Shown in pieces: positions 1-64,000 of a DNA stretch of 64,000 nt (position 1 is its first letter; the number at the start of each line of letters is the position of its first letter). Under the pieces are notes generated by a model. It did not search any database, had not been told where the DNA came from, and was given only the letters and a program-made list of their open reading frames with translations. Source of the stretch: Calothrix sp. PCC 7103 (lineage in GTDB: Bacteria > Cyanobacteriota > Cyanobacteriia > Cyanobacteriales > Nostocaceae); assembly GCF_000331305.1 (NCBI RefSeq), contig NZ_KB217480.1:174864-238863 (forward strand), in the 5' to 3' direction. A program made the translations under genes and the position numbers.

Positions 1-27
1 TGTAGGTTGGGGAGTTAACACTAGAAG

Positions 28-141
28 TTAAAAAAAAATGACAGTATTATCTTGAGTTACTTGGGCATGGACACTATTGTTACAAACAGCAGATAAGCAG
101 ATTAAACTAAGGACACCCAGCTCGACAAAAGTTAATTTCAT
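28..141 (-). pseudogene. Signal-peptide start of an exported protein, interrupted near the window edge
   Basis: On the minus strand an ATG at 141 opens a 37-codon frame. It has a lysine near its start, a hydrophobic stretch and an Ala-x-Ala-like site (SVHAQ), followed by a segment resembling the start of cyanobacterial FHA/TPS proteins (AQVTQDNTV). The frame stops at 28 just after a run of nine A (30-38). One extra base there would keep the frame open to position 1. It may be the 5' end of a second haemagglutinin-like gene with a homopolymer frameshift; this is inference from a very short sequence. Confidence 0.3.
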
Positions 142-285
142 CAATCCAGTTCTTGTTTTTGTTACGTATCTATTGTTCCCAATTGAGTAAATTTGTAACG
201 TTAATTAATTTTCGGCTACAGCAGCACAGGTTAAGGCTGTTTGCATCTGCGAAGGGGATTTAGCTGCAACTAACTCTATTTTGCC

Positions 286-504
286 TTGGGCATTACGTCG
301 CCAGAAAGTAGCTCAATTTTTCCGACGACTCAACCCGAAAAACTAACTAAATATAAACATCTAGGTAAAGCTGGAACTCCGGCTCATGTCAATGCTGTAA
401 TCTCTGTGGCAAGGAGAATTCAAATTGATTACTTACAATCGTGTATTGACTCTCTCAGGCAGAACTGGGTGGATTTATATGAAAGTCTCAAAGAGAAAAA
501 ATAA
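286..504 (+). CDS. Small hypothetical protein (72 aa)
   Basis: Frame opens with TTG at 286 and ends at 504. The protein is basic and helical, with no signal peptide, membrane segment or motif I recognise. Its only support is a very strong terminator hairpin starting 10 bp after the stop. A different frame upstream (about 218-345) is also open, so this could be the tail of a decayed gene. No ribosome-binding site is obvious. Confidence 0.3.
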   Translation: MGITSPESSSIFPTTQPEKLTKYKHLGKAGTPAHVNAVISVARRIQIDYLQSCIDSLRQNWVDLYESLKEKK

Positions 505-513
505 ATATAATTA

Positions 514-552
514 AAAAATATGTTCGCGTTTAACAAACGCGAACATATTTTT
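514..552. terminator. Rho-independent (probably bidirectional) terminator
   Basis: Perfect 18-bp inverted repeat with a 3-nt AAC loop. The core arms are GTTCGCGTTT (522-531) and AAACGCGAAC (535-544), flanked by A-runs on the left and T-runs on the right. Confidence 0.8.
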
Positions 553-573
553 CTTTCTTTTACCCTCTTTTTT

Positions 574-592
574 CCTTAACCGAGCAGTATTG
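574..592. repeat. Solo IS/MITE terminal repeat
   Basis: The 19-mer CCTTAACCGAGCAGTATTG is the exact reverse complement of the left terminal repeat of the MITE at 41565-41655. No partner terminus is visible nearby, so it is a solitary end or a remnant. Confidence 0.5.
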
Positions 593-806
593 GCGACACT
601 CTTTACTGTACATCGTTCCGTCGATTAGACCGTTTCTCTGGCACCCTAATTAACGTACCCACCCTCAGTTAGACCGACACTAACCTGATTATTTAATATT
701 TTGTATGCCTTGTACACCGCATACAGTGTATTATTGTAGTCTCCACCACTCTTCATCACTGCTTATTGGTCAATGCGCGTGTAATCATTAATCACAAACA
801 CTTGTA

Positions 807-3260
807 TTAATTTGAAACACTACATGCAAAGGAGCGAAACGAAGGTTTATAATTTGTCATCGCAGGCGCCGATGCAACTAAATACAAATCACCATTAGAA
901 GAACGTACCCAGCTTTGCGCTTCGACAATTTTATCTTGATAACTATGCTTTAAATCTACGTTTGTTCCAAGTGCGCGTGTATTTATAAAATAAGAATCTG
1001 GTTTACTATTACTTCTGTTAACTGAAACCCAATTAGGTTCCAAGCTAATATTACTTCTAATCGGGTCTATTGGACTTGCAGGCAATCCACCACGTCCAGT
1101 AATTATAAATTGACTTTGACCTGTTTCTACATCCGGTCTACAGCTAGTAACAACTTTCTGCTCAACTAACTGGGTTGGTAAATTAATAGGTATAGGTTTA
1201 GTATTCTGGTACAAAGTATTAATATTTACAACGCCGTTCAATGTTGGGTTTTCCTGGGAAATAGCTGTGATATCGCTTGTTGGTAGCCGACTTGGGTCAA
1301 GTAAACTTGGGTTTGTATTGTTAACTCCTAATTGTCTAGCTAAATCTTCTCGACTACGAGGCGCCAAACCAAAAAGACTAATTGCATTGATTTCAACTTT
1401 GCCACCACTACCGCTAAACGCATTCGCAGTAATATCATTGTTCTCTTGAGGTGGCGCCACAATAAAACCAGTAGGGATATCAATATTAATATTGCCACCA
1501 TCCCCAGGAGCATCTAACTTACCTGCCGATGCTGATATCTGGCTACCTCTACGCATCAGTAATAAATCACTTAAGAGTAAATTTATATTACCGCCTCTAC
1601 CAGAGTCAGCTTCAGATATGAGTTTAGCTTGGTTATCTAAAATTATCGAACGAGCTTGGACTTTAAGGGCGCCTGCAGAACCGATATTGTTTATATCACT
1701 TGAAGAGTAAATAAAATTGTTCCCAGATTCACTGCTAACATTCACTTCGGCTCTATCGCGCACAATTAATCGCTGTGTATTAAGCTTTAAGTTTCCAGCA
1801 TTTCCAGTTCCAGTAGTCGAAGTAAATAAACCACTAACTGTAGAATTATTTTTACCATAAAATCCACCAGCCAGTTCTATAGAATCTCTGGCGTGTACAG
1901 TTAAATTTCCTCCTTGTCCAGTAGCTGGTATATATTGGTTAGAAGTTGTTAAATACTCCGCTAGTGAAGAAGTTGATATCCTTGCCCCACCCTGAATATT
2001 CAACCGGGACGTATTAACTATTACTTCACCAGCAGTTCCAGTAGCGTAAGCTGAACTAAAAATTTGACTGGGTATAAATAAATCACGATTTATACCTGGT
2101 AATGTCAAAGAATAACCGCCTTGAAGTTTCACATAGTCAGCGTTTACTGTCAATCGCCCTCCCGACCCTGAACCCCTACTATATGTTCTTACTTGCGCTC
2201 CATCTTTAATAACAAGCTTGGGAGTTGTAATTGTTAAGGAAGGGGCGTTTCCCACGCTAATAGTTCCAGTTTCCAAAGGCGTGCCATAGTTACTAATTAA
2301 TTCTACAAGCTCTGTTGCAGTCACGGTTAAATTTCCTCCTGAATCAGAGCCTAACGTTGTAGTCAAAATACTTGAACCACCATTAATTAGTATGTTCCTT
2401 CCTGTAACCTGAATACTACCGCCACCCTCGCCACTGGCATCTACGATCGATGGAATGTTAGTTCGATCGCTTATTTTAATGTTTTGGAAATTTTGGATAC
2501 CTTCGTTTCCGGCATACCAACCTTGTAAGGAGGAGTGCAAACTTACATTACTATCACTACCTACACTTAATAACTCAATTCTTCCCCCTGGTGCTGTTAA
2601 ATTGCCACCCAGAAGTATTAAATCGCCACCAACAAGTGCTAAAGTTTTGCCAAGTCCCACTTGCAGACCAACTGGATCACCTGAACTGTTAGTCTTGCTA
2701 TCTGGACTTGCTTGAGATGTTAAATAGATCGGATTCGCGGTTGTTCCAAATTGTAAGCCTTCTGGAACACTTACTTTTAGCACTTGTTGGGGTTTAGTAT
2801 CTATAGCGCTAAACTTACTACTATCGGTAAAGTTGATACTTGACGCTGTACTTGCTATAAATGACCCACCAATACTTAATTCGGCGTTATTACCAAAAAT
2901 AATGCCATTCGGATTAATAAAAAATAAATTAGCGGTGCCGTTTGCTTTAATTAGACCATCAATATTGGAAATTTTATCACCCGTCACTCGACTAATAATG
3001 TTTTGAATATCTAGCTGGTTGTTAAAATAAACTGTATTTTTAGTGGGTATAGAAAATTCTTCAAAACTATGAAATAGATTACTTCCTAATAGAGTTCCTC
3101 CATTGATAATTTGACTATTATTAATAGTTTGGACACGGGAATTACTAGGTAAAGTAGCGTCTGGAATCACTTGAGCAACAGCAAAGTTTTCTCTTAAAGC
3201 TATTACTCCACAACAAATTATGCCAAAAACTCTCAAACCGCTACTTAAACGAGTGTTCAT
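807..3260 (-). CDS. Filamentous haemagglutinin-like TPS exoprotein
   Basis: Exported protein of about 817 aa. After a signal peptide comes the N-terminal TPS secretion domain typical of cyanobacterial FHA-type proteins, with the hallmark segments NPNGIIFGNNAEL and FEEFSI. It is followed by a long beta-helix-like region rich in Gly/Asn/Ser/Thr, with repeated GGxIxIxA-type strands, and a Cys-containing C-terminus. Known members are recognised by TpsB/Omp85 pores and secreted to the surface; no TpsB gene is seen here. I prefer ATG 3260 over 3287: a GGAGAGG lies about 15 bp upstream of 3260, and the same leader recurs in the neighbour at 3454-3729. The precise function is unknown. GGCGCC is sparse within it. 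Confidence 0.88.
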   Translation of the reverse strand: MNTRLSSGLRVFGIICCGVIALRENFAVAQVIPDATLPSNSRVQTINNSQIINGGTLLGSNLFHSFEEFSIPTKNTVYFNNQLDIQNIISRVTGDKISNIDGLIKANGTANLFFINPNGIIFGNNAELSIGGSFIASTASSINFTDSSKFSAIDTKPQQVLKVSVPEGLQFGTTANPIYLTSQASPDSKTNSSGDPVGLQVGLGKTLALVGGDLILLGGNLTAPGGRIELLSVGSDSNVSLHSSLQGWYAGNEGIQNFQNIKISDRTNIPSIVDASGEGGGSIQVTGRNILINGGSSILTTTLGSDSGGNLTVTATELVELISNYGTPLETGTISVGNAPSLTITTPKLVIKDGAQVRTYSRGSGSGGRLTVNADYVKLQGGYSLTLPGINRDLFIPSQIFSSAYATGTAGEVIVNTSRLNIQGGARISTSSLAEYLTTSNQYIPATGQGGNLTVHARDSIELAGGFYGKNNSTVSGLFTSTTGTGNAGNLKLNTQRLIVRDRAEVNVSSESGNNFIYSSSDINNIGSAGALKVQARSIILDNQAKLISEADSGRGGNINLLLSDLLLMRRGSQISASAGKLDAPGDGGNINIDIPTGFIVAPPQENNDITANAFSGSGGKVEINAISLFGLAPRSREDLARQLGVNNTNPSLLDPSRLPTSDITAISQENPTLNGVVNINTLYQNTKPIPINLPTQLVEQKVVTSCRPDVETGQSQFIITGRGGLPASPIDPIRSNISLEPNWVSVNRSNSKPDSYFINTRALGTNVDLKHSYQDKIVEAQSWVRSSNGDLYLVASAPAMTNYKPSFRSFACSVSN

Positions 3261-3369
3261 AATTATACATGCCTCTCCAATAATCATTGATTTCTATACG
3301 CATACTTACCAAGTTAACTTTATAATAGATTGATTATTGTTGGTACATTTTAGAACGCATATTCCACAC

Positions 3370-3407
3370 AAGTATGTAGGATAAGCAATAGCCCATCCTA
3401 CATACTT
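3370..3407. terminator. Hairpin after the peptide gene at 3454
   Basis: 13-bp perfect inverted repeat AAGTATGTAGGAT/ATCCTACATACTT with a 12-nt loop, just 3' of the peptide gene on the minus strand. There is no clear U-run, so the termination role is inferred. A diverged copy sits at 3878-3915 after the second peptide gene, so the hairpin is part of a duplicated unit. Confidence 0.45.
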
Positions 3408-3453
3408 AAAGATTCTTAAACTTCTAATTAAAATTTACTATGCAGTGTACTAA

Positions 3454-3729
3454 TTAACATACTACGCATCCTAGAGGATTACCAGTTGTTGGGCAAGGTT
3501 TTACTAGTACACATTGGTTGCCATTGAGCTTAATAAATGGTTTTGTATTTTCTTGAAAAACTTTCTGTGTTTGTTCGCTATCAAGTTCAGACGATTTTGC
3601 TTCCATTAATTCCTTTCCTTCAACTTGTTGCTCATTATTACCTTTACTAATTTGAGGTGTAGTTAAAGCTATTACTCCACAACAAATTACGCCTAAAACT
3701 CTCAAACTGCTACTTGAATCAGTGTTCAT
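3454..3729 (-). CDS. Small exported cysteine-rich peptide, chimera with FHA leader
   Basis: About 91 aa from ATG 3729. The first ~22 residues (MNTDSSSSLRVLGVICCGVI) match the signal sequence of the FHA protein at 807-3260. The rest is an acidic spacer and a C-terminal tail with four cysteines spaced CX5CPX7CX2C, shared with the gene at 3947-4198. The upstream regions of this gene (3757-3830) and of the FHA gene (3285-3365) are also alike, so promoter and leader appear copied onto a peptide gene. The layout resembles a precursor or small secreted peptide. I see no modification enzyme nearby, so RiPP status is speculation. Confidence 0.6.
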   Translation of the reverse strand: MNTDSSSSLRVLGVICCGVIALTTPQISKGNNEQQVEGKELMEAKSSELDSEQTQKVFQENTKPFIKLNGNQCVLVKPCPTTGNPLGCVVC

Positions 3730-3877
3730 AATTATACATGCTTCTCCAACAATCATTGATTTACATACGGATAATTATCATCAAATTAACTTGATAATAG
3801 ATTGATTATTGGTACATTTTAGAACGATATGGCACGTAAAACTTATATATTCTGATATGATGCATTATATTGCATAT

Positions 3878-3915
3878 AAGCATATAGGATAAGCAATAAC
3901 CCATCCTACATACTT
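3878..3915. repeat. Second copy of the post-gene hairpin
   Basis: Imperfect inverted repeat around GGATAAGCAATAACCCATCC, homologous to 3370-3407 and in the same position relative to its peptide gene. It marks a tandem duplication of the peptide unit. Confidence 0.45.
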
Positions 3916-3946
3916 GATGATTTTTTACGTACTAGTTAATAGCATA

Positions 3947-4198
3947 TTAGCATATTGTGCATTCTGGACGATTACCGATTGGGCAAGGTCTAAATGTTAC
4001 GCATGCGTTGATCTTAGGCTTAGTCCCAGGTTTTGTATTTTCTTGAAAAACTTTCTGTATTTGTTCGCTATCAAGTTCAGACGATTTTGCTTCCATTAAT
4101 TCCTTTCCTTCAACTTGTTGCTCATTATTACCTTCACTACTTTGATATGTAGTTAAATAGTTTTGGTCTTGTAACTGCTGTAAATTTTTAGAATTCAT
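3947..4198 (-). CDS. Small four-cysteine peptide, paralogue of 3454-3729
   Basis: 83 aa with no signal peptide. It has a hydrophilic N-terminus (NSKNLQQLQDQ), an acidic block (EGKELMEAKSSELDSEQ) almost identical to its neighbour, and a C-terminal core with cysteines CX5CPX7CX2C. Leader-like conservation with a variable C-terminal core is what one expects of a RiPP-type or toxin-like precursor pair. Neither a biosynthetic enzyme nor a transporter is visible in the window. A start at ATG 4198 is preceded by AGGGAAAAA, a plausible ribosome-binding site. Confidence 0.6.
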   Translation of the reverse strand: MNSKNLQQLQDQNYLTTYQSSEGNNEQQVEGKELMEAKSSELDSEQIQKVFQENTKPGTKPKINACVTFRPCPIGNRPECTIC

Positions 4199-4625
4199 GA
4201 TAATTTTTCCCTAATAATACAAAGTTCATTTTTACAAGAAGCTTTTTGCCTCTTCTATACGCTTAATAGGTATGGTGTAAATTAACTTATGCAGTGAGCA
4301 AGGAGGGCGCCAATTGTTTGACGCACGTAACTAATTCTTCTTGCAATTATTTGAGCGTTATTTTTCACACGGCGCCTATCAACACTTCACAACAAATATA
4401 CTATAAAGTATTTTTGAACTATCTAGCCGAATGGTTGCCCCCACCGTGCCCAATTCTCTTTATTAAACGGCGCCTTCCACTTTACAATTAAATACTGCTC
4501 CAATACAGCCGTGCCATTCCCGTTTTTGTGGAGTTTCCCACCAAAAAGTTATATTTACAGCAGTTTTCAACTTGTACTTGTGGTGCAAATCTTGATATAC
4601 TGCTAATGGGTAGAATATAAACTTT
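4199..4625. other. Intergenic, no gene recognised
   Basis: AT-rich stretch with three GGCGCC palindromes. A 65-codon frame on the plus strand (4294-4491) has no homology that I recognise and no ribosome-binding site; I treat it as chance. Confidence 0.4.
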
Positions 4626-4690
4626 GTCATGCTGAACGAAACGTAGTGCAGTGAAGCATCTTAGAGATTCTCCGCTACGCTCAGAATGAC
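4626..4690. repeat. Dispersed hairpin repeat (GTCATGCTGA...TCAGAATGAC)
   Basis: 65-bp element with inverted ends GTCATGCTGA and TCAGAATGAC. Its body (GATTCTCCGCTACGCTCAG) resembles a very widespread bacterial intergenic repeat. Confidence 0.6.
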
Positions 4691-4704
4691 ATTTATTACC
4701 CGTG

Positions 4705-5198
4705 TTAAGTATAACTAGCTATATATTCCTTGCAATCGTGTACACCTTTCCACCGCTTGTTACTACGGCAAGTTTCCCCGATATACAAAATTAATCCCGG
4801 CGCCGAATCAACAACAAAATATAAACAAGCTTCGCCTGGATAATCAGCAGGCATTCTGTAAAACGCCATTGATTGCATTTGTAGCTGTAACAGTCAATAC
4901 GTTCTGGGTCACAATGGGATGGCGCCAAATCAAACAATGCTACTTGTTCGCTTGTTCTAGTAACGCACGCTAGTTGTTGATATTCAAGTATTTGATTCTT
5001 CCACCGCTGTAATGCGTCAACATCCATCAATAAATTTTCTTGGCGCCGTGTGCGGAACTTTTTATCGGAGAATAATTCTAACTGGGCACCTGGTGGTAGA
5101 GGTGGCGCCGATGCTTTAAGAGGGAGTTCTAATTGCTGAGGTTCACCCGTTTTAATCCCGTTATCCGAGAAAATGTCTAATTGGCGTGGTTCCTGCAC
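4705..5198 (-). pseudogene. Frameshifted GIY-YIG-type nuclease-domain protein
   Basis: The frame from ATG 5198 encodes a Pro/Leu/Phe-rich N-terminus with repeated QLELF/QLDIF motifs. After the segment CDPERID the homology continues in another frame: MPADYPGEACLYFVV, then the GIY-YIG-like LILYIGET, and an RSNKRWKGVHDCKEYI tail ending at the TAA at 4705. A single frameshift near 4880-4890 therefore splits the gene; the original frame runs on to a spurious stop at 4791. The nuclease assignment rests on the YIGET motif only. The full product would be about 160 aa. Confidence 0.6.
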
Positions 5199-5273
5199 CG
5201 TTAACTCTCAACTCCACTCGCGTATTATATCCGAACGTAGCTTAGATGCAATAATTGGGCGTCTGTATTTAAC

Positions 5274-6350
5274 TTAATTTCTTACTCTTTTTCGTGCGTA
5301 GTTAATAACAATTCCAGCAGCACTTATTCCCAAAAGTCCAATAGTCGGCGCCGATTCAGGAACTCGTTCGCTAATTACTGTCACATTGGGGTCAGTAGCA
5401 TCACCCGTAATATATATATAGTTGAAAGCGTCTTTATCATTCAAAATCGAAGCGCGCAAAAACAACCCGCTCCAACGAGCTAAAGTTTCAATTGCTACAT
5501 CTTGAGGAATTGTAGGTGTGTTTCTATCAGGAGATGGTCCAGATGGGTTATTTGTATTTGTAATGCCATAATGATTGGCGCCTGTTAAAGTTATTAAAGT
5601 CTTCGGAGGATTTTGTATATTATCGTAAGTACCATCAGTAACAAAAGGTGGTATTACCCCATCAAGCGTTCCTTTCAATAAGGCAACAGGTATGGAATTG
5701 CTAATAGGAATGTACTCCACTGGTAAAACGTTTGCAGTGCGCGCTAAACCTGTTGCATAAAAGGCGCCTGCTGCAACTTCATCAGGTAAACTTGCTGGTG
5801 TTGAACAAAAACGAGGCAAACAAACGTCCGCAATTGCCGACAATCCAACACTTCCCCCAAAGGAATGACCAAGTAATCCAAGTTTTTCAGTATTAACAAC
5901 ACCTGCAATAGGCGAATTAATATTAGAGTTCTCTGCTCGCATTTGTGTAAGAACAGCGTTAATTTGCGAAGTTTCAGCAAAAAGTCCTGTGCCTAATGGT
6001 GGCAGCGTGCGCTCGTTATTTGGTACAGCTACAACAAATCCGTAACGAGCAACCGTACTAGCATACTTTGAGTAATCTGATTTATTTACGTTGGCGCCTT
6101 GTAATAATAATGCAATGGGAAATGAGTAGTTACCAGTTTTTAAGTCAGATGGATTGGGAAAATATATATCAGCGGCGCCGTTGGTTGTAGATAGATTTGT
6201 TGTATAGCTTGTAACATCCGTGAATAATGGAGGAGGGTTAAACGTCGCTGCGGCTGTTTTGTTCATGTTCAATACAACCAATGAAAACGTTGTAACAACT
6301 GATAAAGCTTTAAGTTTTAACAAATTCACACTCCTCTTATGCTTACACAT
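5274..6350 (-). CDS. Exported alpha/beta hydrolase (chlorophyllase/dienelactone hydrolase-like) with PEP-CTERM-like tail
   Basis: 358 aa. An N-terminal hydrophobic signal (about residues 10-36) is followed by an alpha/beta hydrolase core: the oxyanion-side LLLQG, then the nucleophile elbow GHSFGG. The likely acid and histidine lie in the GTLDGVIPP and GANHYG segments. The C-terminus has the PEP-CTERM-like arrangement VPES, a short hydrophobic helix and an Arg/Lys-rich end (NYARKRVRN), which suggests surface sorting through an exosortase-type route. The substrate is unknown. Downstream of it lies only the broken GIY-YIG gene. Confidence 0.82.
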   Translation of the reverse strand: MCKHKRSVNLLKLKALSVVTTFSLVVLNMNKTAAATFNPPPLFTDVTSYTTNLSTTNGAADIYFPNPSDLKTGNYSFPIALLLQGANVNKSDYSKYASTVARYGFVVAVPNNERTLPPLGTGLFAETSQINAVLTQMRAENSNINSPIAGVVNTEKLGLLGHSFGGSVGLSAIADVCLPRFCSTPASLPDEVAAGAFYATGLARTANVLPVEYIPISNSIPVALLKGTLDGVIPPFVTDGTYDNIQNPPKTLITLTGANHYGITNTNNPSGPSPDRNTPTIPQDVAIETLARWSGLFLRASILNDKDAFNYIYITGDATDPNVTVISERVPESAPTIGLLGISAAGIVINYARKRVRN

Positions 6351-6541
6351 TTATTCTTATTGTTATATTGATTATTTTTCTTTTAATACAAAATAGACGA
6401 GTTGCAAGTAAAATTTGGTGCCTGAATTAATAACGCCTTATTTAAATTACAGGCGCCATCCTTCTAAGTAAAAACTTTCACAGTTAGTATACTTTTATTC
6501 AGTATTGATATTGATTATTATTCTGATGACATTAATCCTGG

Positions 6542-6676
6542 GAAGTAGTATTTGTCTTTATTGAAGGTGCTGCGTTTCTAAAAGTATCCTCTAAGAAAGC
6601 TGGAAACGATTATGCTAGCTGGGATTGTAGATATTTTGGAGAAGAACCGCCACGCAATGCTAGTACCAATGTTTAG
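6542..6676 (+). pseudogene. Unidentified gene fragment
   Basis: An open frame without a start codon reads FIEGAAFLKVSSKKAGNDYA and on to a TAG at 6674. It looks like the tail of a conserved protein because it is rich in structured residues, but I cannot name the family. It runs into the helicase fragment that follows. Confidence 0.25.
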
Positions 6677-6945
6677 CTAACTTTAACGAATTAACGCTTG
6701 CATTTGCGAAGACAGTACATAAGTCTCAAGGCTCGGAATATCCTGTAGTAATTCTACCTTTATATACTCAACATTACATGATGCTAAGTCGTAATTTATT
6801 TTACACTGGGTTAACTCGTGCGAAAAAACTTGCAATTATTGTTGGCGCCAAAAAACCGATTGCAATGGCTGTACGTTCTGTTAATCAACAAGAACGTTAT
6901 ACTCAGCTTAAACAAAGACTAATTCAATCTTCTATTAATTCTTAA
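6664..6945 (+). pseudogene. C-terminal fragment of a RecD-like superfamily 1 helicase
   Basis: About 93 codons without a start, ending at TAA 6943-6945. The frame contains the conserved C-terminal UvrD/RecD motifs: TVHKSQGSEYPVVILPL (motif V region) and FYTGLTRAKKLAIIVG (motif VI, with the arginine finger). The N-terminal two thirds, including Walker A, are missing. Likely a relic of a plasmid or conjugation helicase related to the relaxase locus downstream. Confidence 0.75.
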
Positions 6946-7201
6946 TTATTATTCTCTCTAAATGTTAATAATTTTGTTTTTTATATAATTGTTTGCTATT
7001 TGATGATATAATCCTTTTTTAATTCCTTATCCGTATAAGTATATTAATTTTTTGTGTAAGCAATAACTTAATACACATTGCTACTGATTGTTTATATCTT
7101 TTTACGCGCGCTTCCATGCGGTATGGGTTATAGGCGCCCAAGAGGATATAACTAAGAACACAATTGCGAGATAATTATTTTGTTAGTTCGTCTGTAGATT
7201 T
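6946..7201. other. Upstream region of the mobilisation genes
   Basis: AT-rich, with no coding frame. It precedes the relaxase operon. I cannot identify an oriT inverted repeat or nick site with confidence here or in 7544-7663. Confidence 0.3.
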
Positions 7202-7543
7202 ATGGCTAAAGGATTTGGTCTCAAGCCCTCTCTTACGCTAGGTTATGCGTTAGTTCTTCTCCCCGAAGCGAATGCTTATGCTGCAAAGCTATCTATTGAT
7301 GACGGTAGCGGAGAAGAATTTATCGGTGTCACTAATATGTTAAAGTCCGCACAGGTTTGGAAAACTCAGAAACAAGCCAAGCAAGCAATAGTTAAGTATG
7401 CGAACTTTATAGAAGAACGATTACAAGGTTCTACAGAGGTGGACATTGCAATTAAAGTTGTTAAGCGTTCGGGCGACGGTAAGCTAAACTCCGAACTTGT
7501 TGAGACGTTGTTTATAACACCCGGTGAGTTGGAGAGTTATTAG
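7202..7543 (+). CDS. Hypothetical protein upstream of the relaxase (113 aa)
   Basis: Soluble alpha/beta protein of 113 aa beginning MAKGFGLKPS. There is no signal peptide or known motif. It ends 121 bp before the relaxase gene and is co-oriented with it, so a role as mobilisation accessory protein is possible but unproven. No Shine-Dalgarno is evident. Confidence 0.55.
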   Translation: MAKGFGLKPSLTLGYALVLLPEANAYAAKLSIDDGSGEEFIGVTNMLKSAQVWKTQKQAKQAIVKYANFIEERLQGSTEVDIAIKVVKRSGDGKLNSELVETLFITPGELESY

Positions 7544-7663
7544 TATTTAACCGCGCGCTTCCTAAGTAACAGATAACAAAAGTACACGAATTAAGTAAAG
7601 AAGTAAGAATATTTGTTGACAAAAAAATATAGGTCGTAAGCGTGACGTAAGGATGGTGGGAAG

Positions 7664-9403
7664 ATGCTTGGTATGACTAACTTTGCAGTTTGCCGAATCC
7701 AAAAGATAAAAAGCTGGGCGTCGCTAATTCACAGTGCGATGCACACAACACGCGCACATGAAATCGAGAATGCTGATTTATCTATAAAGAATGTTTCGTT
7801 AATTGATGGCGCCGAGGATAAGGACATCAAGGAAATGTTTATGGAAAAAATCGGCGCCCAAAAGATACGCTCGAATGCAGTACTGGCAATCGAGATGCTA
7901 CTCACAGCTAGTCCTCAATACTTCCGACCGGATAACCCGGAGCAAGCAGGGTTTTATATTCAGGAACGAGTAGATAATTTTGCTGCTGCCTGTACCGACT
8001 GGTTGTTAAATCGTTATTACGGTAAGGTTGTCCAAGCAATAATGCACCTCGATGAATCAACTCCACATATCCACGCTTACATAGTACCGTTGGATAATAG
8101 AGGAAAACTTAACGCTAGAGAATTATTCCACGGTCGCTATAAACTCTCAGAATTATTAGATAGTTTTGCGCGCGCGGTTGAACACTTGGGTATTGAACGT
8201 GGTATCAAGGGAAGTAAAGCAAAGCATACAGATATTAAGAAATATTACGCTGCGGTAAATTCTAAATCTCACCACATCAACCTTGAGGATGTTTTACCTG
8301 ATGAAGAGGAAGCTGCATCAATTTCTGAGTACCGCGCGCTCGTCAAAGAAATTCTCCAACCTAAATTAAATGTTCTGAACAACCAACTTGTACACCAAGA
8401 GTTGAAACTTCGAGAGAAACGGAATATTGAACAAGCTGCACAAAATAGTGAACGGGAACGGCGCCAACTCGAAGCGCGCGTACAAAATTTATCATGGACT
8501 CTCGAACTCTGGGAGTCACAAGCTAACTTACTTCGAGATATTCCCTTAGAGTCAGTTGCATACCACCTGGGACTTCACCCACACCCTAAATACCAAGGTC
8601 GCTGGGTAAGTGCGAACCATACTATAAATATTACTGGTTCAACTTTTTATGATTTTGTTGGCGCCGAACATGGAGGAGGTGGCGCCATAGATTTAGTTAT
8701 GCATCTACTAAATTGTAATTTCCGAGAAGCGGTTGCTTGGCTATACGAAATTTTTGGGGAGTCAGAAACTTTACGTGCGGTTACTCATCATGCTAGGGAG
8801 CAAGCTACTGTAATTATTGCCACTGAAAAACCTAAACAATTTGTGGTGCCTGTACCTGATGAAAATAAATGGGGTGGTGTTAGGGATTATTTAATTGGCG
8901 CCCGTAAACTACCCGCTGCTCTCATCGACAACTTACACACTGCTGGATTAATTTACTCTGATGAAAAACAAAACGCGATATTTTTAATGCGGTCGTTACC
9001 TGATGGGGAAGTAACAGGCGCCTTTTTAAGGGGAACTTATGGATATAACAATACTTTTTATGGACTTGCCAAAGGTAGTAAGCGTAATAAAGGATGGTTC
9101 CACTTTACTACTGGTGGTCAGGGTGAAGATAAAATCGCGCGTGCGGTTTTAGTAAAATCCCCCATAGAAGCATTATCTGTTGTGGTCTTGAACCACTCAC
9201 TTACGGAGAGGACTATTTATATTGCTGTTGATAATCCTCATTGTCTGCCAGTAGAATTTTTAAGCTACTTCAAGGAAGTTGTTGCTGCTTATGATGCTGA
9301 TGGGGAAGTTCGGGCAGGCGCCGTGTTGAAGTTATTACCTCAGACTACGAGACTTAAACCAAAAGCGCGTGATTGGAATCAACAATTAATTTTAATGCGG
9401 TGA
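7664..9403 (+). CDS. MobV-family relaxase fused to DUF3991/Toprim-like region
   Basis: 579 aa. The N-terminus (MTNFAVCRIQKIKS) is the classic Mob/Pre relaxase start, which would nick oriT through its metal-binding motif, here HLDESTPHIHAYIVP (about residues 127-141). A short coiled coil (about 240-285) links to a C-terminal module starting VAYHLGLHPHPKYQGRW, with HGGGGAIDLVMHL and a Toprim-like end (AVDNPH...AAYDADGEV) as in DUF3991/Toprim proteins. Relaxase-primase fusions are typical of cyanobacterial plasmids. GGTGGGAAG precedes ATG 7664; ATG 7673 is the alternative family-like start. Confidence 0.88.
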   Translation: MLGMTNFAVCRIQKIKSWASLIHSAMHTTRAHEIENADLSIKNVSLIDGAEDKDIKEMFMEKIGAQKIRSNAVLAIEMLLTASPQYFRPDNPEQAGFYIQERVDNFAAACTDWLLNRYYGKVVQAIMHLDESTPHIHAYIVPLDNRGKLNARELFHGRYKLSELLDSFARAVEHLGIERGIKGSKAKHTDIKKYYAAVNSKSHHINLEDVLPDEEEAASISEYRALVKEILQPKLNVLNNQLVHQELKLREKRNIEQAAQNSERERRQLEARVQNLSWTLELWESQANLLRDIPLESVAYHLGLHPHPKYQGRWVSANHTINITGSTFYDFVGAEHGGGGAIDLVMHLLNCNFREAVAWLYEIFGESETLRAVTHHAREQATVIIATEKPKQFVVPVPDENKWGGVRDYLIGARKLPAALIDNLHTAGLIYSDEKQNAIFLMRSLPDGEVTGAFLRGTYGYNNTFYGLAKGSKRNKGWFHFTTGGQGEDKIARAVLVKSPIEALSVVVLNHSLTERTIYIAVDNPHCLPVEFLSYFKEVVAAYDADGEVRAGAVLKLLPQTTRLKPKARDWNQQLILMR

Positions 9404-9453
9404 TTATTTTGGGGGAAAATAATGAAGACCATACAACACAAGGTTAAAAAACA

Positions 9454-9942
9454 ATGAGTTTTGAAGATCAATATCTTGATGTGCTACACAATATTGAAAG
9501 TACTATAGTCATGTATTATAAAGAACATCCTGATTTCATTGATGCTGAGACAGAAGCAGCATTGGAGTGGTTGATTAAGTATTATAATGCTTCATCTCAG
9601 GGTTTCACCAGCTCTTCTCGACAGCTAAAAGGAAATTCAGCCGAACTGGTTGAGGCTCTCAAAGTAGTTTGTGACTGGCGCCTGGGACGAGAACAATTGC
9701 CTTCAAGAGATGAAAAAGGAAATCCCGCTCCCGTAAATCTAGATATGGAAAATAAGACCCCATCGGAGATAGTTGCCTGTCTGAAACGGATTAAATCCTC
9801 CGTCAAGTTGTGGACAAAAAAGGGAGGAAGACAGGGGTATCTCAATTTTATTCAGCAGCATATTCCTCAAGAAACAACTTCGTCTCAAAAAGACCATAAC
9901 AATCCGCTCAAAGTCTTGCTTGGTTTATTCAAGAAACAGTAA
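9454..9942 (+). CDS. Hypothetical protein downstream of the relaxase (162 aa)
   Basis: Mostly helical, charged 162-aa protein with no signal peptide or membrane segment and no family I recognise. It lies 50 bp after the relaxase and is co-oriented, probably in the same transcript. It contains one in-frame GGCGCC like its neighbours, suggesting long residence in this genome. Confidence 0.6.
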   Translation: MSFEDQYLDVLHNIESTIVMYYKEHPDFIDAETEAALEWLIKYYNASSQGFTSSSRQLKGNSAELVEALKVVCDWRLGREQLPSRDEKGNPAPVNLDMENKTPSEIVACLKRIKSSVKLWTKKGGRQGYLNFIQQHIPQETTSSQKDHNNPLKVLLGLFKKQ

Positions 9943-10036
9943 AGCGGTATCTAGCTGAAAGAAAAGCGTACAAATGAACGGCTTGTTTTTCAATTAGAAC
10001 ATAACTATAAAAAAGATAGCAGGCGCAAGCGAGCGA

Positions 10037-10079
10037 AAGTTTTACCACAGACTACGAGACTTCAACCAAGAGCTAGAGC
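10037..10079 (+). pseudogene. Duplicated scrap of the relaxase C-terminus
   Basis: The segment encodes VLPQTTRLQPRA, closely matching the relaxase tail LLPQTTRLKPKA at 9340-9370. It shows that a second relaxase copy, or a local duplication, once lay here. Confidence 0.55.
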
Positions 10080-10397
10080 GCCAGTCCAGTAGAAGTAGTT
10101 GACATAAAAGTCTGATTATGAGTACCGTTAAAATCAGACATTAAGGTGCCTCGGTATTGATGCGAAGGCTAAATAATTTAATCTAAAATAAGCGTTTTGC
10201 CCCTACGCATAAATTTACGCTTCCGTCAATATATATTACTGGACCGGCGCTCTAGCTCCTTAAAATCAAGATTTAAACAAAGGACTAAAAGATGTTTTTG
10301 AATATATTTACGGCGCCGATAATTAATTTTATTTACTTGAGGAAAGGCGCCTCGATGAAAATGCATCCACCACGCATCTATTGTTGCTTGCCTTTTT

Positions 10398-10501
10398 ATA
10401 TCATGTCCGGGAGCGTAACCATAATAAAATCATTGTAGAGACGCGATTAATCGCGTCTCTACGTGACGTGGTAATTATGGGTAATCAACCGGACATGATA
10501 T
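10398..10501. repeat. MITE-like nested palindrome abutting the ATPase stop codon
   Basis: 104-bp element. Outer 13-bp inverted repeats ATATCATGTCCGG/CCGGACATGATAT enclose an imperfect second pair and a perfect 28-bp palindrome at 10435-10462 (arms GTAGAGACGCGATT). The last base coincides with the first base of the stop codon of the minus-strand gene at 10501, so the element may act as its terminator. Confidence 0.65.
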
Positions 10502-11994
10502 TACAATTCAACTGGTGCATCAGCTAAAAGTTTTTGAATTGTTAAAGGTTGAAATGTATACTCTAATTGCTTCTGATTAAATGGATTGAGATTAGCAATG
10601 CCAGACCGATTAAGTAAGTCTGCAAGTCCTACTGAATAACACTTACCATTATGTTTGATATTAATCATTTTTGTTGGCTTGACTATTGCAGTAAATGTTC
10701 CATCAGGGCGCTTTTCTAATGAAAGCGAACGTGCTGCTTCGCGCAACGCTTTCTCATATAATGACCAAACTCTAAGATTGTCACGCGATGGCCTGTTATG
10801 AGTTTTACTATTTCTGTCGATTAAATCTGAAAACACTAATTCATTAATCTGCCCAATATCATAGCGTAAGTTTTTTAATATTACGTTAGCTGGATACGCC
10901 GTTTGTAAGTATGAACGTAATGCTGGATTTTTACTAATACTATCATTTAATTTTTGTTCAATCTCTTGTATATTTTTCTCTAGTTCTTCCACAGGTTGAG
11001 TATAATTAACATTTTCTTTTGTAGATTTGTATGTCAAAAATTGCCCAATATACCAATGTAATATTTCAGGTTCATTCAATAAGATTGGTTGAAGATAAAC
11101 AGGCTTATAAAATATATCATCTTCATACTCATCTACATAATTACGGAAAGCTTCACCTCTACCAAAAAATATTATATTTTTTTGCGGATTAGTTTTAATG
11201 TATTCACGGGCTAAACTAAGAATGTGTAGTGATGAATTAGGATGAATTTCATCTAATCCGTCTATAATAATTGAGCTATTTTTACTAATATTTTTATCTG
11301 CAATATCCGATAATAATTGCATGAATTTTTTTTTGCTCTTGTCCTGTAGGCTAGCCATCTTACTTATTTCTATATCACCAATTTTTAAATCGGTAACAAG
11401 TTCAGTCATATGATGTTTTTTCTTTTGAACCGAGTTATAACGAAGAGAACCTACATCAACAATAGCTACTGATTTTATTTTTTTTAGGTAATCTACAACC
11501 GATGATTTCCCAACACCAGCAGAGCCATAAATAAAAAACAACTGATTCTTTTCATTAGCACGACGTTTTTCTACAAGCGCATCACGAAGATTAATAAGTT
11601 CTCTTGACTGATATATCAACATTTCACCGAGTGATATTGGTTTGCCATCGCTTTGCCATAAACTAGGAGGAAGATTAACTTTCTTTGATGAAAACTCTTG
11701 AAAAAAAGCTTGTTCTGCTGCTTGATATTTACTTGTATCGAACTTCGCAGAAATACATTCTGAGTTTATTGGTTTACTTGATACCCAATCCTTAATGCCT
11801 GGAATTACTCCGCCTTGACCAACGATTACTCCAAATAATGCCACTATTACACTAAATGCTGATAAAAAAATTCCAATAATTTGATAATGCTTCTTCGCAA
11901 ATTTTATAAGTTTGAACTTAGAGTTCTTGGAGTTCTTTCTAGTACTCGATTGAGGTGTTTTTTGTTGCTTCTTTTTATTGAACCCGAATTGCAT
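10501..11994 (-). CDS. Membrane-anchored P-loop NTPase (STAND/AAA-like)
   Basis: 497 aa. A basic, Ser/Lys-rich N-tail is followed by one transmembrane helix (about residues 38-60), then an NTPase with Walker A GSAGVGKSS (157-165), Walker B IIIDGLDEI (about 246-254) and a downstream GRGEAF segment typical of sensor strands. The C-terminal part is helical with no recognised effector. Such membrane-linked KAP/STAND-type ATPases often occur in signalling or defence modules; that function is inference. No GGCGCC occurs in the entire 1.5-kb gene, unlike its surroundings, which suggests recent acquisition. Confidence 0.75.
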   Translation of the reverse strand: MQFGFNKKKQQKTPQSSTRKNSKNSKFKLIKFAKKHYQIIGIFLSAFSVIVALFGVIVGQGGVIPGIKDWVSSKPINSECISAKFDTSKYQAAEQAFFQEFSSKKVNLPPSLWQSDGKPISLGEMLIYQSRELINLRDALVEKRRANEKNQLFFIYGSAGVGKSSVVDYLKKIKSVAIVDVGSLRYNSVQKKKHHMTELVTDLKIGDIEISKMASLQDKSKKKFMQLLSDIADKNISKNSSIIIDGLDEIHPNSSLHILSLAREYIKTNPQKNIIFFGRGEAFRNYVDEYEDDIFYKPVYLQPILLNEPEILHWYIGQFLTYKSTKENVNYTQPVEELEKNIQEIEQKLNDSISKNPALRSYLQTAYPANVILKNLRYDIGQINELVFSDLIDRNSKTHNRPSRDNLRVWSLYEKALREAARSLSLEKRPDGTFTAIVKPTKMINIKHNGKCYSVGLADLLNRSGIANLNPFNQKQLEYTFQPLTIQKLLADAPVEL

Positions 11995-12273
11995 TGACCA
12001 CTGCTCCTTTTGTTAAGTAAGGTAAAATATCTGTTATCTTGAGTTCAGAATATTAATTCTTGCCGTTTAACTAAACTTTAAGTCTGGTTAAGTTAATGTT
12101 AAGAAAATAATAAAATTTGATACATTTACTGAGTAAACATACGAGCTTTTACGTAGATACTTACTTTATAGAGAAAAATCCGGAAATATTCGCGACGGTA
12201 TCGAGTATCACATCATAATAATTTTTATCGAATTGGGCATCATCAAATAAGGCGCCTTTTTTTACCAAAACAA

Positions 12274-12531
12274 CTAACGAGCTTCACAAGAAATACCATC
12301 CTTGTCCGCATCAAAAGAACGTTTGGCGCCTTTTGGAGTAAAACCAACGCGCGTTCTCAAATTTTTATACCCTGCTTTATTTGCGGCGCCACATGTTTTA
12401 AAGCGAGACAATGTAGCTTCATTTTTAGAGATTTGAGAATTAGCTGCTAAGACAAAAGTTTGAGTAAATACTAATATTACAATTGCTGTTCCAAATTGTA
12501 ACGCGCGTATAACTGAGGTGAGTTTCAACAT
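12274..12531 (-). CDS. Exported Excalibur calcium-binding-domain protein
   Basis: 85 aa: signal peptide (to about residue 29, ending VLAAN), then the small Excalibur domain with the DxDxDG-type loop FDADKDGISCE and conserved cysteines (FKTCGAANKAGY...CE). Known Excalibur domains are extracellular Ca-binding modules often associated with nucleases. A second Excalibur gene follows upstream in the same orientation. Confidence 0.8.
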   Translation of the reverse strand: MLKLTSVIRALQFGTAIVILVFTQTFVLAANSQISKNEATLSRFKTCGAANKAGYKNLRTRVGFTPKGAKRSFDADKDGISCEAR

Positions 12532-12611
12532 CTTAATTAATTTAATAATGATTATCGAATATTTTGTACAAACTCAAGGAAAATGAATCCGGATAGAATT
12601 GGCGCCGTTAT

Positions 12612-12863
12612 TTATTTCTCACAACCAATACCATTTTTATCACGGTCAAATCCATGCGGGTCTGGTGGCAGCACTTTAAAGTTTTTCTTTTTAACATCAG
12701 AGCATTTTAAATCAGATATGTTTTGAGATATGCAAAAATCTGGGTATGCTGGGTCACAATTTTGTCCAGACGGCGCCTGTGTTTGTTGTTGCGAACTGAA
12801 AGGATTAAAGTTTATATAAGTCGCAACTGCAACGACTGTACCAACTTGTTTTTGTGCAAACAA
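12612..12863 (-). CDS. Excalibur-like protein, probably 5'-truncated
   Basis: 83 aa from a TTG at 12863. The C-terminal domain CSDVKKKNFKVLPPDPHGFD followed by RDKNGIGCE is the cysteine-bearing Excalibur/thermonuclease-tail type. The N-terminus lacks a basic signal start, and upstream DNA belongs to an aldo/keto reductase fragment on the other strand, so the original start was probably lost in a rearrangement near 12865-12900. Confidence 0.6.
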   Translation of the reverse strand: MFAQKQVGTVVAVATYINFNPFSSQQQTQAPSGQNCDPAYPDFCISQNISDLKCSDVKKKNFKVLPPDPHGFDRDKNGIGCEK

Positions 12864-12918
12864 TCTTTGAGATGGCGCCTGTTTTTATCTTGGCGTTGCG
12901 AACAAAGTAAACGCTGCC

Positions 12919-13101
12919 CAATTGGAGGGATTTGGGCGCCTGCTTTTTACTGCTACTCTAGAAGATAAAATTGCAGCTTTTGATCAACTTCAACAAGAAG
13001 GAAAAATTCTCTCTTGGGGTGTGAGTAATTTTGATGTACCTGACCTTGAAGCAGTTTATAAAATTGTGGGCGATGGTCGTTACGTCATCATTTGTCATTA
13101 G
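12919..13101 (+). pseudogene. Aldo/keto reductase fragment
   Basis: An open frame without start encodes LEDKIAAFDQLQQEGKILSW followed by GVSNFDVPDLEAV, the conserved aldo/keto reductase segment after the catalytic tetrad. It ends at TAG 13099. Both ends of the gene (NADPH site, catalytic Asp/Tyr/Lys/His) are missing. Confidence 0.75.
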
Positions 13102-13396
13102 TGTTAGCCGCTAGCTCTTTCAAGTAATAGCTGTGATGTTTACCATCGCGACGAAAACGTAAATATGGATATGGTCCATACCCATTGATAACCTTCCACT
13201 CAATCCGTGAACCACCACGGGCGCCGCACTTCGGTTTTGAGGTTTGATTATCCGGCTGTTCGCCATCAACTGCTTCCACTAATGCGGACAAGGCAAATGA
13301 TAATTCTTCTATTTCACCTAAAGGTAGTTGTGCTGCAAATTGTAGGATTTGCTCAACTGAATGCGGTGTCTCTACAGTGAATTTTTGCTTACCCAT
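13088..13396 (-). CDS. DUF6788-like small protein (102 aa)
   Basis: The C-terminal half has the pattern IEWKVINGYGPYPYLRFRRD-GKHHSYYL, resembling DUF6788-type proteins. The N-terminal half is a short helical segment. Function unknown. The gene diverges from the XRE regulator at 13596, with two palindromic operators in between, and its 3' end overlaps the reductase fragment by 14 bp on the opposite strand. Confidence 0.55.
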   Translation of the reverse strand: MGKQKFTVETPHSVEQILQFAAQLPLGEIEELSFALSALVEAVDGEQPDNQTSKPKCGARGGSRIEWKVINGYGPYPYLRFRRDGKHHSYYLKELAANTNDK

Positions 13397-13470
13397 GTTA
13401 CTGAAGTTGAGGTAGATACTTGTAGGAAGAGCGGTTAAAACTGGTACAAAGATTTTTTATCTAAATTTAT

Positions 13471-13510
13471 TATAGCATTCAAGGCTATATATATAGCATT
13501 TAACGCTATA
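13471..13510. promoter_or_regulatory. Tandem palindromic operators between divergent genes
   Basis: Two 19-bp palindromes, TATAGC-N7-GCTATA, at 13471-13489 and 13492-13510. Their centres are 21 bp (two helical turns) apart. They sit between the DUF6788-like gene and the XRE gene and are the likely binding site of the XRE protein. Confidence 0.6.
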
Positions 13511-13595
13511 TATGTTTTGATTTTGTTATTGTTGCAATTTCCTTGACTGCACTCGCGCTATGCTAGAGAAACAAGTTGTATTGATGCGTGATTAA

Positions 13596-13856
13596 ATGAG
13601 TGCTGTATTAAATGCGACAAGTGTAGGGTGGAAATTACGCGAAGTAATGGCGCGTCGTAAAATAACCAATAAAGCGCTAGCCGATGAACTGGGCATTCAC
13701 CAAACAACTGTGTCGCGGTTAAAAACTCAGGATGTATTACCAGAAATTGGTGGTTCAATGCTGGGACAAATTATTGATGCAATTAATAATTTGAGTAAAA
13801 ATAGCTACGGTGCCTGTGATTTATCCGAGTTAATCGAATTAACAAAGAAAATTTAA
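13596..13856 (+). CDS. XRE-family HTH regulator (86 aa)
   Basis: A single helix-turn-helix: KITNKALADELGIHQTTVSR (about residues 23-42). Short and cytoplasmic, like Cro/C1 repressors and antitoxins. The twin palindromes upstream suggest autoregulation and control of the divergent gene. A hairpin 30 bp after the stop may terminate it. Confidence 0.8.
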   Translation: MSAVLNATSVGWKLREVMARRKITNKALADELGIHQTTVSRLKTQDVLPEIGGSMLGQIIDAINNLSKNSYGACDLSELIELTKKI

Positions 13857-13885
13857 AGTATATTTTTTGACAAGTTAAACAGTTT

Positions 13886-13922
13886 ATTAGGGTGCGTTTA
13901 GGATTAGCGAGCGCACCCTAAT
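13886..13922. terminator. AGGGTGCG hairpin, possible terminator
   Basis: Inverted repeat TTAGGGTGCG/CGCACCCTAA around a 15-nt loop, 30 bp after the XRE stop. It is the first of a family of AGGGTGC...GCACCCT hairpins repeated through 14.5 kb and again at 33104-33145. No U-run. Confidence 0.5.
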
Positions 13923-13963
13923 TACTGCGAAATTACTTACTAACCTAGTATACTTTTTCACAG

Positions 13964-14204
13964 TATGTTAAATTAGTTAGGGTGCAGTTAAAGACGTTAA
14001 ACGCACTTTAACTAATCTAAAACCTAATAAATGCAATAATTTTAGGCGCCTGCTTATATCGAATTCATAATTTCAGTAAAGTATATTTTACATCACAGTT
14101 GATAAAATTATTAGGGTGCAATTATAAGCGTTAGATGCACCCTAACAAATAGGAAAGTCCAAAACTTTTATCTATTAAGTCAGGCGCCGATTCTAAATCA
14201 AATC
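13964..14204. repeat. 269-bp-period tandem repeat, copy 1
   Basis: About 240 bp nearly identical to 14233-14473. Contains two AGGGTGC hairpins and GGCGCC palindromes and no coding frame. Confidence 0.75.
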
Positions 14205-14232
14205 TCCTATATAAAGTATAAAAAATATCACA

Positions 14233-14473
14233 ATATGTTAATTAGTTAGGGTGCAGTTAGAGACGTTAAACGCACCCTAACTAATCTAAAACCTAATAAA
14301 TACAATGATTTTAGGCGCCTGCTTATATCGAATTCATAATTTCAGTAAAGTATATTTTACATCACAGTTGATAAAATTATTAGGGTGCAATTATAAGCGT
14401 CAGATGCACCCTAATTAATGGAAAAATCCAAAACTTTTATCTATTAAGTCAGGTGCCGATTCTAAATCAAATT
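14233..14473. repeat. 269-bp-period tandem repeat, copy 2
   Basis: Second copy. A partial third hairpin (about 14490-14527) follows. The stretch 13860-14640 has no gene. Confidence 0.75.
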
Positions 14474-14645
14474 TTCTGGTGTGTAAATTTGTTAGGGTGT
14501 ATTTAGACGAAGTGTTAGCACCCTAATAATATGAGATTTAACAAGCAGCAGGATTTCTTAATAGGCGCCTGAATAAAGTAAGCTATCTAGTCGAAGTATG
14601 TTTTGATACTAACTATTTAAATCTTCTTTAGTATACATCACTGGT

Positions 14646-14903
14646 TTAATAATTAGACTGACTTAAATCAAATAATCTTCGTATATGTGGCGGAACCTTA
14701 GTATTGATAATTTTTTGAATCTCTAGAAGAGCATCGATTTCGCAGAGTCGATCTAAATAGCGTTGCTCTGGCTGACGCGGTTCACTGTGAGCAAACCAAG
14801 ATTTGACAAGCTGAATCGATACGCCCAGTACTTCGGCTAGTTCAGCTTGAGTAATTTTGTACTTAATAAGAAATTCACGGGGATGCGAGATAGTATCATT
14901 CAT
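14646..14903 (-). CDS. Small HTH regulator, paralogue 1
   Basis: 85 aa from ATG 14903 (a TTG at 14945 would add 14 residues). The HTH ITQAELAEVLGVSIQLVKSW is followed by the conserved PRQPEQRYLDRL...EIDALLEIQK. The paralogue upstream (14978-15268) has the same layout. Tandem, co-oriented, probably from one duplication. DNA binding is clear from the fold; the target is unknown. Confidence 0.7.
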   Translation of the reverse strand: MNDTISHPREFLIKYKITQAELAEVLGVSIQLVKSWFAHSEPRQPEQRYLDRLCEIDALLEIQKIINTKVPPHIRRLFDLSQSNY

Positions 14904-14977
14904 ACTTTGAGTCGCTTTGTTACGAAAAGCTACCTGAGAATGCAACTATACTAAAACAAAAATATGAATTCTACAGT

Positions 14978-15268
14978 CTAACTATTAGAGTCATTATTAA
15001 AATTAAATAATTCTTGCAGATGGGGGGGCAGCTTTTCGTCAATCACCTTTTTTATCTCAAGGAGAGCGTCGATTTCCGCAAGACGGTCTAAGTAACGTTG
15101 TTCTGGTTGACGAGGACTTTCGCGGGCAAACCAAGTACGCACAAGCCCTATAGACACGCCTAATAGATCGGCGAGTTGAGGCTGAGATAAACCGTATTTT
15201 TTTATGAAGGCACGTGGATGCAAGGTTTTAGTATGAATGTGGCGGATAAATGGTAGCAGCATAAGCAT
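14978..15268 (-). CDS. Small HTH regulator, paralogue 2
   Basis: 96 aa. The HTH LSQPQLADLLGVSIGLVRTW is followed by the same SPRQPEQRYLDRLAEIDALL block as its neighbour. Start at ATG 15268 or 15262; the TTA-rich region upstream holds a TATACCACT palindrome at 15302-15330, a probable operator. Confidence 0.72.
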   Translation of the reverse strand: MLMLLPFIRHIHTKTLHPRAFIKKYGLSQPQLADLLGVSIGLVRTWFARESPRQPEQRYLDRLAEIDALLEIKKVIDEKLPPHLQELFNFNNDSNS

Positions 15269-15301
15269 CACTTGAAAAGCGAAGAAAAATTTTAGACTAT
15301 A

Positions 15302-15330
15302 TATACCACTCTAACTATTCAAGTGGTATA
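15302..15330. promoter_or_regulatory. TATACCACT palindrome upstream of HTH gene
   Basis: TATACCACT (15302-15310) and AGTGGTATA (15322-15330), perfect arms with an 11-bp spacer. A further single site TATACCACTT occurs at 15535-15544 ahead of the divergent replication genes, suggesting one regulator controls both sides. Confidence 0.5.
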
Positions 15331-15617
15331 GTTGATTTAAATAACTATTTAATGTAGCGTTAGTAGTTATATACGCAAAAAAAAGCCTGCCTGAGAGCAG
15401 ATAAACTATAACTTCCCTTAGTGCCCCGCAGTACCCTGCTTAGTCCAGCTTAGTTTTAACCACTTAGCTAGCTATGTGGAGTTTAATTACTCCTGGGACA
15501 AAAGTTCGCCTAGTCTTGCTTAACAGACAGATTCTATACCACTTATATTCTAAGGGAAATATCAAGTATTATCAAGCAACAGGTCAGGCGCCTTTAATCA
15601 AAAGGATGCACCCTGCC

Positions 15618-15869
15618 ATGTCTAACCAATCTGCTAAATCCATCCGTCCAACCAAACAACAGCTAATTCAAGGATTAGAAACAATTAAGAGCGCCTGGAC
15701 ACTCACTCCAGTCAACGTGAACGAGGAATCATGCCGCAAACAGTGGTCAACTGAGGCACCACTAACAATCAAACAAATCACGCTCATAATTCCTCATGGT
15801 CGTGCGCTTGGCTATGGTGTTCGTACAGGCGCCGAAGAACTACTCCAAGAAAAAAGTGTTGGAGAGTAG
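15618..15869 (+). CDS. Small protein coupled to the primase/helicase gene
   Basis: 83 aa from ATG 15618 (MSNQSAKSIRPTKQQL); ATG 15606 is an alternative. Hydrophilic, no family recognised. Its stop lies 3 bp before the ATG of the next gene and its last codons supply that gene's GGAGAG ribosome-binding site, so the two are translationally linked. Confidence 0.6.
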   Translation: MSNQSAKSIRPTKQQLIQGLETIKSAWTLTPVNVNEESCRKQWSTEAPLTIKQITLIIPHGRALGYGVRTGAEELLQEKSVGE

Positions 15870-15872
15870 AAT

Positions 15873-18302
15873 ATGCGTAGCAAACCTATTCCTACTCGGC
15901 GCCATAATCCTTGTTTCAGATGTGGCGACATCACAGGCAAATGCCGTGAGCTTAATGACCTCCACATGTGTATGGAGGGTGTGGACGGACACGATACTCC
16001 ACCAGGCTTCCAATTCATTGGGAATACCAAAGATGGTATGTGGGGTATGTTTGTACCTCAAGGGTCAAATACAGACGAATTTTCTAATCGGCGCCAAGAA
16101 CTTTCTCAGATTGCGCGCATTCGTAAAGAGGCAGAACGCAAACAATTACCACGTTTATTGAGTACATCTGAACGTGATGGCGCCATTCATCAAATTTTGT
16201 CGCAGTTAAATTTGTTTGCGAACCATCGTGAAGATTTGAAACGTCGTGGATTAACCGACGAGCAAATAAATCTTGGGATGTTTAGAAGTGTTGTACAGTG
16301 GCAAAAACTTGATTTTCAGGTTAATCACAAACTAGCTGGTGTTTCGATTAATGGTGATTCCCTCATTACCCAACCGGGATATATCTGTCCTGTGTGGGCG
16401 CCCAACGGAGAAATCATCACTTGGCAGTTACATTCGGATGATGTAGAAACTGGTAAGTACAAATGGGCATCATCCCAAACTAAAAACCGCCCCAATGGAG
16501 CAACATCGCACTTAATCAATGGGGAGTTACCAATTACTTGTTGCCGTCCTGTTGATGGTACAACATCCAAACGGGTACGCCTCAACGAAGGTATTTTAAA
16601 ACCTTGGATATCCGCACAAAAACGTGGGGAAATTGTTCTGGGCGCCGCAGGTGGAAACTTCGCAGGTTCTCCTCAAACCTTAGAATCTTATCTTGATCAA
16701 CTTGCAGCAGAACTTGGAGGTATTGAAGAAATAGTACTTGAAGTTGATGCAGGCGCCGTTGCCAATAGTCATGTGATGCGTCAATATCGTCGTACTAATC
16801 AACTGTTGAATAAATTAGGCTATGAGTTAAAGATTGGTTGGTGGGGTCAATATACAAAGGGGACATCCGACCCTGATGAGTATGATGGCGCCATTGAAAT
16901 AATTACGTGGTCAGAGTTCGAGGCTTTACACCGTAGTACTCAAAATCACTTTGAGGATATTAAGCATGAATTGAAAAAGCTTGGAAGATATTTATCCAAA
17001 CAGTTTAAGGGATTTGGTGAACAACCAGCAAAATCCTCTGTTAAAAAGGCGCCTGTATTTATCTACAAGCTCGGTAACTTACCAACTCCCGAAGAGTATA
17101 TTGATTTGGGATTGCCAAGAATACAATATACTGCGGAACAGCGGTTATCAATTTGGTTAGAGGCTGTTGAGAAAGAGTGGCATGATATTCTAGATTTATC
17201 GGCGCCTGGTTTGGGTAAGTCATACACTGCTGGTTTAACAGTAGCTGAGGACTTTGAAGTTGAACGTTTGTATTATTTGGCTACAGACCATCGTAATCCG
17301 ACCACAGAAACTGTTGAGCAAAACTATGTAGATTTGGTGATTCGCCACAATGGTTTAGAAATAGATGATACCCGTAAAACAGCTTGCGGTGAACCTTTCA
17401 AGGTACATCCGAGAAAGAAATCAAACGTCAAATTAACACCGGGAAATTGTCATCGTCACCATTTATTTAATGAACTCAAAGCTAAAAACATACCCCACAT
17501 AGAAAGTGGTGATTCACCGATATGTTTGGGTTGTTCGTTATTTAAAGCTTGTCAAACTTCAAGTGGTTATGGTTACGGGTTCCGCAATCAAAGATGTCAC
17601 ATATTAGCTAGTCCACAAATCCGCGCGCATCCTGATAGTTTGCCATTTGCAGATGAATACAAATATTCAGAATGTGGATTATTTTGGGATGAAGCTTCAA
17701 CACTAATCAAAACACACACTTCAATTTCTGTTACACTTGCCGACTTCAACCAAACGATTGGACAGTTAAGTCTAGAAAATCCCGAAGCAATCGAGCAGTT
17801 ACGCCCAGTACTAACGGTTATCAAATCGTTACTTAATCAAGAATTAAAGCCACCAAGCAGATACGGGTTTGATTCAGGCGCCATATGGGAGTTGTTACCA
17901 CAGGTGCCTTCTAACCTCAACGAAATCATTGAGGAATTAGAAGAAGACTTGGCACCTGATTTGGACTTCCTCAGAGAATCTGCGGACAAGGTAAGTATAG
18001 AAGGTCTAGAGGATGGAGCAAAAAAGGCAGCTAAATTTGCTAACCGCATGTTCCGCCAAGAACACAATCAAAGAACCAAGACCACATTGCAAGAAGTTAC
18101 CCTCAATTGGTTGGCGCCTCTACTACAAGTGTGGGGTAAAGAGAAAGTGGGCGCCTATGGTTGGGAACAGTTTAACCAAATGGTTGGGGAGCAAGTTCCA
18201 CAAATCAAAGCATCCTTGCTTGCTTATTTAATCGAGGTCTTACCGAGTGAAATTAGGGCGGTCTTTATCAATTTGGCTACCAGTAATCTCAAGGTTACGT
18301 AG
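15873..18302 (+). CDS. Plasmid replication primase/helicase-like protein (DUF3854-type), C-terminally short
   Basis: 809 aa. N-terminal zinc-ribbon-like cysteines (CFRCGD...CREL...CM). Then a DUF3854/Toprim-like region (HREDLKRRGLTDEQI, a GWWGQYTKG segment, and EIVLEVDAGA as the acidic Toprim motif). A P-loop follows, SAPGLGKSY (about residue 443), a cysteine cluster CLGCSLFKAC, and Walker B LFWDEAS (about 607). No helicase motifs III-VI follow before the stop at 18302, so the protein appears to lack its second RecA-like half. The large cyanobacterial plasmid primase-helicases are longer. Many in-frame GGCGCC. Confidence 0.72.
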   Translation: MRSKPIPTRRHNPCFRCGDITGKCRELNDLHMCMEGVDGHDTPPGFQFIGNTKDGMWGMFVPQGSNTDEFSNRRQELSQIARIRKEAERKQLPRLLSTSERDGAIHQILSQLNLFANHREDLKRRGLTDEQINLGMFRSVVQWQKLDFQVNHKLAGVSINGDSLITQPGYICPVWAPNGEIITWQLHSDDVETGKYKWASSQTKNRPNGATSHLINGELPITCCRPVDGTTSKRVRLNEGILKPWISAQKRGEIVLGAAGGNFAGSPQTLESYLDQLAAELGGIEEIVLEVDAGAVANSHVMRQYRRTNQLLNKLGYELKIGWWGQYTKGTSDPDEYDGAIEIITWSEFEALHRSTQNHFEDIKHELKKLGRYLSKQFKGFGEQPAKSSVKKAPVFIYKLGNLPTPEEYIDLGLPRIQYTAEQRLSIWLEAVEKEWHDILDLSAPGLGKSYTAGLTVAEDFEVERLYYLATDHRNPTTETVEQNYVDLVIRHNGLEIDDTRKTACGEPFKVHPRKKSNVKLTPGNCHRHHLFNELKAKNIPHIESGDSPICLGCSLFKACQTSSGYGYGFRNQRCHILASPQIRAHPDSLPFADEYKYSECGLFWDEASTLIKTHTSISVTLADFNQTIGQLSLENPEAIEQLRPVLTVIKSLLNQELKPPSRYGFDSGAIWELLPQVPSNLNEIIEELEEDLAPDLDFLRESADKVSIEGLEDGAKKAAKFANRMFRQEHNQRTKTTLQEVTLNWLAPLLQVWGKEKVGAYGWEQFNQMVGEQVPQIKASLLAYLIEVLPSEIRAVFINLATSNLKVT

Positions 18303-18380
18303 CAATCCGCGCGCTTCAATCAAACAGTTCGCTTGCTCCATATTGAAAATGCGAACTGTCTTTATATCTAAGTTTTATCA

Positions 18381-18475
18381 GGCGCCACTCGTTTCACTCA
18401 AATTCTGAATTTGAATGTTAACGAAGTTATCCCGTTATCGAAGATATCCCGCAGGGTAGGGTAGTGAGTGGCGCC
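18381..18475. repeat. MITE-like repeat with GGCGCCACTC ends, copy 1
   Basis: Ends GGCGCCACTC and GAGTGGCGCC. About 45 bp of the right half is nearly identical (inverted) to the left half of 49268-49400. Confidence 0.65.
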
Positions 18476-18537
18476 TTATTTATTACACATCATTTTTTCC
18501 CATAACACATTAAATGATGAAATATTAATTGATTCAG

Positions 18538-18610
18538 TATAGATTAAAACACTTAACATTGAATTGTTAAGAATTGAAAAATGTGTTTGAAAAGTAATTT
18601 TTAATCTATA
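18538..18610. promoter_or_regulatory. Nested inverted repeats upstream of the coiled-coil gene
   Basis: Outer arms TATAGATTAAAA/TTTTAATCTATA, middle AAACAC/GTGTTT, inner TTAACA-N6-TGTTAA, all within 73 bp and 38 bp before the next ATG. It could be a partition-type centromere, operator or hairpin. Confidence 0.5.
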
Positions 18611-18647
18611 ATAAAACCACTAGTTTACTAAGGGATGAATCTACATT

Positions 18648-19835
18648 ATGCCAACCTACCGAGTTTGCGAACGTCTGATTAATTTTGATTATCCAACTAG
18701 TCTTGGTGAGTGTGCGGAAAGAATATTATCTTTGTCCGCACAGGTTAAAATATTAGACCGAACAGGGCAAAAAGAAGCGGCTATAATCGCTGATTGCGAA
18801 CTCGCTATGTTGCGTGAATGGCAGAATTCATCTTATTTACTAACAATGATGTCGGTGCGTAATTGTTGTGAAGTATCCGAATCGAAACTTAAAGAAGAAG
18901 GCGCCCTTGTTCGTCATATGCAATCCGTACTGCTACGACTACAAAAACAGAATATAGAGATTGGTGAAGAAGCAAAGGTAATCTGTCAATACGCGCGCGA
19001 GTGGTTAGCGTCCAAGGGTTGTCAGGAAATCCCACCAGAGTATTTAATTCCTAATAAATTCAAAGCTTGTGACTTACCAGAGGTAATTCAAGAAAGCAAG
19101 CTCGTAATGGCTGCTGTTAATAATCAAGGTACTTTAACACAGTTAGGTAAAGCGTTACAATCTAAAATTTCTCCTCAAAAAGATGAGTCTAATAACGTAG
19201 ATGTTAATTTATCTAAACAGATTGAAACCTTTACCAAGTACATACAGACTTTAGACACCAAGATTAATTATTTAGAAGCTACTATTACGAAGCCGCGCGC
19301 CGTATTAAATAACGATACTGAAACTCAAGTCAAACAATTTGCAAATGAGTTACAAAAATTGCAATCCCGGATTACTGACTTAGAAGAGCTTGAACTTGAC
19401 CGGATTGAAACAACTCTTTCTGCTGACCAAATTAAACAGTTAGTATCTACTTCAGTTATTCCCAACGATGATAATTTAGACCCAACAGACAGAGCGCGCA
19501 TACAGAAATTGCTCAAAAAATATCAAGATGAAATCAAAGTATTATCCACATCTAGAAAGGATAGATTGTCCAAACTAGAGAAAAAATTAGAATCATTATC
19601 TGGGTTTGTAGAAATCGAGCGCAATGTCCGAATGTCTCAGTATAAAACAACTACCAGCAGTATTAAAAATTTAAAGCAAGCTTGTCAATTCGCAGCCCAA
19701 GCATTAACTGATAACAGCAAAACACAGCAAGTTGAATTATTACTGGCGCCTGTTGGTATTGCATCCAGTAATTTTAGTAGCAAGCCAGCTTCTTCAAAAC
19801 CGCAGCTTGTTACTGAACTTACACTCTTCAACTAA
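18648..19835 (+). CDS. Coiled-coil protein, function unknown (395 aa)
   Basis: The N-terminal ~130 residues are helical with scattered cysteines. Residues about 195-345 form long coiled coils (LSKQIETFTKYIQTLDTKI, then KKLESLSGFVEIERNV). No signal peptide or membrane segment. The gene sits downstream of the replication gene, with a nested palindrome in front, a position where plasmid partition or copy-control genes occur; there is no motif to support that. Confidence 0.6.
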   Translation: MPTYRVCERLINFDYPTSLGECAERILSLSAQVKILDRTGQKEAAIIADCELAMLREWQNSSYLLTMMSVRNCCEVSESKLKEEGALVRHMQSVLLRLQKQNIEIGEEAKVICQYAREWLASKGCQEIPPEYLIPNKFKACDLPEVIQESKLVMAAVNNQGTLTQLGKALQSKISPQKDESNNVDVNLSKQIETFTKYIQTLDTKINYLEATITKPRAVLNNDTETQVKQFANELQKLQSRITDLEELELDRIETTLSADQIKQLVSTSVIPNDDNLDPTDRARIQKLLKKYQDEIKVLSTSRKDRLSKLEKKLESLSGFVEIERNVRMSQYKTTTSSIKNLKQACQFAAQALTDNSKTQQVELLLAPVGIASSNFSSKPASSKPQLVTELTLFN

Positions 19836-20149
19836 TTAGTTGGGCGCCATTAATCAAATTTTGTGAGAACCATTGGTTTTGATTCTTGGGCTTCGTGCAG
19901 ATTTATAAAGGCGCCTATCAACTATACGAACTCAGGTTCACTCACTTGATATTCGATTGTGCAAATTGGAGGCGCTACAACAGCCCAAGATTGTTTTGAT
20001 TAGTACCTTTTTCTGAGTGGAATGCTAGCTATAATTTGGCTCTTACGAACGGTTTTGTCTACGAACCCTTGCAAGTTCCCATAAAAATGTACTAATAGCT
20101 AGCGTCTGTAATGCGCGCATGTTATTGTATCAATTGAGATAAGTATTTT
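19836..20149. other. Intergenic
   Basis: No gene, repeat or RNA recognised beyond two GGCGCC sites and a GCGCGC. Confidence 0.4.
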
Positions 20150-20557
20150 ATGGTTAAATTTTTTATGAAGTGGAAAAATCTAAGCTTTTTGACTTATGGA
20201 TTTGTATTATCAACTACAATGTCTTTTATTTTTACATCAATCGCAAATGCGAATAGCAGCACAAACCTAAATCTAAGTTCACTGCCAGAGTCAGGACAAA
20301 CCGCTCAAGATTTTGTACCAGCAGGTTGGAAGCTTCAGGATAAGGTAGATGGAGATATTAACAACGACCGTCAACTAGATACAGTATTAACATTAATCCA
20401 AGTAGGAACAGAAAATGATGAGCTTGAGTTACTTTTCCAAATACAGCATACGAACCATCAAGAAATTCGAGATCTGTTAAAGCAAAGTAAAATTGAGAAG
20501 AAGCTGAGTTTGGTGACTGTCCTCGTGCCATTGCCACGGCGCCTAATTTGTGACTAA
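20150..20557 (+). pseudogene. Truncated exported FG-GAP/VCBS-like protein fused to antisense cyclophilin DNA
   Basis: A signal peptide (to about residue 40, SIANANS) and one calcium-loop-like repeat ([18 protein letters not shown]) are genuine. From about 20424 the frame reads through DNA that is clearly a cyclophilin gene on the other strand, so the last ~45 residues are nonsense. A recombination joined the two genes tail to tail. Confidence 0.65.
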
Positions 20558-20765
20558 GTATGGGACGTTGCGTTACACGTGCTTGATCAAAAGTTTTACC
20601 GTAAATTGGCTCACTTTGATTCTCTGGTTTGATTTCTAGTGGAATAAGTCTTTCTGCTCCCGTAGTTTTATTTATAAAAGTTCCTGTTCCTAATTTAGAA
20701 ACTGGAAATTTTGGATCTTTACTCTGAGGGTCACCACCTTGGGCAACAAAAGGCTGATTTCCATA
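20424..20765 (-). pseudogene. Internal fragment of a cyanobacterial cyclophilin-type peptidyl-prolyl isomerase
   Basis: The minus strand reads [71 protein letters not shown]. These are unmistakable cyclophilin core motifs (FVxQGGDP, GAVAMAR, SSQFYF, LDGxYAVFG). Both the start and the C-terminal strand are lost at junctions with the neighbouring fragments. Confidence 0.85.
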
Positions 20766-21486
20766 ATTCCCAAGGGTGAATTCCGCTCAATAAATGAAAG
20801 CAAGTTGCACCCAAACTAAATAAATCACTGGCAGGATAAGCTTCTCCTCCCTGCATCTGTTCCAACGGTGCATAACCTAAAGAACCAATCATCGTTCCTT
20901 GTCCAGTCATTACTGTTTGTGTAAGTTGCTTAGATGCTCCAAAATCAATTAGAACAACTTTGCCATCATTACGTAGAATAATATTTTCAGGCTTAATATC
21001 CCGGTGAATAACTTTCTGTTGATGCACAATTTGGAGAATATTTAACAAATTAAATAATAAATTGTGTATCTTGTCCTCATTAAAAGTTCCGTGCTGTTGT
21101 AATTGTTTTAATAAATTTTGCCCATCCATAAACTGTTGCACCAAATACAGACGACTATCTTCTTGAAAGTACGCTAACAGCGTTGGAATTTGTGGATGTT
21201 CTCCTAACTGTTGCAATCTTCTAGCTTCCTGTTCAAATAGTTCTGTTGCTTTTTGTAGTCCTGCCGTTCCTTGAACTTGTGGTGCAAATTGTTTTATAAC
21301 GCATTTCTCATTTAATTTGTCAGTATCTTCTGCCAAATATGTTTTACCAAATCCACCACCACCCAGTGGTTGCACCGGACGATAGCGATTTCTTAGAATT
21401 AACAAGGGAACGCCACAGTTGGGACAGTATTTTGTACCATCGTCAGCTTGAGGGTTGTGACAAATTGGATTTAGGCAACAGAGCAT
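20731..21486 (-). pseudogene. Hanks-type Ser/Thr protein kinase, truncated in the catalytic domain
   Basis: From ATG 21486 (MLCCLNPICHNPQ; 21507 also possible): a zinc-ribbon-like Cys4 head, then the glycine loop LGGGGFGKTYLA, VIKQF (ATP lysine), HRDIKPENI (catalytic loop), IDFGAS, and FSLGATCFHLL (subdomain IX). At HPWEL (about 20766) the frame switches to cyclophilin DNA and ends after 12 unrelated residues. Subdomains X-XI and any C-terminal sensor are missing. Activity is doubtful. Confidence 0.8.
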
Positions 21487-21507
21487 GACTAAATGTAAAT
21501 ATGGCAA

Positions 21508-22163
21508 GTAAACTTCATTATCAACTATTAACTCAGGTTTTTAGTAAATTACTTGCAAATAAAGCATTCCCCACATCACAATCAAAAATACAGCACTAAA
21601 AGGCAGGCGCCTCTGATGCTGGTATCATTAGCGTCAATACAAAAATATCACCATAGCAAGTGTACGACGATACATCAACGCCTTCATTAATTTTGTTTGT
21701 GTGATGACAAAAACCATACGTATGTAAACATTACAGGCGCCAGTTATAATTTTTCTGTCGATTACATAAAATAGTGAAAACTATCGAGTACGTATAAGCG
21801 CATGAACCGACACCGACACAACTGTCAAAGTACAATCATTGTAGTACTAATTACCTAGTGTGATAATGGCGTTTTCCGCACTACCCTTTTTTCCAATTAT
21901 ATCAACACTTTCAGGGTTTTTGTATAAAAAAGCTAGTTTAAAACTCTCGCACGCAACTTCCTTTGAATAGGCGCCTATCAACCAGAATAGCAAAATTCAC
22001 GGCGCCGAAACCTTAAATATATAGTTAGCGTCAGTACGAATTGCCGAATAAACAACGAGTATGAATACCCCGGCGCCAGTCATAAATTGTTTGTGTCAGT
22101 ATAAAACTTTAGATTTAAAACTACTTGGGGGGCTTATAATTTCTGCATATCTGGAAATTAATT
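21508..22163. other. Upstream region of the integrase, no gene
   Basis: Contains several GGCGCC sites and two copies of a 19-nt motif starting TTGTTTGTGT (21693-21711, 22087-22105), also found upstream of other genes at 34266 and 48140. No ORF supported. Confidence 0.45.
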
Positions 22164-23150
22164 ATGTCCGATTTTCAAATGACAGTTATACAAACAGCAC
22201 AACTGGCGCCCGTTGTTGATTTTCCTCTCGACCAAGACACGGACGTTATCAAACAGTTGCTTGCTGATACTCGCTCGCCAAATACGAAGCGCGCGTATGA
22301 GAAAGATTTAAAAGATTTTTTCAAGTACATAACCGGGCGCCTGCCTGACTCTAATTTAGTATTAGAGTTCTTACAGTTGCAACAATCTCATGCCGTCGCG
22401 GTGGTTCTTAAATATAAAGCACACTTGGTGAACGAGAAGAAATTAGCAGAAGCAACAGTGAATCGGCGCCTGAGTGCAATAAAATCTCTAGCAACAATGG
22501 GGCGAAAGTTAGGTTATTGTTCCTACACCTTGGAAGATATAAAAGGTGAAAAAGTTGAATCATACAGAGATACTACTGGAATTCCAGCGGCAGAATACGC
22601 GCGCGTTATTTCTCAGATAGACAGAGCAACATTAAAAGGTAAACGTGACTATGCTATATTGCGGTTGCTTTGGGACAATGCTTTACGACGTTCTGAGGTT
22701 TGTAATTTGAATGTTGGTGATTTTGATGCCCAAGATAAAACATTAAGGATACTGGGTAAGGGCAAAGGTACTCAAAAAGTTACTATTGATTTAAGTTTTA
22801 AAACAACCGAAGCTATTACTGATTGGTTGATTGCTTGTGGTGGCGCCACTAAATTGAAGGCACCTCTATTTACTGTGCTTGCTTATAACGGTAATGGCAC
22901 ACGGTTATCTGGGGAAGCAATAAGGCGCCTGATTGATGAGTTATCTTCTTCAGCGGGTATTACTAAAAAAATGTCACCTCATAGGGTAAGACATAGTTCG
23001 ATAACTACGGTGTTGGATAAAAATAACGGGAATTACCGCGCGACACAACGGTTCAGCCGTCATAAGAAAACTGATACTGTAATAAAATATGACGATAACC
23101 GTCAGAAATTACAGAAGGAAATGACTGATATATTAGCGGATTTGATTTGA
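22164..23150 (+). CDS. Tyrosine recombinase/integrase (XerC/D-like)
   Basis: 328 aa. SAM-like N-terminal core-binding domain (about 25-115), then the catalytic domain with box I ALRRSEV (Arg175 or 176), the beta-hairpin Lys (GKGKGTQK), box II HRVRHS (His273, Arg276), His300 and the nucleophile Tyr309 (IKYDD). All catalytic residues are present, so it is likely active. It is tail-to-tail, 16 bp apart, with a second recombinase that has lost its C-terminus. In-frame GGCGCC and GCGCGC indicate it is resident. Confidence 0.9.
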   Translation: MSDFQMTVIQTAQLAPVVDFPLDQDTDVIKQLLADTRSPNTKRAYEKDLKDFFKYITGRLPDSNLVLEFLQLQQSHAVAVVLKYKAHLVNEKKLAEATVNRRLSAIKSLATMGRKLGYCSYTLEDIKGEKVESYRDTTGIPAAEYARVISQIDRATLKGKRDYAILRLLWDNALRRSEVCNLNVGDFDAQDKTLRILGKGKGTQKVTIDLSFKTTEAITDWLIACGGATKLKAPLFTVLAYNGNGTRLSGEAIRRLIDELSSSAGITKKMSPHRVRHSSITTVLDKNNGNYRATQRFSRHKKTDTVIKYDDNRQKLQKEMTDILADLI

Positions 23151-23166
23151 TAACCAAAACAAACCA

Positions 23167-23985
23167 CTAGCTATGTCGGAACTGCTGTGCGCGGAAGTAA
23201 ATACCTGTTTTCTTCCTAATCTTATCTACTAATTTACGCACCGTATCGTAACTTATGTGTTCTCCAGCATTACGATTGGAGTGAGATAAAAATAATGGAC
23301 TATCATTTTGTAGGATTTCACCATTAGACTGGCGCCAGTTTAGGTAATCATCCAATAATTGTTTTGCCCAATCATCCAAACATATGTACTCTTTACTTGA
23401 GTGTTTGCTTTCTCGAACATTTAAGCGGCGCCCGTCGTAGTCTTTGATATGCAAATTACTCAGTTGACCTGGACGCAATGGGTGACGTAGAACAGCTATT
23501 AATGCCATGTTCCGTTCTGGGTAATTAGAAGACATAATTGCATCATATATATTCTTAAAGTCATCATCACTAAGGTTTTTGGCTTCTGATTCTGGTAATA
23601 AAGGAAGTTCCAATATATTGGTTGAGTCTTGAGTTACATAGCCACTCTTATACATCCAATTAAAGAAGTTGCGTAGAGTTCCCAGTATTCTTCTAACGCT
23701 TGCATCACTTAATACTTTTTGCTTTGCTCCAAATTTGTGCAGCATTATATGTTTTCTAAAGTCTGTAATCACGTTCGCGTCTACGTCTCCCCACGCTATC
23801 GCGGTCCACTTGAGAAAGTAATTTAAATCCTGACGATAAGCTTTTTGGGTGAGCGGCGCCAAGTTATGTGCATTTATAAACTCTCTTACCCTTATGATTC
23901 GTAAATCTGTACAATTAGCAGGCGCCATTTGAGGTATAGATTCTTTAACTACTGGAACTATTACAACTTCGGGTATTGTCTTCAA
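23167..23985 (-). pseudogene. Tyrosine recombinase truncated before the catalytic C-terminus
   Basis: 272 aa. Core-binding domain (about 28-125), box I-like segment RHPLRPGQLSNL, and the lysine region, up to QFRHS at the stop. Box II would begin here (compare HRVRHS in the neighbour), so the His/Arg, final His and Tyr nucleophile are all missing. Two further fragments of the same gene (37892-38065 and 40023-40163) occur in the window; the first ends at exactly the same residue. Inactive alone. Confidence 0.75.
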
Positions 23986-24101
23986 GGCACCTATTATAAC
24001 TCCAGCCGAAATGTGTCCATGCTTTCAGCCATAATGTGTCACGATTAATGCCTAGAACACTGATATTCTCGTCAAACATGCAGGAGCGGCAATTAAAGCA
24101 A

Positions 24102-24179
24102 TTTAGGCATAAGTTGTCCAAACGTGGAAAATTTAGGCATAAGTTGTCTAAACGTGAGAACTTTAGGCATAAGTTGTCC
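24102..24179 (+). repeat. Three TnsB-type sites, period 30 bp
   Basis: TTTAGGCATAAGTTGTCC at 24102-24119, 24132-24149 (last base T) and 24162-24179, spaced exactly 30 bp with partly conserved linkers. They precede tnsAB by about 150 bp. Read on the minus strand they follow TGT (24191-24189) in a Tn7-end-like layout. Confidence 0.8.
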
Positions 24180-24326
24180 GAAAGTTGGACACCAGCATTA
24201 CGAAATTATAACTAACTTTAAACTTTTGAATCAATATGTATAGATAAACGATAAGCTGTGTTTAGATTAGTTTAAGGGCAGAGTTCAGAGAATAAATCTT
24301 TGATATAAGTTGAGGTCAGATTCATC

Positions 24327-27098
24327 ATGGATGTTCAAGAATTTGACAGATGGTGCCAAAACCTAAACTTAAGTGAGCGCGCCCGCTCGGCAATTCAAGA
24401 CATACGTACTGCAAACCCTTCGCGTCGGGTGGGTAATCGTCGAGGAAATGTTTCTGGTTTTTACCCCAGCAATAAAATGGGGGTAACAATTCAATTCGAG
24501 TCGTACCGTCACGAATTAGCGAGGATATATGAACTGGAGCATAGCCAAAATGTTCTTGAATATTATGACCAGCCTCCAGCTATAGAGCTATGTTACCAAG
24601 CTTTAAGTGGTAGAAAAAATCGTCATTTATACACACCAGATTTTTTTGTTATCGCATTAGAATCAGCATGGTGGGAAGAGTGTAAATCAGAACAAGAACT
24701 AATTAAATTGGCCTCGTTAAGTCCTAACCGCTATTGTCAGGATAAGGATGGCGTTTGGCACTGCCCACCAGGAGAAGATTACGCTCAAAAATTAGATTTA
24801 GACTTTCGTGTTTGGTCAAGTACATCAATTAGTTGGACTTTTCAAGAAAATTTTATTTGGCTAGAGGATTATTTAAACTTTGATGAGTATGCAATAAAAG
24901 AGCAAACGATAAAAACAGTAAAGTCATTAGTAGAAGCTTACCCAGGTATAACATTAGCAGATTTAGCCGAGCAAACTTTAAAAGATGGAACCCTAGATGA
25001 TATTTACAGTTTGATAGCAACAGAAAAAATTTACGTCAATTTAAATGCAGCTAGATTATCGTCACCACAATTGGTAAAAGTGTTTGCTAATCAAGAGATA
25101 GCACAAGCTTACGAACGAATTACTGAGATATCACCATTGCCTGTACCTAACAATTTTAAAACAGTAAAAATTGCTGTGGGTAATTCTTTATCTTGGGATG
25201 GAGAAGCTTGGGATGTAGTAAATACAGGAGTAACAACTACAGGATTACTTAGAACAGATGGTCATTTCGTCGAATTACCAAATACAGTTATGAATGACCT
25301 TATCAGTAATGGAAAAATAATTAGCGAACATAAACAAAGTGACGTAAATCAAGAAACTGTATTGCGGCTATTCAATCATGCTAAACCCAAAGACATTGTA
25401 GAAGCAAATCGTCGTTACTCATTAATACTGCCTTATCTTGAAAGCCAGCAGGGACAAACTGGGATTACTCGAACAATTCGTAGGTGGCGCAATGCTTACC
25501 AACAAGCGCAAAAACTTTATGGTAATGGTTTTGTTGGTTTACTTCCATTGAACTCCAATAAAGGAAATCGCCAACCAAGGATAGATAAAGCGGTTTTAGA
25601 GTTCATGAGTAACTTTATTAGTGAAAAATATGAAACTCTCAAGCAACGAGGGCAACTTCGAGTTTATGAGTCATTTCGACTTGCTTGTAAATCCCATGAA
25701 CCAGAACTTAACCCACCCAGTTTTAGCCGATTTTGTTTAGAGATAATCAGACGAAAAAGTACAGAACAAACTTTCAAGCGAGAAGGACGACGAGCCGCAA
25801 TACAAAAAACAGAATTTTACTGGCAATTAGAGTTAACTACCCCGCCTCATGGCTCGCGCCCATTCGAGATAGTGCATATCGATCATACCGAGCTTGATGT
25901 TGAATTAGTAAGCTCCTTGGCTTCTTTAAGTAATTGTCAACTTGATATTAGCAATACTAAACACCAAAATTTAGGGCGCCCGTGGGCAAGTTTTATGGTT
26001 GATGCGTTTAGCCGTCGATTATTAGGAATTTACCTAACTTACGACGAGCCTTCTTACCGCAGTTGTATGATGGCAATCCGTATTTGTGTTCAGAGATTTA
26101 AGCGCTTTCCACAAACAATTGTGGTGGATGGTGGACGCGAATTTAATAGCCATTACTTTGAGCAACTGATGGCTAATTATAACTGTACTCTTAAACATCG
26201 TCCGTCTGCTAATCCCAGATTTGGTTCAGTAATTGAACGACTATTTGGAACGGCTAATACCCAATTTATATATGAACTTGCTGGAAATACTCAATTAACA
26301 AAAAGAAACAGAATTATTACTAAATCTGTTAGTCCGTCAAAACATGCAATTTGGACATTAGGTGATTTGTATACTGATATAGTCGAATGGGGATATTCAA
26401 TATATGATAATCGACCTCACCCAGCATTAGGACAAAGCCCAAATGATACTTTTAATTTAGGAATTGCATTAGGTGGTGAAAGATTACACCGACGAGTTGA
26501 GTATGACGATGTATTTCATCTTCTCACTCTACCATCACCAGAACGAGGTAAGCGTAGAATTCAACCTGGACAAGGGGTAAAAATTCATAATATTTACTAC
26601 TGGTCAAATGATTTCCGTGACCCAGAAGTTGAAAAAACGTCAGTAGATGTAAAATATGACCCATTTAATGCTGGAATTGCTTATGCTTTAGTTAATGGAC
26701 AATGGGTACAATGTATTTCTAATTACTATCGATATTTACAAGGTCGCTCGGAAAAAGAGATTCAATTAGTAAGTACAGAATTGCTAAAAAGTAAACGGCT
26801 TACTGGATGTCATTCAATTCAGTCAGACAAAGAATTAGCTGAATTTCTTAATTCGGTAGAAAAGAAAGAAGAACATTTAATTATGTCACGTTTAAAAAGT
26901 TCAGAAAATCAACACGTCATAGAGCTAATTGAAAAACAACATCTTAATATACCTAACGACCAAAACCCTATTGATAGCTCATTAATTACTCAAGAATATT
27001 TCGCCGAGGCTACAGAAAGTCTCAACTCAAATAACATAAAGGTGCCGGAGTTACTAGAAGATAGCTTAGAACAACTTGAATATTATGGAGAGTTTTGA
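24327..27098 (+). CDS. tnsAB: TnsA-TnsB fusion transposase
   Basis: 923 aa. Residues about 50-190 form a TnsA-like endonuclease: the glutamate region FESYRHE (58-63), TPDFFV (Asp105) and EECK (Glu118, Lys120), a PD-(D/E)xK active site cutting the 5' ends. Residues about 380-470 are helical DNA-binding. The DDE core has Asp519 (HIDHTELD), Asp601 (VVDGGREF) and Glu637 (SVIERLFG), i.e. D-35-E, followed by a Mu-like beta-barrel (GQGVKIHNIYYW). TnsA-TnsB fusions are known in type I-B/I-D CAST-related and other cyanobacterial Tn7-like elements. The stop overlaps the tnsC start (TGATG). Confidence 0.92.
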   Translation: MDVQEFDRWCQNLNLSERARSAIQDIRTANPSRRVGNRRGNVSGFYPSNKMGVTIQFESYRHELARIYELEHSQNVLEYYDQPPAIELCYQALSGRKNRHLYTPDFFVIALESAWWEECKSEQELIKLASLSPNRYCQDKDGVWHCPPGEDYAQKLDLDFRVWSSTSISWTFQENFIWLEDYLNFDEYAIKEQTIKTVKSLVEAYPGITLADLAEQTLKDGTLDDIYSLIATEKIYVNLNAARLSSPQLVKVFANQEIAQAYERITEISPLPVPNNFKTVKIAVGNSLSWDGEAWDVVNTGVTTTGLLRTDGHFVELPNTVMNDLISNGKIISEHKQSDVNQETVLRLFNHAKPKDIVEANRRYSLILPYLESQQGQTGITRTIRRWRNAYQQAQKLYGNGFVGLLPLNSNKGNRQPRIDKAVLEFMSNFISEKYETLKQRGQLRVYESFRLACKSHEPELNPPSFSRFCLEIIRRKSTEQTFKREGRRAAIQKTEFYWQLELTTPPHGSRPFEIVHIDHTELDVELVSSLASLSNCQLDISNTKHQNLGRPWASFMVDAFSRRLLGIYLTYDEPSYRSCMMAIRICVQRFKRFPQTIVVDGGREFNSHYFEQLMANYNCTLKHRPSANPRFGSVIERLFGTANTQFIYELAGNTQLTKRNRIITKSVSPSKHAIWTLGDLYTDIVEWGYSIYDNRPHPALGQSPNDTFNLGIALGGERLHRRVEYDDVFHLLTLPSPERGKRRIQPGQGVKIHNIYYWSNDFRDPEVEKTSVDVKYDPFNAGIAYALVNGQWVQCISNYYRYLQGRSEKEIQLVSTELLKSKRLTGCHSIQSDKELAEFLNSVEKKEEHLIMSRLKSSENQHVIELIEKQHLNIPNDQNPIDSSLITQEYFAEATESLNSNNIKVPELLEDSLEQLEYYGEF

Positions 27099-28201
27099 TG
27101 AATTACGACGAAATATTTCCAGTACAGCTGCTTCAGCAACCTGCTACTGATAGAATTGCTTACTTTAAAAACTACACAATGGCTCATCCTAAATTGTTAG
27201 AAGCCTCACAAAAACTGATGTTTACTATTAATGAACCTAGCTCAACATCTTTAATGTTTCTATTTGGTCCAACAGGTGTTGGTAAAACAACTTTATTACG
27301 TCGCTTAACTCAAAAGCTAATAACAGCAACCCTAAAAGAGATGGAAGAAGATAAAGGCTTTATTCCAATTGCTGGTGTGGAAGCTGTTACACCTGAATTC
27401 AGCAATTTTGATTGGAAAGATTTTTATATACGTGCATTGACCATACTTCAAGACCCCTCAATAAAATTTCCTTATAATTCAAGGCATACTAATTTGAAAT
27501 TAAGGATGTCTCTTGAAAATGCTCTACGTCAACGCCATCTCAAAGTTTTTTATATTGATGAAGCACAAAACTTAAGTAAAGTTGCTAGCGGGCGTAAATT
27601 ACGTGACCAAACTGATTGTGTTAAATCACTAGCGAATATTACTGCTGTACAGTTTATACTTGCAGGTACTTACGATTTATTAATACTTCGTAACCTTAGC
27701 GCTCAATTATCTAGACGTAGCCAAGATATCCATTTAGAGCGTTACAAAGCAGACAGCCAAGAAGATTTAAAGGCGTTCAAAAGTATTGTGCAAACTTTTC
27801 AACGACATTTACCCCTGCAACAAGAACCTGATCTACTTGAACACTGGGATTTTTGCTACGAACGTAGTATTGGATGTATCGGAATTCTTAAGGATTGGCT
27901 ACTTCGTACTTTAATTCAAACTTTAAATCAGGGGAATGATACTTTTACATTTCACGACTTACAGTCACATGCACTAAGTCTTGAACAGTGCATGATTTTA
28001 TTTAAAGAAGCCAACGCTGGAGAAAAACAACTTGATTACTATGCAGATTCTTCAAACTTACGAATATCTTTAGGATTAGAAGTTAATTCTAATACTGCTT
28101 CTCCTAACCCGAAAACACCTGTTGAAAAAACTCGCCGTTCTCCTGTTGGCCAACCGAAAGCACAACGTCGTCCAGTCGGAGGTGGGTACAATGCCAATTG
28201 A
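27098..28201 (+). CDS. tnsC: TnsC-like AAA+ transposition regulator
   Basis: 367 aa from ATG 27098, overlapping the tnsAB stop by one base. P-loop FGPTGVGKTTLL (about 55-66), Walker B VFYIDEAQNL (about 148-157), sensor I region FILAGTYDLL, and an arginine pair in SRRSQDI. The Pro/Arg-rich C-tail overlaps tniQ. Known TnsC proteins polymerise on DNA with ATP and link TniQ/TnsD target selection to TnsB. Confidence 0.92.
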   Translation: MNYDEIFPVQLLQQPATDRIAYFKNYTMAHPKLLEASQKLMFTINEPSSTSLMFLFGPTGVGKTTLLRRLTQKLITATLKEMEEDKGFIPIAGVEAVTPEFSNFDWKDFYIRALTILQDPSIKFPYNSRHTNLKLRMSLENALRQRHLKVFYIDEAQNLSKVASGRKLRDQTDCVKSLANITAVQFILAGTYDLLILRNLSAQLSRRSQDIHLERYKADSQEDLKAFKSIVQTFQRHLPLQQEPDLLEHWDFCYERSIGCIGILKDWLLRTLIQTLNQGNDTFTFHDLQSHALSLEQCMILFKEANAGEKQLDYYADSSNLRISLGLEVNSNTASPNPKTPVEKTRRSPVGQPKAQRRPVGGGYNAN

Positions 28202-29126
28202 AACATATGAAAGTTATCAGTCCTGGGACTTCAGTTCAGATATACTACCAGAACGCAGCATTCTGTACTCTTTAGAACCTATAGGTGTTGGTACGCCTCT
28301 TGTTGAAAGCTTAAATAGCTACTTAATTCGCTTGGCTTCTATACACAAAACTAATGTTTGGGACTTTATTCATAATTACATTGCTCCCTTATTTTTTCTA
28401 AATCAATTACCGAAGCGTTTATCTCAAAAAGATGCTGTTGATTCGGTTATGTGGCAATTACACCGCGAACTTGACATATTGATGCGTCCAGATGCTGAAT
28501 TTTGGCTAGACAAAACAAAGCATGTTTCGCAGGTTGTTCGTGTCTTAGAAATACTAACTGGTCGAAAAGATATTCGTTATTTAACTTTATTACCTTGGCA
28601 AACCTGGCGAATATCGTTTAACAACATCTTTAATACTGAGCAACCTTGGTGTGTCGCTTGTTATCAAGAGTGGCGTTACTCCAACACTCCTGTATATCAG
28701 CCTTTATTATGGGCACTTGAAACTGTTACCGTCTGTCCATATCATCAGCGCTATCTTCAGTTGTACTGTTTATATTGTCGTTTGTCACAACCATTTTTTA
28801 AGCGCCACGGGTCTGAAGGAAAATGTTTTTATTGTGGAGCTTGGCTTGGTCGGTTTGTAGACCTACCTAGCTATAGCCAAACGATAGGGCAAAAATTTGA
28901 TTTAGAATTGTGGTTTGCTCAAGCAGTCGGAAAACTTTTAGCTGCTACTCCCGAACTTGATAAAAATTCTTTAATTCAGGATACTCAAGTTACTTCACCG
29001 CGTAGAAAACCTACTCTCAAACAATTTTTGAGATGGTGTTACAGGTTGGAAATTAGCCCTGTCCAAGGTTTGAGCTTATTAGGCATTAAGTCTTCAAATA
29101 CTAGCACTGTCACGAATCGTACTTAA
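28191..29126 (+). CDS. tniQ: TniQ-family target selector
   Basis: 311 aa from ATG 28191, preceded by GGAGGTG and overlapping tnsC by 11 bp. N-terminal TniQ signature (VESLNSYLIRLAS), then two zinc-ribbon-like pairs: CVAC...CPYHQR and CLYC...CFYCGAW. A short C-terminal helical region follows (LKQFLRWCYRLEI). It is longer than minimal CAST TniQ proteins (often below 200 aa) but shorter than a full TnsD, so it could recognise a fixed site or an unlinked partner. Confidence 0.88.
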   Translation: MPIETYESYQSWDFSSDILPERSILYSLEPIGVGTPLVESLNSYLIRLASIHKTNVWDFIHNYIAPLFFLNQLPKRLSQKDAVDSVMWQLHRELDILMRPDAEFWLDKTKHVSQVVRVLEILTGRKDIRYLTLLPWQTWRISFNNIFNTEQPWCVACYQEWRYSNTPVYQPLLWALETVTVCPYHQRYLQLYCLYCRLSQPFFKRHGSEGKCFYCGAWLGRFVDLPSYSQTIGQKFDLELWFAQAVGKLLAATPELDKNSLIQDTQVTSPRRKPTLKQFLRWCYRLEISPVQGLSLLGIKSSNTSTVTNRT

Positions 29127-29226
29127 TGTAAAACGACACACATTGTAAAGTTTTGTAATAAAAACTGCTTTCTACGCCTCAACCGCGCAATAAGGCTGCA
29201 CGACAATAGTTCACTTGTTCCTTAAA

Positions 29227-29295
29227 TATAGGCATAAGTTGTCCAAGTTTTTTACAAGGCGTAAGTTGTCCGATTTTGACAACTTATGCCTAAAG
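29227..29295. repeat. Right-side TnsB-type sites
   Basis: Two plus-strand sites (ATAGGCATAAGTTGTCC near 29228-29244; AAGGCGTAAGTTGTCCG 29256-29272) followed by one inverted site GACAACTTATGCCTAAAG (29278-29295). The last two form a palindrome with a 7-bp spacer, CGATTTT. ACA at 29279-29281 or 29298-29300 could be the terminus. Confidence 0.75.
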
Positions 29296-29409
29296 TCACA
29301 CCTATCTCAACTTACCGTTACAATCTCTGGGTCAGTTTAAATTATCCGGAATAAGAATAATCTAAGACAAAATTGTATAATACCCAGAGTTAAATCACAA
29401 CGAGCAGTT

Positions 29410-29783
29410 TGTCGGTTCGCGCAAAAGGCGCTAATCTTCGCACAAAAGCCGCTAATTTTTCGCACAAAAGCTACTAATTTTTTTCGCGCAGAAGTCGCTA
29501 ATTTCTAGAATTGGAAGCTATAAGCTTTATACAGTAATGAATTCACAAAAAGGTACCGCTAAAAAATAAAATTAGAAGTAAAACACCAGTAAAGATGCTG
29601 GAAGCTATTCAACACAATGCTTTTACTCTCCGTGTCTGTCAAATCCTGGAATTTGCGTCCTTCGTGCGAATTTTTCTGGAAATTAGCACGGATGAGCGAA
29701 AAAATTAGCAAGGTTGTGCGAAAATAGGTGCCTGAAACAACGTAATCACGTTCAATAATTAGCATCTTTTGTGCGAACCTACA
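29410..29783. mobile_element. Miniature Tn7/CAST-like element with TGT...ACA ends
   Basis: 374 bp without a gene. Left end TGTCGGTTCGCGCAAAAG and right end (reverse strand) TGTAGGTTCGCACAAAAG match over about 26 bp. Inside each end are further copies of a TTCGCACAAAAG-N3-CTAAT unit: four at the left (about 29416-29510) and about four, inverted, at the right (about 29668-29777). Multiple inward-facing sites plus TGT/ACA termini are the hallmark of Tn7-like/Mu-type transposon ends. Flanks CAGTT and AGTTT do not form a clean 5-bp duplication. It ends 14 bp before the next gene's ATG. Confidence 0.75.
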
Positions 29784-29797
29784 AGTTTTAAGAAGTT

Positions 29798-30310
29798 ATG
29801 GCGCCTGTTGAAAAACGTAAGATACCGAATAAGTGCAAACAATGTGCCATGCTCTGTGCTTCACAGGCAAAGGAATTACACGGCGCCTCTGGGGACAATT
29901 GCTGGAATCCTTCGGTATGTTACAGTCGTCGTTCACACGCGCGACACAAAGATAGGCGTAATCAAGCGCGCGCTATGAAACGTTCTTCTGTTTTAGCTAA
30001 AGAAATTTCTATCGACATTGAGGAATTCGCTGATATTTACTTTGCAACGCTGATTGTGTATCGGGCGCCAGGATATGAAACACCTGTACATGCAATTGGC
30101 GCCGAAGTATGGAAGGGTCAGGACAAACACGCAATAGTCAAACCGATTCACTGCGCGGGAATGACGAAAAGCCAGGTTTTAGCTTATACCAGAAAATTAC
30201 AGGGGGTACTAACTTCAAATTACGGGGTTAGAAAATTTGCTTCCCTAGAACGACTCGACCCTTGCTTATACCCAATAAGACCTTGCCCGCATCAGAAGAG
30301 TGTGCTTTGA
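29798..30310 (+). CDS. Cysteine-rich plasmid-type protein (170 aa)
   Basis: The N-terminus has a zinc-binding-like pattern, CKQCAMLCASQ...CWNPSVCYSRR, followed by a basic stretch rich in His/Arg. The C-terminal half is alpha/beta. I cannot assign a family. The miniature transposon ends just 14 bp upstream, so the original promoter has been displaced. Dense GGCGCC/GCGCGC shows the gene is resident. Confidence 0.6.
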   Translation: MAPVEKRKIPNKCKQCAMLCASQAKELHGASGDNCWNPSVCYSRRSHARHKDRRNQARAMKRSSVLAKEISIDIEEFADIYFATLIVYRAPGYETPVHAIGAEVWKGQDKHAIVKPIHCAGMTKSQVLAYTRKLQGVLTSNYGVRKFASLERLDPCLYPIRPCPHQKSVL

Positions 30311-30372
30311 ATAAGTTACTTGCGCGCGCTCCTCAGATGTATGCTTCTTTACTCTTACAAAATTGAAAAACC

Positions 30373-30756
30373 ATGAATATTCAATTCTTAAACGTTGATC
30401 TTGAAATTGAAAGCTATCATGACCTTCAACCTATAGTTGAGGAATTTGGAGACAAAGCCTTCAACTTATATTGCGGTAAAACTAACGGTCATTATCTAGC
30501 AACTTTTGAGTTATCAAACATAGAAGCAAATGCAGATTCAATAATTTCTGATTTCTGTACGCTAATCAAAGGTTTTGGTAAAGAAACAAAGGAACTTTGG
30601 GATAAGGCTTTTACGAAAGTATTTGATATTGGATACTCTAGTAGTATTGAATCTATAAGCTATTCATCTTCTATTTGTGCGGAAACTCTTGAGCAGGTAG
30701 CAGCCCTTGGGGCTTCTTTAAAAGTGACCATTTACCCACCCACAGCGAAGCAATAG
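30373..30756 (+). CDS. DUF4279-like protein (127 aa)
   Basis: Soluble alpha/beta protein. The pattern LEIESYHDLQPIV...ATFEL, WDKAFTKVFDIGY and ALGASLKVTIYPP resembles DUF4279 proteins, some of which act as immunity proteins. It ends 7 bp before the next gene, so the two are probably co-transcribed. Function not established. Confidence 0.6.
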   Translation: MNIQFLNVDLEIESYHDLQPIVEEFGDKAFNLYCGKTNGHYLATFELSNIEANADSIISDFCTLIKGFGKETKELWDKAFTKVFDIGYSSSIESISYSSSICAETLEQVAALGASLKVTIYPPTAKQ

Positions 30757-30763
30757 CAATTAA

Positions 30764-31489
30764 ATGAACGAAAAATATATACAGCTAGAAATCTGGGATT
30801 TACTCTCTGAAGCACGAAGGGCACCGATGAATGTAGACTGGCGCCCTTTATGGAAGAGTTTGGATGCATCACTAGTTAATTTAGATACAACCGAGCAATT
30901 ACAAGTTGCAGCAGACGCACTAGTACAAATGGTTGAGGTGTTCCAATGTCGCAGTATTGAACTGTTTGAAGAAATTAATGCAGTAACTAGTGATGATGGT
31001 CCCGTGATGAGTGATGCTGATTTTGCACCATTCGTTCGGCAATGCATGGACATTAGTTTTGATGGGTTTATTGAGCCGCTGGTAAGTTTAATTCGTAAAC
31101 CTTACGAATGGGCGCCTGACATAGAAAATCATTCAATAGTACAGATAGTCGATAAAGAAATTTTACTTGAAACACTCCCTGAAATAGAGATTAGTGACGG
31201 TACTGGTTGGGAGTCAGTTTTACATATAGCCCACAGTGAGGATGTCTCTTTTTGGGTTAGTGCAATTGCTATATATATAGATAAAGTGTCGCCAGGACAA
31301 GTAGTTACTGTGTCAGCTTTGATACGAGAGTTGAGGGAATTGGCGCCTGTTGAAGTTTGGTTGGGTTTGTTACTTGGCTCCTTTAGTATGCGTTCAGATT
31401 GTAAGTTTAATTCTGATTGCTATGATATCTTCTGCGAGCAATTTTATGCATCGGACATTCAAGTTACAGGCGGCATGACAATTAATTAG
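30764..31489 (+). CDS. Hypothetical acidic protein (241 aa)
   Basis: No family recognised. Acidic, mostly helical, cytoplasmic, with a conserved-looking segment WESVLHIAHSEDVSFWVSAI. It follows the DUF4279-like gene by 7 bp and contains in-frame GGCGCC. Confidence 0.55.
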   Translation: MNEKYIQLEIWDLLSEARRAPMNVDWRPLWKSLDASLVNLDTTEQLQVAADALVQMVEVFQCRSIELFEEINAVTSDDGPVMSDADFAPFVRQCMDISFDGFIEPLVSLIRKPYEWAPDIENHSIVQIVDKEILLETLPEIEISDGTGWESVLHIAHSEDVSFWVSAIAIYIDKVSPGQVVTVSALIRELRELAPVEVWLGLLLGSFSMRSDCKFNSDCYDIFCEQFYASDIQVTGGMTIN

Positions 31490-31582
31490 TTCTTCCGTTC
31501 TCAAAAAGCTAATTGTCATTTATTATATTGATTCCTATATTAGCGTCAAGAATAAGTAACGAGTATTAATAAGGAGTCAAAT

Positions 31583-32031
31583 TTGAGTAATAGATGGGAT
31601 GAAACATGGCATAAGCTGCGAGAATGGACAAATGGTCAAGCACAATCAGAACGACTAGCAGCTCAAATCCTTCTTCATGAAGGTTATAACAACTTAGACC
31701 CTAGTCACCCAATAGGGGGTAAAGATGGTGGAAAAGATGCTGTTTGCAACAAAGATAACCAAAAATATTTGATGGCAGTTTATTTTCCAAAGGGACAGCA
31801 AAAATTTAGTGCTATCAAGAAAAGTTGCAGCTTGACTTGAAAGGTATGAAATCAAATAGTGCAAATGCTCTTGTTTTCGTGACAAATCAAGAGCTTCGCC
31901 TTGCCGAGCGACAAAATCAGGTAGTACCCTTTCAAGTTGAGGTAGATAAACCAGGAATATGGTCAGCACAGGTATTGATTGGTGACTCAGAGCTTGTTCG
32001 GCAATATTTCGAGGTATATCAATCCAGTTAA
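31583..32031 (+). pseudogene. Frameshifted restriction-endonuclease-like protein
   Basis: Starts at TTG 31583 behind AAGGAG. The first frame contains a PD-(D/E)xK-like core (GYNNLDPSHPIGGKDGGKDA followed by YLMAVYFPKGQQ) and stops at 31840. The continuing homology (KLQLDLKGMKSNSANALVFV, TNQEL) is in the next frame from about 31815 to 32031, so one base was lost or gained in the A-rich AAGAAAAG. The tail after ERQNQ may be rearranged. Mrr-like fold by inspection only. Confidence 0.6.
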
Positions 32032-32219
32032 TCAAAATTTCTGATGTTTGTAATTGTTCAGGTGTTTTAAGTTATTGTAACAACTGGCGCCCGCCGTTAA
32101 TTTTCCCCTCGGTGCCTAACACGGAGTTTCTGATATGTTTCCAGTTTAGCTTTGATTTATCCTGGTTTGTACTTAAAATATCGTAATAATTACAAAGATG
32201 GATATATACATGTAATAAT

Positions 32220-33085
32220 ATGCTTTTGGAAGAAAAATTATCTGGCTAACAGCTTGCTTAACTTTTGGAATTAATATTTTTAGTTTACCTGCATCCGCCA
32301 AGGATACAGCAACACCTTCGCAAAAAGAAGTTAGGGAAATGCTTAAAAATATTTGTGGACAAAATAATATCTTGGTGCAAGAAAACATGTCAGGAAAAGA
32401 TAGACTTGGATGTAGCGTGCGCGAAGCTAAGAAACGTATCTCCTTACCAATTACTGATGAAGATATATTTACAGTAGAAGGAGTTATCTACGGTAGCTTT
32501 AGTAAACCAGGTATTAAAGAAGCTTTAGTTGATATAGAAGCGACAAGTGAACCACGCAGTAATTTTTACGGTGGTAGTATGTTACTGCGTCGTTCGGGTC
32601 AAGGTTGGTCGTTTGTATGGTATAAATCAGGATTAAGATTAAATAATTGCTTTAAGATACCATTTAAAAACAACCAAAGTAATGTTCTTTGTAAATATGA
32701 ATATTATAGTGCTAACTCACAATCTGAATGGCTAAATCTAGTGGATTTTGAAAAGACAAAAGATGAAAATACAACACTACTATTAGTGAGTAATAATCTT
32801 GGAAATTGTAAACCTCCATTCCGAGATATAAAAATAACTAAGTTTTCAGGACGAGATATAAATAGCGATGGTACAACAGATATAATTGTCAATGTGAGAG
32901 CCGGAGTCAGTAATGCTAAAAAAATACCTGAATCTCAATGTGATGAAGTAAATGGTAAATTACTCAATTCTAAAATGTATCAGCTAGTATTCTTATATAA
33001 TGGTAAGAATTTTCAGCCTACACCGCAAACAGTAAAACAAATTAAGTACTTTGATTATTTAATGAAAACTTATCTCACTAGATAA
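32220..33085 (+). pseudogene. Secreted protein with frameshift in the signal peptide
   Basis: A typical signal peptide (RKIIWLTACLTFGINIFSL, then PASAKD) is encoded in frame with the main 248-aa body but has no start codon in that frame. The only ATG (32220) is one frame off, so a 1-nt indel near 32230-32240 likely broke it. Translation from ATG 32339 would give a leaderless protein. The body is beta-rich with a calcium-loop-like GRDINSDGTTDII. Function unknown. Confidence 0.55.
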
Positions 33086-33103
33086 TCATACGGAAGCTTT
33101 AAC

Positions 33104-33145
33104 TTATAAGGGTGCGCTGCCACCGCATTGACTGCACCCTAATAA
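33104..33145. terminator. AGGGTGC hairpin downstream of 33085
   Basis: TTATAAGGGTGC...GCACCCTAATAA, the same hairpin family as at 13.9-14.5 kb, 19 bp after the stop. Confidence 0.5.
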
Positions 33146-33371
33146 ATATAAAGGTTAACAATCTTTATGCTTACGAGCCAACAAATATGGGGTAAAAAGT
33201 TAGCATGTGAAGAATGCTTTGATATATTGATATTATTTGGCGCCGTCCATATATGATGTTCTGCTCCTTAAATGTAGGTACCCTGAACGTGAACATATTT
33301 TTCAAATAACCTTTACAGAGCAACCAATATAAAAATTCTAGGCGCCATTCATCCATAACTATTTACGATTC

Positions 33372-34007
33372 TCAGTTTGGATTACACTCCCACTCGTTCT
33401 TTAAAATGAAAACATTTTTATTTACTACACCACCTCGCGGAGAATATAAATCACCTTTTAGGTATGTTTCCGTATCATTTTTAATAATATTATTACCAAT
33501 GAAACTCCAAGATGTGCCAATATAACTTTCACCCTTCCAATCAGGATGAATATCGTTTGGATTTGGACTTTTTAAAATACGAGACGTGTTACTAAGAGGC
33601 GCGCAACTTATATTTATCTTTGTTAATGGCTTTTGAGACTTTTCAATTTCCCAACCATAAACAGTTTCTTTATTTGCTCCATTATTCGCGGTTGTAACTA
33701 ATAATTTTTTCCCTTTACTGTTTTCAAACTTAAAGAGACATAAGCCAAGACCCGAACCTGCACAATCTACAATTTCTGTATACTTTTTTATTGTTACGAA
33801 ATAATTTACTGGAGCTATTCTCGAAGGATTATTAATTTGTTCTTTATTTAACACAGGTTTCCAACCAGAAGCTATTAAAAGTTTTCTTGCTTTTGCATAG
33901 GGCATATTTTGCTTGAGTGATGGAACTTGTTGTGCAGTTGATACTCCTCCTAGCAGGCTGACCATTGCGGTTAGTATAACTATATATAGCAATTTCTGCG
34001 TCTTCAT
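33372..34007 (-). CDS. Exported hypothetical protein (211 aa)
   Basis: Signal peptide of about 25 residues (ends STAQQ). A helical start MPYAKARKLLIASGWKPVLN resembles a repeat common in cyanobacterial exported proteins. A C-terminal beta-rich part contains paired cysteines (DCAGSGLGLC). Not assigned to a function. No neighbour in the same orientation. Confidence 0.65.
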   Translation of the reverse strand: MKTQKLLYIVILTAMVSLLGGVSTAQQVPSLKQNMPYAKARKLLIASGWKPVLNKEQINNPSRIAPVNYFVTIKKYTEIVDCAGSGLGLCLFKFENSKGKKLLVTTANNGANKETVYGWEIEKSQKPLTKINISCAPLSNTSRILKSPNPNDIHPDWKGESYIGTSWSFIGNNIIKNDTETYLKGDLYSPRGGVVNKNVFILKNEWECNPN

Positions 34008-34408
34008 AACTTTTACTGTAAATGATTGCGTTTTATTTTATACGATATATTGGTATTTCTCTAGTTTTTGAAAATACTTAAAAATATAGATATTTTGATT
34101 TATAGAGAGGATATAAATATTCCTTACACCCTCTTATCTGTAGCGCACATCTATGATTATAAGCAAGAAATATTCGGATGTAATCGCGCCACTAATATAT
34201 CTAGAAGCAAGTACTAATTGAGGATTGGCAATCATAACTCCTTGATACCCAGGCGCTACATAGCATTGTTTGTGTGATTACAAATATGGAAATTCGCACA
34301 TTACGATTGTGAGCAAGACTTTGGAGGCGCCTAAATCTTCACACTTTTGTTTATATCTACCTAAAGTAGTAAAGTAGATATTATCTTGCTTTTTTAGGAT
34401 ATTGAACA

Positions 34409-34615
34409 ATGGAAACTACAAAACGAGCTAAACCTATACGCAAACAAATGAATTATAGAGACATTAGTTTCAGGATTACTCAACTCAAAAATGGAAATTG
34501 GAAGGGTGTTGCAGGGGGATTTTTTGTTATTGCTCACACTGAAGAAGATGCTATTTATTATATAAAAGCAGAAATTGATGCAGAACTGTACTCCCGTTCT
34601 AAAAAGAGACCTTAA
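34409..34615 (+). CDS. Small hypothetical protein (68 aa)
   Basis: Basic 68-aa protein with a beta-beta-alpha pattern (ISFRITQLKNGNWKGVAGGF...EEDAIYYIKAEID) like small HicB/DUF1902-type folds. That is only a resemblance. A 19-nt TTGTTTGTGT motif lies about 125 bp upstream. Confidence 0.45.
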   Translation: METTKRAKPIRKQMNYRDISFRITQLKNGNWKGVAGGFFVIAHTEEDAIYYIKAEIDAELYSRSKKRP

Positions 34616-34856
34616 ATTGTGAGAACAATTTGTACGAAGACCGAACGTTTATTTGCATGTTAAAATTTTTTCTCTCGCTACTATTAACACTTCGGCGCCT
34701 TTGATTCAATCTTTATAATAGGCGCCTAATCGTTAAGGACGAATGCTTCCTTTTTCAAACAGAGCTAATATCTGAAAGAGCCAGGATATTACCAAAATTG
34801 TAGATACTATCAGAGATAGTAGTATTAGTTTTTGCTGGTGATGGTGCCAATTGTTG

Positions 34857-34952
34857 CTATAGTCTAAACAGTCCAACAACAAAATCAAAAGTCATGAGCA
34901 TTGCAAAAGCAAGTATCAAAATTTCAATGATATAAGTAAGAACCTGTTGCAT
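34857..34952 (-). CDS. 31-aa single-helix membrane peptide
   Basis: ATG 34952 preceded by AGGA at 7-bp spacing. The sequence is almost entirely one hydrophobic helix (IIEILILAFAMLMTFDFVVG) with an acidic residue in the middle. Too short for certainty. The gap 34616-35215 holds nothing else but GGCGCC sites. Confidence 0.35.
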   Translation of the reverse strand: MQQVLTYIIEILILAFAMLMTFDFVVGLFRL

Positions 34953-35215
34953 TTTTCTGTCCTAAATTTTGAATACTGAAAAATGTTCGATTTGGTATTT
35001 TGATACAAGCCTGATAAACAGCTTTTACACGGTTAAGCTACCTTACGATACAAGCTACCTGTAGGCGCCTTTATTGGTAACTTACAACTTTTGGTTGCTA
35101 TATAATATTTGGTCTAGATTTTCACAGAAATATTAATTGTTGTCAACTGGCGCCTGGTATAGTAAGCGTGTTTAACGGCACCTGAACTATAAAATACCAA
35201 GCTTTGGCGCCTCCT

Positions 35216-35651
35216 CTATTTCTTCAGCAGCACAGGTGCCAAATGTTCTGGTATACCCTCTAACTGTATAACATTACACCCAAGCTCCTAAGCAAACTCT
35301 ATAGATTTTCCGGCGCCAACCGCATTATAAAACCCAGTAGCTTTCCTTTATTGCAGCGTTATCACCAATAGCTTTATTCATCCCCACTACATAAGGAACA
35401 TGTTTTACAATAGCTGTTGCTTGAGCTTCTGAGTAGCAAGCGTTGAGGACTATACATTCTATATTAGAGAACAGCTTAAATAAATTAGCTAGTGCTTCCG
35501 TATTAACTACCTTATGGTTTCCAGTTTCGTCTTCTAAGATTAAACTGTTATACCCGGCGCCGTGTCCTGAAAAGTGTACTATTTGCGGTTTGTAATCTAA
35601 CAATGCTTGGTACACATCTTGGACTCTTACTGCCCAACGTTGTTCGCGCAT
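35216..35651 (-). pseudogene. CHAT caspase-like domain fragment, copy 1
   Basis: The frame from 35651 carries the CHAT dyad motifs IVHFSGHGAG (His) and ECIVLNACYSE (Cys), then shifts frame near 35340. The remaining tail (TGFYNAVGAGKSIEFA, stop, ELGCNVIQLEGIPEHL) is in another frame and has an in-frame TAG. N-terminal sensor parts are absent. A second fragment lies at 43915-44390. Confidence 0.75.
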
Positions 35652-36187
35652 TAAATAATTCTCGTTTCGGGAGTGCGTTGTAGTCCTAGGTCGATTTTTC
35701 TTACTTTTACGAGTTGTAGAGTTTTTACTTAATCTAATTGTATTATTTATTATACTAAATGATTAGGTTACTGTTGTAATGTGAATATGTCCACCGCGCG
35801 CATGTAACTTTTGAGGCGCCTGTAGTTAATTTATAAGCATTACTCCCCCTAGTTTCAAGTTAGGTTTAAATTTACAATTCTTATTAATTTATTAATAAAA
35901 ACTTAACTTTAGTACAGTGTTGCTACTAAAACATCGAATTATCATTTGAGATTACTAAAACTAATACATTGCATAGCATTTAGTAAATGAATATGAATAA
36001 ATATGAATAGCAAATATTGATGCCAAGTTGGCATATTTGTAATCAAAAGTACTGATAAGATAATTTATATTGTGCAAACAAAATATAAGTTAAACCTTAA
36101 TAGATTGATGAAATTTTGAAGATATAAATTTTATCAATAAACTCAAAATTGAATTGAATTATAAATTATATTTCCTAGGGGCTAAAT
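35652..36187. other. Long AT-rich leader before the GMC oxidase gene
   Basis: No gene. Contains the palindrome TGCCAAGTTGGCA (36021-36033), a possible operator about 155 bp before the start of the oxidase. Confidence 0.4.
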
Positions 36188-37774
36188 ATGTTCAGGGTAA
36201 TAAATCGTCGTCGATTTCTTCAGACTTCATTGGCAGCTACTGCATCCATTGGAGTTTCTACAATTCGTGCTTCTGCTTCCAAGTCAGAAAATAATGTTGA
36301 AGCAATAGTCATTGGTAGTGGGTTTGGTGGAGCGGTTGCAGCGTTACGTCTTGCTCAAGCCGGAATTGAGACAATTGTGTTAGAAAGAGGGCGCCGATGG
36401 GTAATTACCGATGCAGGAGATACTTTCTGTACCTATGAAAAACCTGATGGACGCTCAACATGGCTAAGTCCAACAACGGTAGTTTTTAATCAGGTTCCAA
36501 TTGATGTATATACAGGTGTGCTTGATATCAAGGTTGGCGATGGTATTAATGTTTATCGAGGAGCAGGTGTAGGTGGAGGTTCTTTAGTATACAATGGTGT
36601 TACTTACCAACCGACTAGAGAAAATTTCTATAAAGCTTTTCCACGCAGCATTGATTATGATGAGCTTGACCGTATTTACTACCCACGAGTACGTTCAATT
36701 CTTAAACCTTCTCCTATACCAGATGATATTCTCCAAACTAAATATTATTTAGCTGCTCGTACTTTCCTAGAACAAGCAGCAAAGGCAAATCTCAAAGCAA
36801 GCAAGCTTGATATGAATATTAATTGGGACATTGTTCGCCAAGAAATTACTGGTCAAAAAGTCCCTTCTGCAATTACAGGTCAAGTTTACTATGGTATAAA
36901 CAGCGGCGCTAAAAACAGCTTAGACCGGAATTATCTGAGCATGGCAGAAGCAACAGGTAAAGCTAAAATTTTACCTTTACATGTAGTTACAGAAATAGAA
37001 GAACTCAATCGAAAAAGTTTCCGAATCATTTGTAATCAAATTAATGAGCAAGGAACAGTTATTGCTCAAAAAACGTTTACTTGTCGCTATCTATTCTTAG
37101 CTGCTGGTTCAATCGGAACTACTGAATTGTTGCTGCGCGCGAAGTACAATGGCAAACTACGCCGTTTAAACGATAATGTGGGAATGAATTGGGGAACTAA
37201 CGGTGATGCGGTGGGTGCTGTGATTACAACAGGTCAAACCAATCCTACACAAGGTGGTCCAGCAGTAGGTGTAATTGAGGACTTTAATAATCCAATTGCC
37301 CCTATAGTAATCGAACAACTTCCTTTTCCTATAGTGCCAGAAGGTGTTTATGCTGCTTTGAGTCAAGGAATTACTTTACCAGAAGGAAAATTAACTTATA
37401 ACCCTAAAACAAACTCTGCTGACTTGTTTTGGCCAAGAGATTCAGAAAATAATCAAAAAATTGCTCAAGCTTATCTATCTACGTATCAAAAACTCAATCA
37501 AGCTAACGGTACAACTTTAGCACAACCATTAGATTTTACCAGTACTGCTCATCCACTAGGTGGCGCCACAATTGGAAGTGTTTGTAATTCACGTATGAGA
37601 GTTAGAGGTTACGCTAACTTATTTGTTGTTGATGGAGCTTTTGTTCCTGGTTCAACAGCTTGCACTAATCCATCATTAACTATTGCTGCTTTGGCAGAAC
37701 GGTGTATGGATAACTTCCTTAATAAAACTAGGTATCTTAGAGATTCAGATGTTGAATTACAGAAGGAAATTTAA
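36188..37774 (+). CDS. Tat-exported GMC oxidoreductase (cholesterol-oxidase-like)
   Basis: 528 aa. Twin-arginine signal RRRFLQTS, then the FAD-binding Rossmann motif VIGSGFGGAVAALRLAQAG with a Glu at the strand 2 end (VLERGRRW). Substrate domain in the middle; the C-terminal GMC signature includes STAHPLGGATIG with the catalytic-type His and VVDGAFVPGS...NPSLTIAAL. These proteins oxidise sterols or alcohols using FAD and oxygen; the substrate here is unknown. Two GGCGCC in frame. Stands alone between fragments. Confidence 0.88.
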   Translation: MFRVINRRRFLQTSLAATASIGVSTIRASASKSENNVEAIVIGSGFGGAVAALRLAQAGIETIVLERGRRWVITDAGDTFCTYEKPDGRSTWLSPTTVVFNQVPIDVYTGVLDIKVGDGINVYRGAGVGGGSLVYNGVTYQPTRENFYKAFPRSIDYDELDRIYYPRVRSILKPSPIPDDILQTKYYLAARTFLEQAAKANLKASKLDMNINWDIVRQEITGQKVPSAITGQVYYGINSGAKNSLDRNYLSMAEATGKAKILPLHVVTEIEELNRKSFRIICNQINEQGTVIAQKTFTCRYLFLAAGSIGTTELLLRAKYNGKLRRLNDNVGMNWGTNGDAVGAVITTGQTNPTQGGPAVGVIEDFNNPIAPIVIEQLPFPIVPEGVYAALSQGITLPEGKLTYNPKTNSADLFWPRDSENNQKIAQAYLSTYQKLNQANGTTLAQPLDFTSTAHPLGGATIGSVCNSRMRVRGYANLFVVDGAFVPGSTACTNPSLTIAALAERCMDNFLNKTRYLRDSDVELQKEI

Positions 37775-37891
37775 ATTACTGCCTCACTACATCCAATAGT
37801 TATTGTCAGGTAACAGACAATATTTAAATAGGCGCCACTCATTAAATATAAAAATAGACTTAAGTTACACTTATGTGCGGGAATGATTCAA

Positions 37892-38065
37892 TGTCGGAAC
37901 TGGAGCGCGCGAAAGTGAATACCTGTTTTCTTTCTAATCTTTTCTAGTAATTTACGCACCGTATCGTAACTTATGCGCTCTCCCGCATTGCGATTGGAGT
38001 GAGACAGAAATAATGGATTATCACCGAGTAGTATTTCACCTGATAACTGGCGCCAGTTTAGCTGT
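37892..38065 (-). pseudogene. Tyrosine recombinase C-terminal-side fragment
   Basis: Encodes NWRQLSGEILLGDNPLFLSH, SNRNAGERISYDTVRKLLEK, and FRALQFRH then stop. It is about 80% identical to the corresponding part of 23167-23985 and ends at the same codon. The homology starts at TGTCGG on the plus strand in both. Confidence 0.75.
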
Positions 38066-38296
38066 TTACATACGTATAAATAAAGTAAAGACAAATTTAC
38101 ACATTAATTACGAGTGCAAGTCACCTGGCACCAACCCCCAACGGTGATTAGTATCTCGCAAAAAATTAGTGGGTGCATAATTCTTTGCTCCCTACTCCCA
38201 TCTAAATTTAGAAGACAAAAAAGTCTCCCAAAACATCCAGCTTAATGCGAACAAGAATACTAACTTCTTGCAAAAGTACTTACTGAGGAAAAGAAA

Positions 38297-38842
38297 ATGA
38301 TTGTAATGAAAAAAAAATTTTTATTGTCATCAATTACTCTCGCTTTACTATATGCAACTTCAACTTCTAGCATTCAAGCAAAACAATCAGTTCAGCAGAT
38401 AACAATTTCGCCAAAAATCGCCCAAACTCAGCAGCAAATGACTTCTCATAAAAATTCTGTAGAATATCTAACTTCTGATGAAACGACTTCTTTAAATCTT
38501 CCGTTTTCAGAAGCAGTGCGTGTAGGTAATATGCTTTACCTGTCAGGAGTTTTGGGAAATATTCCTGGCAAAAAACAGCTTGTTACTGGAGGAATTAAAG
38601 CAGAAACAAAACAAACTATGGAGAATATAAAACGTATTCTCTCAAGGCATGGTTCATCACTTGCTCAGGTTGTCAAATGTAAGGTAATGCTAGCAGATAT
38701 GAAGGAATGGGGTACGATGAATGAGGTTTATATTACCTACTTTTCTAAAGATAGATTACCTGCACGCAGCGCTTTAGGAGCAAACAGTTTAGCTTTGAAT
38801 GCACGGGTAGAAATTGAGTGTCTTGCAATAGTTAATAAATAA
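38297..38842 (+). CDS. Exported RidA/YjgF-family protein
   Basis: 181 aa behind GAGGAAAAG. N-terminal signal peptide (MKKKFLLSSITLALLYATS...), linker to about residue 55, then the RidA fold with VGNMLYLSGVLG, KCKVMLADMKEW and the C-terminal signature RSALGANSLALNARVEIECL, including the conserved catalytic-type arginine. Cytosolic RidA hydrolyses reactive enamines/imines; an exported version is unusual and its role is unclear. Confidence 0.82.
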   Translation: MIVMKKKFLLSSITLALLYATSTSSIQAKQSVQQITISPKIAQTQQQMTSHKNSVEYLTSDETTSLNLPFSEAVRVGNMLYLSGVLGNIPGKKQLVTGGIKAETKQTMENIKRILSRHGSSLAQVVKCKVMLADMKEWGTMNEVYITYFSKDRLPARSALGANSLALNARVEIECLAIVNK

Positions 38843-38921
38843 AAATTACCATGCTTTATCAAGTTCGTAGTTACTTATAGCCTTATATGTCTATGGGTAC
38901 TCGACTTAAAGAGTGATATAG

Positions 38922-39746
38922 CCCCTGCTCGTTTTTAACTTTGAATCGTTCGAGGTTCGTTTTGTTGGTACAGCAGAAAAACCTGAATGGATAGCTCAAG
39001 ATGTAGGCGAAGTGCTGGAAATTCAAAACATCAGGCAGAATTTGGCAGATTTTGATGAGGATGAAAAGGGTGTATATACTATATACACCCTTGGTGGAGA
39101 GCAGGAAATGCTTACAGTAACTGAAGCTGGACTGTATCGTCTGATTTTCAAGTCTCGTAAACCTGTAGCTAAGAGGTTTCAGTGGTGGGTGTTCCATGAT
39201 GTGTTACCTACTCTTCGCAGGACTGGAACATATAGCATTTCTACAGTTAAGACTTCATCAGATAATTCAGGGATGAGTGTTCAAGACCAGTTAGCAGTTT
39301 TTGGCTACATCTTTGATGGATTTAAAAGTGCTGGAGTTGATAACAACATAGTCGAATCTGCCAAACTTACCGCACTTGTAGCTCAATTTCCTAACATGGC
39401 GCCTGCTATTGAAGCTGCAAAAGAATCGTTGATGTTCCAAACTCCAGACGAAGGTCATCGATATAACCCTACTGATTTAGGTAAAAAGTTAGCTGAACGT
39501 TTGGGATTAAAATATCCTATCTCAAATCGCAAAATCAACTCTGCCCTTGAAAGCGTTGGTTTCCAGGTTGCAGAACACACCACAAATTCCAAAGGGAAGA
39601 AAAGTTTAATTTGGCATCTAACAGAAAGAGGTGAGGTGTACGGGCGCCTGTTCTTACAGTCTGCACAAAACAATAGTAAGACGATTCCTTCAATCCGTTG
39701 GGTAATTGATGTTTTAGATGAAATAGTTCACTTGTTCGATAACTAA
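38922..39746 (+). CDS. Bro-N antirepressor-like protein without a clear start
   Basis: The Bro-N domain is complete from NFESFEVRFVGTAEKPEWIA (38937 on) through DVGEVLEIQNIRQNL, TVTEAGLYRLIFKSRKP and WWVFHDVLPTLRRTG, but the open frame begins right after a TAG (38919) with no ATG, GTG or TTG ahead of the domain. The first standard start, GTG 39012, would delete its first strands. Either CTG 38925 is used or the 5' end is lost. The C-terminal half is a winged-helix-like region (ERLGLKYPISNRKINSALES). Confidence 0.75.
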   Translation, partial: PLLVFNFESFEVRFVGTAEKPEWIAQDVGEVLEIQNIRQNLADFDEDEKGVYTIYTLGGEQEMLTVTEAGLYRLIFKSRKPVAKRFQWWVFHDVLPTLRRTGTYSISTVKTSSDNSGMSVQDQLAVFGYIFDGFKSAGVDNNIVESAKLTALVAQFPNMAPAIEAAKESLMFQTPDEGHRYNPTDLGKKLAERLGLKYPISNRKINSALESVGFQVAEHTTNSKGKKSLIWHLTERGEVYGRLFLQSAQNNSKTIPSIRWVIDVLDEIVHLFDN

Positions 39747-39756
39747 TTTAAGATAC

Positions 39757-39780
39757 CCAGGTTTTGAGCCTGGTTTTTTT
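39757..39780 (+). terminator. Rho-independent terminator after Bro-N gene
   Basis: CCAGG/CCTGG stem with a short loop followed by seven T, 11 bp after the stop. Confidence 0.75.
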
Positions 39781-40607
39781 AGATTATGGGCGCCAATATC
39801 CACACGACGCCCATCTATTTCTTCAGCAGCACAAACTGCTCTTTAATCAATATTTCCTCAACTCGTTATGTCTCTTATATCCGAAGCACTGCGACGCGCA
39901 CAAGTAGCAACCTTGAAAAAACCCCGACTACAAATCACCCTACTTTTGGGGCGCCTACGTACTCCTAGGAAATTGGACTTAATAATTCATTTAGCATTCA
40001 TGTGGGACTTATTTGTCGGTTCCACCATTAGACTGGCGCCAGTTTAGGTAATCATCTAATAATTGCTGTGACTAATCATCTAAATTTACATATCCTTTAC
40101 TAGAATGCCTGTGCGAGCGAATGTGTAATCGGTGCCAGTCATAGTCTTTAATATCCAAATATTAAATCACAAAATCAACAATATTTGCTGTGATGCTCAA
40201 ATTTGAACGTTAAACAGACTGTAATCTATAATTTATTGTGGACATGAAACGCGATTTTACTTTTATCATAAATAGGAGAATAGTTTCAATTTTAATTTTA
40301 TTTTATTAAAGGTATAACTAACAGCTATTTTTTTATAATTACTAATACTAAAATCTTTGTTGTGTCAGCTTGTCTGTGTAATTATTAACTTTTGAAGACT
40401 ACGTTTTTTAGTTAATAGTTAGCTCACTATTTTAATTTTATTGCACATTGTTTAGATAGTAAATTTTAATTTCAAACGTAAAAAACTAATATTTATTAAA
40501 TTAGTTATTGCGTTTTAATACTATCTTAAACTAGATTGCATTCGTTATTTTTTGCCGGGATTCTGTAATTTAAACAAGAACAACTTAGTTTATTTAAATA
40601 ATGACAA
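39781..40607. other. Fragment-rich intergenic region
   Basis: Holds a short remnant like the end of the CHAT copies (CTATTTCTTCAGCAGCACA at about 39815), the recombinase remnant at 40023-40163 and a 400-bp AT-rich leader before the nuclease gene. No intact gene seen. Confidence 0.45.
40023..40163 (-). pseudogene. Tyrosine recombinase remnant, third copy
   Basis: The minus strand reads LDIKDYDWHRLHIRSHRHSS, KGYVNLDD, stop, SQQLLDDYLNWRQSNG. It aligns with residues about 172-213 of the gene at 23167-23985, with an in-frame TAG. TGTCGG again lies at its left edge. Confidence 0.75.
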
Positions 40608-41462
40608 ATGAAGAAATCCAAATTCCTCAAGGTTATTCTACTTACTACCTTACCAGCAGCACTTTTTGCTCTATTTAGTGCCTTCCAAAAGCCACTGACA
40701 GCTCAAAGCTCAACAAGTGTTCATTTAACAATGGGGAACCCCAGTAGTGCCAGTAATAGTGGCTCTGCAAGTAATAATTTATTATTAGTTAAATCTCAGT
40801 ACGCAACTTCACATAACTGCTCCAAAGGAATACCCAATTGGGTAAGTTGGCAGTTAAACTCATCATGGTTAGGAAGCGCGCCTCGCCAGGATGATTTTCG
40901 TGCAGATACTACATTACCTACTGGTTGCTATCGAGTCCAAAGTAGTAGTTACACTAGTAGCGGATTTGATAGGGGACACATGGCTCCTTCCGCCGATAGA
41001 ACCAATACAATTGCCAATAATTCTGCTACTTTCTTAATGACAAATATGATTCCCCAGGCGCCTGATAATAATCAGGGGATATGGGCGAATCTGGAAAATT
41101 ATTCTAGAGATTTGGTCAATCAAGGTAAAGAACTTTATATTATTTCGGGTGCTTACGGTATTGGTGGAACAGGGTCAAACGGTTACAAAACCACAATTGA
41201 TAGTAACAGAGTTACTGTTCCAGCAAGAACTTGGAAAGTTATTGTTGTTTTAGACAGACCAGGTTTAGGAGTTAGTGGTGTCACTAACAATACCAGGGTA
41301 ATTGCTGTTGATATACCCAATACCCAAGGTGTAAGAAATAACGATTGGAGAAATTACAGAGTTAGCGTTGATACCATCGAATCAAAAACTGGATACAACT
41401 TCCTTTCTCAAGTTTCTAACTCCACTCAAAGCGTAATTGAGTCTAGAGTTGATAATTTATAG
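40608..41462 (+). CDS. nucA: Exported DNA/RNA non-specific endonuclease (NucA family)
   Basis: 284 aa. Signal peptide (to about residue 33), a Ser/Asn-rich linker, then the beta-beta-alpha-metal nuclease with DRGHMAPSADR (121-131, catalytic His124) and the metal-binding Asn region FLMTNMIPQ. Known NucA from Anabaena degrades single- and double-stranded nucleic acids with Mg or Mn. Its inhibitor-family gene (41658-42059) lies convergently downstream. A hairpin terminator follows. Confidence 0.9.
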   Translation: MKKSKFLKVILLTTLPAALFALFSAFQKPLTAQSSTSVHLTMGNPSSASNSGSASNNLLLVKSQYATSHNCSKGIPNWVSWQLNSSWLGSAPRQDDFRADTTLPTGCYRVQSSSYTSSGFDRGHMAPSADRTNTIANNSATFLMTNMIPQAPDNNQGIWANLENYSRDLVNQGKELYIISGAYGIGGTGSNGYKTTIDSNRVTVPARTWKVIVVLDRPGLGVSGVTNNTRVIAVDIPNTQGVRNNDWRNYRVSVDTIESKTGYNFLSQVSNSTQSVIESRVDNL

Positions 41463-41513
41463 ATATAGTTAGCTCAATTCATATTAAATTGGCTAGCTTG
41501 GTCTCAAAATTAA

Positions 41514-41539
41514 AGCCTGTCTGCAAATACAGACAGGCT
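41514..41539. terminator. Hairpin after nucA
   Basis: Perfect AGCCTGTCTG/CAGACAGGCT stem with 6-nt loop, 51 bp after the stop. Weak U-run. Confidence 0.65.
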
Positions 41540-41564
41540 AGGTATTTATGTGTAGGTCAGGATT

Positions 41565-41655
41565 CAATACTGCTCGGTTAAGGAGATAACGTAGGCTGAA
41601 ACCCTTATGATATCGTTGTTTATGATGCCGAAAAAAGCTTAACTGAGCAGTATTG
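41565..41655. mobile_element. 91-bp MITE with 10-bp target duplication
   Basis: Terminal repeats CAATACTGCTCGGTTAAG and CTTAACTGAGCAGTATTG (imperfect inverted). Flanked by the direct repeat GGTCAGGATT at 41555-41564 and 41656-41665. Ten-bp duplications fit the IS4 superfamily. The right duplication overlaps the nuiA stop codon (41658-41660). A solo copy of the left end lies at 574-592. Confidence 0.85.
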
Positions 41656-41657
41656 GG

Positions 41658-42059
41658 TCAGGATTCTACAAGCTTTGTAGAAATTCCGGCTAAATCACCA
41701 GATGAAGTTTTACCAATAATATAGACATCAATATTTGTCGAACCCAAACGATTAACTTTGATGTCTGTAAGATTCTCTTTTAATGTTTTGACAAGTGTTT
41801 GAAATTTCTGCACATCTTGTTTTTGCATTTCATCATGCCATTCTTTTTCCTCAGCACAGTTACGAAATAAATAATCTAACTCTACTGTTTGAATTGGGGT
41901 TTCTGGGGAATGGTCTGTTAACTCAAGAAGTTTTTCATTTGTCAAAGTCTCTTGAGCTAGTCCACTCCAGAACACAACTTCAAACGGATAATCAGATTCA
42001 CTCCTCATGAGCAAACCATCAGAACTTTGCTTGAGCTTTTCACTAACTTGATTCGTCAT
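41658..42059 (-). CDS. nuiA: Nuclease A inhibitor family protein (NuiA-like)
   Basis: About 133 aa from ATG 42059 (MTNQVSEKLKQ). Family pattern: SDGLLMRSESDYPFEVVFW, LTDHSPETPIQTVELDYLF, EWHDEMQ, and NIDVYIIGKTSSGDLAGIST. Known NuiA binds and blocks the NucA active site. Convergence with nucA makes this a nuclease/protective-inhibitor pair. A MITE has inserted at its stop codon, and the duplication left the TGA intact. Confidence 0.88.
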   Translation of the reverse strand: MTNQVSEKLKQSSDGLLMRSESDYPFEVVFWSGLAQETLTNEKLLELTDHSPETPIQTVELDYLFRNCAEEKEWHDEMQKQDVQKFQTLVKTLKENLTDIKVNRLGSTNIDVYIIGKTSSGDLAGISTKLVES

Positions 42060-42095
42060 AAAATTAATTTTGTGGTAATAAAACTCAGGTTGCAA

Positions 42096-42468
42096 AATTA
42101 CAGAATAATGTTAAATTTGCTAACAATTTAACATTATCTTAATAAGTAAAACGTGCAATCACCCTAAGTATTGTATCTTCATATTGCTAAAGTGATGCCA
42201 AATACGTAAAAATTGTTTCAGCCTTAATATAGACGCTATCCGCAAATAGGCACCTGGTTTATTGCTTGCTTTGTTTGATGTACACTATGATTGTTAACCT
42301 AAGTTTAATTACTACTAAATCTTTGGTGAACAATTTTATCTTCTGATGTTTTGATTATTATGCGTGTCCAAACATATGGGAAGCGTTTGTCTCTTCTTGA
42401 TACCTCGTTTTCACCGTATCAGGCGCCGATATCTGTTTGAAATACTGGCGCCGCTATAGCTTTACCTC
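42096..42468. other. Intergenic
   Basis: AT-rich with two GGCGCC sites near the right end. Nothing else recognised. Confidence 0.35.
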
Positions 42469-43341
42469 TTACTCAATCCCAACAAATTCGGGGTAAAACG
42501 TCCGCATCTGTCGGTCAGTCGGACTACGGAACATAGGCAAATTGTACTTCACACCATTAATTACTGCTTGCTTTGATGCCATTGCTTCTGGCAGGAAGCG
42601 AACTGTTCCAAGAGCTAATAAACCTTCTACGCTTGGGCCAACCCAAAAACCACCAATGGGTTTAGTCAGTTTACGGAACTCTTTAGCCTCATAGTCAAAC
42701 GCACGCCACTCAAATGATAATGTGGCAACCTCTGGCGAAACATCAGACGGCAAGTTTTTCCATGTAATAAACTTAATCAAATCAGACTCAACATCATCAT
42801 CATCTCGACGGAAGCGTTCATCTATATAGTATTTGTACCAAAAATGATAGCCTTGAACTTTCCCTTGCTTTTGCTCACCAACAACGACGTGTTCAAAACC
42901 ACTGAGGTCTTTATTTTTACCTGAATCAAACTGCTCAAACCAAATCCTTTGTAAAATTGCCCACCATTGGTCTTCAGATATATTCTGTCCAGATTGTTTT
43001 GAGACAAAATCTCTAGCTATCTTCATCGGAGCGCTACGATAAATTTCGTCAAGGAACTCTTGCACCTCTGCTTTTTCCTCTGGAAAGTCATTTTCAGATT
43101 TTGTTTGGTCAAGCGTGTAATTGTTGAACAACTTTTCCGCTAGGTCATAGCTATGAAGTTTCTTTTCGGGAATAACTACTTCGTCAATTAGTCGGTGGTC
43201 GGCGCCTGCATTTTTGTCTTCATTGACGACAACGTAACCGTGTGCTTTTATCTCGGACGATATTTCCTCACCCTTTCTAACAGCTTTTAGTCCAGAAAGG
43301 GCTTGATCTGCATCCCAGATTTCTTGATAAATGTCAGCCAT
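42469..43341 (-). CDS. EndoU (XendoU)-family ribonuclease
   Basis: About 290 aa from ATG 43341 (MADIYQEIWDADQ; 43374 also possible). N-terminal helical part with the family's EIWDAD and FNNYTLDQ segments, then DQWWAILQRIWFEQF, DLSGFEHVVVGEQKQGKVQG and YHFWYKYYIDE, containing both catalytic histidines (His162 and His177 counted from 43374). EndoU enzymes cut RNA at uridines; bacterial ones are often toxins. No signal peptide or delivery domain is seen, and no obvious immunity gene adjoins it. A NuiA-type gene lies about 400 bp away. Confidence 0.85.
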   Translation of the reverse strand: MADIYQEIWDADQALSGLKAVRKGEEISSEIKAHGYVVVNEDKNAGADHRLIDEVVIPEKKLHSYDLAEKLFNNYTLDQTKSENDFPEEKAEVQEFLDEIYRSAPMKIARDFVSKQSGQNISEDQWWAILQRIWFEQFDSGKNKDLSGFEHVVVGEQKQGKVQGYHFWYKYYIDERFRRDDDDVESDLIKFITWKNLPSDVSPEVATLSFEWRAFDYEAKEFRKLTKPIGGFWVGPSVEGLLALGTVRFLPEAMASKQAVINGVKYNLPMFRSPTDRQMRTFYPEFVGIE

Positions 43342-43374
43342 AATTGATTTACTCCTGTAAAATTTGTACTGCAA

Positions 43375-43914
43375 ATATCTGTACAGCTAAAATTGGCCCT
43401 TTGTTCGTTTTGAACGTTAAAAGAGCATCCTCGGAAAGTTGGATTAAAGAAGCCTTGAGACTATACCCCTGTGAAAAAGTTAATTCAAATCTTCCAAACT
43501 ACTAGCTGATGGCAAAAAATAAACAAAGCATCTTCTTGTCTTTACACCCTGCACAAGAATGCATAAAGTTTTTTGCGTGCGGCTTACCAACAATAGTAAA
43601 ACGATGAAGATTATTGCCTTTTGACACTAGATATGGATAAATAACTATTTATCTGTATTTCAACTTGCAACAGCACTCAGTTAGAGTAAATTATTAACCC
43701 TCTATTTACTCTTTGTTTAAGACAATACATTAATTAACCATTACTGACAACCAGTCAATTGTAAAAAAAATATAAAATTAATCCCGTATTCAAAATTGGT
43801 TTGGATAAAATTTTCTAATTATCCTGAAACAAAAAGCTTATCAAAAAACATTTAATTAAAGGCGCCTATTTGCATTAAGAAAACACTAAATTTAGGTTAA
43901 ATTTAATTAATCAA
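43375..43914. other. Intergenic
   Basis: AT-rich 540 bp, no gene recognised. One GGCGCC near the right end. Confidence 0.35.
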
Positions 43915-44390
43915 TTAAAAATTGAGGCGCCCACTTATTTCTTCAGTAGTACAGGGGGTCAAATGTTCTGGTATCCCCTCTAATTGAATAACACTGCATC
44001 CAAGTTCGTAAGCAAACTCTATAGATTTTCCGGCGCCTAAAGCATTATAAAAACCAGTAGCAAACTTAATCGCTGCTTTATCACCAATAGCTTTATTCAT
44101 CCCCACCACATAAGGAACATATTCAACAATAGCCGTTGCTGGAGCTTCGGAGTAGCAAGCGTTGAGGACGATGCATTCCATACCAGAGAACAGCTTAAAT
44201 AGATTAGATAGTGCTTCTGTATTGACTCGCTGTAGGTTTCCTGTTTCGTCTTCTAGAACTAAGCCACTTCCTGCTTTACCATGACCTGAAAAATGTACTA
44301 TTTCTGGTTTATAGTCAAGTAGTGCTTGATAAACATCTTGTACACGTACTGCGATAGCGTTGCTTTAAATCAAATAGTTCGCGCTTTTTG
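43915..44390 (-). pseudogene. CHAT caspase-like domain fragment, copy 2
   Basis: The minus strand encodes AVRVQDVYQALLDYKPEIVH, FSGHGKAGS (His), ECIVLNACYSE (Cys) and an intact C-terminus (FATGFYNALGAGKSIEFAYE, LGCSVIQLEG). Upstream, ELFDLKQR is in another frame, a TAA interrupts, and there is no start codon. The catalytic dyad survives but the N-terminal part is lost. Confidence 0.75.
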
Positions 44391-44400
44391 GCTGAGATTT

Positions 44401-44726
44401 TTGACAAGTATTTAGCAAATCTCAGTATTTATATTTAAGTTGATACAATTTATATATACGTATTTTCGGATTGTTAGAGAATAAGGATAATTTTTACTAA
44501 ATTTACACTCATCTGGCGCCCACAAGCAGCAAGATATAATTTGTCGAACGCACCGTATCAGTTAGAGGCTGTCTCATTTATAATTAGTTAACTTGTTCTA
44601 TATTGTATTAGCACCAGTAACTTTTAATAAATTTATAGATACTAAAAACTCCTTTAGGTAAAGGCGCCATACAGCACCAACTAATGTAGCATTCCTGCTA
44701 CACCTACAAAATGTAAGCGCTCTTAA
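44401..44726. other. Intergenic
   Basis: No gene or repeat recognised apart from two GGCGCC sites. Confidence 0.35.
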
Positions 44727-46010
44727 CTAGACTCGCGCGCGTTCTTGATTAACCAGTTGCGCGAAAAATTCTTCTATTCTGTACTCAAAGACCGTTTCCC
44801 ACAAACAGCAACCGTTGTATCTAATCTCATACAAACCAGAGCTTACCTCACGGTAGTCCGCAATTAATCCTTTACGTTTGGCATGATTGAGTCTTTTGAT
44901 TGTTGGAGGTGTCATATCTAAAACTCTCTTCCGCTGTGCTTGTGTTAGAGCATCCCAAGCTGTTTGCTTATATTCTTCATGAGTTATGAGTGCTTCGCTG
45001 ATTTCTTCCCATGTAGTAGCTGTTTGGAAAGTTTGAATTAGCAAATCTATTGGCGCCAATTCAGGAGTGGGGGAAGTAGAAAAAGATTCATAGGAAGGCG
45101 CCTCAATTTTAGATTTAACCTCTACTGCTGTAAGAAATTCGTAGTCATTGATTGAATCATCTTTTTCTTCTGGCTCAAAACTCCAGACATCTTGAACGTT
45201 CTCATCTTCATCACACTCGGACAAAATCCCCAACTCTGTTAAATCAGGTTCTACGGTTAAAAAGTCAGCATCCCAAGATTCATACGAGTACATGGGCGCC
45301 GTTTCTACCTCATTAACAGGCGCCGAATATTCAGTTACTTCTACAACGCCTTTATGTACAGAATTAGCTTCAATAAGAAATTTATATTTGGACTCATAAC
45401 GAACTGACACTGCGTCTCCAATAATCGCTTGAGCAGTTCTGCCTTCAGCATTCATCATAAATTCGAGCATGACTCCTGTGGGTTGGTCGTATATCGGGCC
45501 AATTTGACACGCACGCTTTCCATTTATCAACTGCCAAATAGTCGCTGCACCTTCTTCTGTTTCTTGACGAGTCGCGCGCGGTTTGCGACATTGTTTCAAA
45601 AAATTACGAACCTTGTCCTGGGTAATGGTTGCCAATGCTTTCATTTGGGTAATAACAGAGCCATATTTCTTCAAGTTTCCAGCTATCTTAAACAGTGTAT
45701 TGAGTTCAACTTGTGCCAACTCATGTGGAGGAAACATGTTGAAAGCTTCTTCCAGCTTGAGATAGCGCTTCTCTTCGCCCTCCCAACCTAATTTTTTCAA
45801 CAATTCTTTATATTCTTTTTTAGCTAACGTTGCTTTTTGCTTTGCGAGCCAGAACGCATAGTGTAGGATACGCACGGTTGACGTATATAAGGCGCCGAGT
45901 GGATGCGAACAATCGTCTGCATCGTTCATGAAATCGCTGAACTGCGCTGGAGACATAACGAGTTCATCCAGACTGGTAGTGCTAAAAACCTGGAATTGTG
46001 TCATTATCAT
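44727..46010 (-). CDS. Plasmid-type protein of unknown function (427 aa)
   Basis: Starts best at ATG 46010 (MTQFQVFSTTSLDEL or one codon earlier), because the region above contains a hairpin at 46038-46073. Helical N-terminal half (WLAKQKATLAKKEYKELLKK, a DNA-binding-like basic stretch RNFLKQCRKPRATR), an acidic linker and a C-terminal region WDALTQAQRKRVLDMTPPTI. No enzyme motif. Downstream of and co-oriented with the HTH gene at 46118-46450, probably a unit. Several GGCGCC in frame. Confidence 0.6.
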   Translation of the reverse strand: MIMTQFQVFSTTSLDELVMSPAQFSDFMNDADDCSHPLGALYTSTVRILHYAFWLAKQKATLAKKEYKELLKKLGWEGEEKRYLKLEEAFNMFPPHELAQVELNTLFKIAGNLKKYGSVITQMKALATITQDKVRNFLKQCRKPRATRQETEEGAATIWQLINGKRACQIGPIYDQPTGVMLEFMMNAEGRTAQAIIGDAVSVRYESKYKFLIEANSVHKGVVEVTEYSAPVNEVETAPMYSYESWDADFLTVEPDLTELGILSECDEDENVQDVWSFEPEEKDDSINDYEFLTAVEVKSKIEAPSYESFSTSPTPELAPIDLLIQTFQTATTWEEISEALITHEEYKQTAWDALTQAQRKRVLDMTPPTIKRLNHAKRKGLIADYREVSSGLYEIRYNGCCLWETVFEYRIEEFFAQLVNQERARV

Positions 46011-46037
46011 CGTAGTATTTTGTTTTTTTAATTCAAG

Positions 46038-46073
46038 GTGGCTGCACAAATCTTGGCGGAGGTGTGCAGCCAC
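46038..46073. terminator. Hairpin between the HTH gene and the 427-aa gene
   Basis: GTGGCTGCAC (46038-46047) and GTGCAGCCAC (46064-46073), a perfect 10-bp stem. On the plus strand it is followed by TTTGTTTTT. On the minus strand it could attenuate the downstream gene. Confidence 0.6.
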
Positions 46074-46117
46074 TTTGTTTTTATAATAATCATTTTACTG
46101 CTAATTGTAGTCTTTAA

Positions 46118-46450
46118 TCACATATAATTATTAAATATTTTTGCGGAATTGAAAAAAGCACTAATATCTACCTTGAACGCCTTGCAAAGCACTTGTACTA
46201 CTTCGACTGAAACAGTTAGGTTGTCGCTTTTGAGGCGTTTCACGAACATGTGTGGCTGTTCTAGCTGTTGTATATATTGATGCGTAATCTTGTGTCCTAA
46301 GTTTTCAGTTACTTCAGATAGGTATCGGCGAGACATTTCACCCCGTAATGCTTGTAGTGTTGACGCTTGTTGAGAAGTCCACTTCAAGCTATAGATATGA
46401 TCTATATTTATCATGACCATCTCGTTTTTACTGTTGTTACTTGCCACCAT
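46118..46450 (-). CDS. HTH (XRE-like) regulator (110 aa)
   Basis: LRGEMSRRYLSEVTENLGHK followed by ITHQYIQQLEQP and VSVEVVQVLCKAFKVDISAF is a Cro/C1-like HTH with a slightly extended turn. A later ATG (MVMINIDHIYS) is possible. Likely regulates itself and the gene that follows. Confidence 0.7.
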   Translation of the reverse strand: MVASNNSKNEMVMINIDHIYSLKWTSQQASTLQALRGEMSRRYLSEVTENLGHKITHQYIQQLEQPHMFVKRLKSDNLTVSVEVVQVLCKAFKVDISAFFNSAKIFNNYM

Positions 46451-46754
46451 TGCAATTTTTATACTTTGTTGCCAGCAGTATTAAGTTAGCACTGGGAAGC
46501 TTATATATAAATAACAACGTGGCGCCTCGACAGGTACTGCCCTCATTAGTATGGGTGGTAGAGGGGTGTAAATGGAAAACGTGCGACTATGATTGTATCG
46601 GCACCCATGCGTAATACTTTACTCGCATTCTCAGTAGAACCTCGTCACTAGTTTATTTGACTTTTTAGTACACGTAAACTAGCATGGTATGTATTTAAAA
46701 TTAGGCGCCCTTGTATTAGTAATAAGACACAAATTATCGAACTCGCACTCAAAT

Positions 46755-46935
46755 TGCAGGCGCCTACCCACATAAAAATGTCCACAAATTGTGGAATTTT
46801 TCAGATAAAACAATCATCTCTAATTAGTTCAAATGTTTTGACATATGGCGCCACGACATTCAATTAGTTCAAATATTCTAAAAGTATTAGGCGCCTGTCC
46901 TATATAAAAATGTCCACCAATGGTGGAACTTTTTT
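46755..46935. repeat. Two TCCAC...GTGGA palindromes in a duplicated segment
   Basis: TCCACAAATTGTGGA (46782-46796) and TCCACCAATGGTGGA (46913-46927), each followed by T-runs and preceded by GGCGCCT and TATAAAAATG-like sequence, 131 bp apart. Either terminators or operators. Confidence 0.55.
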
Positions 46936-46987
46936 GAACCAATAAATAATATTGTTAAATGTTATACAAACACGCTGACAATTTTGC

Positions 46988-48017
46988 ATGGAAACGGAAT
47001 TAAGAGCCAAAACTGAAGAAAATATAGTGCAGGAACAGTTACGCGAAGCAGCTCTCACTGCTTATATTGACCGCATGACGGATATTTTGATGAACTCCGA
47101 ACGTTGGTCAGAATTATTTTCTGATCAAAACGACACAAATACTATTTATGTTGTATCTCTTTTAACGACAACAGTACTACGGAGACTGGAAAACGATACA
47201 AAACGTCAAGGATATATTTTTAGTTTTTTGAGTGATGCGTCACTTTTGGATTTTATTTTGAGCGGTGCCAAACTCAATAATGCGAACCTCAGCTATGTTG
47301 ACCTATACAACGCGAACCTAAGTTTTACAGACCTAGGCTGTGCGAACCTGAGCGGAGCAAAAGGCACCTCTACGATCTTAAGTGATGCGAATCTTAGTGG
47401 TACGAACTTGAGCGGCACCAATTTCACTTATGCTAATTTTAATGGCGCAAACCTGAGCGGCGCCTTCCTTGAATATGCCGACCTTAGTAACGCTTACTTA
47501 ATTTATGCAAACCTTCTCGATGCAAACCTAAGTGGTGCAAATCTTAGCTGTGCCAATTTTAATGGTGCGAACCTGTGTTTTACAAACCTTGTTGACGCAA
47601 ATCTGTGTTTTGCCAACCTTGAAGAAGCTAGATTTGGCTATGCGAACGTTAGCTTTGTTAATCTCGAAAATGCGCTCCCTCGAAAATGCCAACTTTGAAA
47701 ATGCGAACCTTGAAGGTGCAAGTTTTAAAGGCGCCAATCTTGAAAATGCGTGCCTTGTGGGCGCCAATCTTGAAGATGTGAATTGTATCAATACTAACCT
47801 TAGTTTTGTGAACTTCAATAGTGCGAACTTTTGCGATGCTCTTCTAACGGGTGCCAATCTTGAAGGTGCCGAATTTACTGGTATACAAAACTTAACTTTA
47901 GAGCAAGTAAAAGTTGCGTCTAATTGGGACAAAGCTAAATACGACCCTGAATTCGCAAAGTTATTAGGTTTGACACAACAAAGTAGCTCAAAAAACGCCT
48001 TAATTAAAGGCACCTAA
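46988..48017 (+). pseudogene. Pentapeptide-repeat protein with one frameshift
   Basis: N-terminal ~85 residues are helical (YIDRMTDILMNSERWSELF...TVLRRLENDTKRQGYIF). Then about 24 pentapeptides A(N/D)LSx forming a right-handed beta-helix. At about 47680 (LENA) the repeats continue in the next frame (SLENANFENANLEG...) to the normal C-terminus IQNLTLEQVKVASNWDKAKY at 48017. One base indel; restored length is about 342 aa. The ATG-started product ends prematurely at 47698. Confidence 0.75.
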
Positions 48018-48222
48018 TATAAGGCATGTATGTACTATATACACCCTTTATTAATAGCTTCAATATAGAAAGGCGCCTGTAATATAGTTGCAGTAACTAC
48101 TAAATTTACAAGTGTAACTACCCTGGTGTCAATGGTAAATTGTTTGTGTAAAAACAAATGTAACTGATTCAAGTATAATGATAATAGACAGAAGTTACAA
48201 AAACAAATGACCAATATTTAAT

Positions 48223-48423
48223 ATGAGTGATGATAGAGAACTGTTAGAAATACAGCAACAGCTTGAAGAAATTATGCAGCGCATAGGCAGAACTTTTAAT
48301 GCTGACCATCCTAGATGTAATGATATTTATGAGGATGTTGGCGCCGCTGTTTACTATATTGAACAAGCTGGTTATTGTTTGAAAGCTGTTGGCAGGAAAT
48401 TGAATATTGATTTGAAGCAATAA
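48223..48423 (+). CDS. Small hypothetical protein (66 aa)
   Basis: Helical 66-aa protein (LLEIQQQLEEIMQRIGRTF...YYIEQAGYCLKAVGRKLNID). A TTGTTTGTGT motif lies 65-80 bp upstream. No family recognised. Confidence 0.5.
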   Translation: MSDDRELLEIQQQLEEIMQRIGRTFNADHPRCNDIYEDVGAAVYYIEQAGYCLKAVGRKLNIDLKQ

Positions 48424-48473
48424 AATATCAGTGTTATTAATTATCAGTATGATTAAGACGGGCGCCTTATATT

Positions 48474-48749
48474 ATGTACGAAACTTATGATGAATATAAG
48501 ACCAGACTCGATGAGATGATTAGAGTTGGAAAGCTCAAACCAGAATATAAACAAGTACTGTTACAAATTTCGGAGCTTACACAACAAGCTATTAATTTAG
48601 GATTAATTCACGGTAGTGGATGGAAAGAAGATGCGAACTGTAACATTATTGATGAATATGAGATTATTGATAATGAAGGCAACGTTTTTTATCTAACTCT
48701 ATCAAAGACACGCTCTTATCTCCAAGATTTAATATCGTCCTCGCTTTGA
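48474..48749 (+). CDS. Small hypothetical protein (91 aa)
   Basis: Acidic mixed alpha/beta protein (YKTRLDEMIRVGKLKPEYKQ...EYEIIDNEGNVFYLTLSKT). Co-oriented, 50 bp after the previous gene. No family recognised. Confidence 0.5.
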   Translation: MYETYDEYKTRLDEMIRVGKLKPEYKQVLLQISELTQQAINLGLIHGSGWKEDANCNIIDEYEIIDNEGNVFYLTLSKTRSYLQDLISSSL

Positions 48750-48942
48750 ACTGTTGTAGTCAAAGGCGCCTGTCCCCGGATTTCTCACAAGATTTTAGAA
48801 AATAGGGGTCAAAAACTGCCAAAATGTATATTGCAAAACAATTCCAGAAGTTTGAATTATGGCCCCAAATAAAAACCATTGTATACCAGAACAGTTCGTA
48901 TTACTTATAAACCTGGTAACGAAGGGTAAATTGTTGGCGCCA

Positions 48943-49152
48943 TTATTTAAGTTCTGTTGTTTGGTTGAAGAAAGCGCCTAATATAATATTGAAACAATAC
49001 GTAACGTTTAATTTGATTTTTATAAAATAACCATTTGGTAAATTAACTGTAATTTCTTTCACTGGCGCCGTCAGATATTGAGGAGGTAATTTATAAACCA
49101 GGAGATGAAGATTAATAGTGGGCACCCTTGTTTGTATGGGCGCCTGTTCCAT
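48943..49152 (-). CDS. Doubtful small ORF (69 aa)
   Basis: Contains EITVNLPNGYFIKIKLN, resembling EITVNLPNGSSVKLDSNQ of the small gene at 57836-58030, so it may be a decayed relative. The N-terminus looks random. Confidence 0.25.
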   Translation of the reverse strand: MEQAPIQTRVPTINLHLLVYKLPPQYLTAPVKEITVNLPNGYFIKIKLNVTYCFNIILGAFFNQTTELK

Positions 49153-49267
49153 ATTGTTTTGTTATGCCCTCTTAGAGGATGTTTGAAAAGTCAGCAGGCG
49201 CCAACCCGTTGTGCATGTCCGGTATTCCAATCGGGTGGTTGCTTCGGTTAAAGAGCGGATGTTGAAC

Positions 49268-49400
49268 GGCGCCACTCACTACCCTACCCTGCGGGATATC
49301 TTCGATAACGGAATAACTACCCTACGGGAAAACTGCGTTTACGTTAACGTTCAAATTACCTTCGGTAATTTGAGCGCAGCGAGTGGCGCCGAGTGGCGCC
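49268..49400. repeat. MITE-like repeat with GGCGCCACTC ends, copy 2
   Basis: GGCGCCACTC...GAGTGGCGCC, with the right end doubled (49381-49390, 49391-49400). The left 45 bp is the inverse of the right part of 18381-18475. Contains an inner TTACCTTCGGTAA hairpin. Confidence 0.65.
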
Positions 49401-49412
49401 TATTCCTCCAGA

Positions 49413-49898
49413 TTATCGGAGAGGAGGAGGTGGTGGAAATAGTTGTATGTCAATATTATTAGAAAATGGGTAACTTACTGACTGCTCACCAACTATGCCA
49501 TCAATAGTATGAGCGCGAATTTTAAAAGTGCTTACTCCACTTGCTCTAATTTTAGGGGAGTAACGAAATCCTAAACTATAAGTACAACCTTCACCGATAT
49601 GATTACCTGTAGCTGTAACTGCTTGACCTACAGGTCTTTGCGTCGGAATATTGAATTTACCTGGTTGAGGCTCATTAGGGATAAACTCTGTCAGGGTTAC
49701 AACAATTCGTTCACAAAAAATATTCTCAACTGTAGTATTTCCTTTAATTATATTTCCACTAATTTCATTATTAGGTATCTGTATCTTAACTTTTTCAACA
49801 AATGGTTTAGCATTTGCAATAGTTGTCAAGCTAGCTAATAAGCTACATGTCAAAATTGTGATTGAGCTTTTTAAAACTAATACTTTCATCCAGGACAT
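49413..49898 (-). CDS. Exported hypothetical protein (161 aa)
   Basis: ATG 49898 with GGAG upstream. Signal peptide to about residue 29 (TIANAKP), then a beta-sandwich-like domain with two cysteines (FCERIVVTLTEF...EGCTYSLGF) and a polyproline end. No family assigned. The GGCGCC MITE lies 13 bp beyond its stop. Confidence 0.6.
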   Translation of the reverse strand: MSWMKVLVLKSSITILTCSLLASLTTIANAKPFVEKVKIQIPNNEISGNIIKGNTTVENIFCERIVVTLTEFIPNEPQPGKFNIPTQRPVGQAVTATGNHIGEGCTYSLGFRYSPKIRASGVSTFKIRAHTIDGIVGEQSVSYPFSNNIDIQLFPPPPPLR

Positions 49899-50006
49899 TA
49901 TGATATCTCCACTTTGTAACAGTATATTACATACCAAATTCATCTTATTTGGTTTGATTTTTTGCGTTGACATGCTCGCTACTCTGTATATATGTCGAGC
50001 TTGCAA

Positions 50007-50340
50007 TTTTATGCACGCTTAATTTAAAGTAGTACCCAAGTTCTATCATTAGGCGCCTTGCTATAATAAATTCTTTCGTGTAGTTCATAGTTATTAATTC
50101 ATACTGTAGGCGCCGGATGTTTGTTCACAGTTCATAAGTTCAGGCGCCTTTTGCACTCTTGAGAAGCAGGAGCAAGCAATGATTAAGGAAAGTATTTTAC
50201 CCTGAAATTATCAGTCTTCTGCATAAGTTGAATTTACATAAATTTATTAACCATCAACAAGTAAAAACAATCTTGACCATTATTTCATACCCAATATCAA
50301 CCAATTAAAGATTATTAACTACAAATGAAACTTAACCAGA
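50007..50340. other. Intergenic
   Basis: Three GGCGCC sites; no gene recognised. Confidence 0.35.
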
Positions 50341-50775
50341 ATGAAAAACAAAGTCATCGCAGCTACAGTTGCTTTAAGCACATTTTTTATTGGAACATTT
50401 GCCTTTGCTGGTTTGAGTAATGCTCTACAATCCAGTCCACAAGTATCTTCTGTAGATCGAGCGGGACATAGCGATAGTTTTAGCGGTTCGACAGCACAGA
50501 GAGAAAACAATTCGGGACAGGGTACTGAATACATTCAACTCCGAGCTGTACTAGCTTTAAGCGGGTTAGCAATTGGAGCATTAGCCTGTGTTAGTTCGGG
50601 TAATGTTCGGAACTCCAATCAACAAGAATATGAAGCCTATCAAGCGGGATATCGCGATGGTTATTGCGGTTTAGCAGCACGGAGAGAAAACTATCCGGGA
50701 CAGGAAACTGAATATATGCGAGGTCATCGTTCGGGTTGGTCTGATGGACAAGGACAACCAAGAACAACGTTTTAG
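50341..50775 (+). CDS. Exported small protein with duplicated motif (144 aa)
   Basis: Signal peptide to about residue 29. Two copies of an RENxxGQxTEY motif (about 53-63 and 114-124) bracket a hydrophobic helix (AVLALSGLAIGALACVSSG). The Tyr/Gly-rich end (YQAGYRDGYCGLAARR, RGHRSGWSDGQ) is like low-complexity surface proteins. Function unknown. Confidence 0.55.
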   Translation: MKNKVIAATVALSTFFIGTFAFAGLSNALQSSPQVSSVDRAGHSDSFSGSTAQRENNSGQGTEYIQLRAVLALSGLAIGALACVSSGNVRNSNQQEYEAYQAGYRDGYCGLAARRENYPGQETEYMRGHRSGWSDGQGQPRTTF

Positions 50776-50974
50776 CATTAGGGACTTTAACCAGTCCTCA
50801 ACCATGAAGTTAAATTATAAATAAGCTTTACGATTATCTAATATTCCAATTACAATAGGCGCCTGTTTTGTTTCTGATAGCTAATTTAACTACCGAGCGA
50901 GGAGTGTATTTGCTTGTTATCTTTTTTTAGACTAAATAGGTGCCATAATCCATCTCACATTTATTTCTCGTCAA

Positions 50975-53122
50975 TTATGGTTTATGAGACAGGTGATAGT
51001 CATAGAGAAGAGCTAAATTTCTCGAACTTTGTATAAAGTCAGGATGACTTTCTCCCAAAATGCGTTTTCTTAAGTATAATACTTGAATTAAAAGGTGTTT
51101 AGCTTCATTATTTTTTCCTTGAGAGTGGTAAAGTAAAGCTAAATTATTTAAGCTGGTGGCAAAGTCAGGATGATTTTCTCCTAATATGCGTCTTTTTAAT
51201 TCCAATGCTTTATTTAGAAGCTGTTCAGCTTCACTATATCGTTTTTGATAATTATAAAGATTAGCTAAGTTATTCAAGCTTTGTGCAAAGTCGGGGTGTT
51301 CTTCTCCTAAAATGCGTTTTCTTAATTTTAGTGTTTGATTATACTTGTCCTCGGCTTCTTTATATCTTTTTTGAGAGTAATAAAGAGCAGCTAAATTATT
51401 TAAAATTTGTGCAAAGTCAGGATGATTTTCTCCTAGTATGTTTCTTCTTAACTCCAATGCTTGGGTATACTTAGATTCAGCTTCATCGTACTTATTTTGC
51501 GAATGGTAAAGATTAGCTAAGTTATTTAAGCTAGTAGCAAAGTCGGGATGATTTTCTCCTAGGATACGCTTGATTAGCTTTAAAGCTTTAATATACATAA
51601 ATTCTGCTTCATTGTACCTTCCTTGGGAATTATAAAGAGCAGCTACATTATTTAAACTTTGTGCAAAATCGGAGTGTTCTTCTCCTAAAATGCGTTTTCT
51701 TAATTTCAATGCTTGGGTATACTTTAATTCCGCTTCATCATACTTTCCTTGAGAATGGTAAAGATTCGCCAAATTATTCAAGCTTTGTGCAAAATCAGGA
51801 TGATTCTCTCCTAATATACGTTTTCTTAATTGCAATGCTTGTGTATAATTTAATTCAGCTTCATCGTACTTTCCTTGAGAGTAATATAAATTACCTAAAT
51901 CGTTCAAGCTTTGTGCAAAATCAGGATGATTCTCTCCTAATATACGTTTTCTTAATTGCAATGCTTGTGTATAATTTAATTCAGCTTCATCGTACTTTCC
52001 TAGAGAGTAGTATAAATTAGCTAAATCATTTAGGCTTTGTGCAAAATCAGGATGGTTTTCTCCTAAAATTTGTTTTCTTAGCTCTAATATTTTTGTATAA
52101 ATAGTTTTTGCTTGTTCGTATTTTGCTTGAGAATAGTAGAAATTTGCTAAATCGTTAATTTCACCGTCTTCAAAAATTGCACATTGTTCGATTAGCTCTA
52201 GTTTCAAGGACTCTGAAATTCCTTCATTATTCCCAAATTGGGTATTTATGAAGTTAGTACCTCTTAAATTAGTATTACTGAGGTTAGCATTTCTGAGGTC
52301 AGCACCAGTCAAGTTGGCTCCATTTAAATCAGCACCAGTTAAGTCGGCTCCGCTTAAATCGGCATCACTTAAATCAGCTTTACTTAAATCAGCTTTACTC
52401 AAGTTGGCGCCACTTAAATCAGCGTCACTTAAATCTTCGCATTTTAAATTTCTACCTATAAATTGATTATTTTTAATTTGTTCTATTAAGCGCCATTTAT
52501 CATCATCGTTTAATATTTGGATATTTTCAATAAAAAAATTATTAAGTTCTGTGATATTGCCTAATTGAATCTCAAATGTAAGCTTGTGAATATCTTTTTC
52601 TGAACCCTCTATAAATATTTTAATACTACCTTCTTTAATATCTTTAACTATTATTGTATCTCCTGAAGACTCTCTTAAAAAAGTTTCTATAAATAATTTA
52701 AAATCCTTATCAACCGATTTTATATCGCCTTTCAACACAATACAAGCTTTAATTGTTTTATTGTTTTTATCAATGACGGTTATTTCCTTAGCTGTTATCA
52801 CCTGCCCACCCTCAACAGTAAAACTTTTGCTACTAGGTAGTTTGAGTTCTTCTAGCACTGAGACTTCTTCTATTCTCTCTCTGATTTCTTCCCATTCCAA
52901 TGAGAGTGCATTGCATACCCTTTTAAATGAATCAAGTTGAATTGGTTGGCGCCCAAAAAACTTTGTAATCGTACTACGTGATAATAGTTGAGACTCTGCA
53001 AAGTTCGTTTTTGATTCAAACCCTAGCCTTAACAATGCTTTTTCTGCTCTTTGTAGACCTTTTATGGAGGCAGTGTAAGTCATTTTCTTCTTCTTGTTCG
53101 TGGGAAGGCTATGGTCGGTCAT
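50975..53122 (-). CDS. HTH / TRADD-N-like / pentapeptide / TPR protein A
   Basis: 715 aa. Residues about 15-85: HTH-like ([19 protein letters not shown]). About 95-215: an alpha/beta domain with GDIKSVD and [18 protein letters not shown] that matches the bacterial TRADD-N type (assigned by context). About 228-290: pentapeptide repeats ([18 protein letters not shown]). About 310-710: around nine 42-residue kinesin-light-chain-type TPRs ([20 protein letters not shown]). Architecture of a signalling/conflict scaffold. A broken 2TM gene lies divergently upstream, as with paralogues B and C. Confidence 0.82.
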
Positions 53123-53306
53123 AGTTAAAATAGTTATGGTAAGTACTTATTTGCGTAATCACAACTAAAGCATAGAGCAATTATAGGAAAGTCTAAAGTC
53201 ATTTAGAAGACAATTAATCCTCGTCAGTAATACTGAGATTTTATTTGATATTGAAAGAGTAAAGCTTACCTCAATATCTTAAATTAATGAATGATAAGTC
53301 CTATTC

Positions 53307-53450
53307 GTGACTTTCTTTCATACAATTGAACTGAAGATTGCTCAAGAGCGGTTACGGAAAACACGTCATAGTTTTAACTTTGCAATAGTTGCAACTACTG
53401 CCTCTTTCCTAATTAACATCGCGGGTGGAGTCTTATTTGTATCTAATTAA
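53307..53450 (+). pseudogene. Truncated 2TM protein (TRADD-N-associated type)
   Basis: From GTG 53307 the frame reads IELKIAQERLRKTRHSFNFA, then one TM helix, and stops at 53448. It is homologous to the first half of the intact copies at 54629 and 56966 but lacks the second helix and tail. Confidence 0.75.
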
Positions 53451-53488
53451 GATGACTACCAACCAAGTTGTTAGTTTGTTCAAAATTT

Positions 53489-54463
53489 TTATACCAGTAC
53501 TCTGGAGCGGTCACCCAGTGTATCTTCAAAAATGGCGCCTCGTTCGATTAACTCTTGTTTCATAGACTCTGAAATTCCCTCATTATATCCAAATCGGGTG
53601 TTTGTAACTTTGGCACCGATGAGGTAGGTATCGATGAGATTGGCACCTCTGAGGTCGGCATCGATGAGGATGGCACTGCTGAGGTCGGCACTGCTGAGAT
53701 CGGCATCACTTAAGTCGGCACTGCTGAGGTCGGCACTGCTGAGGTCGGCACTGCTGAGGTCGGCACCTTTCAAGTTTTTACCTCTAGCTCCTTCAGCTTT
53801 GATTTTTTTTACTAAACGCCATTTATTTTCACTTTCAGTATCATCAAAACATTCGTTTAATATTGTGATACTTTCAACAGGAAAACTGTTAATTTCTGTG
53901 ATTTCTCCTAACTCAATGCAAGATGCAAGCTTTTGAATATCTTCTTGAGAGCCTTCTATAAATATTTTAATACTGCCTTCTTGAATATCAGTAACCACTA
54001 TGGTATCTGCTGAATATGTTCTTAAAATTGTTTCAAAAATCAATTTAAAATTATTATCAACCGAACTAATATCGCCTTTCAATTCAACACAAGCTTTAAT
54101 TTTCTTATCGTGTTTATCAATTACTGTCACTCGCTTTGATGCTATTACTTGCCCTACCTCTAACTCAGTTGGGGTACTACATTGTTCTTGTCCTACAGGC
54201 GCCGATACTTCCTCTATTATCTCTCTGATGTCTTCCCATTTCAACTTTAGAGCATCACATATCCTTTTAAATGAATCAAGCTGAATTGCTTGGCGCCCAA
54301 AAAACTTTGTAACTGTAGTGCGAGATAATAGTTGAGATTCTACAAAGTTAGCCTTTGACCCAAACCCTAACCTACAGAGTGCTTTTTCTGCTTTCTCTAC
54401 ACCTTCAATTGAAGCAATGTAGGTTATTTTTTTCTTTTTTGTCGCAAGGCTAAGGTCAGTCAT
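53489..54463 (-). CDS. HTH / TRADD-N-like / pentapeptide protein B (no TPR)
   Basis: 324 aa from ATG 54463 (MTDLSLATKKKK; the start shared by all three paralogues). HTH part with QLLSRTTVTKFFGRQAIQ, TRADD-N-like part with GDISSVDNNFKLIFE and [18 protein letters not shown], and a pure pentapeptide run [19 protein letters not shown]. It ends after IERGAIFEDT, where A and C continue into TPRs, so it is a shortened member. Divergent from the intact 2TM gene at 54629. Confidence 0.8.
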   Translation of the reverse strand: MTDLSLATKKKKITYIASIEGVEKAEKALCRLGFGSKANFVESQLLSRTTVTKFFGRQAIQLDSFKRICDALKLKWEDIREIIEEVSAPVGQEQCSTPTELEVGQVIASKRVTVIDKHDKKIKACVELKGDISSVDNNFKLIFETILRTYSADTIVVTDIQEGSIKIFIEGSQEDIQKLASCIELGEITEINSFPVESITILNECFDDTESENKWRLVKKIKAEGARGKNLKGADLSSADLSSADLSSADLSDADLSSADLSSAILIDADLRGANLIDTYLIGAKVTNTRFGYNEGISESMKQELIERGAIFEDTLGDRSRVLV

Positions 54464-54628
54464 AATTAGGATAGTTTCTGTAAAAACTAATTTGCTCACT
54501 CACAACGCGCGCATAAAGCAATCATAGAAAATCCACAAGTAATTTACAACACAATCACAGCGTAGTCAGTATTACAGGGGTTTGGGTCGATATTGAAAGA
54601 GTAAAGCTTATCTCAGTACATCAAACCT

Positions 54629-54877
54629 ATGAAATTTGAACTAAAAATTGCTCAAGAACGGCTACGTCAAGCACGTTACAGTTTTAACCTCGCTGTAGCT
54701 GCAACTACTGTCTCCTTTTTAATTAGCATCCTAGGCGGGGGATTACTTCTATCTAATAAAGCCTCCGAAGGAAGCATCGCGACAGCTGCGGGTTTGTTTT
54801 CGAGTGTTGGTTTCGTTAAGTTAGCCAAAGATGCAAATGACAGACTCGACAAACTTATGTCTGAACTGGATGACTAA
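54629..54877 (+). CDS. Two-TM membrane protein (cyanobacterial TRADD-N-associated type), copy 1
   Basis: 82 aa: amphipathic helix (KFELKIAQERLRQARYSF), TM1 (LAVAATTVSFLISILGGGLLL), short loop, a second Ala/Gly-rich helix (IATAAGLFSSVGFVKLA) and an acidic tail. Divergent from protein B with a 165-bp shared promoter region. The copy at 56966 differs by one residue. In known conflict systems such 2TM partners are thought to act at the membrane with the TRADD-N protein. Confidence 0.8.
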   Translation: MKFELKIAQERLRQARYSFNLAVAATTVSFLISILGGGLLLSNKASEGSIATAAGLFSSVGFVKLAKDANDRLDKLMSELDD

Positions 54878-54887
54878 TTTAATTACC

Positions 54888-54916
54888 GAACCAGTGGGTA
54901 AATTGTTCACTGGTTC
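54888..54916. terminator. Terminator after 2TM copy 1
   Basis: GAACCAGTG/CACTGGTTC 9-bp stem, 11 bp after the stop, followed by T-rich sequence. Confidence 0.7.
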
Positions 54917-55048
54917 TAATGTTCTATTTTTAGGTGCTTATCTCTCCAGAACAACAAATTGAAGAAGGCATTTTAATCAGAACTAGTTCATATGTTTTGA
55001 TATTTAATATTTATTGAATTGTGGTGTTAATACTTACATCGGTAATTT

Positions 55049-56800
55049 TTAAATAACTTTTTTCGCTTTGTTCCAAACATGATTTTGTAAATGGTGCAGA
55101 TTTTGGCGGTATAAAATTGTGTCTGGGTGATTTGCCCCTAATCTAAGTTCAGCAATTTTTAATGCTTGTTTATACAGAACTTCTGCTTCATTATAATCTT
55201 CTTGAGAGCAGTGTAAAGCAGCTAAATTGTTCAAACTTTGTGCAAAATCAGGATGATTTTCTCCAAAGATACGTTTTCTTAATTCTAAAGCTTGTATATA
55301 AAGAGATTTTGCTTTATCAAACTTTTTAAGTGAGCAATATAAAGCAGCTAAATTATTTAAGCTTTGTGCAAAATCGGGATGTTCTTCTCCCAAGACATGT
55401 TTTCTTATTTTCAACGCTCGGATACAAAGAGGTTCAGCTTTTTCATATCTTTCTTGGGAGTAGTAAAGTACAGCTAAATTGTTCAAGCTTTGTGCAAAAC
55501 CGAGATGATTTTCTCCCAATATCCTTTTTCTTAATTCCAAAACTTGTTTGTAAAGATGTTCTGCTTCATCATATCTTCCTTGGGAATGGTAGAGATTAGC
55601 TAAATCATCCAAGTTTTGTGCAAAGTCGGGATGATTGTCTCCTAATTTTTTTCTTCTTAATTCCAAAGCTTGTATGTAGAGAGGTTCTGCTTCATTATAT
55701 CTTCCTTGAGAACGATAGAGATTAGCTAAATCGCTTAAGTTTTGTGCAAAGTTGGGATGACTTTCTCCTAATGTTTCTCTTTGTAGTTCCAAAATTTGTT
55801 TGTAAAAGGGTTCTGCTTCATCATATTTTCCCTGGAAATAGTGTAAATTAGCTAAATATTTAATCTGGGTATCTTCAAGAATTGCACCTCTTTGGATTAA
55901 CTCTAATTTCATAAACTCCGAAATTCCTTCATTATTCCCAAATCGCGTGTTTATAACATTTGCTTCTCGAAAATTGGCATCACGGAGGTAAGCATTTCTA
56001 AAATCCGCACTAACTAAGTCGGCACCACTAAAATTAGCATTACTTAAGTCGGCACCGCTAAAATCAACACCACTTAAATCAGCATCGCTGAAATCAGCGT
56101 CTTTTAAATTCTTACCTTTAGCTCCTTCAGTTTTAATTTTAGTTATTAAATGCCATTTATGTTCACTATTGGTATTATTGTAGTTTGTCTTTAATGTTTG
56201 AATACTTTCAATAGGAAAACTACTAAGTTCGGTGATTTCACCTGACTCGACAAGAGATATAAGCTTTTGAATATCTTCTTGTGAACCTTCTATAAATAAT
56301 TTGATACTTCCTTTTTTGATATCAGTAATTTTTATTGTATGTCCCGAATATCTTCTTAAAAGCAATTCTATAGATACTGATAAGTCATTGTTAACTGAGT
56401 TTATATCGCCTTCCAATACAATAACTGCTTCACTTTTCCCGTTTTTATCAATTGCAGCGACTTGACGCTTGACTGTCATCACTGACCCATCTTCCAATGT
56501 GCTTAGGGTACTAGATTGCTTCATTTCTTTGTTTAGTGCCGATACTTCTTCTATATCTATAATTTCTTCCCATTTTAAATCTAACGCTTCACATATCCTT
56601 TTAAAAGAATCAAGCTGAATAGCTTGGCGCCCAAAAAACTTTGTAACTGTGCTGCGAGATAATAATTGTGACTCTGCAAAGTTAGCCTTGGACTCAAACC
56701 CTAACCTTACCAACGCTTTTCCTGCTTTTTCCACACCTTTAATGGAAGCAGCATAGGTTAATTTCTTTTTTTTATTTGTTGCAAGGCTAAGGTCAGTCAT
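55049..56800 (-). CDS. HTH / TRADD-N-like / pentapeptide / TPR protein C
   Basis: 583 aa from ATG 56800. Same modules as A: HTH ([20 protein letters not shown]), TRADD-N-like (GDINSVNNDLSVSIELLLR, GSIKLFIEGSQEDIQKLI), about a dozen pentapeptides (DADFSDADLSGVDFSGADLS), then about seven TPRs (AEPLYIQALELRRKKLGDNH). Divergent from 2TM copy 2, with which it shares an intergenic region almost identical to that of pair B. Confidence 0.82.
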   Translation of the reverse strand: MTDLSLATNKKKKLTYAASIKGVEKAGKALVRLGFESKANFAESQLLSRSTVTKFFGRQAIQLDSFKRICEALDLKWEEIIDIEEVSALNKEMKQSSTLSTLEDGSVMTVKRQVAAIDKNGKSEAVIVLEGDINSVNNDLSVSIELLLRRYSGHTIKITDIKKGSIKLFIEGSQEDIQKLISLVESGEITELSSFPIESIQTLKTNYNNTNSEHKWHLITKIKTEGAKGKNLKDADFSDADLSGVDFSGADLSNANFSGADLVSADFRNAYLRDANFREANVINTRFGNNEGISEFMKLELIQRGAILEDTQIKYLANLHYFQGKYDEAEPFYKQILELQRETLGESHPNFAQNLSDLANLYRSQGRYNEAEPLYIQALELRRKKLGDNHPDFAQNLDDLANLYHSQGRYDEAEHLYKQVLELRKRILGENHLGFAQSLNNLAVLYYSQERYEKAEPLCIRALKIRKHVLGEEHPDFAQSLNNLAALYCSLKKFDKAKSLYIQALELRKRIFGENHPDFAQSLNNLAALHCSQEDYNEAEVLYKQALKIAELRLGANHPDTILYRQNLHHLQNHVWNKAKKVI

Positions 56801-56965
56801 AGTTAAGATAACTTCTGTAAGAACTAATTTGCTCACTCACAACGCGCGCATAAAGCAATCATAGAAAATCCACAAGTAATTTACAACACAATCACAGCGT
56901 AGTCAATATTACAGGGGTTTGGGTCGATATTGAAAGAGTAAAGTTTCTCTCAGTACCTCAAACCT

Positions 56966-57214
56966 ATGAAATTTGAACTAAAAATTGCTCAAGAACGGCT
57001 ACGTCAAGCACGTTACAGTTTTAACCTTGCTGTAGCTGCAACTACTGTCTCTTTTTTAATTAGTATCCTGGGTGGCGCCTTACTTCTGTCTAATAAAGCC
57101 TCCGAAGGTAGCATCGCGACAGCTGCGGGTTTGTTTTCGAGTGTTGGTTTCGTTAAGTTAGCCAAAGATGCCAATGATAGACTCGACAAACTTATGTCCG
57201 AACTGGATGACTAA
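56966..57214 (+). CDS. Two-TM membrane protein, copy 2
   Basis: 82 aa, one substitution (GGA for GGG in ILGGxLL) from copy 1. The difference coincides with a GGCGCC at 57073-57078 that is absent from copy 1. The upstream 130 bp and downstream hairpin are also duplicated. Partner of protein C. Confidence 0.8.
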   Translation: MKFELKIAQERLRQARYSFNLAVAATTVSFLISILGGALLLSNKASEGSIATAAGLFSSVGFVKLAKDANDRLDKLMSELDD

Positions 57215-57226
57215 TTTAATTACCGT

Positions 57227-57251
57227 ACCAGTGGGTAAATTGCTCACTGGT
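57227..57251. terminator. Terminator after 2TM copy 2
   Basis: ACCAGTG/CACTGGT stem, homologous to 54888-54916. Confidence 0.65.
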
Positions 57252-57365
57252 TCTATTGTTCTCTTTTAAGGCGCCTATCTTTAAAACAGCAGTTGAGTTG
57301 TTTGTGGCGCCTATCTTTGGTCTTTTTAGTATAATTGAACGTGTTTATAGCAAGTGGAGCAACGT

Positions 57366-57755
57366 ATGTCTGATAATTGTTCTAACAGTAGCGCCTCGAA
57401 TACTTGTAACAGCACTAGTAGCTTTGATTGTTCTAATAGTGGCGCCTCGAATATTTGTAACAGTACTAGTAACTTTGATTGCTCTAACAGTGGCGCCTCA
57501 AATAGCTATAACAGCACTAGTAATTTCCTAGGTGTTGCTTCTGCAACAGCTAATGCAGCAATTCACAGTTCAAGAAAACGAAAAACGAACGTATATAATT
57601 TACCTTTTTATACATCTGTATCTGAAGTAATAATTGTGTCTTTATTACAATTATCTGTACTTGCATATATTTTAGTAGTAGTCTTTTCTCCTCCTGCTGA
57701 ATCTCATCCTGAACTAAATTATCAGGCGCCTGCTACCTCGGAGATTAGCAATTAA
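57366..57755 (+). CDS. Membrane protein with Cys/Ser/Asn triple repeat (129 aa)
   Basis: ATG 57366 with AGTGGAG upstream. The N-terminus holds three ~17-residue repeats, DCSNSGASNICNSTSNF-type (the third has lost its cysteines), encoded by near-identical DNA with a GGCGCC in each. A basic stretch (SSRKRK) and one TM helix (VSEVIIVSLLQLSVLAYILV) follow. No family recognised. It lies directly after 2TM copy 2 and may be co-regulated. Confidence 0.55.
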   Translation: MSDNCSNSSASNTCNSTSSFDCSNSGASNICNSTSNFDCSNSGASNSYNSTSNFLGVASATANAAIHSSRKRKTNVYNLPFYTSVSEVIIVSLLQLSVLAYILVVVFSPPAESHPELNYQAPATSEISN

Positions 57756-57835
57756 AATAATACCTTCACGCAGCAGGTGCCTGGGTTGAATAGTGATGCA
57801 GATACAAAACTTTTCGTATATATTTATTGTATAAA

Positions 57836-58030
57836 TTATTTAATTTGATTACTATCCAGTTTGACTGAAGAACCATTTGGTAAATTAACCGTAATCTCAA
57901 AACTAGCTCCTAATGCACACACATAAGTTACAAAATCATCTACGCACATGGGATGATTACAATCTTCGACATATTTAACCCATTGAACATCTTTATTTAC
58001 CGCTGCTGCTACTACTTGCTCCTGCGTCAT
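57836..58030 (-). CDS. Small hypothetical protein (64 aa)
   Basis: 64 aa, helical start (MTQEQVVAAAVNKDVQWVKY), then VTYVCALGASFEITVNLPNG, a beta-hairpin-like end. A related tail occurs in the doubtful ORF at 48943. No family recognised. Confidence 0.45.
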   Translation of the reverse strand: MTQEQVVAAAVNKDVQWVKYVEDCNHPMCVDDFVTYVCALGASFEITVNLPNGSSVKLDSNQIK

Positions 58031-58142
58031 ATTACTAAATGAACGCGCGTCTATTAATACCTGGGTTAATTGAATTGTAATAAGCCAGAAAACTTAAGCA
58101 CTAAAGTGCTTAATACCAGCTGCTGCTTGTTCGCATAACTCT

Positions 58143-58420
58143 ATGCGGCGCCTGTTATTTCAAATCTGTAATAAATTCCGGCACCTGTTGTTCGAGGTTG
58201 TAATAAATTCCATATTGGTTGTGTTTTTAAATCTGTCATGTTCAGTGCCGTGCATTCTCCGTTCGCGTAGCGCTCACTCCGAAAGCACTAGTTCTTTAAG
58301 AGGTAGGGTAGTAGTACACCGTGCCGTCTCCGTTTCACTCCGTTCCACTTCGACCGCACTAGGCTGTAATGAGGGCGGTATTTCAAAGTTGTTATAAATT
58401 CCGGCGCCTAGGCTATCGCA
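58143..58420. repeat. GGCGCC-anchored 33-bp degenerate tandem repeat
   Basis: Two adjacent units begin GGCGCCTGTT/GGCACCTGTT and end GTAATAAATTCC (58146-58210). A third diverged unit is near 58376-58406. Related units occur near 59108, 59235-59300 and 62040-62100. Confidence 0.5.
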
Positions 58421-58735
58421 ATTAAACAAGCTTCGCAAACTAATTACTCCTATTAAAACGAGGCTTCGCAAACAAAAAAACTGCTAATTCAAATAAGCTT
58501 CAAGGGTTATACACATGTTTCAATTAATTATAGGCTTCGCGAACAATAATACATTCCAATTAACAGGCGCCTAATATATTAAAAATATTCCCAATTGACA
58601 CATAGCTTCCCAATTATCCAAACCATTCAATAAGCTCGACCCCTTGAAACACCAATATCCAATTAACACAATTACATGCGCCGATTAAAAAGCGATTTTA
58701 AACAAGCAAACTCCAATTAGAAGAGGCTTCGCAAA
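58420..58735. repeat. Degenerate GGCTTCGCAAAC repeat array
   Basis: Irregular units built from an AATTAA-type stretch followed by AGGCTTCGCAAAC (e.g. about 58416-58440, 58448-58470, 58523-58545, 58712-58735). Some are heavily decayed. A similar cluster lies at 62440-62640. No coding frame. Confidence 0.5.
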
Positions 58736-58843
58736 CTATAGCAATCCGGAATGAAACATGAGAAAATACGTAGATTAAAATTACATGTTTATAAGCTTTT
58801 CAGCCATTTTTGTTTCTCACAACTGATTTAGGATTGCTATAGT
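58735..58843. mobile_element. 109-bp MITE with ACTATAGCAATCC ends
   Basis: Perfect 13-bp terminal inverted repeats ACTATAGCAATCC (58735-58747) and GGATTGCTATAGT (58831-58843). TA-flanked ends suggest an IS630/Tc1-like origin. Confidence 0.65.
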
Positions 58844-59157
58844 TACTTTAGTCCCCACCCCCACCATCCACTCTATAAATTACTCATATTAAAAAAACAC
58901 ATTACTTACGATAGACCCCTTCTGAAAGACCGATATAACATATTTAATTAACAAACTTTCATATTTATTAATAATATTGGCGCCTAGGTAATAAAACATC
59001 AACACTTAAGTTATTCCAAATATCGCTCATTTCTAATACAACCAGCCCGTAGCAGATAATTGGTGCGTTGACTTTTTCTCCCTGCTTTTTTGTCTTCCTC
59101 ATAAACAGGGCGCCTTACTGTATTCACAGTTATAATAAATCCCTACATTTAAAGTAT
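58844..59157. other. Intergenic
   Basis: AT-rich and non-coding, with two GGCGCC sites and part of a 33-bp degenerate unit. Confidence 0.35.
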
Positions 59158-59384
59158 TCCGAGTCCCTAATGTCGGTCTAGACCACGGCAGATACTGTTT
59201 CTTTAAAAAAAAAGTCTGTAATGAACAAGCAGGTTAAGTAATCCACAGTTGTTATAAATAAGGCGCCCCTGTTATTCACAGTTATCTTGAACATTGGCGC
59301 CTGTTATCCGCGCGCTTCTCATTTCAATCTAGGTTAAATACTGTTTTTTTTAGGAAAAGGTATCCCGAAATCGTCGTAAAGCGC
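59158..59384 (+). repeat. ~200-bp direct repeat, copy A
   Basis: Shares with 61977-62178 the blocks GGCAGATA, TTTAAAAAAA-GTCTGTAAT, CAGGTTAA, TTTCAATCTAGGTTAAAT and CTGTTTTTTTTAG in the same order. Non-coding. Confidence 0.65.
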
Positions 59385-59541
59385 ACCCCCAGCATTTCTT
59401 ATTATAGCTACGTGGTCAAGGGCTACGCAGGTAGTGAATTATATAGTTGCTATGCAGTTCACATCTGGGGGATGCCCCCAGCTCACAAGGGTAGGTTTTT
59501 TACAATATAATAGTGAGAGGCAAGGTAGACCAGGAAGGAAA

Positions 59542-59940
59542 GTGGACAAGGAAGAAAAAAAAATAAAAACTCATGAGGATTTAGTCATCTATCAAAAAGC
59601 ATTTGATGCAGCGATGACGATTTTTGAGCTATCAAAAAATTTTCCACCAGAAGAGAAATATTCGCGCTCCAGATCAAATTCGTCGTTCAGGAGCGTTCAG
59701 TTTGTGCAAATTTTGCGCTTATCTTGGAGAAAAAGGAGATATACTGCATCTTTTATTGCCAAATTAAATGACTGTGAATCAGAAGCTGCAGAAACCCAAG
59801 TATGGCTAAAATTTGCAGTGAAATGTCAATACATTTCTACATTGCAAGGTCGAGATTTATATAGTACATACAATCAAGTTTTAAGTGGATTAGTAAAAAT
59901 GATTAATCATCCAGAAAATTGGATAATTAGTAATAATTAA
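59542..59940 (+). CDS. Four-helix-bundle (23S rRNA IVP-like) protein, internally scrambled
   Basis: 133 aa from GTG 59542 behind AGGAAGG. THEDLVIYQKAFDAAMTIFE and RRYTASFIAKLNDCESEAAE, then TQVWLKFAVKCQYI, are characteristic of the TIGR02436/PF05635 four-helix family. Between EEKYS and WRKRRY the expected DQIRRS segment is encoded one frame away (about 59671-59690), so two compensating indels changed some 20 residues. Function of the family is unknown; members form pentamers and some bind nucleic acid. Only 31 bp before the transposase gene. Confidence 0.78.
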   Translation: MDKEEKKIKTHEDLVIYQKAFDAAMTIFELSKNFPPEEKYSRSRSNSSFRSVQFVQILRLSWRKRRYTASFIAKLNDCESEAAETQVWLKFAVKCQYISTLQGRDLYSTYNQVLSGLVKMINHPENWIISNN

Positions 59941-59971
59941 GTATGATTATAAACAACAAAAAGGTGTAATT

Positions 59972-61210
59972 ATGTTGAGAAGTGGACATCTCAAACAATG
60001 GACAAGGATTGTAAGTTATCACATGCCTCATCTATCTTTACCAGAAGTAACAGGTTTGGCAACTTGGAGTTTTGGGATGGTAATGACGGGTTCAAGTAGT
60101 GTTACAAAAATATCGGAATTTATCAGTAGGCTAAATCAAGAAAAAAGTAATACAGTTAGGCAGAGGCTCAAAGAATGGTATCAAAATGCTGATAGCAAAA
60201 AAGGTAAAAAACGAAGTGAATTAGATGTAACTAAATGCTTTGTACCTTTACTAAAATGGATTTTGAGTATGTGGAAAAGTGAAGAAAAACAGCTAACACT
60301 TGCGATGGATGCCACTAATATTAGACAGAATTTTACGGTTCTATCTCTTCATGTTCTTTATCAAGGTTGTGGTATTCCCGTGGCTTGGAAAATTGTTAAA
60401 GGAACTGAGAAAGGCTCTTGGAAGCCTCATTGGCGCAATCTCTTTCAATCACTATTTGATGCAATCCCTTCTGACTGGCGTGTAATTGTCTTGGCAGATA
60501 GAGGACTTTATGCTGATTGGCTGTTCAATGACATTTGTGCTTTGAATTGGCACCCTTTTTTAAGAATTAACCAACAAGGAACATTTCAAATTAAAGGAGA
60601 GAAAGAATGGCGTTTTCTTGATACAGTAGTGCCTCAAAAAGATATGAGTTGGTCGGGAATTGTTACCTGCTTTAAAACTAATCCTCTAGATTGTACTTTA
60701 TTAGCACGTTGGGAATCAAATTATAAAGAACCTTGGTTGATTATCACCGACTTAAAACCTGAACAAGCAGATATTCTCTGGTACGGTTTACGTATCGGCA
60801 TTGAATCGAGCTATAGAGATATTAAGAGTGATGGGTGGCAATGGCATAAAACTCGTTTAACAGACCCAAAACGGGCTGAAAGATTATGGTTAGCAATCGC
60901 TGTTGCAACATTGTGGACAGTAACAGTTGGTGGTTCACCAGTTGGCGTCGGCTTTGACCCTACCAAACTGGTGAACCCGGAGGGTGATATAAATCAACAA
61001 CCTCCTGAAAATTCAACTTCACAACTTCCTGCTAATCATGTAGAAAAAAAAGCAACTACAGCTAAAAAAACTAGCCGCCATATTTCTTGTTTTCTGCAAG
61101 GACTACTAACAATTATTGCTGATTTACTTAACGGGAAAGCCATTTCTTTAAATGGCTTATTTCCAGAACCACGAGTACTCTTGAATCCAGCAACTGTTAA
61201 CAGTTCTTAG
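59972..61210 (+). CDS. IS4-superfamily DDE transposase
   Basis: 412 aa. DDE triad: Asp113 (LAMDATN), Asp176 (VLADRGLY) and Glu278 (GIESSYRDIKSDGWQWHKTRL, with the basic YR...K pattern typical of the superfamily). N-terminal helical DNA-binding part, C-terminal basic tail (EKKATTAKKTSRH). AAGGTG precedes ATG 59972. Full length with intact ends, so probably active. Confidence 0.9.
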   Translation: MLRSGHLKQWTRIVSYHMPHLSLPEVTGLATWSFGMVMTGSSSVTKISEFISRLNQEKSNTVRQRLKEWYQNADSKKGKKRSELDVTKCFVPLLKWILSMWKSEEKQLTLAMDATNIRQNFTVLSLHVLYQGCGIPVAWKIVKGTEKGSWKPHWRNLFQSLFDAIPSDWRVIVLADRGLYADWLFNDICALNWHPFLRINQQGTFQIKGEKEWRFLDTVVPQKDMSWSGIVTCFKTNPLDCTLLARWESNYKEPWLIITDLKPEQADILWYGLRIGIESSYRDIKSDGWQWHKTRLTDPKRAERLWLAIAVATLWTVTVGGSPVGVGFDPTKLVNPEGDINQQPPENSTSQLPANHVEKKATTAKKTSRHISCFLQGLLTIIADLLNGKAISLNGLFPEPRVLLNPATVNSS

Positions 61211-61317
61211 TAAACACTTTTTACGCTTCCTCCTTCCTTGTCTACTTTCCCTCCTGTCTTCCAAGTCTCTTCCGTGAGCCAAATGTAAAAAACCTACCCT
61301 TGTGAGGATGCCCCCAG

Positions 61318-61505
61318 ACCCCCTATTCACTACCATGCGGCGAGCAGCGGGTTTGTTGTTGCTTCGCTTCTTTTGATTTGGGGGTTTCCCCCAAACCCCC
61401 ATCCGCTGCCCTTGACTCACTTCGCTTACAGAAAATTAGCTGGGGGGTTGCGCTCTCGGTGGGCGGGCTTCTCGGTGTGTCGTTTAGCTACTGAGGTTTT
61501 AGGTC
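61318..61505. other. GC-rich non-coding leader
   Basis: Contains an inverted GGGGGTTTCCCCC hairpin around 61380-61392. Composition is like the GC-rich gene that follows, not like the rest of the window. Confidence 0.4.
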
Positions 61506-61856
61506 ATGCTTACTCGTCGCACAGTTCGCAGTTCTTGGTTCGGTTGTCCAGCTCCTTTGCCACGTGAGGTCTATGTGCTTGCAAAGTCTTACGGTGTTGG
61601 CATTGCAGCTGTTCGCAGTTCCAGGCGCTCGTTCTCTTACTGGGTCTTGGTTTGCTCGTTTGCTTCCGAGTCTCAGGCGTTGCAGTTCCGTGCTGCATGT
61701 GGTGACCAGTTCTTTGGTTGGTCAGGTACTTTCTTCCACATGCGGCAGGTTGGTCGGCGTTGGCGGGTTTCGGTTCCTGTCCTAGTTTCGCAGGTCGTGT
61801 TCCCAGTTTGTCGTGGGCGCCTGCGTTTAGGGCAGTTTCGCATTGTTACCAGCTAG
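61506..61856 (+). CDS. GC-rich orphan protein (116 aa)
   Basis: Basic, aromatic- and Ser/Arg-rich protein (MLTRRTVRSSWFGCPAPLPR... FRAACGDQFFGWSGTFFHMR). No family I can name. Codon use is strikingly G/C-rich and T-ending compared with all neighbours. Several alternative frames are open because of the composition; this one is preferred because it has an ATG and a balanced composition. Possibly recent import from a different replicon. Confidence 0.45.
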   Translation: MLTRRTVRSSWFGCPAPLPREVYVLAKSYGVGIAAVRSSRRSFSYWVLVCSFASESQALQFRAACGDQFFGWSGTFFHMRQVGRRWRVSVPVLVSQVVFPVCRGRLRLGQFRIVTS

Positions 61857-61976
61857 TGTACAGGGTGGGGGGTTTCGGCTCCCTGCCTTTTTTTTGGCGC
61901 CTTCCCTTACAGATAGTTAATAATATACCTTTACATTTATTCGTATCCGAGAATCTATATTTTTATCCGGGCGCCT

Positions 61977-62178
61977 AGGATATCCCGAAATCCTCGTTGT
62001 CAGTCTAGGATATGGCAGATATTGTTTCTTTTAAAAAAAGTCTGTAATAAACCAGTAGGTTAAATAATTCACAGATGTAATAAACCAGGGCGCCTGTTAT
62101 TTATAGTCTTTTCGTTTCAATCTAGGTTAAATGCTGTTTTTTTTAGAAAAAGCGATTCCGAAATTGTCGAAGGGCGAC
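61977..62178 (+). repeat. ~200-bp direct repeat, copy B
   Basis: Counterpart of 59158-59384. The two copies bracket the IS and the GC-rich gene. Confidence 0.65.
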
Positions 62179-62715
62179 ATTTGGCGTTACGGTAATACAC
62201 GGGGTGAGTGTATTGAGTACGTGTTCTGTGAAATTGACTACTTAGTTTCTCTAGTTCACGCTTAACTACATAGGGGGGGGTGTTCGCACTCTCTCCTTTT
62301 TTTTTGGGCGCCTCAAAAGGAGTGATAATTCTTTTTCTATTCGGCGCCTGCGCTGTCGCGATTTGCATACGCTTCGCGAAAAGTTTATCTAGACCCCACC
62401 CCCATCCCCTGCCACCCACCTGATAAAATTATCCCTATTAAAAGAATGCTTCGCGTTCCAAAAATTCTAATTAACAAAGCTTCGCTATTATCACGCATAC
62501 CGATTAAAACAGGCTTTGCAAACTAACAATTTAATAACTTACGTCCATCTTCAAGGGTTGACCACACTTCTATTAAAAAGGCGCCACTATTAACAACACT
62601 CCAATTACAACAGGCGCCAACCTATTAACTACTTCGTAAGTAACGTTTCCTGTATAGGGACATGAATGTTCATGTGCGTAGCAAATTTTCTTTGTGTGAG
62701 CGGCGCCTGTAGTTG
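62179..62715. repeat. Non-coding region with degenerate repeats
   Basis: Includes a G9 run at about 62272, a T-rich tract and decayed copies of the AATTAA/GCTTCGC repeat (62440-62640). An open frame on the minus strand (62117-62419) looks like chance. Confidence 0.4.
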
Positions 62716-63258
62716 CTAGAAAACTTTCCGATCCGGTTCATAGACGAGCGCTATAACGCCTGAGCGAAACGATTGTGATTCTAAAAGCTTCAAAGTTGTG
62801 GTGGTATGCTCTTTAAACAAGTGCTTGCCTTTACCCACAACTACAGGGTAAATAAGAAGCCGATAGCAATCCACAAGATCATGCTGAATGAGCGTTTGCA
62901 CTAGCGTAGCACTACCATAGACTAGAATATCCTGACCGTCTTGCTGCTTGAGTTTGGTGAGTTCTTCCACGATATTCTTCTTGATCAATATTGAGTTGTT
63001 CCACTCCACCTTGTCCAGTCTTGTTGACACCACGTATTTGCGTACATTATTCATGTAATCTGCTCCTTCATCTGCGCTAGTTGGCCAAGCTGCTGCAAAC
63101 CCTTGATAGGTTATGCGTCCCAGAAGCAAGGTGTCGCTAGTATCTTGCTCCGAACCTTTAAACTTAGCAATGTCGTCATTCCAATATGGTGCAGTCCAAA
63201 CGGGTTCTTCCATAACGCCATCCAGTGACATGAATTCAGTGACGACTACTCTCCGCAT
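62716..63258 (-). CDS. RibD C-terminal/dihydrofolate-reductase-like protein
   Basis: 180 aa. Family start VVVTEFMSLDGVMEEPVW, GSEQDTSDTLLLGRITYQGF, KYVVSTRLDKVEWNNSILI, DILVYGSATLVQTLIQHDLV and YRLLIYPVVVGKGKHLF form an intact NADPH-binding reductase fold common to the YyaP/YwjB-type group. Substrate unknown. Downstream of and co-oriented with the AraC regulator (140 bp), so likely under its control. Confidence 0.87.
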   Translation of the reverse strand: MRRVVVTEFMSLDGVMEEPVWTAPYWNDDIAKFKGSEQDTSDTLLLGRITYQGFAAAWPTSADEGADYMNNVRKYVVSTRLDKVEWNNSILIKKNIVEELTKLKQQDGQDILVYGSATLVQTLIQHDLVDCYRLLIYPVVVGKGKHLFKEHTTTTLKLLESQSFRSGVIALVYEPDRKVF

Positions 63259-63397
63259 ACAGGTTCTCCTTTTGCCGTTCGCTGTCTATATCGCAACGAT
63301 AGTGCAGCTTGCATAATAGAGTCTTGGAAAAAAACGCAAACTATTAAACCAATTTACCTAAAAGACATGTAACATTTAACTTGTTTAACCGTGCTTT

Positions 63398-64000
63398 TCA
63401 TTCTTCGATTTGCGCGGGCGTTTTTCCAAGGAAGCGCTTGAGCGAATTAGTTAGATGTGCCTGATCAAAATAGCCTAGCTTGAAGGCAGTATCTAAAATG
63501 GATGTACCTTGCTCAAGCAACGAGACAGCTCTAAAGGCGCGTTCGATCTGCTGAATCGTTTTGTGGGTTAATCCGGTTGCTTCTCTGAACCGATACTGTA
63601 AGGAACGTATCGAAATTTTGGGCGTGTATCCTTGTATCACTGCTTCGACTACTGGGTCGCGCGCGAGTATCCCCTGACGTATAAGCCTGTTAACGAACAC
63701 CTCGGCATTTTCAAAGGTCGGAAGTTCCCAAGCAGACCCATGCAACCAAAAGGAATTGTTCGACACAAGAGGAAGAGTCGTATCGTTTCTATCCAGAAGG
63801 GTTTTTAACGGGAGATGGGGCATGAATGTGCCAAGTTTGAAGGTGATGCCAAAGAACTCAGCGTCGGCGGGAAAATCGGCTTGGGATGCTTTCGTCTCTG
63901 GACCTCGCGCGGTGATCAGAGTCTTACCGTTTATAGTCGCGATTACCATCTCCCAGTTGCTAGCAGCTGTCGAAGTAAAAGTGCCAGCGTGTTCGCTCTC
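63398..64000 (-). CDS. AraC-family regulator, 5' end beyond the window
   Basis: At least 200 aa; the frame is open to the edge (EHAGTFTSTAASNWEMVIA). The C-terminal AraC DNA-binding domain has two HTHs: ISIRSLQYRFREATGLTHKT (first) and LDTAFKLGYFDQAHLTNSLK with RFLGKTPAQI (second). Lower A/T content than the middle of the window. Probably regulates the reductase gene. Confidence 0.87.
   Translation of the reverse strand, partial: ESEHAGTFTSTAASNWEMVIATINGKTLITARGPETKASQADFPADAEFFGITFKLGTFMPHLPLKTLLDRNDTTLPLVSNNSFWLHGSAWELPTFENAEVFVNRLIRQGILARDPVVEAVIQGYTPKISIRSLQYRFREATGLTHKTIQQIERAFRAVSLLEQGTSILDTAFKLGYFDQAHLTNSLKRFLGKTPAQIEE

What the first reader, a model, noticed from the sequence alone, without database searches (positions are those of the whole stretch)
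50975..57214. Triplicated HTH / TRADD-N-like / pentapeptide / TPR proteins, each with a divergent two-TM partner
Three paralogues in a row with variable effector/scaffold length (TPR present, absent, present) and a nearly invariant small membrane protein on the opposite strand. It fits the TRADD-N and associated 2TM proteins described in cyanobacterial conflict systems. However, the combination of an N-terminal HTH with a pentapeptide helix and KLC-type TPRs, and no enzymatic effector, is unusual. It may be a sensor/scaffold array for defence or cell death.
Basis: partly seen in the sequence, partly recalled or inferred. Interest (0 to 1): 0.75.

Follow-up and report, generated by a model that had tools for sequence, protein, structure and literature searches.

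The report
Self-regulated TRADD-N genes with membrane partner
A cyanobacterium (judged by its relatives) carries three neighbouring genes of a suspected immune or cell-death family, each starting with a DNA-binding domain and, in two cases, placed back-to-back with a tiny membrane protein; in other cyanobacteria the same tiny protein is paired in the same way with NLR-like proteins, and a ladder of repeated DNA sites at the shared start suggests that these proteins control their own genes.

Summary
Three minus-strand paralogues (A 50975-53122, B 53489-54463, C 55049-56800) each carry an Xre-like HTH, a TRADD-N domain (PF20694, above cut-off in all three) and pentapeptide repeats; A and C add TPRs. 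Two divergent 2TM genes are intact (54629-54877, 56966-57214; PF20712), but A's partner is a remnant that stops after the first helix (53298-53450). B looks like the family's normal form; the TPRs of A and C are the oddity. Family and partner are already in Pfam, and HTH, TPR and pentapeptide fusions to bacterial TRADD-N are in print.

Two results go beyond that. First, the 2TM protein is not TRADD-N-specific: of 49 divergent HTH partners in other genomes, 15 carry TRADD-N and 27 a P-loop NTPase motif (many NACHT). Second, 29 aligned HTH-TRADD-N promoters share about six tandem 11-bp units overlapping a promoter-like sequence; NACHT and AAA classes have their own 11-bp-spaced repeats. I read this as a self-regulated sensor plus membrane-effector module. 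Regulation is inferred from sequence; the effector role is a guess.

The parts
50975..53122 (-). Gene A, 715 aa: HTH, TRADD-N, pentapeptide repeats, TPR array
   Evidence: ORF; Pfam (PF20694 residues 144-203, 41.0 bits; nine PF13374 TPR stretches); HTH by alignment to C
52514..52693 (-). TRADD-N match of A (residues 144-203)
53298..53450 (+). Remnant of A's 2TM partner: first helix only, then stop; no ATG, a GTG at 53307 could start it
   Evidence: frame; PF20712 positions 1-35/68 with TAA inside; sequence
53153..53218 (-). Degenerate 11-bp repeat array upstream of A
   Evidence: pattern at 53156-53185 with 3 mismatches
53489..54463 (-). Gene B, 324 aa from ATG: HTH, TRADD-N, pentapeptide repeats, family tail; no TPR
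   Evidence: listed as P0133
53864..54049 (-). TRADD-N match of B (residues 139-200 counted from the ATG)
   Evidence: 43.2 bits
54494..54559 (-). Six tandem, imperfect 11-bp units upstream of B (putative operator)
   Evidence: core pattern 54497-54526 with 0 mismatches
54521..54549 (-). Sigma-70-like match TTGTAA-17-TATGAT inside the B array (consensus match only)
   Evidence: 17 matches in the region against 12.5 expected, so weak by itself
54629..54877 (+). 2TM partner of B, 82 aa (PF20712)
55049..56800 (-). Gene C, 583 aa from ATG: HTH, TRADD-N, pentapeptide repeats, TPR array
   Evidence: P0121
56192..56437 (-). RRM-like TRADD-N fold of C (residues 122-203)
   Evidence: model m260da5aa8922; PF20694 48.1 bits
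56555..56758 (-). HTH of C (about residues 15-82)
56831..56896 (-). Six tandem, imperfect 11-bp units upstream of C (putative operator)
   Evidence: core pattern 56834-56863 with 0 mismatches
56858..56886 (-). Sigma-70-like match TTGTAA-17-TATGAT inside the C array (consensus match only)
56966..57214 (+). 2TM partner of C, 82 aa (PF20712)

Best explanation
Each intact unit is a two-gene, self-regulated conflict module. The large protein is the sensor and switch. Its N-terminal Xre-like HTH binds a tandem ladder of 11-bp sites overlapping its own core promoter, in the divergent gap shared with the 2TM gene, and keeps the pair at a low level (inferred from sequence). Its pentapeptide or TPR repeats are the variable recognition surface, and TRADD-N is the switch between them and the HTH (inferred, following Kaur et al. 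2021). The 2TM protein, modelled as two long helices, is the membrane-acting partner set off or freed when the sensor fires, most likely by damaging or depolarising the membrane (guess). In other cyanobacteria the same unit uses NACHT or other STAND/AAA NTPases in place of TRADD-N behind an HTH, so the constant core is the 2TM protein, the divergent promoter and the HTH. In this window unit A has lost a whole 2TM gene, B is the standard form, and A and C have a rare TPR extension.
For: TRADD-N above cut-off in all three, with the invariant Ser of the beta2-beta3 turn (Ser165 of C). 2TM linkage: 24 of 32 loci found by HTH-TRADD-N alone; own genome 5 of 5 counting the remnant. Arrangement: with an HTH profile built without using the 2TM neighbour, 36 of 2611 ORFs in 86 2TM loci match at E<=1e-4; 32 lie divergent within 700 bp, 4 divergent but further, 0 elsewhere. 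Partner swapping: of 62 divergent proteins scanned at E<=0.001, 22 match NACHT (some below the curated cut-off) and 14 TRADD-N; 10 partner changes on the 2TM tree, with starred branches forcing at least 3 for TRADD-N and 3 for NACHT. Operator: in 29 anchored HTH-TRADD-N promoters the six best of 100 offsets are all multiples of 11 (0 and +11 lie partly in the anchor, the other four do not); period 11 is also best in 13 promoters under 70% alike, counting only offsets outside the anchor. Mean Z at period 11 is 2.22, 2.63 and 3.36 in three HTH classes against 0.11 in 120 control regions. Own genome: of 5 pattern hits with at most 2 mismatches, 4 are HTH-TRADD-N promoters. The array also precedes HTH-TRADD-N genes without a 2TM gene, so it goes with the HTH.
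Against: No expression, binding, toxicity or phage data. The arrays lie at the HTH gene's promoter; control of the 2TM gene is not shown. 8 of 32 loci have no 2TM gene, and 40 of 86 2TM loci have no near-divergent HTH by these profiles, so neither protein strictly needs the other. With the A2-based HTH profile alone the partners split about evenly (of 33: 15 TRADD-N, 13 P-loop, 5 other); the NTPase majority rests on including the more distant h2 class. Two TRADD-N partners (L103, L113) have another HTH class and lack the TATGATTG motif. The h2 class shows no 11-bp signal (mean Z -0.1). Many loci are related, so counts are not independent. The 2TM model has no clear fold match, and the TRADD-N part of the model has only moderate confidence (block means 60-78).
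Confidence: 0.45

Rival explanations
1. Toxin-antitoxin-like pair: the 2TM protein is a standing membrane toxin and the HTH-TRADD-N protein is its antitoxin and autorepressor.
For: Divergent small membrane gene plus HTH gene; unit A kept the HTH gene while its 2TM gene decayed, as expected if the toxin goes first; the HTH fold resembles HipB among many HTH proteins.
Against: Many 2TM genes have no near-divergent HTH partner by these profiles (40 of 86 loci; a few of these have another kind of N-terminal domain by eye), which a potent standing toxin should not allow; the large variable proteins and STAND NTPases are far more than an antitoxin needs.
Confidence: 0.2
2. The 2TM protein is a membrane tether or receptor for the HTH protein, and the output is transcriptional: on release from the membrane the HTH protein changes gene expression.
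For: Kaur et al. 2021 suggest a transcriptional output for HTH-TRADD-N proteins. The 2TM proteins of the h2-STAND class form their own clade and by eye have a different C-terminus, which could be an interface.
Against: The operator pattern is nearly confined to the proteins' own promoters in this genome at up to 2 mismatches, so no wide regulon is visible.
Confidence: 0.2
3. Not a defence module: a regulatory or developmental family (cyanobacterial pentapeptide proteins such as HetL act in heterocyst control; recalled) that has expanded by duplication.
For: Weak sub-threshold similarity of the pentapeptide part to the HetL model; no hit of B or the 2TM protein in PADLOC.
Against: Patchy distribution (PF20694 in 13 of 145 genomes of the class), decayed 2TM genes, repeated swapping with NACHT and STAND domains; HetL-model scores are far below the cut-off (45.1 against 260 for B).
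Confidence: 0.12

Closest known systems
Bacterial TRADD-N proteins of Kaur, Iyer, Burroughs and Aravind, eLife 2021 (PMC8195603; abstract, sections 9 and 12 and passages seen)
   Same: TRADD-N between an N-terminal effector, EAD or HTH and C-terminal pentapeptide, TPR or HEAT repeats; over-represented in multicellular bacteria including cyanobacteria (section 9).
   Different: Their N-terminal HTH is called ECF-like, here it is Xre/Cro-like. Term searches of the main text found no 2TM or CyanoTRADD wording; figures and source data not seen.
Pfam PF20712 CyanoTRADDas_TM (NCBI name: TRADD-N-associated membrane domain-containing protein, seen)
   Same: The 2TM partner is a plain member.
   Different: The name implies TRADD-N; in the loci examined here 15 of 49 divergent HTH partners carry TRADD-N and 27 a P-loop motif (Pfam).
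Bacterial NACHT (NLR-related) antiphage proteins, e.g. bNACHT25 (PMC12169576; start of abstract in a listing, plus a term search)
   Same: NACHT as central switch; one partner scanned singly here is HTH-NACHT-NCH2 (L060), and NCH2 is found in 9 of 62.
   Different: The term search found no HTH or transmembrane wording in that paper; the window's genes show no NTPase.
BldC head-to-tail binding to direct repeats (Nat Commun 2018, PMC5859096; passages seen)
   Same: HTH protomers on tandem direct repeats of variable number.
   Different: MerR-like fold and 9-bp repeats; here Xre-like HTH and 11-bp spacing; binding not shown.
SLATT 2TM effectors (passages in PMC7159879)
   Same: Small 2TM proteins next to conflict genes, predicted to form pores.
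   Different: PF20712 is the only Pfam match at E<=1; homology to SLATT not shown.

Membership tests
Bacterial TRADD-N proteins (PF20694) | Profile match above curated cut-off | tested here: met
   41.0, 43.2 and 48.1 bits against 23.7
Bacterial TRADD-N proteins (PF20694) | RRM-like beta-alpha-beta-beta-alpha-beta fold | tested here: met
Bacterial TRADD-N proteins (PF20694) | Conserved Ser in the turn between beta2 and beta3 | tested here: met
   Ser165 of C invariant in 14 and in 32 aligned sequences, between the strands 157-162 and 166-173
Bacterial TRADD-N proteins (PF20694) | TRADD-N lies between other domains | tested here: met
   HTH before, pentapeptide repeats after, in A, B and C
PF20712 CyanoTRADDas_TM | Profile match above curated cut-off, two TM segments | tested here: met
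   74.0 and 73.3 bits against 24.3; two long helices 2-41 and 45-81; second hydrophobic stretch only moderate
PF20712 CyanoTRADDas_TM | Association with TRADD-N (implied by the name) | tested here: met
   Met in this genome and in 24 of 32 loci, but not exclusive: other HTH partners elsewhere
NLR-like NACHT defence proteins | NACHT NTPase domain in the window's proteins | tested here: not met
   No NACHT among the 25 best Pfam families shown for A (of 37) and C (of 38) or the 8 for B; the works-like claim rests on the shared 2TM partner and related HTH only
Direct-repeat HTH regulators (BldC-like mode) | Tandem direct repeats at the target promoter | tested here: met
Direct-repeat HTH regulators (BldC-like mode) | Protein binds the repeats head-to-tail | not testable with these tools
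   Needs EMSA or footprint
SLATT 2TM effectors | Sequence membership of a SLATT family | tested here: inconclusive
   Only PF20712 at E<=1 in Pfam; distant homology not excluded
Toxin-antitoxin pair | 2TM toxic alone and neutralised by partner | not testable with these tools
   Needs expression assay

The most novel reading that the evidence does not exclude
The PF20712 2TM protein is a general membrane effector of cyanobacterial NLR-like immunity, shared by swapping between TRADD-N and NACHT/STAND sensors, and its sensors read their own assembly state on DNA: the HTH heads of an oligomer sit one helical turn apart on an 11-bp ladder at the shared promoter, so that a change of oligomeric state on sensing invaders both opens the promoter and releases the membrane effector.
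Probability: 0.22. Interest if true: 0.85.

Novelty: new variant of a known kind. Interest (0 to 1): 0.6.

Why it matters
TRADD-N links bacterial conflict systems to animal cell-death signalling (PMC8195603 abstract), but the passages I saw rest on sequence analysis, not on experiments with a bacterial TRADD-N system. The module gives cheap tests: a defined operator with a predicted spacing, and one small membrane protein common to TRADD-N and NLR-like NACHT genes. If the 2TM protein is their common effector, one assay covers several sensor families at once, and the present family name is misleading. A DNA ladder coupled to an oligomerising immune sensor would be, as far as I know, a new control principle.

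Tried and rejected
Rejected: my first idea that B lost its TPRs and A's 2TM end in one deletion. B ends in the usual family tail (by eye; the strict pattern missed B), so TPRs were more likely added to A and C. Rejected: TRADD-N specificity of the 2TM protein. Rejected: one shared motif across all HTH classes; at up to 3 mismatches of 15 fixed letters the TATGATTG motif is found only in TRADD-N promoters among those scanned, and three TRADD-N promoters (L103, L113, L151) miss it (shuffles reach 3 to 5).

Led nowhere: Foldseek for the 2TM model (best E 0.49, helical pore-formers and TolQ) and for the HTH-TRADD-N model (no E<=0.001); PADLOC for B and the 2TM protein (no hit); NCBIfam for the same (no hit near a cut-off); Rfam (none at gathering score). 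VIA-align did not list a TRADD or STAND chain among its 50 rows, which excludes nothing. Papers: CyanoTRADDas gave 0; TRADD-N with NACHT and 'two transmembrane' gave 0.
Full report

The partners. Two + strand genes, 54629-54877 and 56966-57214, are PF20712; their products differ at one of 82 residues. A's partner is a remnant: the open frame 53298-53450 matches only positions 1-35 of the profile and then stops. So the claim of three partners holds for two. The model of the 2TM protein is two long helices, 2-41 and 45-81 (pLDDT 79), without a clear fold match.

The family. With C as query 1921 proteins match at E<=0.001 among the 8000 candidates scored, and with A 7638 of 8000; the listed 120 carry PF20694 and pentapeptide models, while unlisted ones may match through pentapeptides alone. 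None of the other 119 listed proteins in either search has a TPR model; C is the only one with TPRs in both lists, and A itself is in neither list. A conserved tail (GISE..K.DLI.RGAIFED) ends most members: a strict pattern found it in 96 of 120, and several of the 24 it missed, B among them, show it by eye. A and C carry TPRs directly after it. I therefore take B as the normal form.

Comparison of B and C. Their DNA is 95% identical over the 2TM gene and over the gap, 84% over the HTH, and 69-70% over the linker, TRADD-N and pentapeptide part. In the 2TM gene 12 of 83 codons differ, 11 of them silently; in the long genes 179 of 314 aligned codons differ, 111 changing the residue. The constant half is either recently homogenised or much more constrained; the other half is diversified.

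Linkage in other genomes. A scan of genome contigs with HTH-TRADD-N (alignment A2) gave 32 loci; 24 have a PF20712-like gene divergent upstream, up to about 930 bp away, and 8 have none: L033, L035, L042, L045, L046, L047, L054 and L058, the last an HTH gene with a P-loop NTPase of NACHT type by eye. In a class-wide sample, PF20712 occurs in 21 of 145 genomes and PF20694 in 13 of 145, the own genome included, and outside the own genome only one pair of listed places (G040) is adjacent. So the 2TM gene must have other partners.

The other partners. I fetched 2TM places from the class and order searches, giving 87 places in 86 loci. By my four HTH profiles 49 of 87 have a divergent ORF with such an HTH; 15 of the 49 are TRADD-N and 27 have a P-loop motif. 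By the A2-based profile alone the split is 15 TRADD-N, 13 P-loop and 5 other of 33. Pfam on 62 divergent proteins of at least 200 aa, including ones without an HTH match, gives at E<=0.001 AAA_22 in 26, NACHT in 22, AAA_16 in 17, TRADD-like_N in 14, NCH2 in 9, AAA_35 in 5 and iSTAND in 2 (matches overlap and some lie below the curated cut-off). With all four HTH profiles 46 of 86 loci have the HTH divergent within 700 bp, and the 54 HTH matches in 632 kb lie 46 near-divergent, 6 further divergent, 1 same-strand and 1 convergent. Three of those profiles were seeded with divergent proteins, so I repeated it with the A2-based profile alone: 36 of 2611 ORFs match at E<=1e-4, 32 near-divergent, 4 further divergent, none elsewhere. 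On a tree of 53 2TM proteins, partner classes need 10 changes (least possible 5; shuffled mean 29.3); starred branches force at least 3 for TRADD-N and 3 for NACHT; the h2-STAND partners are one side of a starred branch. Few columns were available, so many forks are open. In the own genome, C1 has a 2TM gene divergent to an HTH protein with a weak phycobilisome-family match.

How it most likely works. Shown by sequence: domain make-up, divergent pairing, partner swapping, tandem 11-bp sites at the protein's own promoter. Inferred: the HTH binds them and represses its own gene. An 11-bp spacing puts protomers on one face of the helix, head to tail, a mode known from BldC on 9-bp repeats (PMC5859096, passages). 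Inferred from the literature: TRADD-N acts as a switch between flanking domains (PMC8195603, section 12). Guess: the 2TM protein is the membrane effector.

Known or new. The domain family, the HTH and repeat fusions (PMC8195603, section 9) and the 2TM family (Pfam) are known. I found no account of a 2TM partner shared by TRADD-N and NACHT proteins or of the operator ladder in the full-text searches and 106 of one open library, of which I read listings and the passages named; subscription papers and the source data of PMC8195603 were not seen. I rate the finding as a new variant of a known kind.

Noticed in passing
L026:8083-8820 (own genome C1), 2TM at L026:7437-7802: A 2TM gene divergent to an HTH protein whose C-terminal part weakly matches the phycobilisome family (PF00502, 23.6 bits, cut-off 22.2); a pigment-protein fold as sensor domain would be odd.
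   Followed up: partly
L023:10423-13275 (own genome C10): HTH-TRADD-N protein with a long run of helical-looking repeats (by eye) inserted between two pentapeptide blocks; the variable part sits between TRADD-N and the conserved tail.
   Followed up: no
L024:6737-6904 (-) and 7187-7372 (+), own genome C10: Another shortened 2TM frame, divergent to a short gene that by eye resembles the start of TIR-like proteins, with a partly masked gene nearby.
   Followed up: no
promoters L061, L120, L121, L126, L128, L136, L137, L146: The h2 HTH class of STAND proteins carries inverted GGGCAGATAGG-like repeats instead of 11-bp direct repeats (by eye).
   Followed up: no
L053:5995-10168: Three tandem genes with HTH-TRADD-N profile matches (the third partial) behind one 2TM gene in a Prochloraceae MAG: another local expansion.
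   Followed up: no
window 40608-41462 and 42469-43374: A DNA/RNA non-specific endonuclease (PF01223) and a XendoU endoribonuclease (PF09412) close together, some 8 to 10 kb from the cluster.
   Followed up: no
window 59434-61210: A 23S rRNA intervening-sequence-type protein followed by a DDE transposase near the cluster.
   Followed up: no
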